Shown here: one piece after another, positions 1 to 64,000 of the stretch
Numbering within the stretch: the first letter of the stretch is position 1
Layout of the letters: each line of letters begins with the position of its first letter
Assembly: GCA_900318255.1 (NCBI GenBank)
Contig: ONJX01000012.1
Location: 16,184 to 80,183 of the forward strand
Length of the DNA stretch: 64,000 nucleotides
Direction of reading: 5' to 3'
From: an uncultured Prevotellaceae bacterium
Lineage (GTDB): Bacteria > Bacteroidota > Bacteroidia > Bacteroidales > Muribaculaceae
Program-made: the position numbers and the translations under genes
Notes under the pieces: generated by a model
What the model was told of the DNA's origin: nothing
What the model saw: only the letters and a program-made list of their open reading frames with translations
Database searches by the model: none

Positions 1-638
1 CGAGTTGTATCTATCTTTCAGTAAGTTGTCACTAGAAGTTCGTCTTCGACGCACTAAGCTATTGATGCAATTTGGACCAAGCTGCGAACCCCTGCGGGGG
101 TCTTGCATGGTCTTGCGCACAAAGTCGGGTCTTCGACCCGCCCAGCGTCTTCGACGCTCACAGTGGGTCAACCTAATCGCGCAAGAATCGGTGAATAGTT
201 ACCTCATCAGTCCATTTTGTTAAACAATCTTAAAAAGCCAAGAAGCGGTCGCATAATTCTTGTATTAATTCTAATATTTTTTGTAATTTTGTACCCAGAA
301 AATACATCTAATCTTGTAAACCTTGAATAAGAAATCCTTTCCTTATGGATCTGTTATTTCCTTATGGTTTATTTGTTTATTTGAATTTGATGAAATGGTG
401 AGAAAACAAGTGCGTAAGTCTGCCACTTGGTTATGAGTTATGCCACAACGTTTTTTTGATAACTTGCACCCGAGTTAGTGCTTGTTACCTAGCGCATTGT
501 TGCAATGTGCCACGAGAAAACGTGTGAGGCAACAAACTTGCAATCGCGCTGACATGACTTTAGTCCACACGCAACTTGTTAAACAAAAATAGACATGGCT
601 GGTGGGCTAGCACTTTTTATTTCTGTGAAAAAACTATT
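1..638. other. Intergenic region with short palindromes
   Basis: No convincing gene is seen. Positions 40-160 hold several short palindromes built on TCTTCGA: CGTCTTCGACG near 41-51 and again near 146-156, and GGGTCTTCGACCC near 126-138. A GC-rich hairpin lies near 87-103. The motif CGGTGAATAGTTAC near 190-203 recurs inverted near 24334-24347. From about 290 to 638 the DNA looks like a long leader for the downstream secreted protein. It contains an imperfect dyad GCATTGTTGCAATG near 494-507. No open frame here has protein-like composition. Confidence 0.5.
284..291 (+). promoter_or_regulatory. Candidate -7 box for the secreted 1233-aa protein
   Basis: TAATTTTG fits the Bacteroidota -7 consensus TAnnTTTG. 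It is the only good match between the window start and the gene at 639. If used, it would give a leader of about 340 nt, unusually long for this phylum, so a second unseen promoter is possible. Confidence 0.35.
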
Positions 639-3600
639 ATGAAAGAACTAACGAAAAGAATTGGCAGATTGATTTGCCTCATCACGGCGGCAGTCTTTTC
701 GCTCCCTAGCTTGACGACGACTGCTGCAGCGCAGGATGCGCTTCCTCCTCCAGTTTATCCAGTGATTCATGACAAGGCTTGGTATGACGACCCTGCCAAT
801 GTTGCTCCGTTCACTTGGACTGATGAGCAAGGCGAGCAGCACGTGAACAAAGTCTGGGAAGAAGCAACAAACCCTTTGCACATTATAGCGCTGCTCAGCT
901 ATGTCTATACCAATCCTAAGATTCCAGGGTCTAACTATGCTATCCCCGACTCGGCCAACATGGAGGGTGTGTATAGATACAAACCAACACAAAAAGAATG
1001 GTGGAACCCAAATGGTGATTGGCAATACGATGGCTACGACAATGAACACGACACCCCCACTTGGCAAGGACACCCAATAAGGACCAACAACCTCTCGACC
1101 AAAATTGATTACACCCGTCATGTGAGAGACGACAATTACACTGGTGATGTTCAACCTGGCGACCAGCATTATGATTATGAGCAGAGCCTGAAAGCCAACA
1201 GAAACGGACTGCAGCTATGGGCCTACAACAACCCCTTCTTTACCATAGGCTACGACGGCATGCCCATAGTGGAGCAGCCCTATGAGCATGGCCTTACCGT
1301 CTTCTTGGTGAAGATGAAAGACTCCTATGATGAATATGAATATGACAGCTCCACGGGCAAAGTCTCACTTAAGCATGGAACCATGTCCACTAAATATCCT
1401 AACCCCGACAATGAAGGTGATGTTATTTATGGCATATCGGCATCGCTCTATAATTCTATCGCAAGCGAGATAGAAAGTGTTAGGCTCATCACAAATGCCG
1501 TGCGTATAGATGATGACCAGAGCAAGACCAATCACAACTCTGGCACACTCTTCAATGTGGATGAGAACGACATGAACCGCTTCTACTTCATCGCTAAGGG
1601 AACACCACGCCAGTCGGTAAAGATGCCCACTAAGCCTCTGTTTGAGGAATTCAGCCCCATTAGCTCACTGCTCAATGGCTGGGAGATGAATTTCTACAAC
1701 GAGCTTATGGAAGGCAAGATTTTCACCATGCAGCACGACTGCTCCAGCGTGCCTGAGCAGGCCCATGCCTTCTCGATGCATGGCCTGAATCCCGAGGTAA
1801 GCACCCATCGCGACGTGAGTGGGGTGACCTTGTGGATCCCTGACTACAGAATGGAGTATTGGGAGTATTACAAAGGAGATTTTGCCAACTACCAGCCTGC
1901 CAGCCGTGAAGGTTTCGGACGAGACCTGTTTAAATTATATGATAATAATGTGTGGCGTGTGATTCGTTACTTCAACTACAACCCCATGCACATGCCTTCG
2001 CTGGCACTATACACTTGCAAGCTCAAAGCCAGCACCGAGCCTACACAAGACTATGGTGAAGACAATCGCAACTATGATGTAACGCTCGACTGGTCAACTA
2101 CAGTGAGCAAGATTGCCGGCAGCAACAATGCCGTTCCCGAGGACTTTGATGTGTATGCCGTGGTGGATGGCGTGCGTCAGCCCGAACCGCTGTTCACTTT
2201 TGTCGCTGGGCAAGACAACTATTGCGATGTGATATATAACAACACCGACCTGGGCCAGGGCGAGGCACCATCGTCAATGTCACGAACTTTTAAGCACGTT
2301 TACTCGGTGCCTCAACATCCCGACCATGGCTACTGGCTCACCTATCAGGTGTTTGCCCGCGTTCACAAGCCCGATGGCTCGAGCGAGATATTTGCCAATG
2401 TGCTCTCCAACACCGACCGCGTGTGGATTCCTCCCTATCAGGGCTCGGGTGCCATCAAGTTAAATCTTGACGTGAACACCACAAGCGAGTATGACAGGAA
2501 CAAAGAGGTGAACCGCTATGTCAACACAATTAATATTAACAACAACCCCGGCAACCCACTCTTGATTAGCGACGTGTTTATGCGCAACAACAATGAGGGT
2601 TGGAATCCTGACCATGTTAACGGTGGTGGAATGCCAAATGGTGGATTCGAAAGTAACTCAGGTAGCCCATCATGGCAGTGGCAAGATAATAACATGGGTT
2701 CAGAAATTATAGTATATCGTTTCGATACCAGCAAACCGGCAGTTAAGACCGAGGTGGCCCGCGTTTATTTTAATTGTTTGGCAGATGGTTCTCGTTTCCG
2801 TTTTGCAGTAGGACGTAGAAATCAGGCCGAAAGTGCCAAAGAAGGTGAGTATATCTATACCAATGATGATCTTGATGGAGTCGAAGGTAGCAATGCTCGC
2901 CCATGGAGACAGTCTTGTGATGCTAATAGCTACAATGCTGCTGACGTCTTCCCGTTCAACAATAACCATGGCTATGCTCTAGGAACTAGTGATAAGACAG
3001 GAGATCATGCTCCTAATACCTATTTTACCAAGGGTCTCATGGTTACCGACGTCTTCGAGGCCAGCACAGCAAGCAATGAGCATCCAGCACAGTATGGCTA
3101 TATTGCCGAGTTCAACAAGTACTCAAATCCTGACGCTGCAAGCTGGGGTTACACCAATATTGAATACAGAAGCAACCAGGTGACAGTCGACGTTTACAAG
3201 AGCAATAGCGAGTCCTATGAACACACATTCACTAAGGATGAGATTGACAACGGCGACACTGAGCATGAGCTTAAAGTAGGTTACAAGGCGGGCTTGACAG
3301 TCAACAATATGCTCTATCTGCCTGAGATTTCAAAATACCATCTTTGGACTACCGATGGAATGGTTGAGAGTAGGGCCGAAAGAGATACTCCTAACACCTA
3401 TCTAGTTTTTGCTGGTAACACCAAAGTGGATGAGCCTGGACAGTTCCAGTCGGTGGTTACTATTCCCGACAAATCTCGCGAGGCCTACAATCTGGATAAT
3501 GTGTTCTACGTGCCAGTAATTACTGCCCAGCTGCCAGAGCGCAGCAACTGGATGACGAGTGATGGCACCACCAAGGCCAGCTACACCTATGGCAGCGACT

Positions 3601-4340
3601 ACCACGGCACCAACAACTGCACAGTAACCCTCATGGAGGACACAAAACATGAGATTGCAGCAAATTATGTCCCCGAGAACACTGAAATCAACTATGGCCA
3701 TGCAACAGAGCACGCGGTGATTGGCAGCAATCACTTCTATGGCTGCTACATGACCATTAGCAGCGCCATGTCGAGCAAAGACCTTGAGGTATATGGCGTG
3801 CGCGTGTGGCGTGTGCGCGACAAGGACAAGGACGGAAATGCCGAGGACGTGCTGGTGAACGGATGGTTCAAAGATAAGGGCTACGCTATCAACCAGAACA
3901 GTTTGCCACAATCGTGCTACTTCGTCATTGGAGATCTCGATGACAACAATGGCAATCTCACAGTAAGCCTCAAGGATGCTTTCCCTGGCCCTGATGTTGA
4001 GACACTCCAAGCCAATCAGGACTACCAACCCAAGTATATCGTCCGCTTCTATGCCCGCCTAAAGGGCACCTCACGCCGAGGCATCAACCTGATGGCCGAC
4101 GACCAGCCTCAAGAGGCTCAGGGAACGGTTTACTACGTCAGCGAGAATGATTACTACCCAGATTTTGAGGGCAACATTCCCACCGCGATAGGCGAGGTAA
4201 ATCTCTATGGAGATGTTGAGAGTGTGACCTATATCGATGGACTGGGACGCATGAGCAGCCGTCCATTCAAGGGCCTCAACATTGTAGTGACCCGACTGAG
4301 CAACGGCACCGTCACTAAGACTAAGATGATAAATAAATAA
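639..4340 (+). CDS. Large secreted protein with possible T9SS-like C-terminal tail
   Basis: This 1233-aa protein starts at the ATG at 639, not the in-frame ATG at 576, because only the later start gives a clean signal peptide: Lys/Arg-rich n-region, hydrophobic core, and a TTTAAAQ-like cleavage site near residue 32. The body is rich in Asn, Asp, Tyr and Trp, typical of extracellular or surface proteins, and I recognise no catalytic domain. The last ~60 residues run from 'YIDGLGRMSS' through 'PFKGLNIVVTR' to a short basic end. That layout resembles the C-terminal sorting tails of type IX secretion cargo (a Tyr/Gly stretch, then P-x-K-G-hydrophobic, then a terminal Lys). Secretion by T9SS is inference. 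The gene stands alone: a long leader precedes it and a terminator follows at 4374. Substrate-binding or adhesin roles are possible but unsupported. Confidence 0.75.
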   Translation: MKELTKRIGRLICLITAAVFSLPSLTTTAAAQDALPPPVYPVIHDKAWYDDPANVAPFTWTDEQGEQHVNKVWEEATNPLHIIALLSYVYTNPKIPGSNYAIPDSANMEGVYRYKPTQKEWWNPNGDWQYDGYDNEHDTPTWQGHPIRTNNLSTKIDYTRHVRDDNYTGDVQPGDQHYDYEQSLKANRNGLQLWAYNNPFFTIGYDGMPIVEQPYEHGLTVFLVKMKDSYDEYEYDSSTGKVSLKHGTMSTKYPNPDNEGDVIYGISASLYNSIASEIESVRLITNAVRIDDDQSKTNHNSGTLFNVDENDMNRFYFIAKGTPRQSVKMPTKPLFEEFSPISSLLNGWEMNFYNELMEGKIFTMQHDCSSVPEQAHAFSMHGLNPEVSTHRDVSGVTLWIPDYRMEYWEYYKGDFANYQPASREGFGRDLFKLYDNNVWRVIRYFNYNPMHMPSLALYTCKLKASTEPTQDYGEDNRNYDVTLDWSTTVSKIAGSNNAVPEDFDVYAVVDGVRQPEPLFTFVAGQDNYCDVIYNNTDLGQGEAPSSMSRTFKHVYSVPQHPDHGYWLTYQVFARVHKPDGSSEIFANVLSNTDRVWIPPYQGSGAIKLNLDVNTTSEYDRNKEVNRYVNTININNNPGNPLLISDVFMRNNNEGWNPDHVNGGGMPNGGFESNSGSPSWQWQDNNMGSEIIVYRFDTSKPAVKTEVARVYFNCLADGSRFRFAVGRRNQAESAKEGEYIYTNDDLDGVEGSNARPWRQSCDANSYNAADVFPFNNNHGYALGTSDKTGDHAPNTYFTKGLMVTDVFEASTASNEHPAQYGYIAEFNKYSNPDAASWGYTNIEYRSNQVTVDVYKSNSESYEHTFTKDEIDNGDTEHELKVGYKAGLTVNNMLYLPEISKYHLWTTDGMVESRAERDTPNTYLVFAGNTKVDEPGQFQSVVTIPDKSREAYNLDNVFYVPVITAQLPERSNWMTSDGTTKASYTYGSDYHGTNNCTVTLMEDTKHEIAANYVPENTEINYGHATEHAVIGSNHFYGCYMTISSAMSSKDLEVYGVRVWRVRDKDKDGNAEDVLVNGWFKDKGYAINQNSLPQSCYFVIGDLDDNNGNLTVSLKDAFPGPDVETLQANQDYQPKYIVRFYARLKGTSRRGINLMADDQPQEAQGTVYYVSENDYYPDFEGNIPTAIGEVNLYGDVESVTYIDGLGRMSSRPFKGLNIVVTRLSNGTVTKTKMINK

Positions 4341-4373
4341 CACAAAGCAAATCTCAGAATACTTTTCGTAAAG

Positions 4374-4410
4374 CTGGTTGTGGCTGTGAAGTCTGCAACC
4401 AGTTTTTTTC
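4374..4410 (+). terminator. Intrinsic terminator after the secreted protein
   Basis: A 7-bp stem CTGGTTG/CAACCAG (4374-4380 with 4396-4402) is followed at once by a run of seven T. It lies 33 nt after the stop at 4340. Confidence 0.85.
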
Positions 4411-4435
4411 TTTTATATTAGCATTTTGCCAGCTC

Positions 4436-4835
4436 GTTTTCTTGCCCTCTCGTCCTCTCGTTTTCTTGTTTTCTTGTCCTCTCGTCCCCTCGTCCTCTCG
4501 TCCTCTCGTCCCCTCGTCCTCTCGTCCTCTTGTCCTCTTGTTCCCTCGTCCTCTTGTCCTCTCGTCTTCTCGCCCTCTTGTTTTCTTGTCTTCTTGTCCT
4601 CTCGTTTTCTCGTCCTCTTGTTTTCTTGTCCTCTCGTTTTCTTGTCCTCTCGTTTTCTTGTTTTCTTGTCCTCTCGTTTTCTTGTCCTCTCGTTTTCTTG
4701 TCCTCTCGTTTTCTTGTCCTCTCGTTTTCTTGTCTTCTTGTCCTCTCGTTTTCTTGTCCTCTCGTTTTCTTGTCCTCTTGTATTCTCGTCTTCTTGTATT
4801 CTTGTCCTCTTGTTTTCTCGTCCTCTCGTTTTCTT
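4436..4835. repeat. Degenerate 8-bp tandem array (TyyTCTyG, ~50 units)
   Basis: About 400 bp are built from an 8-bp word whose variants include TCCTCTCG, TCCTCTTG, TTTTCTTG, TCTTCTCG and TATTCTCG. The strand is almost pure pyrimidine plus G, so no stop codons arise. As 8 is not a multiple of 3, all three plus frames stay open for over 120 codons as Leu/Ser/Phe/Val-rich strings. These are artefacts of composition, not genes. The same word appears on the opposite strand at 6344-6395, so the preA-like gene is flanked by inverted arrays. Confidence 0.9.
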
Positions 4836-4851
4836 TTTAACTATTTTTTTG

Positions 4852-4859
4852 TAACTTTG
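4852..4859 (+). promoter_or_regulatory. -7 box upstream of preA-like gene
   Basis: TAACTTTG matches TAnnTTTG and lies 51 nt before the ATG at 4910, just after the 8-bp array and a T-rich stretch in the -33 region. Confidence 0.65.
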
Positions 4860-4909
4860 CGCTTTAAAATGAAAAATACCAACATCTCACATCTGATATC
4901 TTTAACATT

Positions 4910-6379
4910 ATGGAACGAAAACTAAACATCAAGGAAGAGGCGGCACGGTGCTTGCTGTGCCATGATGCGCCATGCACTAAGGCTTGCGGCAATGGCGACC
5001 CAGCACGAGCTATTCGTGCCATCAGGTTTGACAACGCGGCACTGGCACGACAGTGGATTGACGGCTGCTCCGAGCAGGACCTGGAGAATGCTGAGCGCGC
5101 CTGTCTGCACTACGACCGCCCCATCCGCATCGCGGAGATGGCCCGGCAGCTGCCCGCTTGCGAGAAGCCCACAAAGCTGCCTTCGCTCGAGATAGACTTT
5201 TGCGACATCCATTGCGAGAACCCATTTTTCCTGGCATCGTCGTCGGTGTGTACCAGCTATGAGATGGTGGCACGCGCCTTTGATGCCGGCTGGGCTGGCG
5301 TGTTTTTCAAGACCATCTGCCTGCACGACATCGAGGAGGTGTCGCCACGCTTCGACGTGGTGAACCGCGATGGCGCCACGGGCGACTTCTATGCCCTGCG
5401 CAACATGGAGCAGCTCAGCGAGAACCCCGCCGAGGTTGACTTCGACACCTTGCACCGCCTCAAGCAAGACTATCCCTCTAAAGTGGTGGTGGCATCTATC
5501 ATGGGACAGACCGAGGAAGAATGGATGATACTCGCCAAGATGGCGCAGGATGCTGGGGCTGATGCCGTGGAGCTCAACTTCTCGTGCCCGCAGATGCGTC
5601 TGGCCGGCATGGGAAGCGACGTGGGGCAAAACCCTGAGCTGGTACTCTTCTACACGGCACTGGTGAAACGCGTGGTCAGCATTCCCGTCATCCCCAAGAT
5701 GACACCTAACATCACCCATATCAACCAGCCGGCTATGGCGGCTCACTTTGCCAATGCCGACGCCATCAGCGCCATCAACACCATCAAGAGCGTGACGATG
5801 GCGGGTCGCGGCATGGTGTCGGGGCAGAAGACCATCTCAGGCCTTTCGGGACGTGCCGTGAAGCCCATCGCGCTAAGGTATATCCTGGAAATGGCTAAGA
5901 ATCGCATGATGAAAGGACAGGAGCTTAGCGGAATAGGCGGCATTGAGACGTGGCGCGACGCACTCGAGTTCCTGCAACTGGGATGCACTAATGTGCAAGT
6001 GTGCACTGCCGTGATGCAGTATGGCTACCGCATCATCGACGACCTCAAGCTGGGCTTGCAGCACTACATGATAGAGCACGGCGTGAACAGCCTCAACGAG
6101 ATTGTGGGCGAGCAGCTGCCATACTTTGTGAACCCTAACGACCTCGACCGCGACACAGTGCTCTTCCCGATGATTGACCGCGACAAGTGCATAGGCTGCG
6201 GCCGCTGCCACGTCTCGTGCATGGATGGCGGGCATCAGGCAATAACCTTTAGCGAGGACCACAAGCCACAAATCATAGGCTCGAAATGCGTGGGCTGCCA
6301 CCTGTGCAGCCTAGTGTGCCCCACAGGAGCCATTGCCCAAGCCAAGAGAGTCAAGAAGACTAGAAGACAAGAGAGCTAG
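4910..6379 (+). CDS. preA: PreA-type dihydropyrimidine dehydrogenase with N-terminal Fe-S domain
   Basis: This 489-aa flavo-iron-sulfur protein is of the NAD-dependent dihydropyrimidine dehydrogenase (PreA) type, which reduces uracil or thymine in the cytoplasm. Residues 14-26 hold a C-x2-C-x4-C-x3-C cluster motif like the N-terminal domain of PreT and eukaryotic DPD. A dihydroorotate-dehydrogenase-like FMN barrel spans about 95-400, with the active-site loop 'ELNFSCPQM'. Two ferredoxin 4Fe-4S motifs follow, 'CIGCGRCHVSC' and 'CVGCHLCSLVCP', near 425-475. Typical PreA lacks the N-terminal ~80 residues, so this looks like PreA carrying part of its partner. No PreT (FAD/NADH subunit) lies nearby. 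The last ~10 residues (KRVKKTRRQES) are encoded by the 8-bp word array, so the stop codon was probably supplied by the repeat. Substrate is inferred from family only. Confidence 0.82.
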   Translation: MERKLNIKEEAARCLLCHDAPCTKACGNGDPARAIRAIRFDNAALARQWIDGCSEQDLENAERACLHYDRPIRIAEMARQLPACEKPTKLPSLEIDFCDIHCENPFFLASSSVCTSYEMVARAFDAGWAGVFFKTICLHDIEEVSPRFDVVNRDGATGDFYALRNMEQLSENPAEVDFDTLHRLKQDYPSKVVVASIMGQTEEEWMILAKMAQDAGADAVELNFSCPQMRLAGMGSDVGQNPELVLFYTALVKRVVSIPVIPKMTPNITHINQPAMAAHFANADAISAINTIKSVTMAGRGMVSGQKTISGLSGRAVKPIALRYILEMAKNRMMKGQELSGIGGIETWRDALEFLQLGCTNVQVCTAVMQYGYRIIDDLKLGLQHYMIEHGVNSLNEIVGEQLPYFVNPNDLDRDTVLFPMIDRDKCIGCGRCHVSCMDGGHQAITFSEDHKPQIIGSKCVGCHLCSLVCPTGAIAQAKRVKKTRRQES

Positions 6380-6395
6380 AGAACAAGAGGACAAG
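6344..6395. repeat. Degenerate 8-bp array overlapping the preA 3' end
   Basis: Words such as ACAAGAGG, ACTAGAAG and GCTAGAGA run with 8-bp spacing. They are reverse complements of the words in the 4436-4835 array. The array encodes the basic tail and stop codon of the preA-like gene. Confidence 0.7.
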
Positions 6396-6430
6396 AATGT
6401 CCTCAAAGGGACGGTTCTTTTGGGGACATT
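6396..6430. repeat. PAL2 palindrome, copy 1
   Basis: Arms AATGTCCTCAAAG and CTTTTGGGGACATT surround a short loop (GGACGGTT). The sequence is homologous to the hairpin at 33872-33914, reverse-complemented. It lies between convergent genes and may also act as a terminator. Confidence 0.7.
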
Positions 6431-6458
6431 TTGGGGGGCAGTAGCTGTCACACTTAAC

Positions 6459-6478
6459 GGACAAGGCACGCCTTGTCC
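6459..6478. repeat. PAL1 palindrome, copy 1
   Basis: GGACAAGGCACGCCTTGTCC, near-perfect dyad. It is one of six copies in the window (others at 8797, 11811, 24448, 25696 and 33744), all intergenic. Confidence 0.9.
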
Positions 6479-6480
6479 AC

Positions 6481-6516
6481 ACTTAACACTTAACATTTAT
6501 CACTTAACACTTACCT
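6481..6516. repeat. 7-bp word array (ACTTAAC)
   Basis: About five units of ACTTAAC and variants (ATTTATC, ACTTACC). The stop codon of the minus-strand gene ending at 6511 lies inside the last unit. Confidence 0.7.
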
Positions 6517-8703
6517 TGTGAGCTTCTTGGTGAGCGTGAGCACGTTCTTGCCGTCGATGCGCTCGTAGTTGATGGTGTCCATGAGCTGGCGCACGAGGAA
6601 GATGCCCAGGCCGCCTATGCGTCGCTCCTCGGCGGTGAGTGAGGTGTCAACATCGGGGGCGTCGGTGGGAGCAAAGCTCATGCCGCTGTCGGTGAGCACA
6701 AACTTCATAGCACTTGCCGTGGCGGTAGCCTTTACGTTGAGCTCTCCTGTCTCGCCCTCGGGATAAGCATAGTTGATGACATTGACCGCGGCCTCCTCAA
6801 CTGCCAGCCGCATTTGCGCCACCTCGCTCATGTCCATGTGGAGGTCGGTGCAGAAGGCATCGACAAAGTCGTTGAGGCGAGTGACCTGCTCCACGTCGTT
6901 AGTGACGGTAATTTCTCGCTCGAGCACGATGTCTTCTACTGCGGGCGTGTATTTTATTGCCAGCATGGTGAGGTCGTCGCTCTGCTCGGCTTCGCCCACG
7001 AAGTGGTGCATGCCCTCGAGTACCGAGTCGAGCAAAACTTGTGGCGATGAGCCTATTGTTGATTTCACTATATCGAGCACACGGCTCATGCCAAACTGCT
7101 GCTGGTGGGAGTTCATGGCCTCGGTAAGGCCATCGGTATAGAGCAGGAAGGTGTTGCCCGGCTCGAGCTGGGTGTTCTGACCCTCATACTGCCAGTCGTT
7201 CATCACTGCCAGAGGTAGATTGGGCTTCACGTCGAGCTTGAACACTTCATCGGTAGTCATAATGGGGGTGTCGTGGCCAGCGTTGCAGTAGTGCAGGCGC
7301 CCAGTGGGCAAGTCGAGCACACCGATGAAGAAGGTGACAAACATGCTCGACTCATTGCCCTCGCACACCGCATGGTTAATCATCTGCATGATGCGGGCGG
7401 GATTACTCTCGCGGGCACCAATGGCACGGAACAGCGAGTGAGTCACCGACATCACCAGCGCCGAGGGCACGCCCTTGCCGCTGGCATCGCCAATGCAGAA
7501 GAAGAGCTTGTCGTCGCGCAAGAAGAAGTCGTAGATGTCGCCTCCCACCTCGCGGGCGGCAACCAGAGTGCCGGCAATGTCGATATTGCTATGGCTCAAG
7601 TCCTCGTGGGGCAGCATGTCGCTCTGGATGCGCTGGGCCACCTTGAGCTCACTGTCGATGCGCATGCGCTCATTCTCGTTTTCTACTAGCCGCTTGTTGT
7701 CCTTGAGGAAACGATAGACGATATATCCCAGCAGGGCAAATCCCATGAGCATGAAAAAGAATATCTTAAACCGCAGCCTCACCAGCTCGCCAAACACCTC
7801 ATTGTCGTAGCACACCACCGCCACCTGCCAGTGCGGCTTGCCCTTCATGTGGTGGAAGAACACACACGCATCTTGACCATCCTCGGTAACAAACTCTATA
7901 ACATTGATTTTGCTGTTGGTCACCACACGCTTTGGTGAGGAGGGGTCGTTAATGAGACGTACTGCATCGTCAAAGTCCTTGTGCTTGGGGTGGTCGGGAG
8001 AGGGCTGCGAGATGAGCCTGCCGTCGTCGGTGAGCAGGAGGCAGTAGGACGACGGATAGATGTGACGGTTGTTGATTGTGTCGCTAAGCCACTTAATCGA
8101 CAAGTCGATGCCGGCGACACCGGCTATGCGGTCGTCATCGTCTTTTATAGGCACTGAATAGGTGGTAATAAACGACTTGGTCTCAACGTTTTCGATGTAG
8201 GGGTCGCTCCAGTAAGGCTCACCAGTGGTGATGGGCACTTTGTAGAAGTCCAGGTTGGTGTAGTCGTGGCCGCCACGCTGTGCTATCTGCTTCACTTCCA
8301 CCCCGCTCGATGTGTTGAATGCCCATGGCTCACACAGCTCATCCTTGTTGTGGTAATAACCAGGAACAAAAGCCAGACCCACCCCGTTGATATGTTGGTT
8401 GGCTTGAATGATTGATCGCAAAGTGCTGTTTATTGACTTCGAATCAGAGATATCTTCCTCAATATCGTCCCTGTTGCTAATGAGAACCTGCTCAATGGTG
8501 TTGAGCATGCTCTTGACAAGAATAGCCTTCATGGTGATTTCCATCGACGCCTTCTTCTCGAGCTCACTCTCAAGGAGTTTCTTAGTGTAGTAGTATTGCG
8601 CTGCCGAAAAAATCTCCATCAGCAATGCCGCACACACAATCATCAGGGCCAGCCACGTGCCACCCTTAAAGATATTCCTTATTTTTTTGAGCATATTCTT
8701 CAT
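6511..8703 (-). CDS. Membrane sensor: Cache + SpoIIE-type PP2C phosphatase + HATPase
   Basis: This 730-aa protein probably controls a partner-switching (anti-sigma/anti-anti-sigma) pathway. A first membrane helix lies at about residues 15-37, followed by an extracytoplasmic double-Cache-like sensor to ~310. A second helix (~320-340, 'FFFMLMGFALLGYIVYRFL') leads to a SpoIIE/RsbU phosphatase domain with the motifs 'EVGGDIYDFF' and 'IGDASGKGVPSALVMS'. The last ~130 residues are a GHKL ATPase of the RsbW type ('VEEAAVNVINYAYP', then 'GGLGIFLVRQLMD'). A phosphatase and a kinase-like domain in one chain suggest opposing activities toward an STAS-domain partner; none is seen in this window. Start: the ATG at 8703 gives MKNMLKK before the first helix. 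The longer frame to 8766 would translate the TCGAG-word array and is rejected. The stop lies in a 7-bp array. Confidence 0.85.
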   Translation of the reverse strand: MKNMLKKIRNIFKGGTWLALMIVCAALLMEIFSAAQYYYTKKLLESELEKKASMEITMKAILVKSMLNTIEQVLISNRDDIEEDISDSKSINSTLRSIIQANQHINGVGLAFVPGYYHNKDELCEPWAFNTSSGVEVKQIAQRGGHDYTNLDFYKVPITTGEPYWSDPYIENVETKSFITTYSVPIKDDDDRIAGVAGIDLSIKWLSDTINNRHIYPSSYCLLLTDDGRLISQPSPDHPKHKDFDDAVRLINDPSSPKRVVTNSKINVIEFVTEDGQDACVFFHHMKGKPHWQVAVVCYDNEVFGELVRLRFKIFFFMLMGFALLGYIVYRFLKDNKRLVENENERMRIDSELKVAQRIQSDMLPHEDLSHSNIDIAGTLVAAREVGGDIYDFFLRDDKLFFCIGDASGKGVPSALVMSVTHSLFRAIGARESNPARIMQMINHAVCEGNESSMFVTFFIGVLDLPTGRLHYCNAGHDTPIMTTDEVFKLDVKPNLPLAVMNDWQYEGQNTQLEPGNTFLLYTDGLTEAMNSHQQQFGMSRVLDIVKSTIGSSPQVLLDSVLEGMHHFVGEAEQSDDLTMLAIKYTPAVEDIVLEREITVTNDVEQVTRLNDFVDAFCTDLHMDMSEVAQMRLAVEEAAVNVINYAYPEGETGELNVKATATASAMKFVLTDSGMSFAPTDAPDVDTSLTAEERRIGGLGIFLVRQLMDTINYERIDGKNVLTLTKKLTR

Positions 8704-8736
8704 CTGAGACGATTTTTTTAGTGATTGACCCAGCAA

Positions 8737-8780
8737 ATTATATCGAGTAGTCGAGAAATCGAGCAATCGAGTAGTCGAGT
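8737..8780. repeat. 8-bp word array (ATCGAGTA / GTCGAGAA)
   Basis: Five to six units of [AG]TCGAGnn at 8-bp spacing lie just upstream of the Cache/PP2C gene start. The word differs from that of the other arrays in the window, but the period is the same. Confidence 0.75.
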
Positions 8781-8796
8781 TTATTTAACACTTCTA

Positions 8797-8816
8797 GGAC
8801 AAGGCACGCCTTGTCC
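8797..8816. repeat. PAL1 palindrome, copy 2
   Basis: GGACAAGGCACGCCTTGTCC followed by CTAC. It is followed by 7-bp-like words (ATTTAAC, ACTTTAC) that run into the stop codon at 8848 of the next minus-strand gene. Confidence 0.9.
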
Positions 8817-8847
8817 CTACTTGACATTTAACACTTTACACTTAAAT

Positions 8848-10197
8848 TTAAAATTTCACTTGCAGGAAGCGTGGCCGCACGATGACGCTAAGCCATGCCC
8901 AGTGCAGGTGGCGCTCGCTGTCAACGCGCTTCAATACCTCCATGGTCTTGCTGCCGTGCATGTAGCTATAGGACAATGTGAGTGTCACCTCCTTGATAGG
9001 CATGTAGGCAGCTGTAAACTCCACCTCATGCCCTAGAGTCTTGCCAAGGTTGGCGTTGTCGGCGTTGGTAGCGATAGCGAAATAGTGGTAGGCAGCGTCA
9101 AACTTAAGTTTGCTGATGGGCCTGTAGCTCACGCCGGCATAGTAGTTCTGCAAGCCTGGCGTGAAGCCATTATAATAGGTTGAGACATAGAAGAAATCCA
9201 TGGCGCCATAGAACTTGTGGTGAGAGCCATAAAGCGGACTGAATCCCTTGATTGTCTTGTGCTGAATGAGCCCTATGCCACCACCCGTGGGGACAGCAAA
9301 ATATGGGTCACCACTCAAGTAGTCATATCCGGCAGTGAGTTTCCACTGTGTTGTGGGGGAATATGAACCTTTAGCACTTGCCATCCAAGCCGAAATATCC
9401 ACCCCTTCCTCGTTCTTGCCAAACTGGTAGTAGAACGAGCCCTCTACACTCCAGTTGTTAGGCTTATAGCTGAGGTAGGTTCCCACCAGCTGCTGGAAGT
9501 AGGTCTTCTTGAGGTTTTCGTCACGCTCGCTCTGCATGCCCTGATTCATAAACAGCAACGACGCTCCAAAGGGCACACGCGAGTGCTGGTAGTGATACCA
9601 CAGGTTCTGCATCGTCTTGTAGGGCTTGTCGCCTTTGCGGTACTCGGTGCCACCGTTCACACTCTCGCTGTTCTGGTTATAGGCGAGCATCAGGTGGAGC
9701 CTGTGCTGGCGGCCATCGTAGCCCAGTTTCACCATGTCGTGCGAGAGAGCGGTCATAGCCCAGTCGTTGGAGCCAATGATGCGCTCGTCGTCGTAGCTGA
9801 GCGCCTGGCGGCCTATCTTGGCAAAGAGGCCATTGCGCGCGGTGAACTGCGCCCACGCCTCATAGAGGTTGAACGACCCTTTTCCAGCCTGACCCCAGAT
9901 TGCATTGTGCTGAGCCGTGACGTGGGCCTTGAGGAAGGTGCGCTCATAGTCTAGCCCCAGCCTGGTGCGCTCTAGGATGAAGTAGGCCTTATTGTCGGTG
10001 TCGGTCTCGTCCGATGGCAGACCACCACTGCGCAGCTCGCTGCGGGTCATCAACTCGCCATCGATGGTGAAGGTATTTAGCTTCTCGCTAGGCTGCTCCT
10101 CGCTAGGCTGCTGTGCCATTGCGCTTGCTGGCAGCATCACAGCCACCGCCGCCACTACCCTAGCCAGCGATTTTATGTGTTTTTTATAAGTAATCAT
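8848..10197 (-). CDS. Alginate-export-like outer-membrane porin
   Basis: This 449-aa protein begins with a signal peptide (basic n-region, 'VAAVAVMLPASAMAQQ'). The rest alternates aromatic and polar residues as in 16-18-stranded outer-membrane barrels. It resembles the Alginate_exp family: an early 'GELMTRSELR' strand, 'RTRLGLDYE', 'AWAQFTARNGLFAKIGRQAL' followed by Asp/Glu-Arg-Ile, and a final strand ending in Phe (VKF). In Bacteroidota such proteins are annotated as alginate-export family porins with unknown cargo; actual alginate transport is not implied. It is divergent from gldE and has its own promoter. The next gene on the strand (Cache/PP2C) is separated by a repeat-filled 144-nt gap, so an operon is uncertain. 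Confidence 0.8.
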   Translation of the reverse strand: MITYKKHIKSLARVVAAVAVMLPASAMAQQPSEEQPSEKLNTFTIDGELMTRSELRSGGLPSDETDTDNKAYFILERTRLGLDYERTFLKAHVTAQHNAIWGQAGKGSFNLYEAWAQFTARNGLFAKIGRQALSYDDERIIGSNDWAMTALSHDMVKLGYDGRQHRLHLMLAYNQNSESVNGGTEYRKGDKPYKTMQNLWYHYQHSRVPFGASLLFMNQGMQSERDENLKKTYFQQLVGTYLSYKPNNWSVEGSFYYQFGKNEEGVDISAWMASAKGSYSPTTQWKLTAGYDYLSGDPYFAVPTGGGIGLIQHKTIKGFSPLYGSHHKFYGAMDFFYVSTYYNGFTPGLQNYYAGVSYRPISKLKFDAAYHYFAIATNADNANLGKTLGHEVEFTAAYMPIKEVTLTLSYSYMHGSKTMEVLKRVDSERHLHWAWLSVIVRPRFLQVKF

Positions 10198-10235
10198 TGT
10201 TTTTCATATTTACAAGGTACGCTCTATAAATTGCA

Positions 10236-10243
10236 CAAAGGTA
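10236..10243 (-). promoter_or_regulatory. -7 box for the alginate-export-like porin
   Basis: On the minus strand TACCTTTG fits TAnnTTTG. It lies 39 nt before the start codon at 10197. Confidence 0.7.
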
Positions 10244-10315
10244 ATAATAAATTTCAGATTCTATCATGTTCAGCTGTTTTTCTTATATTTTTTTTGCTTG
10301 GCAAAAAAATATCAC

Positions 10316-10323
10316 TACCTTTG
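10316..10323 (+). promoter_or_regulatory. -7 box for gldE
   Basis: TACCTTTG fits TAnnTTTG, with TTTTTTG near 10291-10297 at -33 spacing. The leader to the start codon at 10434 would be about 105 nt. It is divergent from the porin promoter at 10236. Confidence 0.75.
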
Positions 10324-10433
10324 CAATAGAATATCGCCCATGAGGTGAGCGATTGCTTGAGGATGCCAAAAATAGCGCTGATTATCAAATTATTACATCT
10401 TCAAGAACGATTGTTTAACTAAAACTTTAGATT

Positions 10434-11777
10434 TTGGACCCCGACCCTTTATCTTGTATATTGAATTTCTCTGCACAGCTGTTGCAGACTTTATCCATAC
10501 CCTCGTCAATAACATTTAGTGCCCCTACGCTTGGCGTGTGGCTGGCAATAATCACCGCTTTAATAGGTCTTGTGTTCTCGGCGTTCAACTCGGGCTCCGA
10601 GATTGCCTATTTCTCGCTCTCGAAGAAAGACATCGACAGCATTGAGGACGACACCAAGCGCAGCCGTGTGGAGCGCCTGCTCGAGCAACCCGAGCGCCTG
10701 CTGGCCACCATCCTCATTGGTAACAACCTGGTGAATATCATGATTGTGATAGTGCTCAACTTTGCAATGAACAGGATGTTCCACTTCGATAGCGCCATCA
10801 CCAATTTCTTGATACAGACAGTATTACTCACCTTCCTGATTCTGCTCTTTGGCGAGGTAATTCCCAAGCTCTATGCCACTAACAACAACGTGAAGTTCGC
10901 CACCTTTGCAGCATCACCGCTGCAAGTGCTGTCGATGCTCTTCAGCCCCCTCTCACGCCTGATGGTCAAGAGCATGGGCTTCGTGCGCAAGGCCGTGGGC
11001 AAGCGAGCCGACGAGATTTCTACCGAGGACCTGACCAACGCCCTGCAAATGAGCGACGTGAAGAGCTCCGACGAGAAAGACTGGCTCGAGGGCATCCTGA
11101 AGTTTGGCGACAAGACGGTGAGCGAGATCATGACACCACGCATCGACATCGTAGATATCGACATCGAGGAGACCTTCGACGAGGTGATAAAAATCATCGT
11201 CGAGAATGGATACTCACGAATGCCCGTCTATGAAGACAACCCCGACAACATCAAGGGCGTGCTCTATGCCAAAGACATCCTGCCATATATCGACAAGAAA
11301 GGCGACGACTTCGAGTGGCCCAAGCTGCTGCGACCGGTATATTTCGTGCCCGAGTCGCGCATGATCGACGACTTGCTCGAGGACTTCCGCAAGAAGAAGA
11401 TTCATCTGGCAGTGGTGGTCGATGAGTTTGGATGCACACAGGGCCTGGCCACCATGGAAGATGTGCTTGAGGAGATAGTGGGCGACATCGACGACGAGTA
11501 CGACACCGAGGAGAAGTTCTACACCAAGGAGAACGACGACACTTTCATCTTCGACGCCAAGACATCGATTGCCGACTTCCTCGACGTCACCGGGCTCGAC
11601 GAGCGACACTTCGCCAAATACACCGATGAGGCCGAGAGCATCGCCGGCATGCTGCTCAACATCAAGGGCGACTTCCTGCAAGAGAAAGAGAAACTAACCT
11701 GCGGGCCATGCGACTTCACCGTGCTAAAAGTGAAGAAATACCGCATTGCCAAAGTGAAAGTCCACATCAATAATTAA
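10434..11777 (+). CDS. gldE: GldE/CorC-family CNNM-CBS transmembrane protein
   Basis: This 447-aa protein has a DUF21/CNNM membrane domain (~30-190, opening with 'FSAFNSGSEIAYFSLSKKD'), a CBS pair (~215-340, starting 'VSEIMTPRIDIVDID'), and a C-terminal CorC_HlyC domain (~360-447). That order matches gliding-motility protein GldE and related CorC/HlyC magnesium/cobalt-type transporters. In non-gliding Bacteroidales GldE is retained and may serve membrane-protein export or ion homeostasis. The start is unusual: TTG at 10434 gives an N-terminus of M-D-P-D-P, with no ATG upstream of the membrane domain. From memory, homologues often begin with a similar Asp-Pro pattern, which supports TTG. The usual neighbour gldD is absent. 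Confidence 0.8.
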   Translation: MDPDPLSCILNFSAQLLQTLSIPSSITFSAPTLGVWLAIITALIGLVFSAFNSGSEIAYFSLSKKDIDSIEDDTKRSRVERLLEQPERLLATILIGNNLVNIMIVIVLNFAMNRMFHFDSAITNFLIQTVLLTFLILLFGEVIPKLYATNNNVKFATFAASPLQVLSMLFSPLSRLMVKSMGFVRKAVGKRADEISTEDLTNALQMSDVKSSDEKDWLEGILKFGDKTVSEIMTPRIDIVDIDIEETFDEVIKIIVENGYSRMPVYEDNPDNIKGVLYAKDILPYIDKKGDDFEWPKLLRPVYFVPESRMIDDLLEDFRKKKIHLAVVVDEFGCTQGLATMEDVLEEIVGDIDDEYDTEEKFYTKENDDTFIFDAKTSIADFLDVTGLDERHFAKYTDEAESIAGMLLNIKGDFLQEKEKLTCGPCDFTVLKVKKYRIAKVKVHINN

Positions 11778-11810
11778 GGGTTAAATGTTAAGTGTGAAGT
11801 GTTAAGTAGT

Positions 11811-11925
11811 GACAAGGCGCGCCTTGTCAGCCCATAATCTCATCACTCTCTTCCATAATCTCAACACTCTCTTCCATAAACGATAAACCATAAATGATAA
11901 ACCATAAACGATAAACGACAATACC
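11811..11925. repeat. Composite repeat: PAL1 + CATAATCTCA + 7-bp words
   Basis: PAL1 (GACAAGGCGCGCCTTGTC, 11811-11828) is followed by 'AGCCCATAATCTCATCAC'. Next come two ~22-bp repeats ending CTCTCTTCCATAA, then six 7-bp words (AAACGAT, AAACCAT, AAATGAT). The same composite occurs inverted at 33655-33761 and in eroded form at 29985-30085, so these parts travel or are copied together. Confidence 0.8.
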
Positions 11926-11967
11926 TTCCACCATACTAGAAACAATATTTTTAAACACCTATAGATC

Positions 11968-13650
11968 ATGAAACATTATTTTTCTAAACTTCGTGCTTTG
12001 AGCCTGATGGCTCTTGTGGCTCTGACCTTGGGCTGGAGTGCACACACCCACGCTTGTACTAACCTCATTGCCGGCAAGAAGGCCACTGTAGATGGCTCTA
12101 CATTGATCACCTATGCTGCCGACTCTCACACCCTCTTCGGGTTCCTGGAGTTTATCCCTGCCGCCGACCACAAGGCTGGCGAGATGCGCAAAATCACCGA
12201 CTGGGACACTGGCAAATACCTGGGAGAAATCCCCGAGGTGTCTCACACCTATAAAGTGGTGGGCAACATCAACGAGCATCAGGTCACCGTGGCCGAATCC
12301 ACTTGGGGTGGACGTCACGAGTGTGAAGACACCACAGGACGGTCGATAGTGGATTATGGCAGCCTCATGTATATAGCCCTGCAACGCTCCAAGACCGCCC
12401 GCGAGGCCATCACCGTGATGACCGACCTGGTGGCAAAATATGGCTACGCCAGCGAGGGAGAGTCGTTCTCGATAGGCGACCCCAACGAGGTGTGGGTGCT
12501 GGAGATGATAGGCAAGGGCAGCGCCGAGAAGGGTGCTGTGTGGGTGGCCATACGCATCCCCGACGACTGCATCTCGGGCCACGCTAACCAGGCTCGCATC
12601 CACAAGATACCTTTCAAGGACAAAGCCAACTGCCTCTACAGCAAGGACGTGGTGTCGTTTGCACGCAAGATGGGGTGGTTCAACGGCAAGGACGAGGACT
12701 TTGACTTCTCGCTCACCTACTGCCCTGCCGACTATGGCACACTGCGCGGCTGCGACGCCCGCGCCTGGTCGTTCTTCAACCGCTATGCCACAGGCATGGA
12801 CCGCTACCTCCCCTACCTCGAGGGCAAGAAGGGTGCCGAGATCATGCCACTCTATGTGAAGCCCAGCAAGCTGGTGAGCGTTCGCGACATGCAGAACATG
12901 ATGCGCGACCACTTTGAGGGAACTCCTTATGACATGACTCAAGACCCTGGAGCCAAGAATTACTACGGCGTGCCTTACCGCTATCGTCCCATGGAGTTTA
13001 AGGTTGACGGCGTGACTTATAGTCACGAGCGCGCTATCGCCACACAGCAGACCGGCTTTGTATTCTGTACCCAGATGCGCTCTTGGCTGCCCGACGCAGT
13101 GGGAGGCATCATCTGGTTTGGAGTTGACGATGCTAACACCGCTGTGTTTGTGCCCATGTATTGCTGCATCAACGAGGTGCCTGAATGTTTCAGCGAGGGC
13201 AAGGGCGACCTCTACAACTTCGACTTCGACGCCGCATTCTGGGTTAACAACCTCATTGCCAACCAGTGCTACCATCGCTACTCGCAGATGATTCCCGATG
13301 TGCGCCGCGTGCAGCAGGGACTCGAGGACGCCTTTGCCACTCAGCAGCCTCAGGTCGAGGCTAAGGCCCTGGCCATCCACAACAGCAAGCCCGGTGATGC
13401 TGTGGAGTTCCTCACCAACTACAGCCTTAACAGCGCCCAGGACTATCTGCACAAATATCAAGACCTCGCCAAGTACCTCTTCGTGAAGTTCCTCGACGGC
13501 AACATCAAGAAGGAGAAAGACGGCCAGTTTGAGCGCAATGCCTACGGCAATCCCGTGTCGCCACAATTTGGCGGTTACACACAAGACTACTTCGAGACTA
13601 TCGTCAAGGGCAGCGGCGACTACCTGCGTGTGAAGGAAGTGGAGAAGTAA
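11968..13650 (+). CDS. Secreted C69-family dipeptidase
   Basis: This 560-aa protein is of peptidase family C69 (U34, dipeptidase A type), N-terminal-nucleophile hydrolases that cleave dipeptides. The signal peptide ends in 'HTHAC'. Cys30 would become the N-terminal nucleophile after processing; it is followed by the family's 'TNLIAGKKATVDGSTLI'. Later family features include 'GHANQARI' (~210) and 'DARAWSFFNRYA' (~265). The length is usual for the Bacteroidota periplasmic members. The ATG at 11968 is preceded by an A/T-rich leader. A hairpin follows the stop (13651-13699). The minus strand is open over the whole gene (541 codons), but its product is Val/His/Leu-rich without domains and is a shadow. 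Confidence 0.9.
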   Translation: MKHYFSKLRALSLMALVALTLGWSAHTHACTNLIAGKKATVDGSTLITYAADSHTLFGFLEFIPAADHKAGEMRKITDWDTGKYLGEIPEVSHTYKVVGNINEHQVTVAESTWGGRHECEDTTGRSIVDYGSLMYIALQRSKTAREAITVMTDLVAKYGYASEGESFSIGDPNEVWVLEMIGKGSAEKGAVWVAIRIPDDCISGHANQARIHKIPFKDKANCLYSKDVVSFARKMGWFNGKDEDFDFSLTYCPADYGTLRGCDARAWSFFNRYATGMDRYLPYLEGKKGAEIMPLYVKPSKLVSVRDMQNMMRDHFEGTPYDMTQDPGAKNYYGVPYRYRPMEFKVDGVTYSHERAIATQQTGFVFCTQMRSWLPDAVGGIIWFGVDDANTAVFVPMYCCINEVPECFSEGKGDLYNFDFDAAFWVNNLIANQCYHRYSQMIPDVRRVQQGLEDAFATQQPQVEAKALAIHNSKPGDAVEFLTNYSLNSAQDYLHKYQDLAKYLFVKFLDGNIKKEKDGQFERNAYGNPVSPQFGGYTQDYFETIVKGSGDYLRVKEVEK

Positions 13651-13699
13651 GTTTTGGCGCTACGCTAGTGGTGTCGCTCGCTTGCGCGAGCGCCAAAAC
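13651..13699 (+). terminator. Inverted repeat after the dipeptidase
   Basis: Arms GTTTTGGCGCT (13651-13661) and AGCGCCAAAAC (13689-13699) enclose GC-rich words (TCGCTCGCTTGCGCGAGCG). No T-run follows on the plus strand, so termination is uncertain. The same words (GCGCCAAAACC, GCGAGCG) make up the 26-bp array at 15604-15922, hinting at a common origin. Confidence 0.5.
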
Positions 13700-13710
13700 C
13701 AAATAATATT

Positions 13711-14745
13711 TTGAAACGATTAAAGACATACAAACGCCAATTCAACCAGTGGAAGCTCACCCCCATCGAATATAATTATCCTGGGGAGAAGCATCGCTGT
13801 GAGTGCTGCGGAGAAGAGCATGAAGGCAACTTCTGCCCGTTGTGCGGGCAGAAGGCCACTCATGGTCCCGTCACTTGGCATAGCGTGTGGGCAGGAGTGA
13901 TGGAGATTTGGGGGCTGCACTCGCGCTCTTTGCCTTACACCGCCTGGCAGCTGCTGTTCCGCCCGGGGTACCTGATTAGAGATTATGTCACTGGCAAGCG
14001 GCAAGTGAGCTTCCCACCCGTGAAGATGCTCGTGTTGCTTGGAGTAATTGTCTATCTGCTAGGACACTGGTGGTTGCCCAACAGTTTCTCTCACGAGATG
14101 CCCCAGATAACAGCTACTGGTGCGCTTTACTATGTCAACTATGCATGGAAGTGGCTGATGGTACGTGACGAGTGGCTGATGCTCGTGTTGTTTTCAACTT
14201 TCATCATTCCCACATGGATAGTGTTTCGGCAGGCACCAATGCTCAAGCGCCACACACTGCCACAGGGCTTTTTTATCCAAGTCTTTATTGCCAACCAGTC
14301 GTTGGTCATTGAGTTAATAGGGTTGCTAGTGTCGCTCTTATTGTTTTTTGTGCCTTACAGCAGCATCAGGGTTGTGATACTTCTCTTCTTGGTTGTGTAT
14401 CTGTATATCGACTACAAGCAACTCTTTGGCTACAACTGGTGGGGCACCTTGTGGCGAATGGTCACGATGCTGGTTCTCATCTTTATGATTGCACTTTTAC
14501 TGGGCATAGGAATTGCTGTTTTTAATGAGAGTGGAGGACGAGGAAATGTGACAGTGATTGTTGGAATAGTAATTGCTCTTATCGTTAATGTTTACTTGAC
14601 AGCTCTTATGATTTACAGCATCAACGTGGTCAATCGCAAGACATGGCGCGAGCGAGGCATCTGGCAAGCGTGGAAAGTTCCAATAATCGCCGTCGCTGTC
14701 CTGACGCTTATATTCTTAGTGATGTATGCTTTGACGCTTCTGTGA
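13711..14745 (+). CDS. DUF3667 membrane protein with N-terminal zinc ribbon
   Basis: This 344-aa protein starts with a zinc-ribbon, C-x2-C near residues 31-34 and C-x2-C near 43-46 ('CECCGEEHEGNFC', 'PLCGQ'). The family motif with 'PYTAWQLLFRPGYLIRDYV' follows. Five to six hydrophobic helices occupy ~105-344. DUF3667 proteins are widespread in Bacteroidota and have no known function; the zinc ribbon probably lies in the cytoplasm. The start is TTG at 13711, since the first ATG would remove the zinc ribbon. The gene is convergent with the next lipoprotein gene and shares a bidirectional terminator. Confidence 0.8.
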   Translation: MKRLKTYKRQFNQWKLTPIEYNYPGEKHRCECCGEEHEGNFCPLCGQKATHGPVTWHSVWAGVMEIWGLHSRSLPYTAWQLLFRPGYLIRDYVTGKRQVSFPPVKMLVLLGVIVYLLGHWWLPNSFSHEMPQITATGALYYVNYAWKWLMVRDEWLMLVLFSTFIIPTWIVFRQAPMLKRHTLPQGFFIQVFIANQSLVIELIGLLVSLLLFFVPYSSIRVVILLFLVVYLYIDYKQLFGYNWWGTLWRMVTMLVLIFMIALLLGIGIAVFNESGGRGNVTVIVGIVIALIVNVYLTALMIYSINVVNRKTWRERGIWQAWKVPIIAVAVLTLIFLVMYALTLL

Positions 14746-14763
14746 GGAGAGGACAAAAAAAAC

Positions 14764-14798
14764 GAGGAGGATGTGCCACTTACGTGCGCATCCTCCTC
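14764..14798. terminator. Bidirectional terminator between convergent genes
   Basis: Stem GAGGAGGATG-GC with GC-CATCCTCCTC (14764-14776 / 14786-14798) is flanked by an A-run on the left (14755-14762) and a T-rich stretch on the right, so it can stop transcripts from both strands. Confidence 0.85.
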
Positions 14799-14835
14799 AT
14801 TATTTTTGTGACACAGCACAGGACAACCGACGCCC

Positions 14836-15462
14836 TTACTCGGGCAGCGTCACTGCCGGCCAGCCGTAGTCTTGATACATGCCCACCTTGAGGCCATGAG
14901 CCTTGACATATTTTGCTATGCTCTGAGCGCGGTTCTGCTCGCGCGCCTTGTCGTCGGAGTACATTTTCATGAACGCCTCATACCTGTCGCCAAAGATTTT
15001 CCTTGCTGTAGGCTCAAATTGAGAGCCATCGCCCACTTGGTCAAAGCCAGTCACCTCATAGCCGTTGCTGGCCTTCTTCAGGTGGAAAAGACCCGGATGG
15101 CTGCCGCCGGAGGCTGTCTTGAGGGTGTCGCCAGCAATGTTGTAGTTGAAGACCCAGAAGTCGCCCCACACCTTGATGTCCTGACCATCGCTCTCGTCGG
15201 TGGCAATCACCATCTGCTGCGGGATGCACACCTGGCCTTGAGAATATTGACTACCAAAGGTATCGACCATGTACTGGTCAATAACCTGCTCAATAGTTTG
15301 ACGCTTGGCAGCGTCCTTACTAGTGGCGTCGGCAGCACTCTGCTCCGTGGAGTTCTCAGCATCATGGGCTGGGCTACTCGACGTTTCATTCTTAGGCTGG
15401 CAAGCCACAAGCATCATGCCGCACAAAATTACCGAAGCGGCAATAAATCCATACTTTCTCAT
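14836..15462 (-). CDS. Hypothetical lipoprotein
   Basis: This 208-aa protein has a lipoprotein signal (hydrophobic core then 'MMLVACQP', Cys21). A Ser/Ala/Asp-rich linker spans ~25-55, followed by a compact domain. That domain starts with an amphipathic helix ('TIEQVIDQYMVDTFGSQYS') and continues with short strands including 'VWGDFWVFNYNIAGD' and 'GGSHPGLFHLKK'. I do not assign a family. The pattern (helix then a twisted sheet with Trp/Phe) is reminiscent of NTF2-like or SnoaL-like folds, but this is only a guess. It is convergent with the DUF3667 gene. Confidence 0.7.
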   Translation of the reverse strand: MRKYGFIAASVILCGMMLVACQPKNETSSSPAHDAENSTEQSAADATSKDAAKRQTIEQVIDQYMVDTFGSQYSQGQVCIPQQMVIATDESDGQDIKVWGDFWVFNYNIAGDTLKTASGGSHPGLFHLKKASNGYEVTGFDQVGDGSQFEPTARKIFGDRYEAFMKMYSDDKAREQNRAQSIAKYVKAHGLKVGMYQDYGWPAVTLPE

Positions 15463-15526
15463 GACAGATAATTATTTATTGAGTCCACTTAAAAAAAACA
15501 CACGAATTAAACGAATTTTATTTTAC

Positions 15527-15566
15527 TCAAGTTTCGGAAGTAACCGAAACTTGAAGTTTAGAGGTG
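15527..15566. repeat. PAL3 palindrome, copy 1
   Basis: Arms TCAAGTTTCGG and CCGAAACTTGA flank AAGTAA, then AGTTTAGAGGT follows. The same arms and GTTTAG(A/T)GGT tail occur at 39573-39612 and, inverted, at 33797-33841. Confidence 0.75.
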
Positions 15567-15603
15567 AGAGGTTTGCGGTTAAAGAGGCCAACGACCACAT
15601 CCA

Positions 15604-15922
15604 CAAAAGCCCCAAAACCAGCGAGCGCAGCGAAGCGCCAAAACCAGCGAGCGCAGCAAAGCGTCAAAACCAGCGAAGCGCCAAAACCAGCGAGCGAAGC
15701 GAAGCGACAAAACCAGCGAAGCGAAGCAAAGCCCCAAACCCAGCGAGCGAAGCGAAGCGTCAAAACCAGCGAGCGCAGCGAAGCGTCAAAACCAGCGAGC
15801 GCAGCAAAGCGTCAAATCCAGCGAGCGCAGCGAAGCGTCAAAACCAGCGAGCGCAGCAAAGCGTCAAATCCAGCGAGCGCAGCGAAGCGTCAAAACCAGC
15901 GAGCGAAGCGAAGCGACAAAAC
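15604..15922. repeat. 26-bp tandem array (CAAAACCAGCGAGCGCAGCG)
   Basis: About 12 contiguous units of consensus CAAAACCAGCGAGCGCAGCG followed by AAGCGT. There are two shortened units and A/G variants. It abuts the stop codon (15923-15925) of the minus-strand DUF3108 gene. Because 26 is not a multiple of 3, frames rotate and long Lys/Arg/Ser/Ala-rich open frames appear on both strands; they are not genes. There are no spacers, so it is not CRISPR. Confidence 0.9.
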
Positions 15923-16669
15923 CTACTTCGCATAGTAGCATTTAATCTCCCCCACCGGCAGCTTGCCCACCACCATCAGCGGTATGCGCTGAGCACCAGT
16001 CGAGATATAGGCATCGATGTCGTCGCTCGACTTCTTGCCGTTGTCCTGAGTGAACTTAAGCTTGATGTGAAAAGCCTGATGTCGCGACTTGTCGCGCAGC
16101 TGCAACGGCTCAATACCCACATATCTAACCGTGAGAATCTCCTTCTCCTTGCCCGAGAAAATCCAGGTGCTGTAAGTGTTGCCACTCTTCATCTTGCTAA
16201 AGTCGATGTTACGCAGCATGAAAAACACGCTCAGCATATCGTAGGCCACGCCGTTAGCGTTGAGGGTGAGGTTGGCGGTAGGTTTGTTCTTGCGGTAGCG
16301 AGTGCAGTGCGCCGAGGTGCTCGCTCCATAATTAGTAAACTTCACTATATCGTGGGCATAGTAGCTGCCCTCATGTGCCAATCGCTCATACTTGATGGGG
16401 CGAAAGGCGCTCGTCATCGTGCACTTGAGGGTGTCGCGCACGGTATATACCTTGTCGGCCCAAGAGCGCGTCTTGCCAGTGAGACGCGAGCTGTATCCAC
16501 TGGCAGTCTTGGTGGTGGTGAGCGTAGCGTCGGCAGCATGCTTCCACACCACACCCCAGTGGAAGACCACCTGATAGTTTAGCGTCTCATTGGTGATAGT
16601 CAACGCATTAACGGCAGGACTAACCACTAGCCCCACCACAGCAATCATTAATAAAACAAACTTTCTCAT
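15923..16669 (-). CDS. DUF3108 secreted protein
   Basis: This 248-aa protein has an N-terminal signal peptide (MRKFVLLMIAVVGLVVSPAVNA) and a periplasmic beta-rich domain of the DUF3108 type. Family-like parts are 'ETLNYQVVFHWGVVWKHA' near the start, a middle 'YDMLSVFFMLRNID', and 'EILTVRYVGIE' toward the end. DUF3108 members are predicted periplasmic or outer-membrane-associated proteins without known function. The stop codon sits exactly at the edge of the 26-bp array, so the 3' untranslated region would consist of that array. Confidence 0.85.
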   Translation of the reverse strand: MRKFVLLMIAVVGLVVSPAVNALTITNETLNYQVVFHWGVVWKHAADATLTTTKTASGYSSRLTGKTRSWADKVYTVRDTLKCTMTSAFRPIKYERLAHEGSYYAHDIVKFTNYGASTSAHCTRYRKNKPTANLTLNANGVAYDMLSVFFMLRNIDFSKMKSGNTYSTWIFSGKEKEILTVRYVGIEPLQLRDKSRHQAFHIKLKFTQDNGKKSSDDIDAYISTGAQRIPLMVVGKLPVGEIKCYYAK

Positions 16670-16931
16670 AGTGATAATTCAAGCAAATGAGGACACACAT
16701 GCAGCAACCCAATAGCACAAGTTGCCAATCCTCAATTAATAAATTCACTTGATAAGACTTGCAACAGCCACAAAGGTTTAAAAGCCACCTGCCACACAAG
16801 CGGCTTTGCTAGCAATTTAAGCGAAGCGGCTTGAAAAGATGAAAATCTACAACCTGCAATAGGTCAGGGGCGACGAGCCGAAAAGCTGACTAGGCTATAG
16901 CAACTTCCACAATCAACTAAAGAACCGTGAA

Positions 16932-17774
16932 TTAGTTCACAATCCTAAGTATATCAATAATATCCTGTAAATTCAGGCTTTGCCGCTTCACAACAACATG
17001 ATTCACATCAAGTAAATACATGCATGGGTATTGCTGAATTTCATACAGCCTAGAATTCTCAATTTCCCCATTGTCATAACCTTGTATCCAGGAATCCACT
17101 TTGCTATCGTCGCGACTAGATGATATTGCAAGAATATTGAGTTTTTTTTCGTATAATAATTGTTCAATCACGCCATTATTTTTCATCTCACATATAAGTT
17201 GATGACACAACTCACATGACGTGCGATGAAAAAGAATTAATGTCCATCTCCCTTTATAATCATTAAGTTGTCTTATCGAGCCGCCATTATCAACAAAAGA
17301 GAAATTCTCAGCTTCGTGACCTATCCTGTTCCTTTGCAGCCACTCCAGTTGCCATTGTGGCCTGATTTTATAGGAAGAATCTATATCGGCTGTAATTATT
17401 GACTCACAAATAGTCAAGTACAACTCGTTATCACATAATGGCGACTGCACATCATGCAAAAAATGCTCCATCCACCACAGCCACCGAGAAAGATTATCTT
17501 CATAATTTTTCAACTGCAACAGTAGTGAATTAATATTCTCATCAATCTCTTGTGACGACTGTTGTTTAATAAGATAAATGTAATCCAGCACCCTGTCGGG
17601 ACTAGAGAATAACGAAGTGTCGCTCAGGTTGGCACAGTCCCAGTAGTGTCGAGCCAAGTACTTAGTGCGTGACTCGACACTTACAAGACTGTCGGGAATG
17701 TGAGGATAAGAAAACACTTGCGCATTCCCTAATAACAAAAAGTGCGTGAAAAAGACTAACAGCAAGTGCCTCAT
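16932..17774 (-). CDS. Thioredoxin-fold exported protein (DUF5106/TlpA-like)
   Basis: This 280-aa protein has a signal peptide (MRHLLLVFFTHFLLLGNAQ) and a helical N-terminal region (~30-160) as in DUF5106-type proteins. A C-terminal thioredoxin-like domain (~165-280) has the redox motif C-E-L-C ('HRTSCELCHQL') and the late 'QQYPCMYLLD' with a cis-Pro-like Pro. It probably acts in the periplasm as a thiol oxidoreductase. The ATG at 17774 overlaps the TGA of the upstream gene as ATGA, indicating translational coupling; the longer frame to 17849 is rejected because it lacks the signal peptide at its end. It is the last gene of the seven-gene exported cluster. Confidence 0.8.
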   Translation of the reverse strand: MRHLLLVFFTHFLLLGNAQVFSYPHIPDSLVSVESRTKYLARHYWDCANLSDTSLFSSPDRVLDYIYLIKQQSSQEIDENINSLLLQLKNYEDNLSRWLWWMEHFLHDVQSPLCDNELYLTICESIITADIDSSYKIRPQWQLEWLQRNRIGHEAENFSFVDNGGSIRQLNDYKGRWTLILFHRTSCELCHQLICEMKNNGVIEQLLYEKKLNILAISSSRDDSKVDSWIQGYDNGEIENSRLYEIQQYPCMYLLDVNHVVVKRQSLNLQDIIDILRIVN

Positions 17775-18760
17775 TGTTTCTTTTTTATACCAAAACTGGG
17801 GCGGAAGGTGTAACCTATAGTAATCGACCAGTCGCTCTTGGTGCCCCATTGCCCACCAAAGTCAAGACTTCCTGGACCCACATACCAGCACACGCCAGCA
17901 AGCACGCGAGGCTCAAAAGATGTGTCAGGAGCAAAAATAAACCCTACACCGCCACCCACATAGGGTGCCAGCATCAGCTTCTTGAACCGATAGGGATAGA
18001 CACGTGTCGAGAGGCCCACATCGCCGGTGAACTGTGATTTAGACTCCTTGGCCTTATTTATACCCACATTTAAGGAAAGCGACAAATCAATAAAGTTTTT
18101 GTAAAGATAAGTACCTCCCTGCAGGGTTATTGAAGAGCTGAACATGTCGCTACTGTAATTCAACATGGCCCCTGCCGAGAAGAAGACACGGCTATCGCCT
18201 GTGGTTTGCAATTCCAGTGGTGAATAGTTCTGCAAGTCAAGATTTGTCGCATTCCATTGCTCTACTTGCGATGGTGCGCCATTGGCAGTTGTCCACAGCT
18301 CTTCCTCACCTGTAGCAGCAATCACCACCACATCATAGCCATAATACAGCTCCATGAATTTGCTTATCAGTTGGCGTTTCTCGCTTTCGCTGATTTGGGC
18401 ATAATTCTCGTTGGCATTGAGATACACCTTGTCGTTAACTGTATATCCCGAAATCACATACTTCTTGATAAGCGGGTCGTCAAACTTAGGCTTTTCAGAG
18501 CTTGAGGTTGTGACAGAAGTATAGCTGGATTGCTGCTCCTGCTGCTGAGATTGTTGATTGCTCTGATGGCGATTTATTGCATCAGCTGGTTTCTGGTCAT
18601 CTCTTGACTGCTGGCTGCTAGTTGATGGTTTATTCTTGCTCTTAACAACCTTCTCTGTCTTAGCTTTGCGCTTGTTGCTGCGCTTGCGCTTTTGTGCCTG
18701 GGCAACATTAACCTGACTTAATAGTATCGCTGTCAATATAAAAATAATTACTCTTCTCAT
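17771..18760 (-). CDS. Exported protein with basic/Gln-rich linker and C-terminal barrel
   Basis: This 329-aa protein has a signal peptide ending 'NVAQAQ'. A strongly basic segment (KRKRSNKRKAK) and a Ser/Gln-rich linker run to ~residue 80. A conserved-looking middle has 'KYVISGYTVNDKVYLNANE' and 'ELYYGYDVVVIAATGEEEL'. The ~190-329 region has paired strands ('SSSITLQGGTYLYKNFIDLS', 'LAPYVGGGVGFIFAP', 'WSITIGYTFRP') typical of small outer-membrane barrels. Its start overlaps the previous stop (ATGA at 18757-18760). The terminal KKKQ is encoded by an A-rich tract that also precedes the next start. The C-terminal half resembles that of its upstream neighbour. The basic linker could contact peptidoglycan or polyanions (guess). 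Confidence 0.75.
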   Translation of the reverse strand: MRRVIIFILTAILLSQVNVAQAQKRKRSNKRKAKTEKVVKSKNKPSTSSQQSRDDQKPADAINRHQSNQQSQQQEQQSSYTSVTTSSSEKPKFDDPLIKKYVISGYTVNDKVYLNANENYAQISESEKRQLISKFMELYYGYDVVVIAATGEEELWTTANGAPSQVEQWNATNLDLQNYSPLELQTTGDSRVFFSAGAMLNYSSDMFSSSITLQGGTYLYKNFIDLSLSLNVGINKAKESKSQFTGDVGLSTRVYPYRFKKLMLAPYVGGGVGFIFAPDTSFEPRVLAGVCWYVGPGSLDFGGQWGTKSDWSITIGYTFRPSFGIKKKQ

Positions 18761-19935
18761 TTTGCTTTCTTTTTAAGGTTAACGTCAAAGTAAAAAGTCT
18801 TGCCAAGCGAGAGGTAAAGGCTCGTCTTGCCACCACCAGTGAAGGGGAAATGCGCACCAAGCGTAATGTCAAACGATGACGTCTGCGAGGCATTTAGGAA
18901 TGTCAAGCCTATTGATGGGGAAAAACTCACTACATGAGAGTCCTTGCTGAACTGATAAGTGAGGCCCGACCCTAGCACTAGTTTATGAAATGTATAGTAG
19001 TAAGACAGGCCTATGTTGCCACCAAACTTCTTGTCGATGAGTGATGCCCCAACATTGATGGAATAACTGCTGTGGTTCTTGGTGTAAAGACCCAAGCGAG
19101 TGTTGAGCGAATAGGACTTCTTGGCTACCGTGCCACCAACATACCATATAAAACGAGCCTCCTGCTTCTGCAACCATGAGAGTTTCTCAGGAGCCTTGTT
19201 TTGAATGAGCTGCAGCTCGCGCAGGTGCTCATTGGCGGCAGTGCGCCCTGGGTCATTGGCATCCATGAGCGACACTGCTGTATTCAGCTCCGAGGCCGCC
19301 AGCCTGGCATTGCCCATCTGCTCACAAAGGTCGCTATAGCTGCTATGCAGCACGGCAACATCAGGATAAGTTTTCATCAAAGCGTCCATAAGAGCCAACG
19401 CTTGAACAGTCTGACCACTGGACTGCAATACATAGAACCGACGCAAGTCGCTGCGAGTGACAACTTGTTCTAATTTAACGACTTGCAAATATCGTGACTC
19501 GAGTTCCGACACCTCTTTCGCTATTAGCCAAGTGGGCGTAGCGGGCTGTGAAAAGGCTTGTGCAACATAATCACAACCAGCTATCTTCAGCACTTGCTGA
19601 CCATACCAGTCGCCCCATGTGGCACCAAGGCCACGAGCGCGGTCAGCATTTAGCAACGCCAACTCATGCTTGCCCTGCAAGGCTAACACCACGGCATACT
19701 CGCCCACCATGTTGCCATCCACGCCATGGCTGGGAGAGCGGTTGGCCTGAGCATGGGCGATGCACGCCTCATAACGAGCTGCCGCCTCATCATAACGACC
19801 TGCCCTAAAACTCTCACGCGCCTGAGTAACATCAGTTTCCTGATACCTGAACGTGCCTTTTACCAAGTCGCCCACCGACTGGGCTGAGGCTCCAATGTGA
19901 ATCAAAAGAATTATACTGAATAGAAAATATCTCAT
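18757..19935 (-). CDS. TPR-containing exported protein with barrel-like C-terminus
   Basis: This 392-aa protein has a signal peptide (MRYFLFSIILLIHIGASAQ). Helical repeats of TPR type span ~30-240: 'ARESFRAGRYDEAAARYEAC', then an 'ALQGKHELALLNADRA' helix pair and a later 'ASELNTAVSLMDANDPGR'. A strand-rich C-terminal part (~245-392) has alternating aromatic residues and Gly ('KLVLGSGLTYQFSKD', 'SFDITLGAHFPFTGGGK'). A TPR module joined to an outer-membrane-like barrel suggests a periplasmic scaffold anchored at the outer membrane. It starts one base after the pseudo-lipase stop and ends in KKKAK, overlapping the next gene as ATGA. Confidence 0.78.
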   Translation of the reverse strand: MRYFLFSIILLIHIGASAQSVGDLVKGTFRYQETDVTQARESFRAGRYDEAAARYEACIAHAQANRSPSHGVDGNMVGEYAVVLALQGKHELALLNADRARGLGATWGDWYGQQVLKIAGCDYVAQAFSQPATPTWLIAKEVSELESRYLQVVKLEQVVTRSDLRRFYVLQSSGQTVQALALMDALMKTYPDVAVLHSSYSDLCEQMGNARLAASELNTAVSLMDANDPGRTAANEHLRELQLIQNKAPEKLSWLQKQEARFIWYVGGTVAKKSYSLNTRLGLYTKNHSSYSINVGASLIDKKFGGNIGLSYYYTFHKLVLGSGLTYQFSKDSHVVSFSPSIGLTFLNASQTSSFDITLGAHFPFTGGGKTSLYLSLGKTFYFDVNLKKKAK

Positions 19936-19936
19936 A

Positions 19937-22300
19937 TTATTTTTTCTTTTTGTTTTGATCTTCTATCTGCTTAGATAATTTACGCCAATTCTTCCACCTT
20001 ATTTGAGAATTCTGGTTGCCACTTGAGGTGTACATCACGATTTTCAGGTCGTTTTTAAAATCGCTTTTGCCGTTTTTTTCATATTTCATTTTCTTCTCAT
20101 CAGCACCAATTTTCTTGGCAAAATCATTCACCTCGGCCTTTTCTACGGCTTCATTGATTACTAAGCCTTTTCCTACTGCCGAAGCGACATCTGAACCTAT
20201 TGAGTAAGCTTCTTGCGCCGCAGATTTCACACCACCACTTATGGCACCAAAAGCTGCACCTTCCAATCTCGTTTCCACAACACCTTCAACTGCTCCTCCA
20301 ACGGCACCATATGTTACTATGGCGACACCCAGTGCCGGAGACCCGACAGCTGATGCCGCAACTGCTTCAGGCACACTAGCTATTGCTCCTTTTATAGCTC
20401 CAGGTACTGCACCAGGGAATACTTCTGATATTGTAGGGGTCATACCTTCGATAACTCCATCTACTTTATTTTCGATGACACCTTCTATTGCACCTGCGAT
20501 TATTGGCGTCGCGCTTTTCTTGTCAATCGCTTCTGGAGTGCCTTTTAGCGCACTTAACGCTATAGATGTTCCAGTGTCCAACCCGTCTGTAAAACCACTT
20601 ACCATACCCGCTTTTGTGCTGGCAACAATGTTTTGACACGCGTCTTTAAGCCTTGTGTTGAGTTGCAAGTTGCTTAATTCTTCCGCCACACCTGGGGTAC
20701 CATATACTTTCTGGTCACCTATCGCTGATGCTGGTCCCAACAGGGCGGTCGTTTGGGGAATGGGGTTTAAAGATATTTTCTGCAGATGGTCTTTCATCTC
20801 ATCCGACGAGATCATTGCCGTGATATTGTAATTATGCTTACTGAAATCTTCGCTTAACCCATACTTTTCAAGCAATGGCTGAGGAACGCCCATTGCATTC
20901 ACCGTGGTGGTTGGGGCTCCGCCAGAGGCAAGCCCTGCCACACTCGCCCAAGAGCCCGCTAGAGCGCTTCCAGTAATGTTAACAGTGCAGTTGTCAGGAA
21001 GACTGGCAATGGCTCGTCCTATCTCTAACGCTGCCTGAAAATGCTTGGAGTCGGAGCCAAACTCTTTTACCATCTCATCAGCATTTCCCAATCCAAATGA
21101 GTCCAAAAGAGATGGAGTAAGATGTCCATTACCATTAAACACTATTGTATATTCATATTCACCCGAAGCGTCTTTCTCCCTCATTAAAATCTGGGCATTG
21201 AAACCGGTGTCTTTATTGTCTAAGTTTTTCTGGTTAATAAGATTTGCAAGATTATACATTGGATTATCGACAGTAACTTGAGATAAATCCATACGCTTAT
21301 AGCCCGTTGTCTCAGACAACCATCTTTGCATTTGTTTATTACTCTGGTCAGGGTCATAAGCCATCGCAAAAGCAATTGTTGTCATGTCAATCTCTCGTTT
21401 CCCTTCGTCCTCTAAAGCCGACTTTCTCATGTAATCGTAGCACTCATCCTTAAACTTATAGTAATTTTCTAGGAGTTGCTCTTCGTTCTCGGTGCGTTGA
21501 CTTTCAGGTTTTTTCTCAATTTTTTCTAATAATTCCTTTGAGCATCCGACTTGCTGACGGTACATTTCATAGATGCCAAACTCAACGTCTTCATAGCTAG
21601 CACTTAACATAAGAAAGGCATTTAATTCAGTTTTTTCTAGATATGGTTTATGGGCTATTGGTATAATGCCTTCATTTGCCCTTGATGGGTCATTAAGGGA
21701 AACAAACGGCTTGTCTGGGTCGATTACAAAACCGCTTGTTTTAGAGTTTCTTGAGGCATTGCTGGCGAATTCTTTTTCGTTTGAGCCCTTTCCGCTGGCA
21801 ATCCAGTTGTCGGCGCTGTTATACACACTTGCCGTCCAAGTGTCTTGCGGGATAGCTGTAGATGTACCTGTAAGCATTTGCTTCAAGGCATCGTTTTGCT
21901 TATCCCAGTCGCGGACTTCGGACGACGCGTTTCCCGAATAGAAACTGCCGCCCTTGCTCGGGCCCTCAAGGTTCACACCCGGTGCGTCGCCTGCGCCTCC
22001 CGAGCCAGTGCAGGGACCGCAAATAACACGAATTCTGCAGCCATCATAGCTCATATTTATTTCAGACATTATTATCTGTCTTGCCTGCTCACATTCGGCA
22101 CGGCTTGGAATGCCAAGGTTGACCTGGTTAACATAATGGTCAAAGATTCCCTGTGCTACGGCTTTATGCACGCCACCACCATCTATACCACTACAACTGC
22201 CGCTGATGTCAAGCTTCATCGTGAACGTGTAGGATGCCCAAGCCAAATGGGTGGTCGCCATCATAGCGACCACCACAAGTAGTTTGAATATAGTTCTCAT
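19937..22300 (-). CDS. Large exported protein with lipase_3-like fold lacking the catalytic Ser
   Basis: This 787-aa protein has a signal peptide ending 'HLAWAS'. Residues 25-105 hold six Cys in a region with 'SGSCSGIDGGG' and 'RVICGPCTGS'. Residues ~355-540 follow the order of class-3 lipase/DUF2974 alpha/beta-hydrolases: a strand ending 'YTIVFNGNGH', a helix 'FQAALEIGRAIASLP', then 'NITGSALAGSWASVAGLASG', then 'TTTVNAMGVP', 'YNITAMISSDEM' and 'AIGDQKVYGTP'. The elbow normally reads G-H-S-L-G-G; here it is G444-S-A-L-A-G449, so the nucleophile position is Ala446. Residues ~555-720 are a Gly/Ala/Val-rich hydrophobic region with repeated G-x-I-E-G-V patterns (PIIAGAIEGVIENK and similar). The C-terminal ~50 residues are basic. 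Base composition is more A/T-rich than the neighbours. A pseudo-enzyme or toxin-like surface protein is possible; function unknown. Confidence 0.7.
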   Translation of the reverse strand: MRTIFKLLVVVAMMATTHLAWASYTFTMKLDISGSCSGIDGGGVHKAVAQGIFDHYVNQVNLGIPSRAECEQARQIIMSEINMSYDGCRIRVICGPCTGSGGAGDAPGVNLEGPSKGGSFYSGNASSEVRDWDKQNDALKQMLTGTSTAIPQDTWTASVYNSADNWIASGKGSNEKEFASNASRNSKTSGFVIDPDKPFVSLNDPSRANEGIIPIAHKPYLEKTELNAFLMLSASYEDVEFGIYEMYRQQVGCSKELLEKIEKKPESQRTENEEQLLENYYKFKDECYDYMRKSALEDEGKREIDMTTIAFAMAYDPDQSNKQMQRWLSETTGYKRMDLSQVTVDNPMYNLANLINQKNLDNKDTGFNAQILMREKDASGEYEYTIVFNGNGHLTPSLLDSFGLGNADEMVKEFGSDSKHFQAALEIGRAIASLPDNCTVNITGSALAGSWASVAGLASGGAPTTTVNAMGVPQPLLEKYGLSEDFSKHNYNITAMISSDEMKDHLQKISLNPIPQTTALLGPASAIGDQKVYGTPGVAEELSNLQLNTRLKDACQNIVASTKAGMVSGFTDGLDTGTSIALSALKGTPEAIDKKSATPIIAGAIEGVIENKVDGVIEGMTPTISEVFPGAVPGAIKGAIASVPEAVAASAVGSPALGVAIVTYGAVGGAVEGVVETRLEGAAFGAISGGVKSAAQEAYSIGSDVASAVGKGLVINEAVEKAEVNDFAKKIGADEKKMKYEKNGKSDFKNDLKIVMYTSSGNQNSQIRWKNWRKLSKQIEDQNKKKK

Positions 22301-22311
22301 ATTGTAATCTT

Positions 22312-22845
22312 TTATTGATTAACCGGCGTGAAACTTGACTGGTATTTCACGGTAGCTCCCGACATTGCTCCGCCGCTTGTCAGATACTCAACAACATAAA
22401 TGCGACCGTAATGATATGACCTGAATTCATAATTTTGAGTCACCTCATTATAATATTGATCATATCCAACTCTTGCCACATAGCCATTACCAGGAACCAC
22501 AGCCACCTTTCTTGACCATCCTGTGGCAGGAATTGCTGTCACCTTGGCCAAGCCACTAACCGGGCCAACCGACACAAATTCAATGTCGTAATCGTCATCA
22601 TAAAAGTTCATGGCATCATCGATGTAACCATCCCAATAACTATTAGCACTAGCCACAAAACGAACTTGTGTGGCATCACGATAAGATTTAGCGGCAATCA
22701 TATTAACCACCACGGTTCCTTGAGGGTCATTTTCACTAACATTTACTGTATTTTCAAGGTCATCACCTCCGCATGACGTGAGGCCGAAACCGGTCATTGC
22801 AACCACGATGCCTGCAAAGAGCATCATTAAATATTTCTTTGTCAT
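22312..22845 (-). CDS. DUF5036-like lipoprotein
   Basis: This 177-aa protein has a lipoprotein signal ('GFGLTSCGGDD', Cys25), followed by an acidic linker, as is usual for surface-exposed Bacteroidales lipoproteins. The folded part has 'ANSYWDGYIDD' and 'SVGPVSGLAKVTAIPATGW', then 'VAVVPGNGYVARV'. This agrees with my recollection of DUF5036, a Bacteroidota family of unknown function; the assignment is moderate. The stop is 11 nt before the pseudo-lipase start, so the two are probably co-transcribed. I find no TAnnTTTG in the 119 nt upstream. Confidence 0.75.
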   Translation of the reverse strand: MTKKYLMMLFAGIVVAMTGFGLTSCGGDDLENTVNVSENDPQGTVVVNMIAAKSYRDATQVRFVASANSYWDGYIDDAMNFYDDDYDIEFVSVGPVSGLAKVTAIPATGWSRKVAVVPGNGYVARVGYDQYYNEVTQNYEFRSYHYGRIYVVEYLTSGGAMSGATVKYQSSFTPVNQ

Positions 22846-22964
22846 AATTGTAAAGAGTTTTTGTTGTTATTTGCAGTAATAGAGCAAGTTACAGAGTATG
22901 TTATCCAAACACTGGTCCAACTTCTCAATCACTCCAAAAAGCATAAAAAAAATCGAATAACTTG

Positions 22965-23438
22965 TTATCGCTTGTAATAAACATCTTCAGTGATAGATAT
23001 GCCTTGGGCATTTAAGGTGCATGTGAGCACAAGCTGGGTGGCGGTGAGTGATTTCACCCTCATCTTCATGGAGACACCCTCTGTGCCTTGAAGGTCGTCC
23101 ATGCCTTCAATCCACAGTGTGCCGTCGCTGTAGTATTTGTATGCCAGTCGGTCGCCAGTATTGACCATCACCACATATTCCTCTTCAAACTTCAGGTGCT
23201 CGTCAATAAACATGATGTTGCTGGTGCCCATTTGCTGGGAATACATTTGTCGAATCTCATTCAGTGTCATCTCAAAAGTCTGTCCCATGATATTCACCGA
23301 GGCCTTCTGGAAGGTCCAGGTCTCACCCTGAAGCAGGCTGGAATTTGAATTCACCTTGTCATCATCGTCGCCACACGCACTTAGCGAGAGCATTAACGCT
23401 GCTATCAGCAGCAGATAAAGAGCTTTAGTCTGTTTCAT
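22965..23438 (-). CDS. Lipocalin-like lipoprotein
   Basis: This 157-aa protein has a lipobox ('MLSLSACGDDDDK', Cys22). It has a single small beta-barrel-like domain beginning with 'LLQGETWTFQKASVN', followed by a helix (EMTLNEIRQMYSQQM), then alternating strands ('LKFEEEYVVMV', 'LAYKYYSDGTLWIEG', 'MRVKSLTATQLVLTCTLN'). It resembles the lipocalin-like lipoproteins common in Bacteroides, which have no defined ligand. It begins 5 nt after the barrel gene, so the two form a transcription unit. Confidence 0.75.
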   Translation of the reverse strand: MKQTKALYLLLIAALMLSLSACGDDDDKVNSNSSLLQGETWTFQKASVNIMGQTFEMTLNEIRQMYSQQMGTSNIMFIDEHLKFEEEYVVMVNTGDRLAYKYYSDGTLWIEGMDDLQGTEGVSMKMRVKSLTATQLVLTCTLNAQGISITEDVYYKR

Positions 23439-23443
23439 AATCT

Positions 23444-23977
23444 TTAGAATTTATAGGTTACACCTAGACCAAACACAGCCTGGTCAACATCCTTAACTAT
23501 TGAATACTTACCTTCAACGCCAACCGCAAGATGTGGGGTTATGAGATACTCAATGCCGGCACCTACATTGCCGCCAAAATAGGTCTTACTGCCACTGCTC
23601 TTGCCGGCATCGCCTATGTACTGCTGAAGCTCGGCTGGCACAGCACTTTTTGTGTCAATTTTTGTTCCAACAATAGTGAAACCCGCAAGAGGATAGATGC
23701 GGAACTTCTCTCCGAGGTAAAAAAGATAGTGCACGTTCACATTGTTCTCCCACATCGATACTCCGTCCTTCTTGAAGAAATAGTTGAACGCATCTTCGGC
23801 ACGGAAATGACTGGTGATGTCGTACTGCACCTTAGCGCCAACGGCAAACGACTTAATTTGGGTGCCATAAAGCCCATTGATGCCTACAGCAAACTTGCCT
23901 TGCCCGTAGGCCGACACCGCCGAAATGGTCAGCAGCAATCCACCAACCAAAACTCTTTTTAAAATAGACATTTTCAT
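23444..23977 (-). CDS. OMP_b-brl family small outer-membrane barrel
   Basis: This 177-aa protein has a signal peptide ('LLTISAVSAYGQG') and an eight-strand barrel pattern. Strands include 'FAVGINGLYG', 'FAVGAKVQYDITSHFRAE', 'NVNVHYLFYLGEKFRIYPL' and 'FGGNVGAGIEYLITPHLAVG', ending 'FGLGVTYKF' with terminal Phe, the usual BAM signal. It fits the OMP_b-brl/porin-family group of Bacteroidota. It is the first gene of the cluster. No promoter is seen in the 54 nt between its ATG and the terminator-like stem upstream, so expression probably depends on read-through of that element. Confidence 0.85.
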   Translation of the reverse strand: MKMSILKRVLVGGLLLTISAVSAYGQGKFAVGINGLYGTQIKSFAVGAKVQYDITSHFRAEDAFNYFFKKDGVSMWENNVNVHYLFYLGEKFRIYPLAGFTIVGTKIDTKSAVPAELQQYIGDAGKSSGSKTYFGGNVGAGIEYLITPHLAVGVEGKYSIVKDVDQAVFGLGVTYKF

Positions 23978-24030
23978 AACAGAATAATTAGTTTTTAAGT
24001 AGCCTCAAGCAGTCCTATTGAGACACATAT

Positions 24031-24063
24031 AAAACAACAAAAGCGTGGACTGCTATGCCACAC
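24031..24063 (-). terminator. Terminator stem competing with the 12-bp pair
   Basis: Minus strand: GTGTGG (24063-24058) pairs with CCACGC (24048-24043) with one G-U, loop CATAGCAGT, then TTTTGTTGTTTT. The 3' arm is also part of the 12-bp pair with 24117-24128, so the upstream strand can break this stem (anti-terminator). The wobble is only allowed on the minus strand, supporting that orientation. Confidence 0.6.
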
Positions 24064-24201
24064 TTTGTAATCTGACGGTCGTAGGAAAAACCTGGAATGC
24101 AAAAAGGGAATATAGAAGCAGTCCACGCATATAGCGCAGAAGCCGCTGTGCTATCTCTTGCATTCGAATCATGAAAATTTCCTACGTTTTCAGATTACAA
24201 G
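24031..24201 (-). ncRNA. Structured RNA: leader switch or 6S-like RNA
   Basis: On the minus strand three nested helices close a ~134-nt hairpin: TGTAATCTG with CAGATTACA (24191-24199/24066-24074), CGTAGGAAA with TTTCCTACG (24178-24186/24080-24088), and AATGCAA with TTGCATT (24158-24164/24096-24102). Inside is a hairpin ATAGCACAG/CTGCGCTAT (24131-24154). A 12-bp perfect pair GCGTGGACTGCT/AGCAGTCCACGC (24117-24128 with 24043-24054) crosses the closing stem, so the two cannot form together as simple secondary structure. A terminator follows. The promoter at 24261 would start it. I considered the Bacteroidales-1/6S RNA family (long hairpin plus terminator) and an attenuator of the barrel gene; I cannot separate them by eye. 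Confidence 0.55.
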
Positions 24202-24250
24202 AAAAGCATAACGCTTTATCATCAGCTATGTCAAAAAAAGTAATTCTTCA

Positions 24251-24270
24251 ATTACTTTTGCAAAAGTAAT
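24251..24270. promoter_or_regulatory. 20-bp perfect palindrome with -7 boxes on both strands
   Basis: ATTACTTTTGCAAAAGTAAT is a perfect palindrome that contains TACTTTTG (TAnnTTTG) on the plus strand (24253-24260) and on the minus strand (24268-24261). The minus copy would start the structured RNA. The palindrome could also bind a dimeric regulator. On the plus side no gene follows within the region. Confidence 0.55.
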
Positions 24271-24447
24271 ATAATAAAAAACGCCAGCAGAATTTTAATT
24301 GTTAAGAATTTTTAATTCCTCGCAAAAAATTAGTAACTATTCACCGATTATTATGCGTTTAGGCTGACCCTCAGTGAGAAACTGTATCATATTTTAAAAA
24401 CAACTGATTTTTAGATAAAATGCTCACGCTCGCAAGGCTTTAAGCTC

Positions 24448-24467
24448 GGACAAGGCACGCCTTGTCC
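24448..24467. repeat. PAL1 palindrome, copy 4
   Basis: GGACAAGGCACGCCTTGTCC followed by CTACATTTTTGTCTCGCTC. The downstream extension is nearly the same after the PAL1 copy at 33744 (CTACATTTGTCTCGCTC), so the repeat unit is longer than the palindrome. Confidence 0.9.
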
Positions 24468-24938
24468 CTACATTTTTGTCTCGCTCGGGGTGCATTTTTC
24501 TGATTAATCTGATTCTTTTTGGATTTACAAAAATCTGTCAACCAGGATATTGAAAAATTCAGAACATTCAGATAATTCAGTTGCTTGTATAAATTGATTG
24601 TTTTGATACACTTTCAATCGCTAAATAGTTACACTAAGACTGCTCAACGATCAGGCCAAATCTTCAAAAAACATTGTTGTCCGACAAAAGAAAGGGGGTC
24701 GTCGCTGGCGACAATTTTGTTGTTATCAAATACCCCCTTTGACACTTGTTCCGCTCGCTATCGCTCGTTACACAAGTGCCAAGGGGGGTTACTCAGAGGT
24801 CAGCCTTCGGCTGAAATCCGCCCCAAGAAAAGCAAGGCCCCACATTATGTTTCTACCATTATCGTATTGACTATCAATCAATAGTAGGAGATTCATAATC
24901 TTTAATCGAGCACTAATCTTCAAAAACAGGTTTAAAAG

Positions 24939-24977
24939 CTGTCCGCTTCGCAGGTTAAAAACTTGCGAGGCGGACAG
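24939..24977 (-). terminator. Hairpin terminator for the FKBP lipoprotein gene
   Basis: Arms of 18 bp with two mismatches (24939-24956 and 24960-24977; cores CTGTCCGC and GCGGACAG) around a 3-nt loop. On the minus strand it is followed by TTTTAAACCTGTTTTTG, about 75 nt after the stop at 25052. Confidence 0.65.
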
Positions 24978-25051
24978 TGGTCGGTGCCATGCCACAGGAT
25001 GGGCGGCATGGAGAGGGGCAGGCAGCCAGCCTTGACTATTGCTGGCTGTGG

Positions 25052-25609
25052 TTATAGCTCATACTTGGGAATTCCCACAAGCTTGATGTCAAACTGCAAC
25101 GTGGAGAAGGGCTTGATGTCGCCACTGGCGGTGGTGCCATAACCCACAATGTAGGGGATGATGACACGGCAGCTGTCGCCAATATGCATCCTGGGCACGG
25201 CAATAGCCCAACCCTCGATGACGCCGCTGCTCAAGCGGCAACGGAAGAGGCTGTCGGCAGGCGAGTTGCTAAGATAGGACGAGTCGATGGGTGTGCCGTC
25301 GTAGAGTCGCAGGTAATACTTCACATCAACCATCGACGAGAACTTAGGCTTGAGGTTGTTCCGCGTCAGGGCAGTATCATTAAACCAGTGTATAAGCACC
25401 TGAGCGGCAGGATCCCACGGTGCTGTGACCGTGGTGTAATAATTGCTGCCACCCTCGGTGCGGGCAGCCTGCTCAGCAAACCAAGCGATGTTGGCTTCGC
25501 GCCACTCGGCATAGTCGTCGGCAATCTTCTCATCGTCGTCTTTAAAGCACGCGGTGAGCACACTGCCAAGCACTATTACCATTATTAATATAAAAGGAAA
25601 TCTTCTCAT
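25052..25609 (-). CDS. FKBP-type peptidyl-prolyl isomerase lipoprotein
   Basis: This 185-aa lipoprotein (lipobox 'LGSVLTACFKDDD', Cys21) has a helical N-terminal part ('AEWREANIAWFAEQAA') and a C-terminal FKBP-like domain (~80-185). Family-like motifs are 'VDVKYYLRLYDGTPIDSSY' (strand, flap), 'VIEGWAIAVPRMHIGDSCRV' (the usual V-I-x-G-W-x-x-x-L) and 'IIPYIVGYG', then 'LQFDIKLV'. It should be a periplasmic or surface prolyl isomerase or chaperone. The ATG at 25609 gives the signal peptide directly; the in-frame TTG four codons upstream is unnecessary. It lies downstream of glyS on the same strand with a PAL1 copy between; a glycyl-tRNA synthetase/FKBP neighbourhood is, from memory, common in Bacteroidales. 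Confidence 0.85.
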   Translation of the reverse strand: MRRFPFILIMVIVLGSVLTACFKDDDEKIADDYAEWREANIAWFAEQAARTEGGSNYYTTVTAPWDPAAQVLIHWFNDTALTRNNLKPKFSSMVDVKYYLRLYDGTPIDSSYLSNSPADSLFRCRLSSGVIEGWAIAVPRMHIGDSCRVIIPYIVGYGTTASGDIKPFSTLQFDIKLVGIPKYEL

Positions 25610-25695
25610 TTTATTAAACAAAAATTACAAGACTGTTGTATTTCTTTTTGCAAGCATGCAAGCCACACTAATGCACGCCTAAACGACTTTAACGT

Positions 25696-25711
25696 ACAAG
25701 GCACGCCTTGT
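25696..25711. repeat. PAL1 palindrome, copy 5 (slightly shortened)
   Basis: ACAAGGCACGCCTTGT followed by CCCTGC, between the glyS stop (25725) and the FKBP gene start. Confidence 0.85.
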
Positions 25712-25724
25712 CCCTGCACAACAT

Positions 25725-27275
25725 TTAATCATTGTGCATCGACTTGAGAAGGCGGGTGAGGCTGCACTGCTCGCCAATGATGGCTGGCAGGTCGCCGATG
25801 GCCACGCGCTGCTGCTCCATGGTGTCGCGGTCGCGCAGGGTCACGGTGTTGTCTTCGCAGGTCTGGCCGTCGATGGTGATACAGTAAGGGGTGCCAATGG
25901 CGTCCATGCGGCGGTAGCGCTTACCCACGCTGTCCTTCTCGTCGTAGCGGCACGCGAAGTCAAACTTGAGCATGTCCATAATCTCGCGCGCCTTCTCGGG
26001 CATGCCGTCCTTGCGCACCAGCGGCAGGATGGCGCACTTGACGGGAGCCAGCGCCTTGGGCAGGTGCAGCACCACGCGGGTGTCGCCGCCCTCGAGCTTC
26101 TGCTCCTCGTAGCTCGAGCACATCACCGAGAGGAACATGCGGTCAACGCCTATCGAGGTCTCTATTACATAAGGAGTGTAGCTCTCGTTCAACTCTGGGT
26201 CGAAGTATTGAATCTTCTTTCCACTAAATTTCTCGTGCTGTGAGAGGTCAAAATTAGTGCGGCTGTGGATGCCCTCCACCTCCTTGAAGCCAAATGGCAT
26301 CTGGAACTCGATGTCGGTGGCGGCATTGGCATAGTGAGCCAGCTTCTCGTGGTCGTGGAAGCGGTATTTCTCGTCGCCCAGCCCCAGTGCCTTGTGCCAG
26401 CGCAGGCGGTTCTGCTTCCACACCTCAAACCACTTCAACTCCTCGCCCGGACGCACAAAGAACTGCATCTCCATCTGCTCAAACTCACGCATGCGGAACA
26501 CAAACTGGCGCGCCACAATCTCGTTGCGGAACGCTTTGCCTATCTGTGCTATACCAAATGGCAGACGCATGCGCCCGGTCTTCTGCACGTTGAGGAAGTT
26601 CACAAAGATGCCCTGAGCAGTCTCGGGACGCAGATACACGTCCATAGTGCTGTCGCTGCTGCTGCCCATCTGAGTCTTGAACATGAGGTTGAACTGACGC
26701 ACGTCGGTCCAGTTGCGGGTGCCGCTGATGGGGTCAACTATCTCGTAGTCAAGGATTATCTGCTTGAGCTCGTTGAGGTCGTTATCGTTCATCGCCTTCT
26801 CAAAGCGGGCGTGCAGCTCGTCCCATTTCTTCTGGTTCTCGAGCACGCGAGGGTTGGTCTGGCGGAACATCGCCTCGTCGAAGCTGTCGCCAAAGCGCTT
26901 GCGGGCTTTAGCCACCTCCTTGTCCATCTTCTCCTCATATTTTGCTAGCTGGTCTTCAATAAGCACGTCGGCGCGATAACGCTTCTTGCTGTCGCGGTTG
27001 TCGATGAGTGGGTCGTTGAAGGCATCCACGTGGCCGCTGGCCTTCCAGATGGTGGGGTGCATAAACACCGCCGAGTCGAGGCCCACGATATTCTCGTGCA
27101 GCAGCGTCATGGCCTCCCACCAGTAACGCTTGATGTTGTTCTTCAACTCCACACCATTCTGGCCGTAGTCATAGACAGCACCCAGGCCATCATAAATCTC
27201 ACTCGACGGGAAAACAAACCCATACTCCTTGCAATGCGATACAATCTTCTTGAAAACGTCTTCGTTCTGTGCCAT
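25725..27275 (-). CDS. glyS: Glycyl-tRNA synthetase (class II, homodimer type)
   Basis: This 516-aa protein attaches glycine to tRNA-Gly in the cytoplasm. It is the single-chain alpha2 type found in Bacteroidota. Visible class II motifs: 'GIAQIGKAFRNEI' and 'FRMREFEQMEMQFF' (motif 2 area, ~245-275) and 'YVIETSIGVDRMFLSVMC' (motif 3, ~370-390). A C-terminal anticodon-binding domain (~410-516) starts 'LPKALAPVKCAILPLV'. The N-terminal 'SHCKEYGFVFPSSEIYDGL' with 'DYGQNGVELKNNIKRYWW' is typical of the family. Length is normal. It has a -7 box at 27369 and heads a unit with the FKBP lipoprotein. Confidence 0.97.
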   Translation of the reverse strand: MAQNEDVFKKIVSHCKEYGFVFPSSEIYDGLGAVYDYGQNGVELKNNIKRYWWEAMTLLHENIVGLDSAVFMHPTIWKASGHVDAFNDPLIDNRDSKKRYRADVLIEDQLAKYEEKMDKEVAKARKRFGDSFDEAMFRQTNPRVLENQKKWDELHARFEKAMNDNDLNELKQIILDYEIVDPISGTRNWTDVRQFNLMFKTQMGSSSDSTMDVYLRPETAQGIFVNFLNVQKTGRMRLPFGIAQIGKAFRNEIVARQFVFRMREFEQMEMQFFVRPGEELKWFEVWKQNRLRWHKALGLGDEKYRFHDHEKLAHYANAATDIEFQMPFGFKEVEGIHSRTNFDLSQHEKFSGKKIQYFDPELNESYTPYVIETSIGVDRMFLSVMCSSYEEQKLEGGDTRVVLHLPKALAPVKCAILPLVRKDGMPEKAREIMDMLKFDFACRYDEKDSVGKRYRRMDAIGTPYCITIDGQTCEDNTVTLRDRDTMEQQRVAIGDLPAIIGEQCSLTRLLKSMHND

Positions 27276-27368
27276 ATTTTATTTCAACAAGTAATCAAGT
27301 TCACGAGCAAATCAGGCAACAATAATTGCTTAACTCATGCCCTTGCGTTAATATTTCAATTTAAGACG

Positions 27369-27376
27369 CAAAATTA
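27369..27376 (-). promoter_or_regulatory. -7 box for glyS
   Basis: Minus-strand TAATTTTG fits TAnnTTTG, 94 nt before the start codon. Confidence 0.6.
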
Positions 27377-27671
27377 CTGCTTTTTTTCAAATAATAATTA
27401 ATGCATAAGGTTTTTTTAAGTATTATACCGCAAGTGCTAAGATTCTTACACCGCGATTTGCGATGAAACATTCTTCACTTGCGGCCATTTTTTGACTACA
27501 AAACCGATATTTAAACACTACATCACATTTCTTAAAGTAAATAATACCACTACAAATCAAATATTATACAACTGATTTACAGCAATTAGATTTATAATTT
27601 TATACTACATAGCTCAATACATCACAAATAATTACCCACACACATCATTTGCACATTAGATTTTTATGTTG
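27377..27671. other. A/T-rich divergent intergenic region
   Basis: Between glyS and the DUF47 gene there is an A/T-rich stretch without open frames, without the word arrays and without PAL palindromes seen elsewhere. It may hold regulatory sites for the phosphate-type locus, but I see no clear dyad. Confidence 0.4.
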
Positions 27672-27679
27672 TATTTTTG
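27672..27679 (+). promoter_or_regulatory. -7 box for the DUF47/PiT-HTH unit
   Basis: TATTTTTG fits TAnnTTTG, 30 nt before the ATG at 27709; TTTG-like 'CATTTGC' at 27646-27652 is at about -33 spacing. Confidence 0.65.
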
Positions 27680-27708
27680 CATTTGATAACACAAAGCCTC
27701 GATTAAGC

Positions 27709-28356
27709 ATGTTTGGACTCAAGAAAACAAATAAGACGATAAGCGACCTCGATAGCTTCCTCGACTATGTGGATGAGTGCGTGCTCACCTACAAGAGTGG
27801 CATCAAGAACTATCTAGAGGGAAACAAAAAGAACTTTGACGACAACCTTGAGAGCATCAGCCGCCTGCGCGACACGGCCACCGACCTGCGCCGCACAATA
27901 GAGAACGAGCTCTACAGCTACTCGCTTGTCACCGACCAGCGTGTGGAGATCATGCAGCTGCTAGAAGGCCTCGACACCATCATCAATCTGCTGCACAAGA
28001 ACCTGTGGCAGTATGAGATAGAGATACCCTTCTTCCCATCGGAGCTCAACATCGACTTCTTGAAACTAGTGGAGGTGACGGGGCTGGCGGTTGAAGGCAC
28101 CATCCAGGCGTCGCGCGACTATTTCAAGGCTCCACGCTTTGTTGGTGAGAAGACCCATCGCATCTATTTCTTTGAGAAAGAGGTGAGCAAGCTTGCCCAG
28201 TCGATCAAGCGACGTGTGTTCCATGAGATGGACAACTTCAAGCTAAGCCAAAAGTTCCACCTGCGCTATTTCACCCTCCACGTGGAGGAACTCGCCGAGG
28301 AAGCTGTGCGTGTGGCCGACCACCTGAGCATAATGGTGATAAAACTTAACAATTAA
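27709..28356 (+). CDS. DUF47/PhoU-like phosphate regulator
   Basis: This 215-aa, all-helical cytoplasmic protein is of the DUF47 (PhoU_div) family, which regulates phosphate transport and is usually encoded next to a PiT transporter. Visible features: an initial MFGLKK stretch, long amphipathic helices with regular Asp/Glu/Arg ('ESISRLRDTATDLRRTIENE', 'LLEGLDTIINLLHKNLW'), and a C-terminal helix 'YFTLHVEELAEEAVRVADHL' with the E-x-x-x-D pattern of PhoU metal sites. The ATG at 27709 matches the family start; the upstream frame to 27649 would run through the promoter. The next gene begins 14 nt after the stop, exactly where the PiT transporter normally lies. Confidence 0.85.
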   Translation: MFGLKKTNKTISDLDSFLDYVDECVLTYKSGIKNYLEGNKKNFDDNLESISRLRDTATDLRRTIENELYSYSLVTDQRVEIMQLLEGLDTIINLLHKNLWQYEIEIPFFPSELNIDFLKLVEVTGLAVEGTIQASRDYFKAPRFVGEKTHRIYFFEKEVSKLAQSIKRRVFHEMDNFKLSQKFHLRYFTLHVEELAEEAVRVADHLSIMVIKLNN

Positions 28357-28369
28357 CAATATATATATA

Positions 28370-29953
28370 ATGGAGAGCACCCTGTCGATATTACTACTGC
28401 TCATGATTGGGGCGTGGCTTGGATACCGCGAGATTGGCGTCAGTTTCCTGGGCATCCACATCCGCGACCTGATATCGACACGCCTCTTCGGCACAATGCT
28501 GTTTCTCGTTATTACAGCATTCATTATGGGAGCAGGAGTGGTAAATGTGGGGATTTATCCCACAGGAGAAGCTTCGGGGCTCACCACAACTGAGATGTCG
28601 GTGCTGCTGTGCGCTATGGCGATGACAGTCGCGATAGTGCGCGCCACCAATCAATACACCTCGGCAATCACAGCCTTTTGGGGTGCTATAGCAGCATTTG
28701 GCATAGCACGCAACTGGTTTAACGACACCTCATTAGTCATTGCCATGCTACTCTCGCTGATAGCTGCCCCCATTGCTGGCATCTTGCTATTCTATCTCTA
28801 TCAGAGACTTTTCAACCACATTATTTATAAAGGGCACCACCACCTGCTCATCAAGAACCTCTACATGAAGCGGATGGCTCTGGTGGGCATCATCCTGGGC
28901 GGCATAGCCCTCGCGGCACACTATGCCCTGCTCGTGGCTCCGATGCTGCACAGTGTAACCGCCGAGCTCAATGCCGCCTCACCAGTATCAATCGCCATTG
29001 CCGCCATCATGATGAGCGCTGTGATGATAATTCCCGCCGCCACTGTGCTGCGCAATGAGAACTACGACGCCAAGCAGATGCGATGGGCCCTGCCATCGCT
29101 TTATGCCCTCTTCACAGTGCTGCTGGCAGGCAATGTGGCAGGCACCTTGCTGCTCGGCTTAACGCCTGTGGTAGTGTCTCCCAGCCAAGTGAGGGAATGT
29201 AGCAAGCTGGCAAAAGGCGACCGTCACCGCAGCCTCATCAACCTAGCGAGCATCACCATAGCAACGCCAGTGCTCTCATGCCTTATAGCATTTGTAATAC
29301 TCACTATGGTTAGGAACTCACTCATCATGCTTATAATCACACTCTTTGTGCTCATCACCTGCGTCCTTACCATCCAAAACTTCAGTCAGCGTCGCAAGCA
29401 CAACCTCACCAAGAAGGCACTCAGCGACGAGCTCTCTCACAGCAGCGAGGCAGGCGACGAGCGCAACCGCCTTGATGTAGCCGCCGTCACGTCGCAGTTT
29501 AATGTGATGACCAGCGAAATCGACATCAAGCATAAAGAGCTAGTAAACCTTTCATTATATATTAAGCAGCAGCGTCAGTATCTCGAAGACCTGAGCAAGA
29601 GTCTCAACGACTTGGCAAAAGAGGACGACGTAGCCCTGCTTCGCCAACAACTGCGCGAGACATCGCAAAAACTCAACGACAACATGCGGCTCACCGACGA
29701 GATGGACCAGTTCTATACCCAAGTGGAGAACCTTCACAAGAATTTTGTGAGCCGCCTGCTTATGCGTTGTTCTAATCTGTCGGAGAAGGAGAAGCGCCTG
29801 GCCATTTTACTGCGCCTGGGCTTCTCCAGCAAAGACATCGCAAGCATGATGAACGTAGAGCCCAAGAGCGTGGAGGTGAGCCGCTACCGCTTCCGCCGCA
29901 AGCTCAAGCTTGAGCGCAACGTCAATATAGTGGAATATCTACAAATGATATAA
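28370..29953 (+). CDS. PiT-like membrane domain fused to coiled coil and LuxR-type HTH
   Basis: This 527-aa protein has about nine hydrophobic helices within ~1-345, a predicted coiled coil at ~380-460 (repeated K-E-L/L-x-x-L heptads), and a C-terminal helix-turn-helix at ~470-527 ('LSEKEKRLAILLRLGFSSKD', then 'IASMMNVEPKSVEVSRYRF'). The HTH resembles the LuxR/GerE fold. Position after DUF47 and the segment 'NQYTSAITAFWGAIAAFG' (compare PiT L-P-T-S-T-T motifs) suggest a phosphate-permease ancestry, but the canonical G-x-N-D motif is missing. I infer a membrane-bound sensor/regulator ('transceptor') rather than a transporter. The 14-nt gap implies co-translation with the DUF47 gene. Alternative: an unrelated membrane HTH regulator. 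Confidence 0.7.
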   Translation: MESTLSILLLLMIGAWLGYREIGVSFLGIHIRDLISTRLFGTMLFLVITAFIMGAGVVNVGIYPTGEASGLTTTEMSVLLCAMAMTVAIVRATNQYTSAITAFWGAIAAFGIARNWFNDTSLVIAMLLSLIAAPIAGILLFYLYQRLFNHIIYKGHHHLLIKNLYMKRMALVGIILGGIALAAHYALLVAPMLHSVTAELNAASPVSIAIAAIMMSAVMIIPAATVLRNENYDAKQMRWALPSLYALFTVLLAGNVAGTLLLGLTPVVVSPSQVRECSKLAKGDRHRSLINLASITIATPVLSCLIAFVILTMVRNSLIMLIITLFVLITCVLTIQNFSQRRKHNLTKKALSDELSHSSEAGDERNRLDVAAVTSQFNVMTSEIDIKHKELVNLSLYIKQQRQYLEDLSKSLNDLAKEDDVALLRQQLRETSQKLNDNMRLTDEMDQFYTQVENLHKNFVSRLLMRCSNLSEKEKRLAILLRLGFSSKDIASMMNVEPKSVEVSRYRFRRKLKLERNVNIVEYLQMI

Positions 29954-29984
29954 CTCACAATTCATAGTTCAGTAGGGAGAAGGC

Positions 29985-30085
29985 GTGCTTTGCAGGCCCA
30001 TGCATCAAGAGGTTGTAGTGCCCATAGTCTCACCGCCATCTTCCATAAACGATAAACAACACACGATAAACGATAAACGAATAAA
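29985..30085. repeat. Eroded PAL1 composite repeat
   Basis: GGGAGAAGGCGTGCTTTGCAGG is a decayed PAL1. It is followed by CCCATAGTCTCACCGCCA, CTTCCATAA and several AAACGAT words. Order and spacing match the composite at 11811-11925. Confidence 0.6.
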
Positions 30086-30142
30086 AATCAAAATGATATA
30101 ATTTACAGTAAACATCTATTTATTAACCAAAATGTTTCTACA

Positions 30143-31504
30143 ATGAAAAAACTATTAACTCTAACCTTTGTGCTGGCGCTCTCATCGCTGGGTTGCGCCT
30201 GGGCACAGGACGACGAAATCGTCACCACCAACCAGTATGGGGTGAAAGTTGACCGGGAGGAAGTAATCTCGGAACAGCGCAACAACATCCTCACGTTTGA
30301 GTCGAAGAACAGGAAGTACCGGCTGTGGTTCGACAACCGCGTGCAAGTGGATGGTGCCATGTTCTTTGGTAACAACAAGGACTACAACGACATTGGCAAC
30401 AACGTGTCGATTCGCCGTGCACGTTTCGCCGTCAAAGCACGCCTGCCTCACAACTGGTATGGCGAGGTGGACGTAGATTTCGCCGACGGCAAGTTTGAAC
30501 TCAAGGACGCCATCATTCAGTTTGACGGCATCCCCAATGTCTCTATCAAGGCAGGTAACTTCAAGGAGGACTTCTCGATGGAGCAGACCACCACGTCGCG
30601 TTACCTCACCTTCATGGAGCGCCCCATGGTGTGCAAGGCCCTTGTGCCATCACGCCACATTGGTCTGCAGGTGTCCTACCTGCGCAACCATTTCCGCGCC
30701 ACTGGTGGCGTGTTCTTCCAGACCGTTGCCGGCGAGGAGGAGCTTACCTACGTTCAGGACAACAACAAGGACTTTGGCCGCAACCAGGGCTACTCGTTCA
30801 CCGGTAAAATCGGCTGGATGCCCTACGCCAAGGACCGCAGCTGGGGTCTCTACCTCGGCGGCAAGGCGTCTTACCGCACTCCCAAGACCGACGTGGCCAC
30901 TGGCGAGTGGGGTGGCGCGCGTTTCAGCACTCGTAATGCCACCAGCATCAACCGTAAGAAATACCTCGACACCGACGTCATCAAAGATGTGGATCACCAG
31001 GTGCTCTATGGCCTTGAGGGTGCTGCCTACTACGGCCCTGCCCGCATCCAGAGCGAGTGGATAGGCAACAGCGTGGATGCCGCCAAAGCCACCTACAACT
31101 TTAGCGGATGGTATGTTCACGCTTCGTGCCTGCTCTTTGGCGGCAAGCAACGCTTCAACACCGCCGAGGGCGAGTTCACCCAGCCCTCACGCGGTCGCAA
31201 GTGGGGCGACATCGAGCTTGCCGTGCGCTACGACTACCTCACACTCAACAACAAGGACGTCTATGGCGGTGCCGGCGAGAATTTCACCGTGGGTTTGAAC
31301 TACTGGGTCAACAACAGCGTTAAGATTGTTCTCAACTACCAGTACTCTAACAACGACCGCTATGCCAACGGCAAGGGCAAACTCTTCACTGGCCACGACG
31401 CCAGCGGCAAGCCCACCGCCGACTACACCAAGATTGTGGAAGCCAAGGGAAAAGGCGGTGTGAACTACAGCATGTTAGGCCTTCGCTTAGAGGTTAACTT
31501 CTAA
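30143..31504 (+). CDS. OprO/OprP-type phosphate-selective porin
   Basis: This 453-aa outer-membrane protein has a signal peptide ('LALSSLGCAWAQ'). A leader segment is followed by a 16-strand barrel in the style of porin O/P: 'YRLWFDNRVQVDGAMFF', 'SIRRARFAVKARLPHNWYGE', then 'ELKDAIIQF', 'KAGNFKEDFSMEQTT' and 'TFMERPMV', a signature order of the family. It ends 'MLGLRLEVNF' with terminal Phe. Function: passive uptake of phosphate or pyrophosphate-like anions. It lies downstream of the DUF47/PiT-HTH pair after an eroded composite repeat, and 34 nt upstream of a lamin-tail lipoprotein, which suggests co-expression in a phosphate locus. Confidence 0.88.
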   Translation: MKKLLTLTFVLALSSLGCAWAQDDEIVTTNQYGVKVDREEVISEQRNNILTFESKNRKYRLWFDNRVQVDGAMFFGNNKDYNDIGNNVSIRRARFAVKARLPHNWYGEVDVDFADGKFELKDAIIQFDGIPNVSIKAGNFKEDFSMEQTTTSRYLTFMERPMVCKALVPSRHIGLQVSYLRNHFRATGGVFFQTVAGEEELTYVQDNNKDFGRNQGYSFTGKIGWMPYAKDRSWGLYLGGKASYRTPKTDVATGEWGGARFSTRNATSINRKKYLDTDVIKDVDHQVLYGLEGAAYYGPARIQSEWIGNSVDAAKATYNFSGWYVHASCLLFGGKQRFNTAEGEFTQPSRGRKWGDIELAVRYDYLTLNNKDVYGGAGENFTVGLNYWVNNSVKIVLNYQYSNNDRYANGKGKLFTGHDASGKPTADYTKIVEAKGKGGVNYSMLGLRLEVNF

Positions 31505-31537
31505 TCTATTGTTTAACTCTTTAAAAGAAAAAAGACA

Positions 31538-32401
31538 ATGAAAACATTAAAATTAGCATTCGCGCTCATTATCGCCACACTTGCGATGACAGCATGCGTT
31601 GAAGACAAAGTATATGAGGGTCCTAACACCATCGAGGCAGTGTCGATTAACCCCGACGCGCCCACCTCGTTTGACGACGTGGTTGTAACAGCCACAGTGT
31701 CGGGACTTCTTGAAGTGAAAGAAGCCGTGTTAAAATATAGTGTTAATGACGGCACCGAGCAAACTGTGCCAATGGCTGGCAACGGCACCACCTTCACCGC
31801 CACAATTCCTATGCAGGAAGACGGTGCAAAGGTTAAATATTCGGTAATCATCACCAACGAGGCTGGCTTCACCAGCACCGTCGAGAAAGACTACACCGTG
31901 GGCGACAAGCCCAGCGATTACACCAAGCTTGTCATCAACGAGGTGTATGGCGCTGGCGCCGATGGAGAGAAATACCTTGAGCTTTACAACAATGGCGATG
32001 ACCCCATCAAGCTGCAAGGCGTAGTAATTCGCAAGGACGAAGCCGATGACGTGTGGGTTGGCGAAGCTGGCGAGATCATCATGGGACATGGCTACTTCTG
32101 CATTGTAGGTGCCAAGAACACTCCTGGCGAGGGCGGCAGTGGTCCCAACCCACGTCCTATGACCAAGGGTCTCTCGGCCAAGAAGAGCGTCATCTTCCAG
32201 GTTTACGACCCCAACAGCACACTCGTCACCAAGTTTGAGCGTGGTGAGAAACTCGACGGATGGGGCAACCAGTCGCTCACCGAGAACAAGCTGACATGGA
32301 GCCGCTGCCCCAATGGCACTGGCAAGTTCATGATTGCCGAGAAGACTCTGGGAGCCAAGAACCCCGACACTGGAGAGGAAGACCCCACAGTAGTACAGTA
32401 A
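31538..32401 (+). CDS. Lipoprotein with Ig-like and lamin-tail domains
   Basis: This 287-aa lipoprotein has 'LATLAMTACVEDK' (Cys21). An Ig/FN3-like beta domain (~35-125, 'PTSFDDVVVTATVSGLLEVK') is followed by a lamin-tail domain (LTD, ~130-270). The latter has 'LVINEVYGAGADGEKYLELY', 'NNGDDPIKLQGVVIRKD' and 'GHGYFCIVGAKNT'. LTD lipoproteins in Bacteroidota are often linked with secreted nucleases or phosphatases or act as surface adaptors. It is 34 nt downstream of the OprO/P porin and followed by a terminator at 32424, so it closes that unit. Confidence 0.85.
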   Translation: MKTLKLAFALIIATLAMTACVEDKVYEGPNTIEAVSINPDAPTSFDDVVVTATVSGLLEVKEAVLKYSVNDGTEQTVPMAGNGTTFTATIPMQEDGAKVKYSVIITNEAGFTSTVEKDYTVGDKPSDYTKLVINEVYGAGADGEKYLELYNNGDDPIKLQGVVIRKDEADDVWVGEAGEIIMGHGYFCIVGAKNTPGEGGSGPNPRPMTKGLSAKKSVIFQVYDPNSTLVTKFERGEKLDGWGNQSLTENKLTWSRCPNGTGKFMIAEKTLGAKNPDTGEEDPTVVQ

Positions 32402-32423
32402 ACATCTATCTATAAAACACCTT

Positions 32424-32466
32424 AAGGTCTGGCAGGGATAATCACTTGCCTGCCAGGCCTTTTAAA
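32424..32466 (+). terminator. Strong terminator after the lamin-tail lipoprotein
   Basis: Arms AAGGTCTGGCAGG and CCTGCCAGGCCTT (32424-32436 / 32449-32461) with one mismatch, followed by TTT and an A-run. Confidence 0.85.
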
Positions 32467-32508
32467 AAAAACAAGCAAAATAGTAAATCCAAATAAAATC
32501 CTATAAAA

Positions 32509-33153
32509 ATGGCAAAAGAAGAATTAAAAATTGGTGAAATTTCTAAACCACGTTTTGAGTTCCGCAGTTTCGGCCGTTGCTTCTGCGAGGCCAGCAAACG
32601 CATGGCGCGCCTGAGCGTTCCCGTCCCCGAGAAAGTGTGGGAGCGCCACAGCACCGAGACCTACATCGTGAGCCGCACTAACGATGTGAACAACACCAAG
32701 ATACGCAACGGAAAGATGGACATCAAGACCTTTGTGCAAGCAGTAGATGGCCTTGAGCAATGGAACCCACTGATGAAGGGCGAGTTCCCCATCAGCGCAC
32801 AGGTGCTGCGCAACGAGGTGTTCCCCGCCTTCAAGGTAGAGGGCATGCCCGAGCTCACCAAGGACGAATACACCCTTGAGGAGTTCCTACAGATGATTGA
32901 CGAGCATCCCGACCTGCAGGCCGTCAAGGTTGAGAAAGCACGCTATGGCTACATGGTCAACGACACCATTTGCGAGACTGGTGAGGTTTACATCAACGGA
33001 GCTATGGTGCGCACCATCAACAGCGAGAGCACCGAGATTGAAGACATCAAGAAGACAATCGCCGACTGTGGACTCGAAGGCGTTGAGAACATCAACTACC
33101 TACAAGCCATCAAGCGTGTGATTGGCATGATTAACAAACCCTTAGCAAACTAA
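32509..33153 (+). CDS. CYTH/VTC-like tunnel-fold protein
   Basis: This 214-aa cytoplasmic protein has the sequence style of the CYTH/VTC (triphosphate tunnel) superfamily. It has an opening strand 'RFEFRSFGRCF', a charged 'ETYIVSRTNDVNNTKIRNGK' that includes KxR-type basic residues, and 'MDIKTFVQAVDGLEQWNP'. Later 'VKVEKARYGYMVNDTICE' and 'MVRTINSESTE' give alternating Glu/Lys/Arg strands as in tunnel enzymes. The EIERKFL start motif is absent, so it is a divergent member. Polyphosphate or nucleoside-triphosphate metabolism is inferred. It is 6 nt upstream of a canonical CYTH gene, so the two are surely translated together. Confidence 0.6.
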   Translation: MAKEELKIGEISKPRFEFRSFGRCFCEASKRMARLSVPVPEKVWERHSTETYIVSRTNDVNNTKIRNGKMDIKTFVQAVDGLEQWNPLMKGEFPISAQVLRNEVFPAFKVEGMPELTKDEYTLEEFLQMIDEHPDLQAVKVEKARYGYMVNDTICETGEVYINGAMVRTINSESTEIEDIKKTIADCGLEGVENINYLQAIKRVIGMINKPLAN

Positions 33154-33159
33154 ACAACT

Positions 33160-33630
33160 ATGGCACAAGAGATAGAAAGGAAATTCCTGGTAAAAGGAGA
33201 ATTCAAGAACGAAGCCTTCAAGGCTACACGCATCACTCAAGGTTACCTGAGCTCGGTGCCTGAGCGCACTGTGCGTGTCCGCGTGAAGGGCGACAAAGGC
33301 TTCATCACCGTTAAGGGCATCGGCAACGAGAGTGGTGCCAGCCGCTTTGAGTGGGAGAAAGAGATTCCCGCCAGCGAGGTGATGGAACTGCTCAAGATTT
33401 GCGAGCCTGGCGTGATCGACAAGACTCGCTACCTGATCAAAGCCGGCGAGCGCACCTTCGAGGTAGATGAGTTCTATGGCGACAACGAGGGTCTCACCGT
33501 CGCCGAGGTGGAGCTGCCCAGCGAGGACGCCGCCTTCGACCGCCCCACATGGCTTGGCGAGGAAGTCACTGGCGACCCCAAATACTACAACTCCATGCTC
33601 ATGAAGAACCCCTACAAGAACTGGAAATAG
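33160..33630 (+). CDS. CYTH-domain triphosphatase-like protein
   Basis: This 156-aa protein is a single CYTH domain. It starts with the signature E-I-E-R-K-F-L-V (residues 4-11), followed by 'ERTVRVRVKGDKGFITVKG' with alternating Arg/Lys along a strand, 'KTRYLIKAG', 'FEVDEFYGDNEGL' and 'VAEVELPSED', all standard metal- and triphosphate-binding positions. Small bacterial CYTH proteins act as inorganic triphosphatases, thiamine triphosphatases or class IV cyclases; inorganic triphosphatase is most likely by similarity in length and motif spacing. It is followed by a repeat-rich gap before the SLC13 transporter. Confidence 0.9.
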   Translation: MAQEIERKFLVKGEFKNEAFKATRITQGYLSSVPERTVRVRVKGDKGFITVKGIGNESGASRFEWEKEIPASEVMELLKICEPGVIDKTRYLIKAGERTFEVDEFYGDNEGLTVAEVELPSEDAAFDRPTWLGEEVTGDPKYYNSMLMKNPYKNWK

Positions 33631-33938
33631 CCTAACTCAAGTTTCGCAAGTTGCTAACTTGCTCACTGGTTTATGGTTTATAGTTTATGGAAGACAGTGG
33701 TGAGATTATGGGTAGATGAGACTAATCTCGTCCCCACATGGCTGACAAGGCACGCCTTGTCCCTACATTTGTCTCGCTCAATCGCATTTTGTCCTCTAAA
33801 CACTAAACTATAACCTCTAAACTTCAAGTTTCAAACTTGAATAAGTTAAAATACAATAGACATTTCAACTCAGTGTCCTCAAAAGTGAGGGGAACAGCAC
33901 CTTTTGAGGACACTATTTTCACCGCAAACCTTAGAGAT
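33631..33938. repeat. Repeat island with PAL1, PAL2, PAL3 and 7-bp words
   Basis: This 308-bp gap is almost entirely repeats. There is a partial PAL3 (CTCAAGTTTCGCAAG, 33635-33649). An inverted PAL1 composite follows: GTTTATGGTTTATA words from 33659, TGGAAGACAGTGGTGAG, and PAL1 at 33744-33761. Words CTCTAAACACTAAAC run into an inverted PAL3 (33797-33841), and a PAL2 hairpin is at 33872-33914. No other spot in the window holds all three palindrome families. Confidence 0.8.
33872..33914. repeat. PAL2 palindrome, copy 2
   Basis: Perfect 14-bp arms AGTGTCCTCAAAAG and CTTTTGAGGACACT around a 15-nt loop. It lies 24 nt before the SLC13 start codon at 33939, close enough to influence translation. 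Confidence 0.8.
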
Positions 33939-35660
33939 ATGGCTGAAGCAGCAATCACACACGAGCAGCATTACGATCCTCTCGACATGAACAACTACAA
34001 GCTCGAGAAACTGCCCAAGATGCAGAAGTCGGGCTTCGAGAAGACGTTGCAACGCATAGGCGGGCCACTGGCAATCCTTGTCTTTGTGGTAATTTATTTC
34101 TTTGCCGACATCCCGTTTATCAACACAATCGACACTAACAAAGAGACCACCGAGCTTGCCGATGGCGCCGTGAAGCGCTATGAGGAGATGTATAAAAAAG
34201 CCGAGAAGAAAATCGCTGTAGTGATCGACAAAAGCGGCAAGGAAACCAAGCATGAGCTCTCACAAGCCGAGAAAGACGAGCTCACCGCCTCGACCCACGA
34301 CAACTTCTTGCGCATCAACTATGCTATGCTCGCAATATTTGCTGCCGCCATCATCCTGTGGATTACCGAAGCCATCCCCAACTATCTCACCTCGCTCATT
34401 GTCATCATGACGATAGTGCTCACCGGGGTGACGAACGACAAGGAGGCCTATGCTCAGCTGGGCCACCCCGTGATGTGGCTCAACATCCTGTCGTTTATCC
34501 TGGCAAGCATGCTCGTCAAGACGCAGGTAGCTAAACGCTTCGCACTATGGTTCGTGATAAAGTTTGGCAAGAGCACTAATGGCATAATCCTGAGTTTCAT
34601 CGTCATCAACATCGTGCTCTCGGCATTCATCTCGGCAACGACCGCCAAGGCCGCCATCTTGCTGCCCATCTTCATGGTGGTTGCTGCCATCTATGGTGCC
34701 AGCAAGGGCCATCGCAACAACTTTGGCCGCAACTTGGTGCTTCAAAACCTGTTTCAGATTAACCTCGGTGCCAACTCCTTCCTCACTGGCTCGGGAGCCA
34801 CCCTGCTTGCTGGTGCCCTCATTGGTGGAGCGCTAGGCATTGGCTCTATCAGCTATCAGAACTGGTTTATGGCGGCATTTCCCATGAATATCATCCTCAT
34901 CTTCATAGGCTGGTTTGTGGGCTCCAAAATTTTCTTCCCGCTCAAGAAGGAAGAGCGCGTGCCGCAAATTGAGGGCGGCATGGACCGCCTGCGCGATGAG
35001 CTACACAAGCTGGGCAAAATGAGCGGCGAGGAATACCGGGCGGTGGCCATCTTTGTGACAGTGCTCGCCTTATGGGCCACTGGCGATTATCATGGCATAG
35101 GGCAGACGGCAGTGGCCTTCATGGGCGCTGTGGTGGCTCTGCTGCCCAAGGTGGGCATCGTCAAGTGGAACGACGTGGATATACCATGGCACCTGCTGCT
35201 CTTCTCGGCGGGCGCTTACACCCTCGGAGCCGGCCTTGAGGCCACGGGCCTGCCAGGCACCATGATCAATGCCCTCTTTGGCGCTCTTGGCATAGGTGCA
35301 GGCACGCCATTCTGGGTGATATATCTCATCCTCACAGGAAGCATACTGCTGTTCTCGCTAATCTTTGAGTCAAAGACGATGCTCACCCTCATCTTTGTGC
35401 CCATCGCCATAGGCGTGGCACAAAGCAACGGCTACCCCATCATGAGCCTGGCATTCCCCGTGGCGCTGCTCGTGGGTCATGTGTATGTGCTGCCATTCAA
35501 CAGCAAGCCCGCTGCCCTGCTCTACACCACCAACCAGTACAGCATCAGCGACACCTTCAAGTTTGGCATCACCATGATGTTCATCAGCTGGCTGATGATA
35601 ATCTTATGGGGCGACACCGTGCTGAGGTGGTTTGGATATACCGACGGAGTGTTCTTCTAA
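33939..35660 (+). CDS. SLC13/DASS-family anion:sodium symporter
   Basis: This 573-aa inner-membrane protein has 11-12 helices and DASS-family motifs. There is a first helix at ~25-45, then an unusual hydrophilic insert of ~60 residues (Lys/Glu-rich, ~50-115) before helix 2. Later come 'FILASMLVKTQVAKRFALW', 'SAFISATTAKAAILLPI' (SNT-like site 1), 'NLGANSFLTGSGAT' and 'SKTMLTLIFVPIAIG'. Substrate may be dicarboxylate, sulfate or phosphate; the neighbours favour phosphate or another inorganic anion (inference). The ATG at 33939 follows PAL2; an upstream in-frame TTG at 33837 would translate PAL2 and is rejected. Confidence 0.85.
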   Translation: MAEAAITHEQHYDPLDMNNYKLEKLPKMQKSGFEKTLQRIGGPLAILVFVVIYFFADIPFINTIDTNKETTELADGAVKRYEEMYKKAEKKIAVVIDKSGKETKHELSQAEKDELTASTHDNFLRINYAMLAIFAAAIILWITEAIPNYLTSLIVIMTIVLTGVTNDKEAYAQLGHPVMWLNILSFILASMLVKTQVAKRFALWFVIKFGKSTNGIILSFIVINIVLSAFISATTAKAAILLPIFMVVAAIYGASKGHRNNFGRNLVLQNLFQINLGANSFLTGSGATLLAGALIGGALGIGSISYQNWFMAAFPMNIILIFIGWFVGSKIFFPLKKEERVPQIEGGMDRLRDELHKLGKMSGEEYRAVAIFVTVLALWATGDYHGIGQTAVAFMGAVVALLPKVGIVKWNDVDIPWHLLLFSAGAYTLGAGLEATGLPGTMINALFGALGIGAGTPFWVIYLILTGSILLFSLIFESKTMLTLIFVPIAIGVAQSNGYPIMSLAFPVALLVGHVYVLPFNSKPAALLYTTNQYSISDTFKFGITMMFISWLMIILWGDTVLRWFGYTDGVFF

Positions 35661-35723
35661 GTCTGGCATGTTGCGTTGGCAACGCAACTAACTCAACTAA
35701 AAACCGATAACTAAAAGCTCAAA

Positions 35724-37169
35724 ATGATACACATCAAGCCCAAAATACATGACAGCAACACGCTGGAGTTTAAAGTGGGATTCCTGCCTAACGACGGGAA
35801 GGCCCATGACGACTTCTACATGAACACGTGGATATTCATCCCCGAGCGACTTGATGTGAACCGCCACACCTACAGCAAGGACACCTTCTACTGCGACACG
35901 CTGTCCTACCTGCGCCTCATCACCCCGCGCTATGAGCTGCGCGAGCTCACCGACGAGCACTCGTTGCCATTCACGCGCATCAAGCAGGCGTGCCAGCGAC
36001 CAGTGAACGACCAAAAGGAGTTTGAGAACGAGGTGAAGATGTATGCCTCCATTGTCAAGAGCAGTGTGCGCGACGCTTATCTCAAAATCAGCCATCAGAG
36101 CAACGAAGATGTGCAGTACAGCCTCGCTTGCGACCTGGTGGAGCAAGTAAAGGCAGTAGCGCAGATGTATCGCTCGCTGCGTCACATCCTGCTTGAGAGC
36201 GATGATGGCAAGCAGGTGACAGTCTTCTACGACTTTGGCGACGAGTTTATCTCTAACATTATAGAGCAGCACCTGGGCCGCATCGTCAAGCTCCTAAACC
36301 CGCGTGAGCGCAGCAGTGGACCGCTGCTGTCGATGCTCACCCAGATGCTCGACAGCGAGCACAAGTATCGCAAGAGCCGCAATTATCTTGATGTGGAAGC
36401 CAAGAGCGCCGACGACAATCGCCAGTTTGTGTATCACGCCAGCCAGCTCAAGAAATACATCGAGAGCAACCTCTACCTCCCCACCCACAAACGCCGCAAC
36501 ACGGCATTCCTCGAGCAGGTGGCCTTTAGTGTGGCAGCAGGCATCTCGATGGTGTTTGCAACGGTGGTATCGTTCGCCTTTCAGCAGACCTACGGCAATT
36601 TCACGCTACCTTTCTTCATAGCCCTAGTCATCAGCTACATGTTCAAGGACCGCATCAAGGACCTGATACGCAATTACTTTGCCCACGGCCTGGGCAGCCG
36701 CTTTTATGACTACCTCATCACCATACGCGTGGGGCTTCGCAAGATTGGCAAGGTGAAGGAAGGCTTCGACTTCGTGTCGCCGCAAGATGTGTCGCGACAC
36801 GTCAACGAGAAACGCGCCCGCAAGAACCCGCTAGTGGTTAACCGTGGCGTGGATGAGCAGGTGATACAATACCGCAAGCGCGTGCACCTGCGGCGCAAGG
36901 CCGTGGATCAACTCTCGGCCTACCCCATCAACGGCATCAACAACATAGTGCGCTTTAACCTCGCAGGTTTCATGCGCAAGATGGACAACCCCACGGTGCC
37001 ACTCTACGTGAACCAAGGCGATGCCGCCTGCCATTACACCGATGGCGACAAGTCTTACTACCTAAATTTCGTGATTCAATGCAAATATGAGGACAAGAGC
37101 GAGTACAAGCGCTACCGCGTGTGCTTGCGACGCGACGGAATACAAAGCATAGAGGAGAAACATCAATGA
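35724..37169 (+). CDS. Hypothetical protein with central membrane hairpin
   Basis: This 481-aa protein has no family I recognise. The N-terminal ~255 residues are soluble with mixed alpha/beta and long helices ('EFENEVKMYASIVKSSVRDA', 'LVEQVKAVAQMYRSLRHILL'). Two hydrophobic helices lie at ~270-310 ('FLEQVAFSVAAGISMVFATV', 'LPFFIALVISYMF'), followed by a basic region (~315-400) and a strand-rich end ('YYLNFVIQCKYED'). There is no signal peptide, so both ends are probably cytoplasmic with a membrane hairpin between. The next gene overlaps by ATGA, showing coupling with a lipoprotein. Its place after CYTH and SLC13 genes gives a weak link to anion metabolism. Confidence 0.75.
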   Translation: MIHIKPKIHDSNTLEFKVGFLPNDGKAHDDFYMNTWIFIPERLDVNRHTYSKDTFYCDTLSYLRLITPRYELRELTDEHSLPFTRIKQACQRPVNDQKEFENEVKMYASIVKSSVRDAYLKISHQSNEDVQYSLACDLVEQVKAVAQMYRSLRHILLESDDGKQVTVFYDFGDEFISNIIEQHLGRIVKLLNPRERSSGPLLSMLTQMLDSEHKYRKSRNYLDVEAKSADDNRQFVYHASQLKKYIESNLYLPTHKRRNTAFLEQVAFSVAAGISMVFATVVSFAFQQTYGNFTLPFFIALVISYMFKDRIKDLIRNYFAHGLGSRFYDYLITIRVGLRKIGKVKEGFDFVSPQDVSRHVNEKRARKNPLVVNRGVDEQVIQYRKRVHLRRKAVDQLSAYPINGINNIVRFNLAGFMRKMDNPTVPLYVNQGDAACHYTDGDKSYYLNFVIQCKYEDKSEYKRYRVCLRRDGIQSIEEKHQ

Positions 37170-37537
37170 AAACAATAGTGAGTATAGCAGTTGCGGCGAC
37201 TATGGCGATAGCGCTCGCAGCATGTGCCAACAAGAGCACAGTAAACATCCTTATCGCCAACGAGCACACCAGCGACACGACCCATGTGGTGGTACACATC
37301 GCCATTGATGAGATAATGCAGCACGTTGATGCCCCAAGCATCGACTCGCTCACCCTCCTCAACGAGAGAAATCAACCTGTGGCCTTCACCATCACCCCCG
37401 ATGGCAAGAACATAGAGTTTGCGGTGCCCATCGTCAAGGCACGCTCACAAAAAAACTACTCCCTCAACACCAGCAACCCCAGCCTTAGCGACAACCTTTT
37501 CTCATTCCGCACCACAAGCATCAATGTGAAGCTGTAG
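37166..37537 (+). CDS. Small lipoprotein (DUF4861-start-like)
   Basis: This 123-aa lipoprotein ('MAIALAACANK', Cys19) has a single beta domain: 'VNILIANEHTSDTTHVVVHI', 'IDSLTLLNERNQPVAF' and 'NIEFAVPIVKARSQKNYSL'. The order resembles the first ~100 residues of DUF4861-type proteins ('I-x-V-x-N...E', 'V-x-D-x-x-G-x...Q'), but the rest of that family is absent, so it could be a stand-alone adaptor. It overlaps the upstream stop by ATGA. Confidence 0.7.
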   Translation: MKTIVSIAVAATMAIALAACANKSTVNILIANEHTSDTTHVVVHIAIDEIMQHVDAPSIDSLTLLNERNQPVAFTITPDGKNIEFAVPIVKARSQKNYSLNTSNPSLSDNLFSFRTTSINVKL

Positions 37538-37699
37538 AAGCGACATGCCCAATGGTAGAGTCACACAATCATTTACCATTGCCTCTAGTCCCATAACTCA
37601 TCTATAGCGAAGGCGAGCAGTATCAACTCGCTTAGAATGTCAGCCACCACACAAAAAAACATATTCTTTGATATATTTGTTGTTTTTCTTTTTTTTAAA

Positions 37700-37707
37700 T
37701 AACTTTG
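37700..37707 (+). promoter_or_regulatory. -7 box for the engB unit
   Basis: TAACTTTG fits TAnnTTTG; preceded by a T-rich -33 region. The ~105-nt leader contains 8-bp words (AGCTCATT, TGCTTGTT, AACTCGTT). Confidence 0.65.
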
Positions 37708-37814
37708 TAACCGAGAAAATCGTGTCCTCAATTTTGACTGAGGGCTCAAGGTAATGCCATTGCCTTGCCAGCTCATTTGCTTGTTAACTCGTTAGCTAAG
37801 AAACAATAAGAAAA

Positions 37815-38417
37815 ATGAATATCAAGACTGCTAAATTTGAGATTAGTAACTCCGACTGCGCCAAGTGCCCAGCGGGCAACAGGCCAGAGTATGCCTTCAT
37901 TGGGCGGTCCAATGTGGGCAAGTCGTCGCTCATCAACATGCTCACCAATAACAAAGGGCTTGCCAAGACATCTTCAACGCCTGGTAAGACCCTTCTCATC
38001 AACCACTTCCTCATCAACGACGAGTGGTATATCGTTGACCTGCCAGGTTATGGCTATGCCAGGCGCAGCAAGGACAGCCGCGAGCAGCTCAAGAAAATCA
38101 TCGAGGACTATGTGCTCGAGCGTGAGCAGATGACCAACCTCTTTGTGCTCATCGACTGCCGCCTCAAGCCACAGAAGATTGACCTGGAGTTCATGGAGTG
38201 GCTCGGCGAGAACGGTGTGCCGTTCAGCATAGTGTTCACCAAGCTCGACAAGCTGGGCAAGGTGGCTGGCGCACAAGCTATTGCCGCCTACAAGCGCCAC
38301 CTGCTGCACACCTGGGAGGAGCTGCCACCAGTGTTCATGACCTCGAGCGAGGACGGTCGCGGCCGCGAGGAAATCCTCAACTACATTGAACAGATAAACC
38401 AATCACTGGAACAATGA
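37815..38417 (+). CDS. engB: Ribosome-biogenesis GTPase EngB/YihA
   Basis: This 200-aa GTPase is needed for late 50S ribosome assembly. It shows G1 '[12 protein letters not shown]' (~31-42), switch-I Thr in 'TSSTPGKT', G3 'DLPGYG' (~75), G4 'TKLDK' (~140) and G5 'SSED' (~175). Length and motif spacing are as in YihA/YsxC. Its stop overlaps the start of the following sialidase-like gene as ATGA (38414-38417), an unexpected coupling of a housekeeping GTPase with a secreted protein. Confidence 0.97.
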
Positions 38418-39568
38418 AACGTGTGTCAATGCTGCTTGCCGCATTGCTAGCCATAGTCATGGTTGCGAGCGCAAAGCCATCAGCACAAAGCATCAAGAAG
38501 TTGAAAGACGTGGTGATATACCGCGACTCGATGTATTACTCGGCATTCCCCTCGGTGGTGAAACTCGATGACGGCAGGCTGCTGGTGGCCTTCCGCCGCG
38601 CTCCCAACCACCTGATGATGGGCTTTGACCGATACAGCCACATCGACCTCAACAGCCAGCTCGTGAGCGTGACATCGAGCGACGGCGGCAACACTTGGAC
38701 AACCGAGCCACGGCTCATGTTTGCCCATCCATACGGAGGTTCACAGGATCCTTGCATGATAAAGCTCAACAATGGCGACATACTGTGCACCAGCTACTTG
38801 TGGGTGCAGTTAGGCAAGAACCTGCTTGAGGAATACAAGGGCCGAGTTGTGGGCGATGGCAACTACACCTTTGCTGGAGGCTACCTGATTCGCTCCACCG
38901 ATGACGGAAAGACCTGGGAGGGTCCACTTGACCCGGGTTCGCCCCTGCCTGTGGAGAACCGCACGACAATGCTGGGAAAGATGTCACTCTACAACCGCGG
39001 CGCACTGTGCCAGGGCAATGACGGCACCATCTATTGGGCTGTGGCGTGCGATAATCCTCATGGCGGGTTCTCGGTATATCTTGTTAAGTCAAGCGACAAT
39101 GGCGTGACCTGGCAATATTGCTCCACCATTGCCGATGACCCTAAGATAAGCTTCAACGAGACCTCGATAATTCAAACTCCCGGTGGCGACCTCGTGGCCT
39201 TCATGCGCAGCTTCGACCTTGACGACCATGCCTGCATAGCACGCTCTAGCGATGGCGGCAAGTCGTTCACTTGGAGCGACATGGGTTTTCAGGGGCATCC
39301 CCTCAACGCGCTGCGGCTGCCCGATGGCCGCTGGCTGCTCACCTATGGCTACCGCCACAAGCCTTACGGCATCAGAGCACGCATCATGGATGCCGAGTGC
39401 CACACCTGGAGTGACGAGATAGTGCTGCGCGACGATGGCGGCAGCACCGACCTGGGCTACACTTGGCCGGTGCTCATCGATGACCATCATGCGCTAGTGG
39501 TGTATTATTTCAACTACGATGGCAGTAAGGGCACGCGAGGCATAGAGGGGACAATTATTGAATTCTGA
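38414..39568 (+). CDS. Sialidase-superfamily (BNR/Asp-box) secreted protein
   Basis: This 384-aa protein has a signal peptide ([20 protein letters not shown]) and a six-bladed propeller of the sialidase superfamily. Four Asp-boxes are visible: 'SSDGGNTW', 'STDDGKTW', 'SSDNGVTW' and 'SSDGGKSF'. An early '[11 protein letters not shown]' supplies an Arg, and '[16 protein letters not shown]' lies before blade 3. Exo-alpha-sialidase activity cannot be confirmed: the usual FRIP motif is not clear and the full Arg triad cannot be placed by eye. It could act on other glycans. It is translated coupled to engB and followed by PAL3. Confidence 0.82.
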
Positions 39569-39572
39569 TTAA

Positions 39573-39612
39573 TTCAAGTTTCTAAATTTAGAAACTTGAA
39601 GTTTAGTGGTTA
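39573..39612. repeat. PAL3 palindrome, copy 3 (perfect 28-bp dyad)
   Basis: Positions 39573-39600 form a perfect palindrome with half-site TTCAAGTTTCTAAA, followed by GTTTAGTGGT. The tail matches the other PAL3 copies. Confidence 0.8.
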
Positions 39613-39660
39613 GCGTCGTCAACTCAAAAACTCAAAACTCACAACTCACAACTAAGAACT
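39613..39660. repeat. 7-bp word array (AACTCAC) abutting a start codon
   Basis: Units AACTCAAA, AACTCAA, AACTCAC, AACTCAC, AACTAAG, AACTATG. The ATG of the nitroreductase gene (39661) lies within the last word. Confidence 0.7.
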
Positions 39661-40203
39661 ATGAATTACCAGCAGAGCATTTTCCTAAAGCGTCGAAGTT
39701 GTCGCAAGTTTACCGACGAGCCACTCGACGCAAACCAAGTGAAAGCCATTGTCGAGGCGGGACTCCTGGCACCCACGAGCATGAACCGTAGGCCATGCCA
39801 GTTCACGCTGGTCGATGACAAAGAACTGCTTGAGCAACTATCACATTGTAAGCCACATGGTGCCGAATTGCTGGCGGGATGTGCCTTGGCCGTGGTAGTC
39901 AGCGCCAACCCAAGCATCAGCGATGTGTGGGTGGAAGATGCCGCCATTGCGTCAAGCTACATTCAGCTGCAGGCCGAATCGTTTGGCTTGGGCACATGCT
40001 GGGTGCAGGTGCGCAATCGCATGTACGACAACGAGGAGACCTCAAGCGAATGGGTGAAAAACCTGCTTAACATGCATGGCGCAGAGCATGTGGTGAGCAT
40101 AATTGCCATTGGCCACAAAGACGCGCCTCGCCCACAGGCAACTCTCAACAACCTGCAATGGGAAAAGGTTCATATAGGAATATGGAAGGAGGAAGAGAAA
40201 TGA
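39661..40203 (+). CDS. Nitroreductase-family flavoprotein
   Basis: This 180-aa FMN-dependent oxidoreductase shows 'RRSCRKFTDEPLDANQVKAI' (FMN phosphate-binding Arg/Ser), 'AGLLAPTSMNRRPCQF' (FMN), 'DAAIASSYIQLQAESFGLGT' and a C-terminal 'VSIIAIGH'. It is shorter than NfsA/NfsB but usual for the small Bacteroidota/Clostridia group. The substrate is unknown. Its start is embedded in a 7-bp array. The stop overlaps the next gene as ATGA. Confidence 0.9.
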   Translation: MNYQQSIFLKRRSCRKFTDEPLDANQVKAIVEAGLLAPTSMNRRPCQFTLVDDKELLEQLSHCKPHGAELLAGCALAVVVSANPSISDVWVEDAAIASSYIQLQAESFGLGTCWVQVRNRMYDNEETSSEWVKNLLNMHGAEHVVSIIAIGHKDAPRPQATLNNLQWEKVHIGIWKEEEK

Positions 40204-40973
40204 AAAAGCAACGTGTGGTGATGCTTGGCTCAGGCAATGTAGCCACTAGCCTTGCTATGGCGCTCAAAGACAATTGCGAGGTAGTTCAAATCTATAGTCG
40301 CAGCATTGATAATGCCCGCGAGCTTGCCCAGAAAGTGGATTGCGAGGCCATCAATGACATGAAAAAACTAGACAAAAAGGGCGATATTTACATCATCTCG
40401 GTAAAAGATGATGCCATAGCAAGCGTGATAGACGCCACCCCCAACAATGGAGCCTTGTGGCTACACACTTCGGGGTCAACGCCCATAGAGGTGTTTAAAG
40501 GCAAGCGAGAGCGATATGGAGTGTTCTACCCTATGCAGTCGTTCAGCAAGAGCCGCATAGTTGACATGAGTGAGGTTCACATCTTCATTGAGGGAAACAG
40601 CGACAAGGCGACTCGTGAAATCAACGATTTCGCCTCTTGTCTCTCCGAGAATGTCCACAAGGCAACCAGCCAAGAGCGCCAACAGCTTCATGTGGCGGCA
40701 GTCTTTGCCTGCAACTTCGCCAACCACATGTTCACCCTCGCTAGCGAGGTGCTAGGCGAGGCAGGGTTGCCCTTCGAGGCCATGCTGCCACTAATCAAGA
40801 GCACCATCGAGAAACTCGACCACATGACACCACAAGCGTCACAAACCGGTCCCGCCGCCCGCGGCGACACCAAGATAATAGAAAAACACTTCTCGTCATT
40901 AAATGGCGACAAGCGTGAAATCTACAGAATACTCTCCGAGAGCATTTTGAGAAGGAAAGGATTCACATCTTAA
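40200..40973 (+). CDS. Rossmann-fold DUF2520 protein
   Basis: This 257-aa protein has an N-terminal NAD(P)-binding fold ('VVMLGSGNVATSLAMAL', glycine-rich loop; 'IYSRSIDNARELAQ' as second strand) and 'GALWLHTSGSTPIEVF', then 'GVFYPMQSFS'. The C-terminal all-helical DUF2520 domain (~125-257) has 'HVAAVFACNFANHMFTLASE'. Family members resemble ketopantoate/F420-dependent reductases, but the reaction is unknown. The ATG at 40200 overlaps the nitroreductase stop (ATGA); an upstream in-frame ATG at 40158 lies in the nitroreductase gene and is rejected. Confidence 0.9.
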   Translation: MKKQRVVMLGSGNVATSLAMALKDNCEVVQIYSRSIDNARELAQKVDCEAINDMKKLDKKGDIYIISVKDDAIASVIDATPNNGALWLHTSGSTPIEVFKGKRERYGVFYPMQSFSKSRIVDMSEVHIFIEGNSDKATREINDFASCLSENVHKATSQERQQLHVAAVFACNFANHMFTLASEVLGEAGLPFEAMLPLIKSTIEKLDHMTPQASQTGPAARGDTKIIEKHFSSLNGDKREIYRILSESILRRKGFTS

Positions 40974-41018
40974 TCTAGAAGTTCTAGGCAATCTATATAA
41001 TCTAGAAATTAATCATCT
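40972..41018. repeat. 8/9-bp word array (ATCTAGAA) between convergent genes
   Basis: AATCTAGA, AGTTCTAG, AATCTATA, AATCTAGA, CATCTAGA and similar words. The stop codons of both convergent genes (40973 and 41017) lie at its edges. Confidence 0.6.
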
Positions 41019-41784
41019 AGAACTTGAACAGATACCCTACTCCAATGACGTGAGAGTCGCGGTTGTTGTAGCAGTCGTCGTCGGTGATATCCACATAGCG
41101 GTAATACACCTCAACCTGGTCGTGCTTGCTTAGCTTGAACTCGCAGCCAGCGGTGTAGCGCATCTTCTCTAGGCCTTTTGACAGATACATCTCCACCGAG
41201 ACGAAAGGCTCATACCAAGCTTTTTTCTTGTCGTAAGACACCATCAGGCGTGTCCTCGACACATGTTTGCTCTTGGCTTTCTTGGGCTCGAGGCGGTCGT
41301 GAGCCCAGTCGTAGGTCACGTCGGGCACCTCGTGCCGATAGGTGTATTGCCAGCGCTCACGCAGCGAGAACTTGAAGCGTCCAGCCTTGTAACTACCTGT
41401 TGCCGAGAGAAACACACGGTGCTTCGACCCCCAAAAGGCCTCGGTCTCCTCTTGCTTTTCCTCGTTCCACTCGGCAAGCGAATAGTCGCGCATGAACTTG
41501 TAGCCAGCGTCTAGCTTGAGCCACGACAGCGGCTTGTAATCGGCGGTCAGAGCCACGTTCCAGCGGCTGGGAGCGCCCCATCTCTTGCCTGCCTCAATGT
41601 TGTCCTTGAGGCGATATTCAAACTCGAGCCCCAGGCTCCACTTCTTGTTGATTTTCTTCTCGGCGCCCATAGTCATCCAGAGCCCGAAGTCCTTGCCTTC
41701 CTTGCCATTAAATTGTGCACTTGCCGGCAGCGCTACCAGCAGCGTTAGAGCCACAGCAGCAACACATCTCACTAAATTTCTCAT
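41017..41784 (-). CDS. DUF2490 outer-membrane protein
   Basis: This 255-aa protein has a signal peptide ('ALTLLVALPASAQF') and a 12-strand barrel pattern matching DUF2490: 'DFGLWMTMGAEKKINKKWSL' opening, 'LGLEFEYRLKDN', 'NVALTADYKPLSWLKLDAGY', 'FKFSLRERWQYTYRH' and final 'SHVIGVGYLFKF' with terminal Phe. The family occurs in Bacteroidota often next to DUF4956/VTC genes; here it overlaps DUF4956 by ATGA. Role unknown, possibly a pore or anchor linked to polyphosphate metabolism. Confidence 0.88.
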   Translation of the reverse strand: MRNLVRCVAAVALTLLVALPASAQFNGKEGKDFGLWMTMGAEKKINKKWSLGLEFEYRLKDNIEAGKRWGAPSRWNVALTADYKPLSWLKLDAGYKFMRDYSLAEWNEEKQEETEAFWGSKHRVFLSATGSYKAGRFKFSLRERWQYTYRHEVPDVTYDWAHDRLEPKKAKSKHVSRTRLMVSYDKKKAWYEPFVSVEMYLSKGLEKMRYTAGCEFKLSKHDQVEVYYRYVDITDDDCYNNRDSHVIGVGYLFKF

Positions 41785-42449
41785 TTCATTTCTTCTTTTG
41801 GTATTTTTATCATTCGGTCAACGCTGTTGCTGCCCTTGTCGGTGCTGCGGTAGTGTACTCTGAGCACCGCCATGTCGCGCAGCATGTCAATGGCACCCAC
41901 CTCCACCTTAGTAATATCGAGGCCAGTGCGCTTCTTCAGGTCAGCAACAAGCTCGTTGCGCTTGTCGGGAGTGATGAGCTCTATTTTGTCATACTGGATG
42001 AGCTTCACAGCATCGGTCTTGAGACGCCACTCGCATATCACAATAGCCACCACCACTATCAGATTGGTGATTATCAGCTCAATAATAGGCATCGTTGATG
42101 CCAGGGCATTGACCACAGCTAGAGCAATAATAATGAACAGATAGGTCATCTCGCGCACCGGCATCGTGTCGGTGCGGTATCGCATGATGCTGAAGATGCC
42201 AAACAAGCCTATGCCAAGACCTATTCCTGCCTTTCCCTTCATGTCCTCGAGGACGAAAATCATGAAGAACACTAGGAAGAAGATCGACACGCTGATGAGC
42301 ATAAATGTGAAATAGAAGTCACGGCGCTTGCTCTTGCGGTAATACAGGCGGTCGATAATTACCCAGCTCACTACAATGCAGATAAGAAATCTTATCAGCA
42401 TCTTAAAATATTCGGGCGACAAGCCCATTATAAATTCTGGCTGTTTCAT
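41781..42449 (-). CDS. DUF4956 membrane protein
   Basis: This 222-aa protein has four membrane helices (~12-32, 44-62, ~75-90, ~103-140) and a cytoplasmic ferredoxin-like C-terminal domain (~150-222, 'IELITPDKRNELVADLKKRT', 'LDITKVEVGAIDML'). It matches DUF4956, which from established genome context accompanies VTC-type polyphosphate polymerases. The start is 23 nt after the VTC gene stop; the stop overlaps DUF2490 by ATGA, so the three form one operon. Confidence 0.9.
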   Translation of the reverse strand: MKQPEFIMGLSPEYFKMLIRFLICIVVSWVIIDRLYYRKSKRRDFYFTFMLISVSIFFLVFFMIFVLEDMKGKAGIGLGIGLFGIFSIMRYRTDTMPVREMTYLFIIIALAVVNALASTMPIIELIITNLIVVVAIVICEWRLKTDAVKLIQYDKIELITPDKRNELVADLKKRTGLDITKVEVGAIDMLRDMAVLRVHYRSTDKGSNSVDRMIKIPKEEMK

Positions 42450-42472
42450 AGCTTAAACAATATTATGGTTTA

Positions 42473-43222
42473 TCATGCATCCCTCTCGATGAGGCGATGC
42501 ACATAGTGAATTTTCTCTTTCAGGCGGTTCTGCTTCACCAGGGGGTTGGTCAGTGCCGTGCCTATGCAATACTTGCTGAACCCGTGAGGATGAATGTGCA
42601 GGTCGCGAAGCATGGCCAGCAATGGTGACGGCACATTGCCATCGCGCTTGAGCTCTATTATCACCACCTGCTCCAATGCCTTGTCAAGGCCTGTGCCAAA
42701 GTTGTGGTAGCGCAATTCGGTGTCGATGGTCACCCGCTCGGTCTTGCCCTTGTTAACAAGAGTGATGCGGCTGAACCAGTTGCGCAAGGCGGGTCTCAAG
42801 GTGTCGATGTCATACCAGCACAATGGCTCCAAAAACCGATGCTTTTCTTCTCCGGCGATGTCGAAGCCGGTGATAGCGATGCGTTTCTTGCGGGTGCGGC
42901 GGTGGTTGTTCTTGTTTTTCACCTCAAGGAAAGTAAGCCCCGAGTCAACATATTGCCTTGCTCTCACCTTTTGCCGCCCCAGACAGCCATTGTGATGTGT
43001 GATGTACATGTCGAGGGCTGGCGTGTCGTAGTAGAGTGTGGTGTAAGCACTAGAGCGCTTGCCGTCAATCTCCTGCATGAAATAATCGTCATGTGCCATC
43101 CTCAAGAGCCTCACAAGCTGTGGCATGGTGGTAACAAACTTAGTATCAACACGATTCATCAGCTTGACGCTACTCATAGCATCAAGACTTATAGAGTCAA
43201 AACCATTGATAATCGTGTTCAT
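42473..43222 (-). CDS. VTC-domain polyphosphate polymerase
   Basis: This 249-aa cytoplasmic protein has the tunnel fold of VTC4: 'MNRVDTKFV' (basic residue at tunnel entry), 'SSAYTTLYYDTPALDMYITH', 'RQKVRARQYVDSGLTFLEVK' with paired Arg/Lys, a basic run 'NHRRTRKKRI', 'VTIDTELRYHNF' and 'VVIIELKRDG' (metal-binding Glu). It is expected to make or bind polyphosphate. It heads the operon with DUF4956 and DUF2490 and has its own promoter at 43287. Direction of reaction cannot be told from sequence. Confidence 0.9.
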   Translation of the reverse strand: MNTIINGFDSISLDAMSSVKLMNRVDTKFVTTMPQLVRLLRMAHDDYFMQEIDGKRSSAYTTLYYDTPALDMYITHHNGCLGRQKVRARQYVDSGLTFLEVKNKNNHRRTRKKRIAITGFDIAGEEKHRFLEPLCWYDIDTLRPALRNWFSRITLVNKGKTERVTIDTELRYHNFGTGLDKALEQVVIIELKRDGNVPSPLLAMLRDLHIHPHGFSKYCIGTALTNPLVKQNRLKEKIHYVHRLIERDA

Positions 43223-43286
43223 AAGAAAGTGTGTAAGAAAAGGTGAGAAAAATAGGTAACAAAATGCTTTGTTATCTTTTTAACGA

Positions 43287-43294
43287 CAAATATA
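43287..43294 (-). promoter_or_regulatory. -7 box for the VTC operon
   Basis: Minus-strand TATATTTG fits TAnnTTTG, 65 nt before the start codon at 43222. Confidence 0.65.
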
Positions 43295-43368
43295 AGCAAA
43301 AAGTTGTCTTATGAAATATTTTTTCAATAAGATTATGGAAATAATCAGCAAACGACTGTTACTTACCA

Positions 43369-44100
43369 CTATCTTACCTTGCGAAGAAGATGACGGCAGG
43401 CAAACTTCACATGCCGTAGCACAGTGGGCAGAGTGCCATAGTAATGACACATTATTTTATAGCGCTCGCGCAACGACTTCTTGTGGTTTTGCGTGGTTAA
43501 GCCCTCACTAAGATAGGAGATAATGGGCTCATCGCCAACGTAGGCGGTGCTGTGGCACTGCTTGAGCACCTTGATGCACCAGTCATAGTCGGCACTGAAG
43601 CGGTAGCTAAGGTCATAGTGCGGGCACAACTCTCGCTTGGCAATAAAGGCCTGGTGGCACACCAGCATGCCATCCTTGAAACTCTGCCAGGTGAGATGCT
43701 CAGGAGCGCTGAGATGCCTCATCCCCACCACTTTTCCTGTGGCATCAACGAGCTGGGTCTGGCCATAAATTACATCAGCCTGGTCTTGTGCTTTCATGGC
43801 GATGCGGGCAAGGGTCTCGGGGGTGGAAAAGGCGTCGCCGGCGTTAAGGAAGATGAGGTATTGCCCTGTTGCCCTGTCGATAGCCTTGTTCATGGCATCA
43901 TAGAGCCCTTTGTCGGGCTCACTCCACACCGTGGCGGTAGCAATTCCTGCCTGCTCCACTAGCGCCAGCGTGTCGTCGGTCGATGCTCCATCAATGACGA
44001 GATACTCAAAGTGGGTGAACGACTGTTCTTTCACGCTCTTGAGCGTGGTGCTCAGCACCTGGGCAGCATTGTAGGTAACTGTAATGATAGAGAAAAGCAT
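43369..44100 (-). CDS. Family 2 glycosyltransferase
   Basis: This 243-aa GT-A glycosyltransferase has 'SIITVTYNAAQVLSTTLKSV', 'YLVIDGASTDDTLALVE' (nucleotide-sugar binding), 'SEPDKGLYDAMNKAIDRATG', and 'YLIFLNAGDAF', where N-A-G-D takes the place of the metal-binding DXD. A C-terminal 'RFSADYDWCIKVL' is typical of this WcaA-like group. The sugar and acceptor are unknown. The gene stands alone; an 8-bp word array lies upstream. Confidence 0.9.
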   Translation of the reverse strand: MLFSIITVTYNAAQVLSTTLKSVKEQSFTHFEYLVIDGASTDDTLALVEQAGIATATVWSEPDKGLYDAMNKAIDRATGQYLIFLNAGDAFSTPETLARIAMKAQDQADVIYGQTQLVDATGKVVGMRHLSAPEHLTWQSFKDGMLVCHQAFIAKRELCPHYDLSYRFSADYDWCIKVLKQCHSTAYVGDEPIISYLSEGLTTQNHKKSLRERYKIMCHYYGTLPTVLRHVKFACRHLLRKVR

Positions 44101-44107
44101 TTTTTAG

Positions 44108-44140
44108 CTGACTAATAAACGAGTAAACAAGCTAACAAGA
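44108..44140. repeat. Short 8-bp word array (CTAACAAG type)
   Basis: Words ACTAATAA, ACGAGTAA, ACAAGCTA, ACAAGAC lie upstream of the glycosyltransferase start. They are reverse-complement relatives of words near 37770-37800 (CTTGTTA, CTCGTTAG). Confidence 0.5.
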
Positions 44141-44204
44141 CAATAGATATATTCAATGTGAAAATGCAAGAAGTGTAAACTGAGAACTGGAAACTACATG
44201 ACCT

Positions 44205-44585
44205 CTACCAGTCAAAGACATTTCGGAGCACCCACCACAGCACTACCACAATGCCAATAGCCGCTATCGTGTAGTGGTGAGTTATCACATCATCTACTTT
44301 GCGAGGGAGGAGTTTGGTATAATCGTTAAGCAAATAAAGCACTATCACCGGAATTGCGACCACAAAAAAGGCATTGTAACGCAATGCATCGACGACATTG
44401 CCATGAAGCAGCGAGTGAATCACACGCTGGCTGCCGCATCCAGGACATTTAAAGCCAGTGAGCACGAGAAACACACACCGAGGCATATATTTGCTGGTGG
44501 CAGGGTTTATGCTGAAATAAAACACCGCCAACACTATCAGCAAGACTACAAAAATCCCAATCTTTACCGAACGACTCTTGCTCAT
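44205..44585 (-). CDS. DUF2752 membrane protein
   Basis: This 126-aa protein has three hydrophobic helices (~8-27, ~75-93, ~102-120). The DUF2752 signature 'GFKCPGCGSQRVIHSLLHGN' with 'ALRYNAFF' follows the first. Function unknown; the family is often paired with TM2/CD225-type proteins, as here. The ATG at 44585 overlaps the TGA of the upstream gene (TGATG). A longer reading frame upstream would be a shadow of that gene. Confidence 0.9.
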   Translation of the reverse strand: MSKSRSVKIGIFVVLLIVLAVFYFSINPATSKYMPRCVFLVLTGFKCPGCGSQRVIHSLLHGNVVDALRYNAFFVVAIPVIVLYLLNDYTKLLPRKVDDVITHHYTIAAIGIVVVLWWVLRNVFDW

Positions 44586-45202
44586 CAGCCAAGACCCTGA
44601 AATATGTAATGCGAACAAGCCAGCGGCGTTGAGATGAGACCCAAAATGATTGAAGCAATGATTGCCCAGGCCCCATATTCGCTGTATTTCTCGGCCTTGA
44701 GATAGTTTCCTTCTTTGTATTTCTTCTTGGTTTGGAAGGCAAATATGATGCCCAGCACGCCCAGTGGCCAGCAGCAGCATATAGTAGAGATAATTGCCCA
44801 CACCAGATTGGTGGGAGGGCATTGCCCGCCCTGGGCAGTGGCATGATAGCCAGTAGCTTCACTGGCATAATGAGGTGCATAGCCCAGCTGCTGCGGAGCA
44901 GTCCCCATGACATTCCCTGGCTGCCCATAGAGAGGTGGCAACTCGGGGGTCTCCTCTACAATGACGCCAGGCTCCTCACTTGCCACAGCCTGTGGCTCAT
45001 CAGCCCCAGTGGCAGCATAGCCTTCACTAGCTGCCATCCTCTCGAGCATCTGGCTCAACTCGGGGACTTTAGTGATTTTCACCCAGTCGTCAAGACCGCT
45101 ATGCCACACGTAGGCCGTTTTGTCAACTCCCATCTTCTCAAGTTCTTCTACTGAGTGAGGACCTGACTGATTGCCTTTGAAATATATCCAATAACGAGTC
45201 AT
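44585..45202 (-). CDS. GYF_2 (DUF4339) + CD225/dispanin membrane protein
   Basis: This 205-aa protein has an N-terminal GYF_2 domain (~3-50, 'YWIYFKGNQSGPHSVEELEK', 'AYVWHSGLDDW'), a flexible Pro/Glu-rich linker (~55-125), and a C-terminal CD225/dispanin-like pair of helices with 'PPTNLVWAIISTICCCWPLG' and 'KAEKYSEYGAWAIIASIILG'. GYF_2-CD225 proteins are common in Bacteroidota with no assigned role; the CD225 fold shapes membranes in animal IFITMs (family knowledge). It is coupled with DUF2752 by a TGATG overlap and has a promoter at 45228. Confidence 0.9.
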   Translation of the reverse strand: MTRYWIYFKGNQSGPHSVEELEKMGVDKTAYVWHSGLDDWVKITKVPELSQMLERMAASEGYAATGADEPQAVASEEPGVIVEETPELPPLYGQPGNVMGTAPQQLGYAPHYASEATGYHATAQGGQCPPTNLVWAIISTICCCWPLGVLGIIFAFQTKKKYKEGNYLKAEKYSEYGAWAIIASIILGLISTPLACSHYIFQGLG

Positions 45203-45227
45203 TTTTTCTTATTTTGAAAAACTATTG

Positions 45228-45235
45228 CAAAGATA
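45228..45235 (-). promoter_or_regulatory. -7 box for the GYF_2/CD225 unit
   Basis: Minus-strand TATCTTTG fits TAnnTTTG, 26 nt before the start codon. Confidence 0.7.
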
Positions 45236-45299
45236 AGCAATCGTTTTTAATTATAATGTTTTTTGTGTTATTTTCTTCAACCACAAGCCACAACACCAT

Positions 45300-45348
45300 C
45301 ATGCATTGCGCATTGTGAATTGTGCATTGAGCATTATGCATTAAACAG
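45300..45348. repeat. 7-bp word array (GCATTGT)
   Basis: GCATTGC, GCATTGT, GAATTGT, GCATTGA, GCATTAT, GCATTAA in tandem, ending 4 nt before the speA stop codon. Confidence 0.75.
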
Positions 45349-45351
45349 GGT

Positions 45352-47274
45352 TCACTCTTTCTCAAGATAAGTGTAGCCATAAAGCCCAGAGCGATAGTTG
45401 CGCACAAACTCGTTGCCTTCATCGGCGGTAATTTTCTTGGTGCGGATGGAGTCGGCTACCCATGACTCCACGTTGCGCACCAGCTCCTTGGGGCTGAACT
45501 GCACGTAGTCGAGCACCTCGGCAACGGTCTCACCGTCAATCACCTGGTCAATCTCGTAGTGGTCCTTATAGACGTTGATGTGCACCGCATTAGTGTCGCC
45601 AAAGAGGTTGTGAAGGTCGCCAAGTATCTCTTGATAAGCCCCCACAAGGAATACTCCCAGGTAGTAGTGCTCGCCTTCTTTGAGCTGATGCACAGGCAAG
45701 TAATGCGAGAAGCCCTGGTTAGAGATGAAGTTGCCTATCTTGCCATCGCTGTCGCAGGTGATATCCTGGATGGTGGCGAAACGGTCGGGGCGCTCCGTGA
45801 GCCGGTTCAGGGGCACCACGGGGAACACCTGGTCGATGGCCCACGAGTCGGGCAGCGACTGGAAGAGCGAGAAGTTGCAGAAGTATTTCTCGGGCAACAT
45901 GCGCGCCACGCTGCGCAGCTCCTCGGGGGCGTGCTTCATGTCGCTAGCAATCATGTTCACCTCGCGTGCCACGCTCCAGAAGAGCTTTTCCACTAGGGCA
46001 CGCGTGCGCAGGTCAAGGATTCCCAGGCTGAAACGGTCGAGGGCCTCCTCCCTGATTTGCAACGCGTCGTGCCAGTCTTCTAGCAGGCGGGCCTTGTTGA
46101 TTTTATCATAAATCTCATAGAGGTCGCACACCAGCTCGTCCTCGTTCTCGCGCAGGTGGTCGTTGTCGTCGTCCCACTGTGGCAGGCTTGCCGTCTCGAG
46201 CACCTCGAGCACGAGCACCGAGTGGTGAGCCGTGAGGCTTCTACCACTCTCGGTGATGATGTTAGGATGCTTGATGCCGTTCTTGTTGCAGGCATCCACA
46301 AGCTGATACACCGAGTCGTTGACATACTCCTGAATGGAGTAGTTCATGCTGTTCTCGCTAGCGCTGTTGCGCGTGCCGTCATAATCTACACCCAGGCCAC
46401 CGCCTATGTCGATAAAGTCGATGTCAAAGCCCATCTGCGAGAGCTGCACGTAAAACTGGCACGCCTCGCGCAGAGCATTCTTGATGCGGCGTATCTTGGT
46501 CACCTGGCTGCCTATGTGGAAGTGGATGAGCTTGAGGCAGTCGGTCATCTTGTTCTCCTGCAAGAACTCCATCGCCTCTTGCAGCTCGCTGGTGTTGAGG
46601 CCAAACTTGCTGCGGTCGCCACCACTCTCTTCCCACTTGCCGCTGCCGCTGCTCGAGAGCTTGATGCGGATGCCCACGTTAGGCCTCACGTTCAGCCGCT
46701 TGGCTATCGAGGTGATGAGCCTCAGCTCGCCAGGCTTCTCCACCACGAGGAAGATGCGGCGACCCATCTTTTGTGCCAGCAATGCCAGCTCAATGTAGTT
46801 CTCATCTTTATAGCCATTGCAGATGATGAGCGAGTTCTCCGAAATCTTGCCCATGTTCATCGCCAGCACGGCATGGAGCTCGGGTTTGGAGCCGGCCTCC
46901 AGACCAATGTTGAACTTCTTGCCGTGGCTCACAATTTCCTGAACCACAGGCTCCATCTGGTTCACCTTAATGGGATAGATGATGAAGTTCTGCGCATGAT
47001 ACTCATATTCCTTAGCCGCCTTCTTGAAGCAGCTCGAAATCTTCTCGATGCGGTTATCGAGGATGTCGGGGAAGCGCAGCAGCACTGGCGCGCTGATGTT
47101 GCGCTGGCGCAACTCGTCCATCACTTCTACCAGGTCAACGCCTGTGTAGGTTTGCTTAGGGGTCACTGTCATGTGGCCTTTATCATTGATTGAGAAGTAC
47201 TTGAGGCCCCAACCATTGATGTTATACATTTCGGCGCTGTCCTCGATGCGCCACTTGTTGATGCTGCTCGCCAT
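45352..47274 (-). CDS. speA: Biosynthetic arginine decarboxylase
   Basis: This 640-aa PLP enzyme converts arginine to agmatine, the first step of polyamine synthesis. Features: 'NIDGWGLKYF'-like start (here 'NINGWGLKYFSINDKG'), the PLP-lysine motif 'IIYPIKVNQ' (~100), 'HIGSQVTKIRRIKNALRE' (~255), 'DIGGGLGVDYDGT' (PLP phosphate, ~285), and 'ITESGRSLTAHHSVLV' (~345). A C-terminal 'GAYQEILGDLHNLFGDTNAV' belongs to the conserved end. Length is normal for SpeA. A -7 box lies upstream at 47358. The 345-codon open frame on the plus strand across it is a shadow. Confidence 0.97.
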   Translation of the reverse strand: MASSINKWRIEDSAEMYNINGWGLKYFSINDKGHMTVTPKQTYTGVDLVEVMDELRQRNISAPVLLRFPDILDNRIEKISSCFKKAAKEYEYHAQNFIIYPIKVNQMEPVVQEIVSHGKKFNIGLEAGSKPELHAVLAMNMGKISENSLIICNGYKDENYIELALLAQKMGRRIFLVVEKPGELRLITSIAKRLNVRPNVGIRIKLSSSGSGKWEESGGDRSKFGLNTSELQEAMEFLQENKMTDCLKLIHFHIGSQVTKIRRIKNALREACQFYVQLSQMGFDIDFIDIGGGLGVDYDGTRNSASENSMNYSIQEYVNDSVYQLVDACNKNGIKHPNIITESGRSLTAHHSVLVLEVLETASLPQWDDDNDHLRENEDELVCDLYEIYDKINKARLLEDWHDALQIREEALDRFSLGILDLRTRALVEKLFWSVAREVNMIASDMKHAPEELRSVARMLPEKYFCNFSLFQSLPDSWAIDQVFPVVPLNRLTERPDRFATIQDITCDSDGKIGNFISNQGFSHYLPVHQLKEGEHYYLGVFLVGAYQEILGDLHNLFGDTNAVHINVYKDHYEIDQVIDGETVAEVLDYVQFSPKELVRNVESWVADSIRTKKITADEGNEFVRNYRSGLYGYTYLEKE

Positions 47275-47357
47275 GTGGTAAGCTTTATAAGGTGAATAAC
47301 GCAGTTTTTTACTCTCTCAACGAGCTGCGGTCAGCAGCCACAGCCCCAATTAATCGG

Positions 47358-47365
47358 CAAATTTA
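47358..47365 (-). promoter_or_regulatory. -7 box for speA
   Basis: Minus-strand TAAATTTG fits TAnnTTTG, 84 nt before the start codon. Confidence 0.55.
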
Positions 47366-47489
47366 CAATTAAAATCACAAAAACAAGAATATTTGTGACG
47401 AAAAATCATTTATAAATCTAATCAACACATTATATCGGTGTTTTTTGAAAAAAAAACCGCATTATAGATGAAAAGTCACAGAAAATAGA

Positions 47490-47497
47490 TACCTTTG
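47490..47497 (+). promoter_or_regulatory. -7 box for mtgA
   Basis: TACCTTTG fits TAnnTTTG, 23 nt before the ATG at 47521. Confidence 0.75.
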
Positions 47498-47520
47498 TAG
47501 GCGGTAAATAATGATTTCTC

Positions 47521-48327
47521 ATGGGAGACGTGAAATTTATATGGAACAGGCTGTGGAGATGGGTGCGCAACATCCTCATCTTCTTCTTTGTCTCGTCTCT
47601 GCTGGCAGTGATAGCTTTCAAGTGGGTGCCAGTCTATCGCACTCCGCTCATGTATATCAGGTACTGCGAGCAGTATATCGCAGGCAAGGACCCACGCATC
47701 GAGCACCAATGGGTGGATATGGCCATGATCTCAAAACACATGCCCACAGCAGTCATTGCCAGCGAAGACGCTCACTTCATGGAGCACAACGGCTTCGACG
47801 AGAAGGCAATACTCAAAGCGCGCCTCCATGCGCTTGAGGGTGGCAAGGAGCGAGGCGCCAGCTCCATCTCGCAGCAGACCGCCAAGAACGTGTTCCTGTG
47901 GCAAGGACACAGCTGGTTCAGGAAAGGACTAGAGGCCTATTTCACCTTCCTGATAGAGAAAATATGGGGCAAGGAGCGCATCATGGAGGTCTATCTCAAC
48001 TCCATTGAGATGGGCGACGGCATCTATGGCGTGCAGGCTTGTGCCTCCCATAATTTCCACAAAAGCGCCAGCGAGCTCACACAAAGCGACGCGGCACTGA
48101 TTGCCGCCACGTTGCCCAACCCGCTCCAGTTCAACTCCGCCAAGCCCAGCAAATATATGGAGAAGCGCCGCAAGCAGATTATCGCGGGCATGAACTACCT
48201 GCAGGGGGGCGGCAAGACCCCACAGTGGGGCATCGACCCATCCTCGATCAAGACCGATGCCACGACACCAGCAGAAAAGAACCGCAACAAAAAAAGCGGC
48301 AAAAAGAACAAAAAGAAAAAGCGATAA
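47521..48327 (+). CDS. mtgA: Monofunctional peptidoglycan transglycosylase MtgA
   Basis: This 268-aa membrane-anchored enzyme polymerises lipid II into glycan strands. One membrane helix (~18-36) is followed by the GT51 domain: 'AVIASEDAHFMEHNGFDEKA' (catalytic Glu), 'GASSISQQTAKNVFLWQGHS', 'LEAYFTFLIEKIWGKERIME' and 'YLNSIEMGDGIYGVQA'. There is no transpeptidase domain, hence MtgA not PBP1. The last ~20 residues are Lys/Asn-rich (ending KKNKKKKR), encoded by an A-rich tract. Confidence 0.96.
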   Translation: MGDVKFIWNRLWRWVRNILIFFFVSSLLAVIAFKWVPVYRTPLMYIRYCEQYIAGKDPRIEHQWVDMAMISKHMPTAVIASEDAHFMEHNGFDEKAILKARLHALEGGKERGASSISQQTAKNVFLWQGHSWFRKGLEAYFTFLIEKIWGKERIMEVYLNSIEMGDGIYGVQACASHNFHKSASELTQSDAALIAATLPNPLQFNSAKPSKYMEKRRKQIIAGMNYLQGGGKTPQWGIDPSSIKTDATTPAEKNRNKKSGKKNKKKKR

Positions 48328-48361
48328 CCACATCGCATAATCGTAATATATAAAACATCAC

Positions 48362-48462
48362 TATTCTACTACTCACTACTCTACTACTCCACTATTCTAC
48401 TATTCTACTACTCCACTATTCTACTACTCCACTATTCTACTACTCTACTATTCTACTATACA
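48362..48462. repeat. 8-bp word array (TATTCTAC / TACTCCAC)
   Basis: About twelve units TA(T/C)TC(T/C)AC between mtgA and the aminotransferase gene, ending about 20 nt before its ATG. Same 8-bp period as the arrays at 4436 and 8737, but a different word. Confidence 0.85.
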
Positions 48463-48482
48463 AAAAACAACTTAAAACAACT

Positions 48483-49676
48483 ATGGATTTTATTTCGCAA
48501 AGATTGCAAGCATTGCAGCCATCGGCCACACTGGCGATGTCGCAAAAGAGTAACGAACTCAAAGCACAAGGCGTTGACGTGATAAACCTGAGCGTGGGAG
48601 AACCCGACTTCACCACCCCCGACCACATCAAGCAGGCCGCCAAGCAGGCCGTTGACGACAACTTCTCGTTCTACTCGCCAGTGCCTGGATACCTGTCGCT
48701 GCGACAGGCCATCAGCGACAAGCTCAAAAATGAGAACAACCTCGACTTCGCCCCCGAGCAGATTGTGGTGGGCAACGGTGCCAAGCAGGCGTTGTGCAAC
48801 ACCGTGCTGTGCCTCGTCAACCACGGCGACGAGGTGATTATCCCCACACCAGCGTGGGTGAGCTATGTGCAGATGGTGAACCTGTGCGGCGGCAAGAGCG
48901 TACTCGTGCCAGCAACCATCGACCAAGATTTCAAAATCACCCCCGAGCAGCTCGAGAATGCCATCACCGAGAAGTCAAAACTCATCATCCTGTGCTCGCC
49001 ATCTAACCCCAGCGGCAGCATCTACAGCCGCGAAGAGCTCGCTGGCCTGGCCGCTGTGCTGGCACGTCACCCACAGGTGATGATTATTGCCGACGAGATC
49101 TATGAGCACATCAACTATGTGGGTCACCACGAGTCGCTGGCGCAGTTCCCCGAAATCAAGGACCGCGTGGCTGTGATCAACGGTGTGTCTAAGGCCTACG
49201 CCATGACCGGATGGCGCATCGGTTACGTCGCAGCGCCACTGTGGCTCGCTAAGGCCGTCAACAAGCTGCAAGGACAATACACCAGTGGTGCATCATCAAT
49301 CGCCCAGAAAGCTGCCGAGGCTGCCTACCGTGGCTCACAGCAGTGTGTCGAGGACATGCGCGTAGCATTCCAGCGCCGCCGCGACCTCATCACCGGGCTG
49401 CTCCAGGAGATTCCCGGCATCGAGCTCAAGGTGCCTCACGGCGCGTTCTATGTCTTCCCCAAGGTGGAGGCATTCTTTGGCAAGCGCTGTGGCGACACCG
49501 TCATCAACGACGCCGGCGACCTCGCCATTTACCTGCTCGAGAAGGCCCATGTGGCAAGCGTGGCAGGCGACGCCTTCTGCTGCCCAGGCTACCTGCGCAT
49601 GAGCTACGCCACCAGCGATGAGAACATCATCGAGGCCGTGGCACGCATCAAGAAAGCCCTCGCCGAGCTGAAATAA
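48483..49676 (+). CDS. Class I/II aspartate-type aminotransferase
   Basis: This 397-aa PLP aminotransferase is of the aspartate aminotransferase Ib/AspB type. Visible: N-terminal 'LQALQPSATLAMSQKSNEL', 'INLSVGEPDFTTPDHIKQAA', 'CSPSNPSGSIYSREEL', 'IIADEIYEHINYVGH', and the PLP lysine in 'GVSKAYAMTGWRIGYVA' (~237), plus substrate Arg near the end in 'GYLRMSYATSDENI'. It probably transfers the amino group of aspartate to 2-oxoglutarate. The gene is monocistronic: the word array lies upstream and a hairpin downstream. Confidence 0.95.
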   Translation: MDFISQRLQALQPSATLAMSQKSNELKAQGVDVINLSVGEPDFTTPDHIKQAAKQAVDDNFSFYSPVPGYLSLRQAISDKLKNENNLDFAPEQIVVGNGAKQALCNTVLCLVNHGDEVIIPTPAWVSYVQMVNLCGGKSVLVPATIDQDFKITPEQLENAITEKSKLIILCSPSNPSGSIYSREELAGLAAVLARHPQVMIIADEIYEHINYVGHHESLAQFPEIKDRVAVINGVSKAYAMTGWRIGYVAAPLWLAKAVNKLQGQYTSGASSIAQKAAEAAYRGSQQCVEDMRVAFQRRRDLITGLLQEIPGIELKVPHGAFYVFPKVEAFFGKRCGDTVINDAGDLAIYLLEKAHVASVAGDAFCCPGYLRMSYATSDENIIEAVARIKKALAELK

Positions 49677-49693
49677 GAACTTGACAACACTCT

Positions 49694-49731
49694 GGGTTCT
49701 GCCAGACACACAAGGCGCACTGGCAGAACCC
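49694..49731 (+). terminator. 12-bp perfect hairpin after the aminotransferase
   Basis: GGGTTCTGCCAG (49694-49705) pairs perfectly with CTGGCAGAACCC (49720-49731). It is followed by A/T-rich DNA without a T-run, so it may partly terminate and partly shield the toxin-antitoxin pair starting at 49748. Confidence 0.65.
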
Positions 49732-49747
49732 ATTAAATAAAAGGATT

Positions 49748-50044
49748 ATGAAAGACAAAAATGACTCACAGCAGGCCCAAGAACCAGAGGTAGCTTATCA
49801 AAGCTCACCAAGCAACGACATTGCCTATTCAAACAATGAAGAGGGGCTCAATCCTTCACAAATTCATTTACTCAGACTTTTTTCCATCAACAAAACCACA
49901 GAATCGGAGGCTGAGTTGAAAGAAGCCCTTTTTGACTTTTATTATCATAAACTTAAACAAAAGGAGGATGAAATGTGGGCAACTGGAGCAATGAGCCAAG
50001 AATTACTAGACAGAATTAATAACACCGATTTGCACAAACTATAA
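49748..50044 (+). CDS. Putative antitoxin of a PIN-type module
   Basis: This 98-aa acidic protein has a disordered N-terminal half (Gln/Glu/Ser/Asn-rich to ~35) and two helices in the C-terminal half ('NPSQIHLLRLFSINKTT', 'ESEAELKEALFDFYYHKLKQ'). There is no known DNA-binding motif. It is assigned as antitoxin only because it directly precedes and overlaps (TAATG) a PIN-domain gene and has suitable size. Base composition is more A/T-rich than the flanking housekeeping genes, consistent with acquisition. Confidence 0.65.
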   Translation: MKDKNDSQQAQEPEVAYQSSPSNDIAYSNNEEGLNPSQIHLLRLFSINKTTESEAELKEALFDFYYHKLKQKEDEMWATGAMSQELLDRINNTDLHKL

Positions 50045-50448
50045 TGCAACACATTGTTCTTGATACAAACTGCCTTATCCAGTCCATCTCTTTTCATAGC
50101 AAGTATCATCCAGTTTGGCAATCGATTGTATCTGGAAAATACACCTTGTGTGTATCAACCGAGATTCTTGAAGAGTATCTTGAAATTCTATTGAGATTTT
50201 ATGATGAAGAATATTCTTATTTGGTGATTAATTCAATTGCCAACAACAAGCATGTCAAGTTTATTACACCCTACTACAAGTTTAACTTGATACATTCCGA
50301 TCCCGACGACAACAAGTTTGTTGACTGCGCAATATCGGCTGGAGCAAAATACATAGTGACTAACGACAAGCACTTCGACATCTTGAAAAACATCGACTTC
50401 CCCAAAGTTGACATCATCACATTGATAGACTTTTACAACCAGTTATAA
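50044..50448 (+). CDS. PIN-domain putative toxin
   Basis: This 134-aa protein is a PIN-domain ribonuclease-like protein (PIN_3, 'putative toxin component' group). Acidic active-site residues are visible: Asp7 in 'IVLDTNCLIQS', Glu near 40 in 'CVSTEILEEYLEIL', Asp near 90-94 in 'HSDPDDNKFVDCAISAGAKY', and Asp near 106 in 'IVTNDKHF'. The usual length suits a full domain. Likely cleaves RNA when the partner is lost. It overlaps the upstream small gene by one base. Confidence 0.88.
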   Translation: MQHIVLDTNCLIQSISFHSKYHPVWQSIVSGKYTLCVSTEILEEYLEILLRFYDEEYSYLVINSIANNKHVKFITPYYKFNLIHSDPDDNKFVDCAISAGAKYIVTNDKHFDILKNIDFPKVDIITLIDFYNQL

Positions 50449-50498
50449 GTTTGACACATTAAGAGCCATCTAAAAATTTCAATCTGTTATTATTCTGA

Positions 50499-51866
50499 TT
50501 ATTCTGTTTTGGTTATTTGATTTCCAAGTATTATTCTCAAGCCCATATTAATGTGGAATCTTAATGGTCGCTCTGAGTAGATGTTGCTGTCGGCACCATT
50601 GTAGAAATAGTAGGAAACTCCTGGCTCAAAGAAGAACGCCAACCTGTCGGCAACTCCATATTGCACTCCTAGCCTTGCGAGTGCCGAGAACTGTGGTCGC
50701 TCATCGCGGGAATCTGATAAATTATAGTAATTTAAATAATAATCTTTGCGGGAATGACTCTTCAAGTTAAACTCTATAGCTCCACCTGCCACAGCATAGA
50801 ATGACCATCGCTTCTTGTTCCACAAGATGCGCGACACCTCAAGTGGAATGCCAATGTAATGAGCCGTGACTTCAGTTTTTTCCCAATACTCTTGACCATT
50901 GTTATCATCAAGTTCGACGTACTCATAGGTGTCTAGCTTTTTCATGGTCAAATAGGTATAGCCAATGCCACTGCCCAATTTCCACTTCCTGCCAATTGGG
51001 AACCAAACTTCGAGACCAAATTTCACAGGCATCTGCACATCCACTTTCTTGTGATGATTATATCCCGACTCTAAATCTGAAGGCCCAGAATTTTGCGGCG
51101 TAAAGGCATCATAGTAATGAATGGGGTGAACCAACGATTCACTCGACGACATGCCAAGTCCAGTGTAGGCTAAAGTTATCTCGAAGGGCAACTGTCCACG
51201 CTCTCTTACCTCGCTCCCCTCCAACGCCCACAACGGCTGCACTTGTGGCAGGGGCTCATGCAAGATAATTGTTGCTGAATCTACCTGATGATTTAATGTG
51301 TCAGTATCAAGTTGCGCTATATCTTGTTTATCAACCACTTGATGTGTAGCAGAAGAGTCTCCTGCCATGGCGGTCAACTCTCCCTCGGTAGGGGCAAAGT
51401 GTGCCTTGTCGGTTGTAGATGGAGGAAGTGTGACTTCCTCACAAGAATCAGCAACCGTATTATACTCAACGACTTTTTGGCTACTGTAGTGTGGCGGTTG
51501 GGAAGCATTGGCACTAGCATAATTCTCCTCATTAACAGTTGCCATATCATCAGCTACTTCTTCATTACTTAAGGAACCGCTGGTCTCAACTGATTCAGGA
51601 GAAAGAGAACCATTCTTAGCGATATTTTGCGGCTTGGAGATATCGCTTCCATCTTGCAGTGCAGTCCATATCACCACCGCGACAACTGCTGCCGCTGCCA
51701 TACCCGCCAATGCTTTATATATCGAGCGGCGAGGCACTATAGCGCCACGTTTTTTGCCATGGCGCTTATCCATCGAAGCGCTAACCTCTTGCCACAGTCC
51801 CGATGGCTCTATCATCTCATGTTGCGACAGCCGCTCGTGCATTATGTCGATAAAGTCGTTCTTCAT
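50499..51866 (-). CDS. Membrane-anchored protein with C-terminal OMP barrel (sigma partner)
   Basis: This 455-aa protein has a cytoplasmic N-terminus (~1-48, 'FIDIMHERLSQHEMIEPSGL' then 'WQEVSASMDKRHGKKR'), a membrane helix (~50-70, 'ALAGMAAAAVVAVVIWTAL'), and a Ser/Thr/Glu-rich linker (~75-205). The outer-membrane-barrel-like region (~210-455) includes 'MPVKFGLEVWFPIGRKWKLG', 'GIPLEVSRILWNKK' and a final 'LRFHINMGLRIILG'. This architecture is common in Bacteroidota directly downstream of ECF sigma factors and is thought to be an anti-sigma-like or envelope-sensing protein. It overlaps the sigma gene by ATGA. Confidence 0.82.
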   Translation of the reverse strand: MKNDFIDIMHERLSQHEMIEPSGLWQEVSASMDKRHGKKRGAIVPRRSIYKALAGMAAAAVVAVVIWTALQDGSDISKPQNIAKNGSLSPESVETSGSLSNEEVADDMATVNEENYASANASQPPHYSSQKVVEYNTVADSCEEVTLPPSTTDKAHFAPTEGELTAMAGDSSATHQVVDKQDIAQLDTDTLNHQVDSATIILHEPLPQVQPLWALEGSEVRERGQLPFEITLAYTGLGMSSSESLVHPIHYYDAFTPQNSGPSDLESGYNHHKKVDVQMPVKFGLEVWFPIGRKWKLGSGIGYTYLTMKKLDTYEYVELDDNNGQEYWEKTEVTAHYIGIPLEVSRILWNKKRWSFYAVAGGAIEFNLKSHSRKDYYLNYYNLSDSRDERPQFSALARLGVQYGVADRLAFFFEPGVSYYFYNGADSNIYSERPLRFHINMGLRIILGNQITKTE

Positions 51867-52444
51867 AGTTCCTTGTTTTTAATTTCCATGATTCTCTTTG
51901 CCAGCAGTATGCGGGCACGATGATACTGCGAGGCCGAAGTGTTCTCGCTTATTCCAAGCATCTTTGCTATGGTGCTGTGAGGTTGTTTTTCAATGGCAAA
52001 CAGGTTGAAAATAGTGCGATATCCTACTGGCAACTCTTGCACCAGCGCCATCAAGTCTTCAATGGCCATAGTCTTGGCTTGTGCCGATAGTTCCTCATCA
52101 ACAGCCAAGTCATCTTGTTCATCAATGATATCATCGATTTGCACAAATGCGTCCGGCGACTTCTTACGCCTGAGCAGTTGCAGCGACTCATTAACCACAA
52201 TACGCCTAACCCAAGCCTGTAGCGAGCCATCGTTATGAGGTGTGAAGGCACTGATTCCAGTAAACACCTTGAGATAACTCTCCTGCAACACATCCTTCAC
52301 ATCGTCGGGGTCAACCACATAGCGCGAGCACACGGCAGTCATAGCTCCAACCGTGCGACTATACAGTTCTTGCATAGCCACTCGATTTCCTTGCATGATG
52401 TCGCGCACGAGCTGTTTCTCGTCAAAACCCGCACTATTGCCCAT
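51863..52444 (-). CDS. ECF-type RNA polymerase sigma factor
   Basis: This 193-aa sigma-70-family protein has region 2 ('LYSRTVGAMTAVCSRYVVDP', 'DDVKDVLQESYLKVF', 'LQAWVRRIVVNESLQLLRRK') and region 4 ('LPVGYRTIFNLFAIEKQPHS' and 'IAKMLGISENTSASQYHRAR', a helix-turn-helix). It should direct polymerase to envelope-stress-type promoters together with the overlapping TM/barrel gene. The ATG at 52444 was chosen because it follows a good promoter at 52481 and gives the normal ECF length; the longer frame to 52558 would begin inside the upstream gene. Confidence 0.93.
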   Translation of the reverse strand: MGNSAGFDEKQLVRDIMQGNRVAMQELYSRTVGAMTAVCSRYVVDPDDVKDVLQESYLKVFTGISAFTPHNDGSLQAWVRRIVVNESLQLLRRKKSPDAFVQIDDIIDEQDDLAVDEELSAQAKTMAIEDLMALVQELPVGYRTIFNLFAIEKQPHSTIAKMLGISENTSASQYHRARILLAKRIMEIKNKEL

Positions 52445-52480
52445 TAAATAGCCTTTTAGTGTTTGTTTTATTATAATGAG

Positions 52481-52488
52481 CAAAGTTA
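52481..52488 (-). promoter_or_regulatory. -7 box for the ECF sigma operon
   Basis: Minus-strand TAACTTTG fits TAnnTTTG, 37 nt before the ATG at 52444. Confidence 0.7.
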
Positions 52489-52499
52489 GAAATCTTGCA

Positions 52500-52934
52500 T
52501 CAATTAGAGTTCTTTTTTTGCAAAAAATAGAAAGTGTAAAATGCGTCGCCCGATTCAAGGTACACTTCTAATCGCCGTGACTCGGTCGCTTCATCAAGAG
52601 GATCAATCGTTAATATAAGCTCTCCTTTCACGCTTTGCGCCCGGCTCCAAGAGCCTTTTATATCCATGAAATTATCTGCTTCGAGTGATGTAATTAACTC
52701 TATGTCATCTTCTTTAATGCCATTGATCCAGAATGTGCCATAGTTCTTGCATACCATCTTGTAGGTTCCTCCACTCGCGGGAATTTGATACACATTGTCA
52801 ATCATTTCAAGGCCACTCTGGTTGTCCCATTGCATTCGAGGCCAGTTGCCATCAATCGTTTCTTTATCACACGAAATCATCATGCTCGCCACAGCAAGCA
52901 TCAGCATCATCAGGAAAACACTCTTTATCTTCAT
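52500..52934 (-). CDS. Small lipoprotein with BACON-like strands
   Basis: This 144-aa lipoprotein ('LAVASMMISCDKE', Cys20) has a beta-rich single domain including 'YQIPASGGTYKMVCKNYGTF', 'SVKGELILTIDP' and 'RRLEVYLESGDAFYTFYFLQ'. The G-G-T-x-x-x at the start of a strand and the closing 'I-x-Q' pattern resemble BACON domains of Bacteroidota surface lipoproteins. I cannot name a function. It lies upstream of the sigma operon on the same strand but that operon has its own promoter. Confidence 0.75.
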   Translation of the reverse strand: MKIKSVFLMMLMLAVASMMISCDKETIDGNWPRMQWDNQSGLEMIDNVYQIPASGGTYKMVCKNYGTFWINGIKEDDIELITSLEADNFMDIKGSWSRAQSVKGELILTIDPLDEATESRRLEVYLESGDAFYTFYFLQKKNSN

Positions 52935-52991
52935 ATCATTTATCTTTCGAGGTTCATTTATATAATGCCCGCCATTATGAAATATTGCATC

Positions 52992-52999
52992 AAAAATAC
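52992..52999 (-). promoter_or_regulatory. -7 box for the BACON-like lipoprotein
   Basis: Minus-strand TATTTTTG fits TAnnTTTG, 57 nt before the start; divergent from the promoter at 53030. Confidence 0.55.
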
Positions 53000-53029
53000 C
53001 ACTTTTTGCCATTTTCGTGCAAGATTCTT

Positions 53030-53037
53030 AACTTTGT
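53030..53037 (+). promoter_or_regulatory. -7 box for the 231-aa lipoprotein
   Basis: TAACTTTG fits TAnnTTTG, 35 nt before the chosen ATG at 53073 (11 nt before an upstream in-frame ATG at 53049). Confidence 0.7.
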
Positions 53038-53072
53038 GCATTTATTAGATGGACAAAACCTTTATAACGCTT

Positions 53073-53768
53073 ATGAAACAAAAATTGAACTTTATGATGC
53101 TTGCAGCGCTTGCCGTGATGATGATGGCATGCAGCAAGGACGAACCATTTGACAATTCAGCAACCCCAAACCCCGATGACCCACGCCTCGAGATTCTGGC
53201 AACTCCTGTGTGGCGCTATTATGGTGGGGCAGGTGACCATGAGATACAGAAGATAACCTACACCATGCGCGACGCATCGTGCTATTTCATCACCCCCATG
53301 ACCGAAGAACGCGATGAGGAACTCGCAAAGATGGCAGAGGAAAACGTAGGAGTTGACAACCCACTGATTATCCGCTATGGCAATGATGGATACTTGGTCT
53401 ATGCCGACCGCTCTTTCATCACATCAAGCGACTACGTGAGCGACCGTTACTTTGATGGATACTACCATGGAGATGGAGGCGACGAGCCAACTCTTGATTT
53501 CACCATCATTCTCCAAACGATAATCATCAAACCCGAAGATAGAATCGATGCCGAAGCCTTGAAAAATAAACTTCTCAAGAAATACGGAAACAAATTCAAC
53601 AAGGAAACTGCCAAGATAGAGCACAGGGGAAATTCTTACTTAATTTATTTAGACAGCAGAGTAAACACTTCGGCGCAGGTGCTTGACATCAGCAACGAAA
53701 TCTACATGCGCGACGACGTGAAATGGTCCGAACCTAACATGTTTAGCCCATGGCATTTGTGCGATTAA
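53073..53768 (+). CDS. Hypothetical lipoprotein
   Basis: This 231-aa lipoprotein ('LAVMMMACSKDEP', Cys19) has an acidic early linker. The folded part has 'TPVWRYYGGAGDHEIQKITY', then 'VGVDNPLIIRYGNDGYLVYA', and in the second half 'TAKIEHRGNSYLIYLDSRVN' with a final 'DDVKWSEPNMFSPWH'. It is not recognised as a known family. The last ~70 residues (helix-strand-strand-helix) look like a small ferredoxin-like fold. The ATG at 53073 gives a compact lipoprotein signal; the ATG at 53049 would add eight residues. Confidence 0.75.
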   Translation: MKQKLNFMMLAALAVMMMACSKDEPFDNSATPNPDDPRLEILATPVWRYYGGAGDHEIQKITYTMRDASCYFITPMTEERDEELAKMAEENVGVDNPLIIRYGNDGYLVYADRSFITSSDYVSDRYFDGYYHGDGGDEPTLDFTIILQTIIIKPEDRIDAEALKNKLLKKYGNKFNKETAKIEHRGNSYLIYLDSRVNTSAQVLDISNEIYMRDDVKWSEPNMFSPWHLCD

Positions 53769-53814
53769 ATCTATTTCGTGACATCGTGGGTTTAATGAGG
53801 AAGAATGAGGAATA

Positions 53815-53848
53815 TTTAGCCGTGCTCGTCAACAGCGACACGGCTAAA
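53815..53848 (+). terminator. Terminator after the 231-aa lipoprotein
   Basis: Perfect 10-bp stem TTTAGCCGTG/CACGGCTAAA with a 14-nt loop, then A/T-rich DNA and a T-run near 53863-53870. Confidence 0.7.
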
Positions 53849-54015
53849 TTATTCACTTTACCGTTTTTTAAAAAACAAAAAGAGAGCACATGGGTATTGG
53901 TTCTGAAAAAAAGTTTTATCTTTGTGGAATAGAAAAAGAAATATCAAAAGATTTTGATAATGCTCTGGACAAGAATAATTTCTCCCAAAGCCACTTGTGA
54001 TAATGAAAATTGTAG

Positions 54016-54023
54016 TACCTTTG
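54016..54023 (+). promoter_or_regulatory. -7 box very close to the DUF1016 start codon
   Basis: TACCTTTG fits TAnnTTTG and ends 4 nt before the ATG at 54028. Transcription would begin at or next to the start codon, predicting a leaderless or near-leaderless mRNA. A second match (TATCTTTG, 53919-53926) could give a ~95-nt leader instead. Confidence 0.55.
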
Positions 54024-54027
54024 TATT

Positions 54028-55113
54028 ATGGAAGACAAAAAAAATACTATAAAGGCACAAAATAACCAAGTGTTACCCACACAATTAGTTGATGATGTCA
54101 AGCTGATTGTGGAGCGCGGTTTGCGTGATGCCTACCGCAGTGTCAACTCCATTTCCATTTTGACTTTTTGGAATGTGGGGAAACGCATAGTGGAAGAAGA
54201 ACAACATGGAGAGAATCGTGCTGAATATGGGAAGCAAGTGCTCAAAAGCTTGGCAGAAGTACTTGTGCCGTTGTTCGGTTCTTCTTATAATGAACGCAAT
54301 TTGTATAGTATGCGTCAGTTCTTCTTGTGTTTCAGGGACTTGGAGATTTTGAACACGCGTGTTCAAAATCTTTCATGGTCACATTATCGTATGTTGCTTC
54401 GCGTCCCTGACGAGAATGCCCGTTACTGGTATTTACGTGAAGCATCGCAGGAGATGTGGAGCGTGCGCACTCTGAGCCGAAACATCGGTTCGCAATACTA
54501 CTACCGCCTGCTGCAATCACCCAAGAAAGACAAGGTGATTGCCGAAATGCGAGAATTAACACAGCCATTGCAACAAGGCAAAGATGAAATCGTCAAGAAT
54601 CCTGTTGTTGCCGAGTTTCTTGGGCTGGAGAACACCGATTATAGTGAGAGCGAGCTAGAACAGGCAATCATTGACCATCTCCAGAAGTTCATTATGGAAA
54701 TGGGGCGCGGTTTTGCCTTAGTCGGTCGCCAAAAACGTATTGCAACCGAAACTGCCAATTATTACATTGACCTTGTCTTCTACAATTACGACTTGCAATG
54801 TTTCTTTTTGATAGATCTTAAAACCACCACCATAACCCATCAAGATGTTGGGCAGATGGATATGTACGTTAGAATGTTTGACGACTTGAACAGTAAAAGA
54901 ATCCATAACCCTACAATCGGCATCATTCTTTGTGCCGAGACAGATAAAGATATAGCCAAATACTCAATCCTGAGCGACAACAAAAGGTTGATTGCAGCAA
55001 AATATCTCACTTACATGCCTTCGGAGGAGGCACTAAGGCGTGAGATTGAGCAGCAAAAAGAAATTTTCTATCTGCAACATGGCAAATCTAACAATGAGAA
55101 TGACGACCAATAA
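54028..55113 (+). CDS. DUF1016/YhcG-type PDDEXK nuclease
   Basis: This 361-aa protein has an N-terminal helical DUF1016 domain (~20-170, 'ISILTFWNVGKRIVEEEQ', 'LVPLFGSSYNERNLYSMRQF', 'LSWSHYRMLLRVPDENARYW') and a C-terminal PDDEXK nuclease domain (~185-345). Catalytic residues are visible in 'NYYIDLVFYNYDLQCFFLID' then L-K (the D...D-x-K core) with 'GQMDMYVRMFDD'. YhcG-type proteins are found in mobile and defence islands, often near restriction-modification genes; none is present here. Its DNA is more A/T-rich than the neighbours. Biological role unknown. Confidence 0.93.
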   Translation: MEDKKNTIKAQNNQVLPTQLVDDVKLIVERGLRDAYRSVNSISILTFWNVGKRIVEEEQHGENRAEYGKQVLKSLAEVLVPLFGSSYNERNLYSMRQFFLCFRDLEILNTRVQNLSWSHYRMLLRVPDENARYWYLREASQEMWSVRTLSRNIGSQYYYRLLQSPKKDKVIAEMRELTQPLQQGKDEIVKNPVVAEFLGLENTDYSESELEQAIIDHLQKFIMEMGRGFALVGRQKRIATETANYYIDLVFYNYDLQCFFLIDLKTTTITHQDVGQMDMYVRMFDDLNSKRIHNPTIGIILCAETDKDIAKYSILSDNKRLIAAKYLTYMPSEEALRREIEQQKEIFYLQHGKSNNENDDQ

Positions 55114-55218
55114 CAAAAAGAAATCACATTGTTACTGGTCCTAAAAATATTGCATGCTATCAGTGAACACAATGAGTTAAGGATAACTTCAATGTACTAA
55201 ATCATGACCTTTTAGGCT

Positions 55219-56049
55219 ATGTGTACGCAGAATAAATACAAAGACGGCGAGTGGGAATACATTGAATATTACCCATTGGAACAATCAATAGTTCCTTGCC
55301 CTGTGAAAACACGTTATGTACGTGGCATGGCATGGTTTGACAAATTTGAATTGGCAAAATTGTTGGGATGTGAAGTACGTGACATCAGGCGCTATCTAGA
55401 TGAGTCAGAAGCAAACGGTGAATTGTCACAAGAGCACATAGCAATTTTAGAGGATAAGACACAAGGAGGGAGAAAGTTTGACATCAAGTGTTATGATGCA
55501 ACTGTCGCTTTAAACATTGCTGACTATGATACTGTTCCCGACAAACAATTTTTATTGTGGATTAAATCAAAATCAAGTCTTGACACAGAACATGAATATG
55601 AAAAGCATGTACTTAAACTGATGAAAGAGAATGATGAGATTGAAAAGAAACACACTTACAATATCTTTGACTTAATTTGGTATAACGGAGAATGGGTAGA
55701 AGAGGAAGCATATTCTGCTAATAAATTACCTCGCTCTGATGGCTATATGCGGTTCTTTGTTTTTTTGTTACCAATAATCGTTACTTCTATATACTGTGTT
55801 AAAATATCTTTGGCATTTTTATTTATACCCATTATTATTTTTGCTGCCTATTTTTTGCGCTTTATAAATAAAGAACGCAGATGGGCAATAAAAGTTCATT
55901 ATGGTCTCAATCGTTATCCTGGTAATCCTTTCTGGACTTCGGCATATAATAAGGGCATATGGAATTGGAAACAGAATGTTCTCATTTATACATGGTTCAT
56001 TTGGTCTGTTATAGTTAGTTTGCTTTTTCTGCAAAAATACGTCTTTTAA
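55219..56049 (+). CDS. RhuM-like domain fused to membrane helices
   Basis: This 276-aa protein has an N-terminal ~130 residues like Virulence_RhuM: 'MAWFDKFELAKLLGCEVRDI', then 'RRYLDESEANGEL' (wHTH-like as in RhuM, where the family reads W-L-T-Q-x-x-x-A-x-L-F), then 'FDIKCYDATVALNIADYDTV' and 'KQFLLWIKSKS' (compare the family's Y-N-L-D and F-R-x-W). Instead of stopping there, it continues into a linker and three hydrophobic helices (~180-197, ~198-214, ~252-272). RhuM proteins are usually soluble and plasmid- or island-borne. The fusion suggests a membrane-linked effector or sensor. A/T-rich; followed by a terminator; starts 105 nt after the DUF1016 gene. Confidence 0.75.
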   Translation: MCTQNKYKDGEWEYIEYYPLEQSIVPCPVKTRYVRGMAWFDKFELAKLLGCEVRDIRRYLDESEANGELSQEHIAILEDKTQGGRKFDIKCYDATVALNIADYDTVPDKQFLLWIKSKSSLDTEHEYEKHVLKLMKENDEIEKKHTYNIFDLIWYNGEWVEEEAYSANKLPRSDGYMRFFVFLLPIIVTSIYCVKISLAFLFIPIIIFAAYFLRFINKERRWAIKVHYGLNRYPGNPFWTSAYNKGIWNWKQNVLIYTWFIWSVIVSLLFLQKYVF

Positions 56050-56057
56050 GTATAGAA

Positions 56058-56107
56058 GCGGTTACCGTACATTTGCAGTACGATAACCGCCTATATTGAT
56101 TTTTTTA
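56058..56107 (+). terminator. Terminator after the RhuM-like gene
   Basis: Stem GCGGTTACCGTAC (56058-56070) with GTACGATAACCGC (56078-56090), one mismatch/bulge, then TATTGATTTTTTT. Confidence 0.85.
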
Positions 56108-56108
56108 T

Positions 56109-56116
56109 TATCTTTG
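56109..56116 (+). promoter_or_regulatory. -7 box for the tannase-like gene
   Basis: TATCTTTG fits TAnnTTTG, 69 nt before the ATG at 56186. Confidence 0.65.
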
Positions 56117-56185
56117 TCACTGAAAATCATCTTAAACGATTAATTTATAGGCAACAGGAATATTATAAAACCAAATACAGCAATT

Positions 56186-57772
56186 ATGAGAAAGAGTATT
56201 TTTATTGTTCTGGCATTGGCATGTTTTGCTTGCGCTTGGAGCAAAACTGCTGAGAGGAAACTGCAATTCGACCCCGCCAAGGGCGAGCCACGCACCATGA
56301 CGATGCTTGATGGAAGCACGGTAAACTACGTGGCATACGAGAGGCTCTACTATGTGACCAACGTGGAGGACTCGATGTATCAGTATCTTAATATGTATGT
56401 GCCCGAGACGGCGGGAAGTAAGTCGCCAATACTGCTGCGCACCTACGTGGGCGGGTACATGGCATCTCGGGCTGGTATTCCTCAGGTAGGCGACGCTAGC
56501 GGGCGAGCCCTCAAGGAAGGCATGGTGGTTGTGATTCCTGGCACTCGTGGCCGCAACTCGAGCGTGATTGTTCCTAAGAACGATAAGAAGGCGGGATTGA
56601 AGAAAGGCGACAAGGTTTTCACTGGTCGTGCTCCCAATGCTATTCTTGACCTTAAGGCCGCCATTCGCTATATTCGCTATTTTGACGACGAGATTCCTGG
56701 CGATGCCGAGAGGATTATCACCGACGGCACCAGTGCTGGTGGAGCGATGTCGTCGCTGATGGGTGCCACAGGCAATCATCCCGACTATGAGCCATTGCTG
56801 CAGGCGATGGGCGCAGCACCAGCGCGCGACGACGTGTTTGCCTCGGTGTGCTACTGTCCAATTATCGACCTTGACCATGCCGACATGGCATATGAATGGC
56901 TGTATAACGGCACCGATAGCCGCCAGAATGGCGACCTCGATGTTCTTGCCGTGAGCGACGAACTAAAAGCGCAATTCCCAGCCTATATCGAAAGCTTGAA
57001 TCTCCGCACCACTGACGGAACGCCGCTCACTGCCGACAATTACCTTGACTATATCAAAAAGGAACTCATCCGCTCGGCTCAGATTGCCAAGAATGCCGGA
57101 GCCGAAATTCCTGACAGCCTAGGCTTCACTTTCAGTGAAGAGGCAGGTTTTGGCGCTCCTCCCATCAATGGAGGCGTGGATTCACCTGCCGGCAAAGCTC
57201 CAATAGGCGGCCAGCGACGAGCAATGGCGCCTCCTGCGGGTGGCAGAAAGCAAGTGGGCGACTATATTCTTGACCTTGACATGGCAAAATATCTTAACTA
57301 TGTGGTATCAACACAAGCGCTCAAGACTGCGCCTGCCTTCGACACTCAAGGCGTGGCAGGACAAAGGGGCTCGGGCGAGAATGAGGAGTTTGGCGACTGG
57401 ACTGGCAGCAGCGTCAATTTCACCGACTATGGCGCGATGAAAGCAGGCACAACGCTCACTCCCGACATCAAGCGCAACGTGAGGATGATGAACCCCATGA
57501 ACTACATAGGTGACGAAAATAGCAGTGTGGCACAATACTGGTACATACGCCACGGCTCACGTGACCGCGACACCTCATTCCCCGTGCCCATCAACTTGGC
57601 GCTCAAACTTGAGAATGCTGGCAAGAGCGTGGACTTCCTGCTGGCATGGAACCGACCTCACAGCGGCGACTATGCTCTCGACGAGATGTTCAAGTGGATA
57701 AAGGACTGCCTGTTAATGCAAGCTCTTAAAGAGTATGAAGGATCTAAAAAAGCTTTGATTGAGAAATATTAA
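56186..57772 (+). CDS. Secreted tannase-like (subtype B) alpha/beta-hydrolase
   Basis: This 528-aa secreted esterase has a signal peptide ('LALACFACAWSKT'). The hydrolase core matches subtype B tannases: 'ILLRTYVGGYMASRAG', 'VVVIPGTRGRNSS', 'ILDLKAAIRYIRYFDDEIPG', the nucleophile elbow G-T-S-A-G-G-A-M-S (~186-194), 'DVFASVCYCPIIDLDHADMA', and late 'WYIRHGSRDRDTSFPVPINL' (Asp) and 'WNRPHSGDY' (His). The substrate is likely a galloyl or feruloyl-type ester from plant phenolics. It has its own promoter and stands alone. Confidence 0.88.
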   Translation: MRKSIFIVLALACFACAWSKTAERKLQFDPAKGEPRTMTMLDGSTVNYVAYERLYYVTNVEDSMYQYLNMYVPETAGSKSPILLRTYVGGYMASRAGIPQVGDASGRALKEGMVVVIPGTRGRNSSVIVPKNDKKAGLKKGDKVFTGRAPNAILDLKAAIRYIRYFDDEIPGDAERIITDGTSAGGAMSSLMGATGNHPDYEPLLQAMGAAPARDDVFASVCYCPIIDLDHADMAYEWLYNGTDSRQNGDLDVLAVSDELKAQFPAYIESLNLRTTDGTPLTADNYLDYIKKELIRSAQIAKNAGAEIPDSLGFTFSEEAGFGAPPINGGVDSPAGKAPIGGQRRAMAPPAGGRKQVGDYILDLDMAKYLNYVVSTQALKTAPAFDTQGVAGQRGSGENEEFGDWTGSSVNFTDYGAMKAGTTLTPDIKRNVRMMNPMNYIGDENSSVAQYWYIRHGSRDRDTSFPVPINLALKLENAGKSVDFLLAWNRPHSGDYALDEMFKWIKDCLLMQALKEYEGSKKALIEKY

Positions 57773-57869
57773 AAACATGGGCAAGAACAGATTTTTCAAA
57801 AAAACTGATTCTTGCCTATAATCTTTCTCATTTTCCTTAACACATATTGTCATTTACAATTATTATGCT

Positions 57870-57877
57870 TAATTTTG
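57870..57877 (+). promoter_or_regulatory. -7 box for the lipoprotein/TPR pair
   Basis: TAATTTTG fits TAnnTTTG, 71 nt before the ATG at 57949. Confidence 0.65.
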
Positions 57878-57948
57878 CAGTTTGTGAAGCATGTCATTAG
57901 CACATTGACAATGCATTGCATTTTTATTTACTCAAACTTGAAAGTTAC

Positions 57949-58986
57949 ATGACAAATCGAGGTTTTATAAACCTGATGCTAACAATGCTGATAGTGGTTG
58001 TTGTCTGTGGCTGCAAAGAGCGCAAGGCCATCGACAACCCCAAGCCTGCGGTATATTACTGGCGCACGACGTTCGGCCTCAACGACGTGGAGCGACAATT
58101 CCTGCACGACTATAAGGTGGGAAAGATGTATGTGCGCTACTTTGATGTGGTGGTCGATAGCAAGTCACATGAGCTCAGGCCTAATGCCACTATCACCTTT
58201 AACGACTCGGTGCCTGCGGGCATAGAGGTGATACCCACCATCTTTATCGTGAACGAGTGCGTAAATCACAACATCGACACCATAGCGCAGCTGCTAGTAG
58301 ATCGCGTGTTACAGATGAATGAGACTCACGACATAGCCGGGGTGAAGGAGCTCCAAATCGACTGCGACTGGACTGCCAAGACGCAAGATGCCTACTTTGC
58401 CTTCCTCGAGCACGTGCGCCAGCTGCTGGCAGAGAAAGGCATGAGACTGAGCGCCACCATCAGGCTGCATCAGCTATCGATGAAGGCGCCACCAGTAGAT
58501 TACGGCGTTCTGATGATGTATAATACTGGCGACCTGAAAAACAGCAAGCAGCGCAACCCCATCCTCGACAAGCGCGATGTGGAGCCCTACCTCAAGTATC
58601 TTGCCGATTATAGCCTGCCGCTGTGCGCCGCCTACCCCAACTTCGGGTGGCAGCTACTCTTCACTGGCGACAAGTTCCGCGACATCCTCTACAGCGAGGA
58701 CCTGAGCGACACCACGCTCTATCAGCCAGTTGGCAACGGAAAATATGTGGTAGTGAGCAGCATCGACCTGCCCAATTACCTGAGCAGCAATAGCACCTAC
58801 ACCTATTTAAATGCCGGCGACACGGTGATGGTGGTTAAACCTGATGCCTCAACGTTAGTCCAAGTGCATGATGCCTTGAGCCACGAGCGACCAGGCATCA
58901 ACGACCAAGTGATAATTTATCATTTAAATAATAGCAGTATAAACAACTACAAACCTGGCGATTATGAAAAAATATTTAATCCTTAG
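57949..58986 (+). CDS. Lipoprotein with glycoside-hydrolase-like TIM barrel
   Basis: This 345-aa lipoprotein ('LIVVVVCGCKERK', Cys22) carries a TIM-barrel-like domain: 'AVYYWRTTFGLNDVERQFLH' at the start, 'KMYVRYFDVVVD', 'GIEVIPTIFIVNECV', 'VKELQIDCDWTAKTQDAYFA' (a strand ending D-C-D-W, likely active-site acidic residues), 'RLSATIRLHQL', 'YGVLMMYNTGDL' and 'LCAAYPNFGWQLLFTGDKF'. The pattern resembles uncharacterised GH18- or GH-like Bacteroidota proteins (D-x-D in strand 4), but I do not assign a family. It overlaps the next gene by 23 nt, and the two are likely partners. Confidence 0.75.
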   Translation: MTNRGFINLMLTMLIVVVVCGCKERKAIDNPKPAVYYWRTTFGLNDVERQFLHDYKVGKMYVRYFDVVVDSKSHELRPNATITFNDSVPAGIEVIPTIFIVNECVNHNIDTIAQLLVDRVLQMNETHDIAGVKELQIDCDWTAKTQDAYFAFLEHVRQLLAEKGMRLSATIRLHQLSMKAPPVDYGVLMMYNTGDLKNSKQRNPILDKRDVEPYLKYLADYSLPLCAAYPNFGWQLLFTGDKFRDILYSEDLSDTTLYQPVGNGKYVVVSSIDLPNYLSSNSTYTYLNAGDTVMVVKPDASTLVQVHDALSHERPGINDQVIIYHLNNSSINNYKPGDYEKIFNP

Positions 58987-61063
58987 CCTCCTTGCTGCAG
59001 CTGCACTGCAGGCTTGGGCATGTGGCGGTTGGGTTAGACCCAACTACTATATGTTCAGCGTCTTTAACCGCGACATGATGAAGGACCCATTCGCTCAAGA
59101 GACGAAACAGTATTGGGTTGACTACACTGGTGGCGATGAGTCGGCAGAATATTCCTGCGACATACTCGACATGGTCAAGCCCGAGGAATTTGACAAGAGC
59201 GACAATCTAATTATTAGAACCGCTCGCAAACGTGGCGACACCGAGACCCTCAACTACCTGCGTCTGCTCGTGAAGTATCTCAACAACGACGGTTCTGATG
59301 ACAGCGAGTGGAATTATCCCACCAAAGAACAACTCGCTCAACGCAAATCGACCTTGCAGCAGGTGCTCAAGCAGGCTCAGGCTTACAAAGGCACCAAGTA
59401 CAAGAACCAGTATGCCCTGCTGGTGATGCGCTGCAACATGACTGCCGGAAACCATCAGGCAAATATCAACTACTGGGAGAAGAGCGCTCATCGGCTCAAG
59501 GACAACGTGTATAAACGCTGGATGAAGGGCATCTATGCCGGAGCACTCTACAACACCGGCAAGAAGGACAAAGCCTGCGAGATTTATGCCGAACTGGGCG
59601 ACATGACAAGCATAAAATACTGCATGCGCAAGAAACGCAACCTCAAGGGCATCAAAGAAGAATATGCCGCTAACCCTAACTCTCACACCCTCATTTTCCT
59701 GGTTCAGGACTTTGTGAACAACACCCAAGAGACTCTCGACAACGGCAGCGACCCCGAAATCATGCGCTATGTGGAAGCCACTGGCATCTACGAGAACGAG
59801 ATGAATGACTTCATCGATTTTGCCGGAAAGGTGCTTGCCGAGAAGAAGACCAAATCGCCAGCTATGTGGGAGGCAGCGCGCGGCTTCATCAACTACATGG
59901 CCGGCAACCAAGACGATGCCATCAAGCAGCTCACCAACGCCCAGAAGCTCGACGGCACACAGCGCATGAGGGACAACGCCCGCGCCTGCCTCATGCTTGC
60001 CAGCATCAAGAGCGCACAACCCACCAACGAGTATTTTGACTATATGCTCGGAGAGTATAAATGGCTCGAGCAAAAGGCGGGATATGACAAAGACCACTAT
60101 GCCACCGACCCGCACTACAACGACGTGTTTGAGCGCGTGACCTACGACGCTCTGGTGCCTCAATACTACCACTGGGGCATGCCCAACCAGGCAACAGCAC
60201 TACTTGGCATGGCATCACGCAACAACGAATACTCGTCGGAGTACAGTTGCCAGCTCGACTCGCTAAGCTCAAGCGACTTTGAGGGCTTCAAGCACTATCT
60301 CGATAACGGCACCAGCAATGCCTTCGAACGCTGGGTGGCTTCTTATTGCGAAATCGACAACACCAAGTTCAACGACATGATGGGCACCAAGCTAGTGCGC
60401 GAGGGAGAGTTCCAAGCCGCCATCAACTATCTTGAGCAAGTGCCGTTGAGCTATATCTCGGAACAAGGCATCAGCTACTACATGGCACGCAAAGATTATA
60501 ATAAGGTAATATGGATGAAACGCCAGTTCCTGAGTTTCTTGAACGAGGAGCTCACACCAGTGACCACCAATGCCAAGCTGCAATACTGCCGCGACATGGT
60601 GGCACTCGACAACCAGATTGCCAACAGCAACGGCGAAGTGCGCAACGAGCTGCTCTACAAGAAAGCCAACATGCTCTTTCAGGCGAGCCACAAGGGCGAC
60701 TGCTGGTATCTGGCCCACTACCAGAATGGGGTGTATGCCGAGAAGCTGCGTAGTGAGTACGACTTCATTGGCACCGCGCGCCGACTGCTCGTGGCTGCCG
60801 GACACGACACCGAGAACATCGACCTCAAACAGAGGTGTATTTTCGCACAGTCGTTCATTGCCGCCGAGAGCTTTGGTTACTGTGTGACAAGTGTTTATGA
60901 CTGGGACAGCAAAAAATATACTTACACCTTTGACAACGAGCGATATCCACACATACGCTCATTGGAACTGTTGCTTGACTTCGTCAACAAAGATGGCAAT
61001 CCCAATGCCGATTACATGACCAAGTGCGACGTTATCAAAGTGTTCCAGCAATATAACAATTGA
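58964..61063 (+). CDS. Large TPR-like exported protein
   Basis: This 699-aa protein has a signal peptide ('LAAAALQAWACGGW') with a Cys at 20 that may be a lipobox, though residues -3 to -1 are not ideal. The mature part is mainly helical. TPR/Sel1-like helix pairs are visible: 'RWMKGIYAGALYNTGKKDKA', 'FINYMAGNQDDAIKQLTNAQ', 'LVREGEFQAAINYLEQVP', 'ISYYMARKDYNKVIWMKRQF'. It has the conserved 'GGW..PNYYMFSVFNR' start of a Bacteroidota family that I know only as hypothetical. It overlaps the TIM-barrel lipoprotein gene. A periplasmic scaffold role is inferred from the TPRs. Confidence 0.8.
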   Translation: MKKYLILSLLAAAALQAWACGGWVRPNYYMFSVFNRDMMKDPFAQETKQYWVDYTGGDESAEYSCDILDMVKPEEFDKSDNLIIRTARKRGDTETLNYLRLLVKYLNNDGSDDSEWNYPTKEQLAQRKSTLQQVLKQAQAYKGTKYKNQYALLVMRCNMTAGNHQANINYWEKSAHRLKDNVYKRWMKGIYAGALYNTGKKDKACEIYAELGDMTSIKYCMRKKRNLKGIKEEYAANPNSHTLIFLVQDFVNNTQETLDNGSDPEIMRYVEATGIYENEMNDFIDFAGKVLAEKKTKSPAMWEAARGFINYMAGNQDDAIKQLTNAQKLDGTQRMRDNARACLMLASIKSAQPTNEYFDYMLGEYKWLEQKAGYDKDHYATDPHYNDVFERVTYDALVPQYYHWGMPNQATALLGMASRNNEYSSEYSCQLDSLSSSDFEGFKHYLDNGTSNAFERWVASYCEIDNTKFNDMMGTKLVREGEFQAAINYLEQVPLSYISEQGISYYMARKDYNKVIWMKRQFLSFLNEELTPVTTNAKLQYCRDMVALDNQIANSNGEVRNELLYKKANMLFQASHKGDCWYLAHYQNGVYAEKLRSEYDFIGTARRLLVAAGHDTENIDLKQRCIFAQSFIAAESFGYCVTSVYDWDSKKYTYTFDNERYPHIRSLELLLDFVNKDGNPNADYMTKCDVIKVFQQYNN

Positions 61064-61073
61064 GAGCAGCACT

Positions 61074-61841
61074 ATGAAAATCCAATATGCCAGCGACTTG
61101 CATCTGGAGTTCAGGGAAAACACCCGCTACCTCAGTGAGCACCCTCTTGAGGTAGCGGGCGACATCCTGGTGCTTGCGGGCGACATCCTGCTCTTTGGCG
61201 ACAAACAACTTAGCGAGCACCCTTTCTGGGACTGGTGCAGCGACCACTTTGCCCACACCCTCATCGTGCCGGGCAACCACGAGTACTACAACCGCGTGGA
61301 TGTGCTCGCCACCCTTGACGGCTTCACTTATCCCCTGCGCAAGAATGTGACCTACGTCAACAACCGCAGCATCGTCCTGGGCGACACCGAGCTGTTTTTC
61401 ACCACCTTGTGGTCACGCATCAGCGACGACGCTCTCGCTGCCGTGCAGGTGGGCATGAACGACTGCCACCGCATCGCCTATGGCGACCACATCCTGCTCG
61501 CCACCGACTATGCCCGCGCTCACGACAAGTGCATGGCATGGCTCAAGGGTGCGCTCACCAAGTCAAGCGCACTGCACAAGGTGGTGGTCACTCACCACTG
61601 CCCTATCCTCGCCGAGGACCCTAGATATGAGGACAATGGCTTGTCGTCGGCATTTGTCGTTGACCTCGAGGAATTCATCGAGCACAGCAGCATCGACTAC
61701 TGGATATTCGGGCACACTCACTGGAACGCCAAGCGTGGCACCCGCGTGGGCAACACCACCCTGCTCACCAACCAGATGGGCTACCTCACCCACGGTGGCG
61801 AGGATGGTTTCAACCTGGGCGAGGCAATAGAAATAGGCTAA
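61074..61841 (+). CDS. Metallophosphoesterase
   Basis: This 255-aa cytoplasmic protein has all calcineurin-like metal motifs: 'QYASDLHLEF' (D-x-H, ~8-10), 'GDILLFGDK' (G-D), 'IVPGNHEYY' (G-N-H-E), 'VVTHHCPI' (H) and 'WIFGHTHWN' (G-H-x-H). It is the compact DLH-group often annotated as phosphohydrolase. The substrate is unknown (phosphodiester or nucleotide). It starts 10 nt after the TPR gene, so it is co-transcribed with that pair. Confidence 0.93.
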   Translation: MKIQYASDLHLEFRENTRYLSEHPLEVAGDILVLAGDILLFGDKQLSEHPFWDWCSDHFAHTLIVPGNHEYYNRVDVLATLDGFTYPLRKNVTYVNNRSIVLGDTELFFTTLWSRISDDALAAVQVGMNDCHRIAYGDHILLATDYARAHDKCMAWLKGALTKSSALHKVVVTHHCPILAEDPRYEDNGLSSAFVVDLEEFIEHSSIDYWIFGHTHWNAKRGTRVGNTTLLTNQMGYLTHGGEDGFNLGEAIEIG

Positions 61842-61923
61842 ATCATGGTTTGCTTCGACCAGCTAACTTATATGCATTTTGACAGGCATTTGATGCCAGC
61901 AAACTAAAGATTTTGTAAAAAAA

Positions 61924-61954
61924 TTTGCCAGTAACAAAAAAAGTTGTACCTTTG
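61924..61954 (+). promoter_or_regulatory. Promoter of the SRP RNA
   Basis: TTTG (61924-61927), 19-bp spacer, TACCTTTG (61947-61954): the full Bacteroidota -33/-7 arrangement, 6 bp before the RNA start. Confidence 0.85.
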
Positions 61955-61959
61955 CACCC

Positions 61960-62062
61960 GGGTAAGTCCTACACGGCCAGCTCCCTGCCAATCCCCCAGG
62001 TCTTGACCGAAGCAAGGGTAACAGGTTGTAGCGGCGCGATGTAGTCTTCTTACCCTTTTTTT
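61960..62062 (+). ncRNA. ffs: Signal recognition particle RNA (4.5S-type)
   Basis: About 96 nt form one long hairpin closed by GGGTAAG (61960-61966) and CTTACCC (62049-62055), followed by seven T (terminator). The apical part contains CCCCCAGGTCTTGACCGAAG then CAAGGGTAACAGG, the arrangement of the domain IV Ffh-binding helix with its tetraloop and asymmetric internal loop. A full -33/-7 promoter lies just upstream. It assembles with Ffh to target membrane proteins. Length and loop order fit small Bacteroidota SRP RNAs as I recall them. Confidence 0.85.
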
Positions 62063-62168
62063 GTACCCTCTTGTCAACAATTGACATTCACCTATACATC
62101 AGAAGGTTAGCCATCTCACTTAGCTAACCTTCTGTTTTGTTTATTTATATTTAAAGGTGTAGATAGAG

Positions 62169-62939
62169 CTACTTGGTGAGCGCGTGACGGCGCAGCTCGC
62201 TGATGGTGATGGCTGCGGCGATGCCCACATTGAGGCTCTCGCTGCGACTCCCCTTGCGTGGCATAGCCGGGATGAGCAGGCGCTGTGTGACGTGCTCGGC
62301 CACCTTTGGGCTGATGCCCTGCCCCTCGTTGCCAAAGATGACGAACGCTCCGCCTTGTGGCAGCTTTGAGCTGTAGATATTGTCTCCGTCGAGGAAAGTG
62401 CCAAGCACTGGCATGTCGCTGTAGTCGTCGAGCAAGAAATCGAGGTCGCAATAGTGCACCTTCACCCGGCTGATGGCACCCATCGTGGCCTGCACCACCT
62501 TGTGGTTATAGACATCAACCGTAGAGCGACTGGCAAAAACGTTCTTGATGCCAAACCAGTCGGCAAGGCGCATGATGGTGCCCAAGTTGCCTGGGTCCTG
62601 AATGTTGTCGAGCACGATGTTGAGCGAGGATCGCACCTCGTCATCGGTGTACTCAACCTGTGGTATCTCATATACCGCCATCACGTCGCTGGGCGTGGTA
62701 AACTGCGACATGCGTGCCATCTGGCTCTTGTGGGCAAGCACGAGCTTGGGATAGTGCTCGGCAGTGCCCTGCTGCTCATACCATGCTTTGGTGGCAATGA
62801 GGTAGCGGCAGTTGAACGCATTCCACGTGTCGCGCACGCATTTCCATCCCTCGGCGACAAAGAGCCCTTCCTTGTCGCGAAATTTCTTCACTGCCAGCGA
62901 CGATACCAGCTTTATGATTCCGTTGTTGATGTCTTGCAT
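62169..62939 (-). CDS. TrmH/SpoU-family RNA methyltransferase
   Basis: This 256-aa SAM-dependent 2'-O-methyltransferase has a small N-terminal substrate-binding domain ('KKFRDKEGLFVAEGWKCVRD') and a SPOUT knot domain with the three motifs: 'LDNIQDPGNLGTIMRLADWF' (motif 1), 'FVIFGNEGQGIS' (motif 2) and 'LLIPAMPRKGSRSESLNVGI' (motif 3). The target may be rRNA (RlmB/TsnR-like) or tRNA; this cannot be decided. A T-rich stretch follows its stop. Confidence 0.93.
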   Translation of the reverse strand: MQDINNGIIKLVSSLAVKKFRDKEGLFVAEGWKCVRDTWNAFNCRYLIATKAWYEQQGTAEHYPKLVLAHKSQMARMSQFTTPSDVMAVYEIPQVEYTDDEVRSSLNIVLDNIQDPGNLGTIMRLADWFGIKNVFASRSTVDVYNHKVVQATMGAISRVKVHYCDLDFLLDDYSDMPVLGTFLDGDNIYSSKLPQGGAFVIFGNEGQGISPKVAEHVTQRLLIPAMPRKGSRSESLNVGIAAAITISELRRHALTK

Positions 62940-62991
62940 TTCTATTGTTGGTTAGATAACGATTACTGGAGTAGTACCTAATTCAATATCA

Positions 62992-63999
62992 TTACATTGG
63001 CACTTCGGTCTTGCGTTGCTTGCTTGGCGGTGGTGGCACCGCAATGCCGCGGTTAGAGCTGGTGGGGTCGGTGCTGGCCTTTTTGCGTGGCGGAACACCG
63101 CCAGCTGGCGTCTGTGGCTTGGGCTCCTCAGGGGTAGCAACGGGTGCCTCGGGCACTTCTTTTTCTATCTCCTTGTAGTCATTCTTGTTATCAAAGGCAT
63201 CGGGATAAGGGTCACCTTCCTTCACCCGTGGCACCTTCACATTGCTCCCAGTGGGTAAAGGAATATTGCTAACCCTTGGCGCCGGTGTCACCGACACGTT
63301 GCTGCCAGTGGGCGGCTGTCCCACATTGCTCTCGCCGTCAAAGGGCTCTAATGGCTCCTCGGGTACCACGTCATTAACAGGTATCTCCTTACTGATAATC
63401 ACGTCGGGGTCGCTCGACTGCTCAGCCTTACTCTTCTCGGGCACCTCTTTGGCAGCTTCTTTCTTGTTGCCCAGCAGCAACAGAGCAGCTATCGCACCAA
63501 TAAATAGCAAAGCGGCAATAAGCATCCACAGCGTGCGCTTCGACGATTTTTTTCTTGCTGGGGCGGGCATGGGTTGTGCGGGTGCTGCAGGAGTGGCGAC
63601 AGTGGCTTGCGCCTCTTCGCCAGTCACAGTAGCAGCAGGCATCTCGCCATGCGACAACACCTCTTCCAGCTCATTATCGTCGAGGCCATCGTCACCCATG
63701 AATGGCGGTGGAGTCTCGGGAGCGGGAGGCGGTGCGACGGGTGCCGGCGGCGGAGTGGGCGTGGCAGCTCTAGGTGTGAGAATCACACTGCGACGCACCA
63801 TCTTGTCGCACATCAGGCGCTCGGTGTTCACCAGCAAGTGGTCGCCGTCTTCCTTCTCCACACTCTCCACTTCAATAAGCAGGATGCTATGGTTAGTGGG
63901 CACCACATCGGTGAGCATCTTGAGCGATGCCAACTTCTGGGCACTGCTCAGGCTGCTGTGGCACAGCACGTCCTTGAGTTTCTTATCGCTCAATGCGCT
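62992..63999 (-). CDS. Pro-rich single-pass membrane protein (5' end beyond window)
   Basis: The readable part is ~335 aa; the frame is still open at the window edge with no ATG, so the true start lies outside. N-terminal ~70 residues are a folded part ('LSSAQKLASLKMLTDVVPTN', 'LIEVESVEKED'). A Pro/Ala-rich linker (~80-150) leads to a basic stretch and one membrane helix (~155-175, 'TLWMLIAALLFIGAIAALLL'). The outside part is low-complexity, rich in Pro, Glu, Lys, Ser and 'PTGSNV' repeats (GESNVGQPPTGSNVSVT, PLPTGSNVKV). It may link cytoplasm to periplasm like TonB or FHA-adjacent scaffold proteins. No family is assigned. Confidence 0.7.
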   Translation of the reverse strand, partial: SALSDKKLKDVLCHSSLSSAQKLASLKMLTDVVPTNHSILLIEVESVEKEDGDHLLVNTERLMCDKMVRRSVILTPRAATPTPPPAPVAPPPAPETPPPFMGDDGLDDNELEEVLSHGEMPAATVTGEEAQATVATPAAPAQPMPAPARKKSSKRTLWMLIAALLFIGAIAALLLLGNKKEAAKEVPEKSKAEQSSDPDVIISKEIPVNDVVPEEPLEPFDGESNVGQPPTGSNVSVTPAPRVSNIPLPTGSNVKVPRVKEGDPYPDAFDNKNDYKEIEKEVPEAPVATPEEPKPQTPAGGVPPRKKASTDPTSSNRGIAVPPPPSKQRKTEVPM

Positions 64000-64000
64000 T

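Follow-up and report, generated by a model that had tools for sequence, protein, structure and literature searches.

The window, a 64,000-nucleotide stretch of DNA from an uncultured Prevotellaceae bacterium, carries on its minus strand seven consecutive same-strand open reading frames (ORFs) between positions 23977 and 16932, as the preliminary description of this DNA had recorded. The first encodes a predicted outer-membrane protein. The other six comprise two lipoprotein-like ORFs recognized by eye (one of them DUF5036), a 787-aa ORF, a TPR-containing ORF, a 329-aa ORF, and, as the last of the cluster, a DUF5106/AhpC-TSA ORF. Three of the seven ORFs had no match in Pfam, and a reading of the N-termini suggests that the proteins of the cluster are, apparently, mostly exported. 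Elsewhere in the window, a Bacteroidales small SRP RNA (RF04183) lies at 61953-62059, and its match to the Bacteroidales model makes a host within that order probable.

The region immediately ahead of the first gene can fold into an elaborate structure (Table 1). The long nested hairpin of the preliminary description is present, with the helix termed P2 here as its closing helix, and so are the perfect 12-bp pair (X) that crosses it and the U-tailed, terminator-type hairpin (T). The fold is far more stable than that of shuffled sequences (z -6.5; 0 of 200 shuffles), and a perfect helix of at least 12 bp with a loop of at least 20 nucleotides arose once when the element was dinucleotide-shuffled 300 times. 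The promoter-like TACTTTTG is the sole minus-strand TAnnTTTG in 18489-26248, so that, as had been noted, none occurs between it and the first gene (24260-23978) or in the gap at 22846-22964. It forms half of a palindrome at 24253-24268, and the plus strand carries the same element. The element begins earlier than first described, at 24216, where a closing stem, P1, is formed with 24046-24041. Further additions to the earlier picture are a loop–loop helix and a pseudoknot-like helix inside the element, and a hairpin downstream of it with a loop able to pair with the terminator strand.

Table 1. Leader element and gene cluster of the window, in window coordinates.
Feature	Position	Strand	Basis or pairing
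Bacteroidales-type -7 promoter-like element TACTTTTG	24261..24268	-	motif scan and upstream counts in copies
Leader RNA core, P1 to U tract	24031..24216	-	R1 match 24216-24038, 170.8 bits (window copy among the sequences R1 was built from)
P1 5' strand AAGCGT	24211..24216	-	pairs with 24046-24041; 2 of its 6 pairs doubly changed across the class
P1b 5' strand	24205..24210	-	pairs with 24059-24054
Px 5' strand TTCTTG	24198..24203	-	pairs with CAAGAG 24160-24155
P2 5' strand	24190..24199	-	pairs with 24075-24066
Hairpin P3a	24173..24191	-	loop CGTAGGAAA (24186-24178) forms P3 with 24088-24080
P4 5' strand	24158..24165	-	pairs with 24102-24095
Apical hairpin P5	24118..24151	-	3' arm GCGTGGACTGC doubles as 5' partner of X
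Hairpin P3b (GGT/ACC)	24077..24092	-	bears 3' strand of loop–loop helix P3
Shared switch strand AGCAGTCCACGC	24043..24054	-	X partner (24128-24117); parts also serve P1, T, and K
Local terminator-type hairpin T	24041..24065	-	24065-24058 with 24048-24041
U tract TTTTGTTGTTTT	24031..24042	-	sequence
Downstream hairpin	24004..24022	-	loop GGACTGCT (24015-24008), potential partner of K strand AGCAGTCC (24054-24047)
First gene behind leader	23444..23977	-	outer-membrane beta-barrel domain (PF13505)
Six more same-strand ORFs	16932..23438	-	Pfam and reading by eye

Copies of the element were found well outside this locus. Used as a query, a 231-base stretch hit its own genome at five places, one hit being a piece of 43 bases. 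In total, 18 of 61 genomes, the own genome included, had a match, and most matches began at query base 39-42. A covariance model built from 35 copies (R1) gave ten matches in the own genome, eight with an E-value below 1e-8, and matches in 47 of the 61 genomes of the genus. Two of the own-genome matches (L076 and L077, genome C47) are about 30 nt longer, apparently owing to an insertion around the apical hairpin, and may form a subtype. A second model, R2, was built from distant copies only, without the host genus; it recovers the window copy at 48.4 bits (E 1.2e-9 in 364 kb). R2 matched 109 of 395 class genomes, representing 66 of 197 genera, and 38 of 296 phylum genomes, nine of these lying outside the class with weaker scores. 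The E-values are approximate, and the copy counts are lower bounds because few candidates were scored per genome. A DNA pattern scan of named genomes yielded at least 116 stretches, and R1 confirmed 77 of 80 among the pattern matches listed. Confirmed carriers include Bacteroides, Phocaeicola, Parabacteroides, Butyricimonas, Alistipes, Xylanibacter, Porphyromonas, Barnesiella, and Muribaculaceae; eleven named Bacteroidales genomes have four to six matches each at E 1e-4 or better, among the matches listed; the cultured Bacteroides xylanisolvens XB1A has four. Loci L289 and L260, from records named Bacteroides xylanisolvens XB1A and Phocaeicola coprophilus DSM 18228, are identical across the copy and the flanks shown, as if recently exchanged. 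Judged by sequence comparison, the window element is one copy of an unnamed, multicopy structured RNA family, roughly 180 bases in size, that is widespread in Bacteroidia, including common gut species, and the finding reaches far beyond one operon.

The architecture of the RNA was assessed by comparison of these copies. In a MAFFT alignment of 24 class copies, made without fitting to structure, helices P1, P2, P3, and P5 were paired in 94.7% of cells, compared to 75.4% in shuffles, and held 124 double-changed cells, compared to 33.5 in shuffles. Slid controls on this alignment were 30-40% paired, a comparison that favors the helices because their columns were picked on the same alignment. Double changes occurred at all seven modelled pairs of P2 and all seven of P3. 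Compensatory changes across homologues, which the preliminary description had put forward as a check on its structure, are thus present in P1, P2, P3, and P5 of the class alignment. Rankings of covariation column by column were too noisy for use alone.

A complementary test asked how well a strand pairs with its own partner rather than with the partner of unrelated copies, in a sample of 96 copies (90 from the class and six from the R1 set). The own partner was favored in 96 of 96 copies for P2, for P3, and for the P4 region, in 83 for Px (p 2e-14), in 72 for P3b (p 1e-7), and in 70 for P1 (p 1e-5). The effect was weak for P3a (54 of 96, p 0.008) and not significant class-wide for P1b (50 of 96, p 0.07), in which one pair is A-U in 23 of 43 copies and U-A in 18. 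Four control pairings gave p values of 0.5 to 0.97. P1, P2, and P3 were part of the model behind the 96-copy alignment, which tilts the test in their favor; that model contained none of Px, P3a, P3b, P4, K, and X. Both swaps and shuffles remove shared ancestry only in part. Each strand of P3 lies in a hairpin loop, one in that of P3a (GAAA...TTTC) and the other in that of P3b (GGTA...TACC), which makes P3 a loop–loop helix, and Px joins a TTCTTG-like strand before P2 with a CAAGAG-like strand beside P4, overlapping P4 by 3 nt in the window copy. The comparative data support a predicted four-arm junction (P2, P3a, P4–P5, and P3b) that is held by P3 and Px and closed by P1. They likewise support the prediction of a U-rich tract behind this core and, ahead of the start codon, a small hairpin whose loop pairs back as helix K.

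No match to a family of Rfam 15 at gathering score was found at the element in the window, in 20 loci of which 19 are distant class copies (the only matches, two tRNAs, lay elsewhere), or in 15 named Bacteroidales loci. The alternative that had been raised for this locus, a stand-alone RNA of the 6S or Bacteroidales-1 type, finds no backing here: the covariance search of the window returned only unrelated matches at chance level up to E 10, neither family among them, and the copies sit ahead of genes. Two candidate identities were rejected. BTnc231 gave a 14-bit match on class locus L091 against a cut-off of 80.4 and differs in structure; three Bacteroides genomes have their true BTnc231 loci at other places. 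The FopS family of small RNAs (sRNAs), as portrayed in the accessible part of PMC11697453, has a single-stranded, conserved 5' seed and a terminator, in contrast to the structure found here; it acts in trans and has been deposited in Rfam. A search of the open-licence PMC literature, with supplementary tables outside its scope, retrieved no description of the element, and none appears in the accessible parts of PMC7366714, PMC10994844, and PMC8040213. Given that scope, the element may already figure in a list with just a serial number, either as an sRNA or among the thousands of candidates of PMC8040213.

The placement of the copies points to a role in the leader of an mRNA. A TAnnTTTG motif lies within 110 nt upstream of 42 of 45 genus copies and 99 of 127 class copies, compared to 3 and 4, respectively, in an equal downstream window and 7 and 14 on the reverse strand upstream. 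A same-strand gene start, counted as an ATG ORF of at least 60 aa, follows within 100 nt in 37 of 45 genus copies and 94 of 128 class copies. A fair divergent control needs a long upstream flank, and most class stretches had only 250 bases upstream; among copies with at least 600 bases, the same-strand start is present in 36 of 44 genus copies, compared to 3 on the divergent side, and in 21 of 26 class copies, compared to 5. This position predicts a 5' leader, transcribed ahead of the gene that follows it; the conserved structured domain of a riboswitch would reside in just such a place. Shortly before P1, an ACATAT or GACATAT motif recurs in many class copies (L089, L091, L093, L088, and L094); in Bacteroidales (L289 and relatives), it stands behind a small GGATTG-type hairpin.

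At the 3' end of the RNA, one strand, which reads AGCAGTCCACGCTT in the window, has several potential partners. P1 uses its ACGCTT, X uses AGCAGTCCACGC, and K uses AGCAGTCC, pairing with loop GGACTGCT. X is mutually exclusive with P1, P5, and K; K excludes X and T and is compatible with P1. K favors its own partner in 65 of 96 copies (p 8e-8) and, scored by energy in Bacteroidales copies, in 43 of 57 (p 1e-4), with compensatory pairs. By run length alone the difference is small, with runs of six or more in 72% of copies compared to 60% after swapping, and in several copies the K partner is no longer than 4-5 nt. Concerted changes of both K strands occur in Parabacteroides faecalis (GTTGGCTC/GAGCCGAC), in a Paludibacter (GCGGTTCC/GGAACCG), and in Phocaeicola coprophilus (GCAGCTCC/GGAGCT).

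X is paired in 96.4% of alignment cells and varies little, with a double change at one of its eight pairs. In 92 of 96 copies, at least seven of the eight pairs can form, compared to 21% for shuffled 8-mers. The own partner is favored in 71 of 96 copies (p 2e-5); removal of the copies whose apical arm was misplaced shrinks this advantage to 59 of 81 (p 0.025), and within Bacteroidales, there was no such advantage (22 of 57). The nucleotide that follows ACGC is shared by P1 and X and is the only such position with good variation. It fits the P1 partner in 76 of 100 copies, the X partner in 85, and both in 65, and the highest values in 2000 shuffles were 68 for P1 and 72 for X; related copies contribute much to this fit, above all one TTGCG subgroup. 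Hairpin T, at -9.7 kcal/mol in the window, is weakly supported by the own-versus-swapped comparison in Bacteroidales copies (p 0.04), and as a general mechanism it was rejected, with only 22 of 90 class copies reaching -6 kcal/mol or below. Sequence comparison thus identifies P1, X, and K as pairings that share one strand, on which X excludes the other two, with mutual exclusion as in riboswitch expression platforms; the support for these predicted competitors is good for K and P1 and modest for X.

Two groups of copies show further features around the RNA end. In a subgroup (L087, L089, L091, L097, L126, L127, L138, and L141), an A tract immediately ahead of the start codon offers the U tract a pairing partner; several of the genes that follow resemble DNA methylase or restriction genes. 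The four copies L169, L179, L184, and L217, which come from three genomes within a single family, have the sequence CCCCTC-TTTTTT-GAGGGG spanning the RNA end and precede a similar response-regulator (CheB-like) gene.

Based on these comparisons, a simple model would suggest that the minus strand at 24268-24004 is a copy of a Bacteroidia leader element that is transcribed ahead of its gene and acts as a riboswitch-like folding switch, in which P1 and K together oppose X or T and a signal sets the balance. We consider this the likely reading, with a probability of roughly 0.57; transcription as one RNA, termination, the direction of control, and the ligand are its inferred parts. In the closed state, P1 would tie the 5' end to the ACGCTT strand, and the neighboring CAGTCC strand would be captured by the downstream loop as K. 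P1 and K would block both terminator-type stems, allowing the polymerase to read through, and K would then shape the start region. Because K cannot form until the polymerase has cleared the U tract, it may act on translation too. In the open state, the same strand would pair as X with the apical GCGTGG arm, beside the U tract, and transcription would stop; in the host genus, the local hairpin T beside the U tract could serve instead. The balance would most likely be set by a small molecule bound by the core.

It is important to note that this model retains only part of the switch proposed in the preliminary description, in which a terminator and an anti-terminator compete ahead of the cluster. 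The idea of a folding switch gains from the conserved rival partners of the 3' strand, but the 12-bp pair X is one rival among several and less well supported than others. The roles also shift: because X excludes P1, P5, and K and abuts the U tract, it looks terminator-type rather than anti-terminator, and the likelier read-through state would be the one with P1 and K.

The working principle of such a switch resembles, by analogy, those of junctional kissing-loop riboswitches and of the kissing expression platform of the cobalamin riboswitch. Purine- and lysine-type riboswitches share with the element a P1-closed junction next to the expression platform and two hairpins with kissing loops; the element differs in its four-arm junction and extra crossing helix, in its diverse targets, and in lacking an Rfam match. 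The cobalamin riboswitch is alike in that its core kisses an expression-platform hairpin close to the start codon; the strand that is kissed here is flanked by P1b and P1 and precedes the U tract, and again no Rfam model matches. Intrinsic-terminator attenuators and riboswitches also place a U-tailed hairpin and a competing pairing before a gene, but the element has an additional competitor, K, behind the terminator. 6S RNA and Bacteroidales-1 have in common with the element a similar size, a long hairpin-like form, and a U-tailed 3' end; the element differs in being multicopy, in sitting before genes, and in having no Rfam match. The FopS and GibS sRNAs of Bacteroides are multicopy RNAs with their own promoters (PMC11697453, accessible part), and the published description of FopS sets it apart from the element, as does the lack of any hit by an Rfam model at the loci tested.

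The genes that would be controlled are diverse, including surface leucine-rich-repeat (LRR) proteins, lipoproteins, DNA methylases, and regulators. Among 43 first genes of the genus, 13 match BspA-type LRR_5 and six match dockerin; among 100 first genes of the class, five match N6_N4_Mtase, four response-regulator domains, four sigma-70 region 4, and four SBBP, with many families occurring once. PADLOC methylase models match up to six of the 100 class genes and few in the genus. A crude count finds signal peptides in 33 of 43 genus and 55 of 100 class genes, compared to 10 of 41 and 13 of 91 internal segments. No common target pathway was seen among the 43 and 100 first genes scanned, which would be unusual for metabolite riboswitches. 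Copies also occur on plasmids: between mobV and a beta-lactamase gene on pBUN1 of B. uniformis, flanked by a hypothetical and a DUF4433 gene in P. distasonis, behind ORFs judged mob-like by eye and before a lipoprotein-like ORF in P. massiliensis, and between hypothetical genes in B. finegoldii. Another P. distasonis plasmid (L344) holds a truncated copy without its 5' part, and one phage-labelled, unannotated record carries the element. On Bacteroidales plasmids (L343, L339, and L340), the leader can sit between mobilisation-type and cargo genes. A tentative extension of the model, to which we give somewhat less than even odds, is that the family represents a missed riboswitch class of Bacteroidota, in which a kissing-loop aptamer with an unusual multi-way platform would let a general signal, such as a nucleotide second messenger, gate accessory genes for surface proteins, DNA methylases, regulators, and plasmid cargo, the whole travelling with mobile elements as a control cassette.

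The diversity of targets would fit a global regulator, and the same alternative pairings could be decided by protein binding, the leader being read in cis by, for instance, an RRM-type RNA-binding protein. Bacteroides possesses a global RNA-binding protein, RbpB, with multicopy RNA ligands, but RbpB was reported to bind preferentially in single-stranded regions (PMC11697453, accessible part). A multi-helix core with loop–loop contacts, in turn, exceeds the usual protein site, and we regard a protein-read leader as rather unlikely.

Slightly less likely still is a structured leader that does not switch and would stabilize the mRNA or tune translation, the alternative pairings being by-products of a conserved sequence. 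In the window, X is computed to be 10 kcal/mol less stable than P1, and X is the more stable of the two in only 7 of 90 class copies, pseudoknot energies lying outside the model in both comparisons; this preference for P1, the low variation of X, and its modest own-partner advantage all agree with a static leader. Set against them are the three-way fit at the shared nucleotide, the U tract that follows it, the exclusion of X and T by K, and, in the window copy, the equal computed energies of the P1 state (-66.9 kcal/mol) and the T state (-67.0 kcal/mol).

The promoter-like motif and the U-tailed hairpin could also belong to a stand-alone sRNA with its own terminator and an incidental downstream gene, and further multicopy sRNA families are known in Bacteroides (PMC11697453, accessible part). 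This reading is improbable in view of the excess of same-strand over divergent gene starts, the covariation of K with the region behind the terminator, and the lack of an Rfam sRNA match at the loci tested. Least probable by far is an element acting as DNA, be it as a portable promoter cassette or as a site for recombination or mobilisation that takes up its fold when single-stranded: the B. uniformis and P. massiliensis plasmid copies and the many copies before accessory genes would suit it, but the promoter-like motif upstream and the start codon downstream speak against it, and the G-U pairs kept on this strand (U-G is the commonest pair at one P5 position, in 19 of 23 scored copies) fit RNA.

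More generally, a strongly covarying, complex RNA that occurs in more than a quarter of the sampled class genomes and has no match in Rfam would constitute a large uncharacterized leader family. The folding-switch model poses a question that can be tested in cultured Bacteroides, namely which signal is read to control surface, defence-type, and cargo genes, and the element could supply a switch for the engineering of gut commensals.
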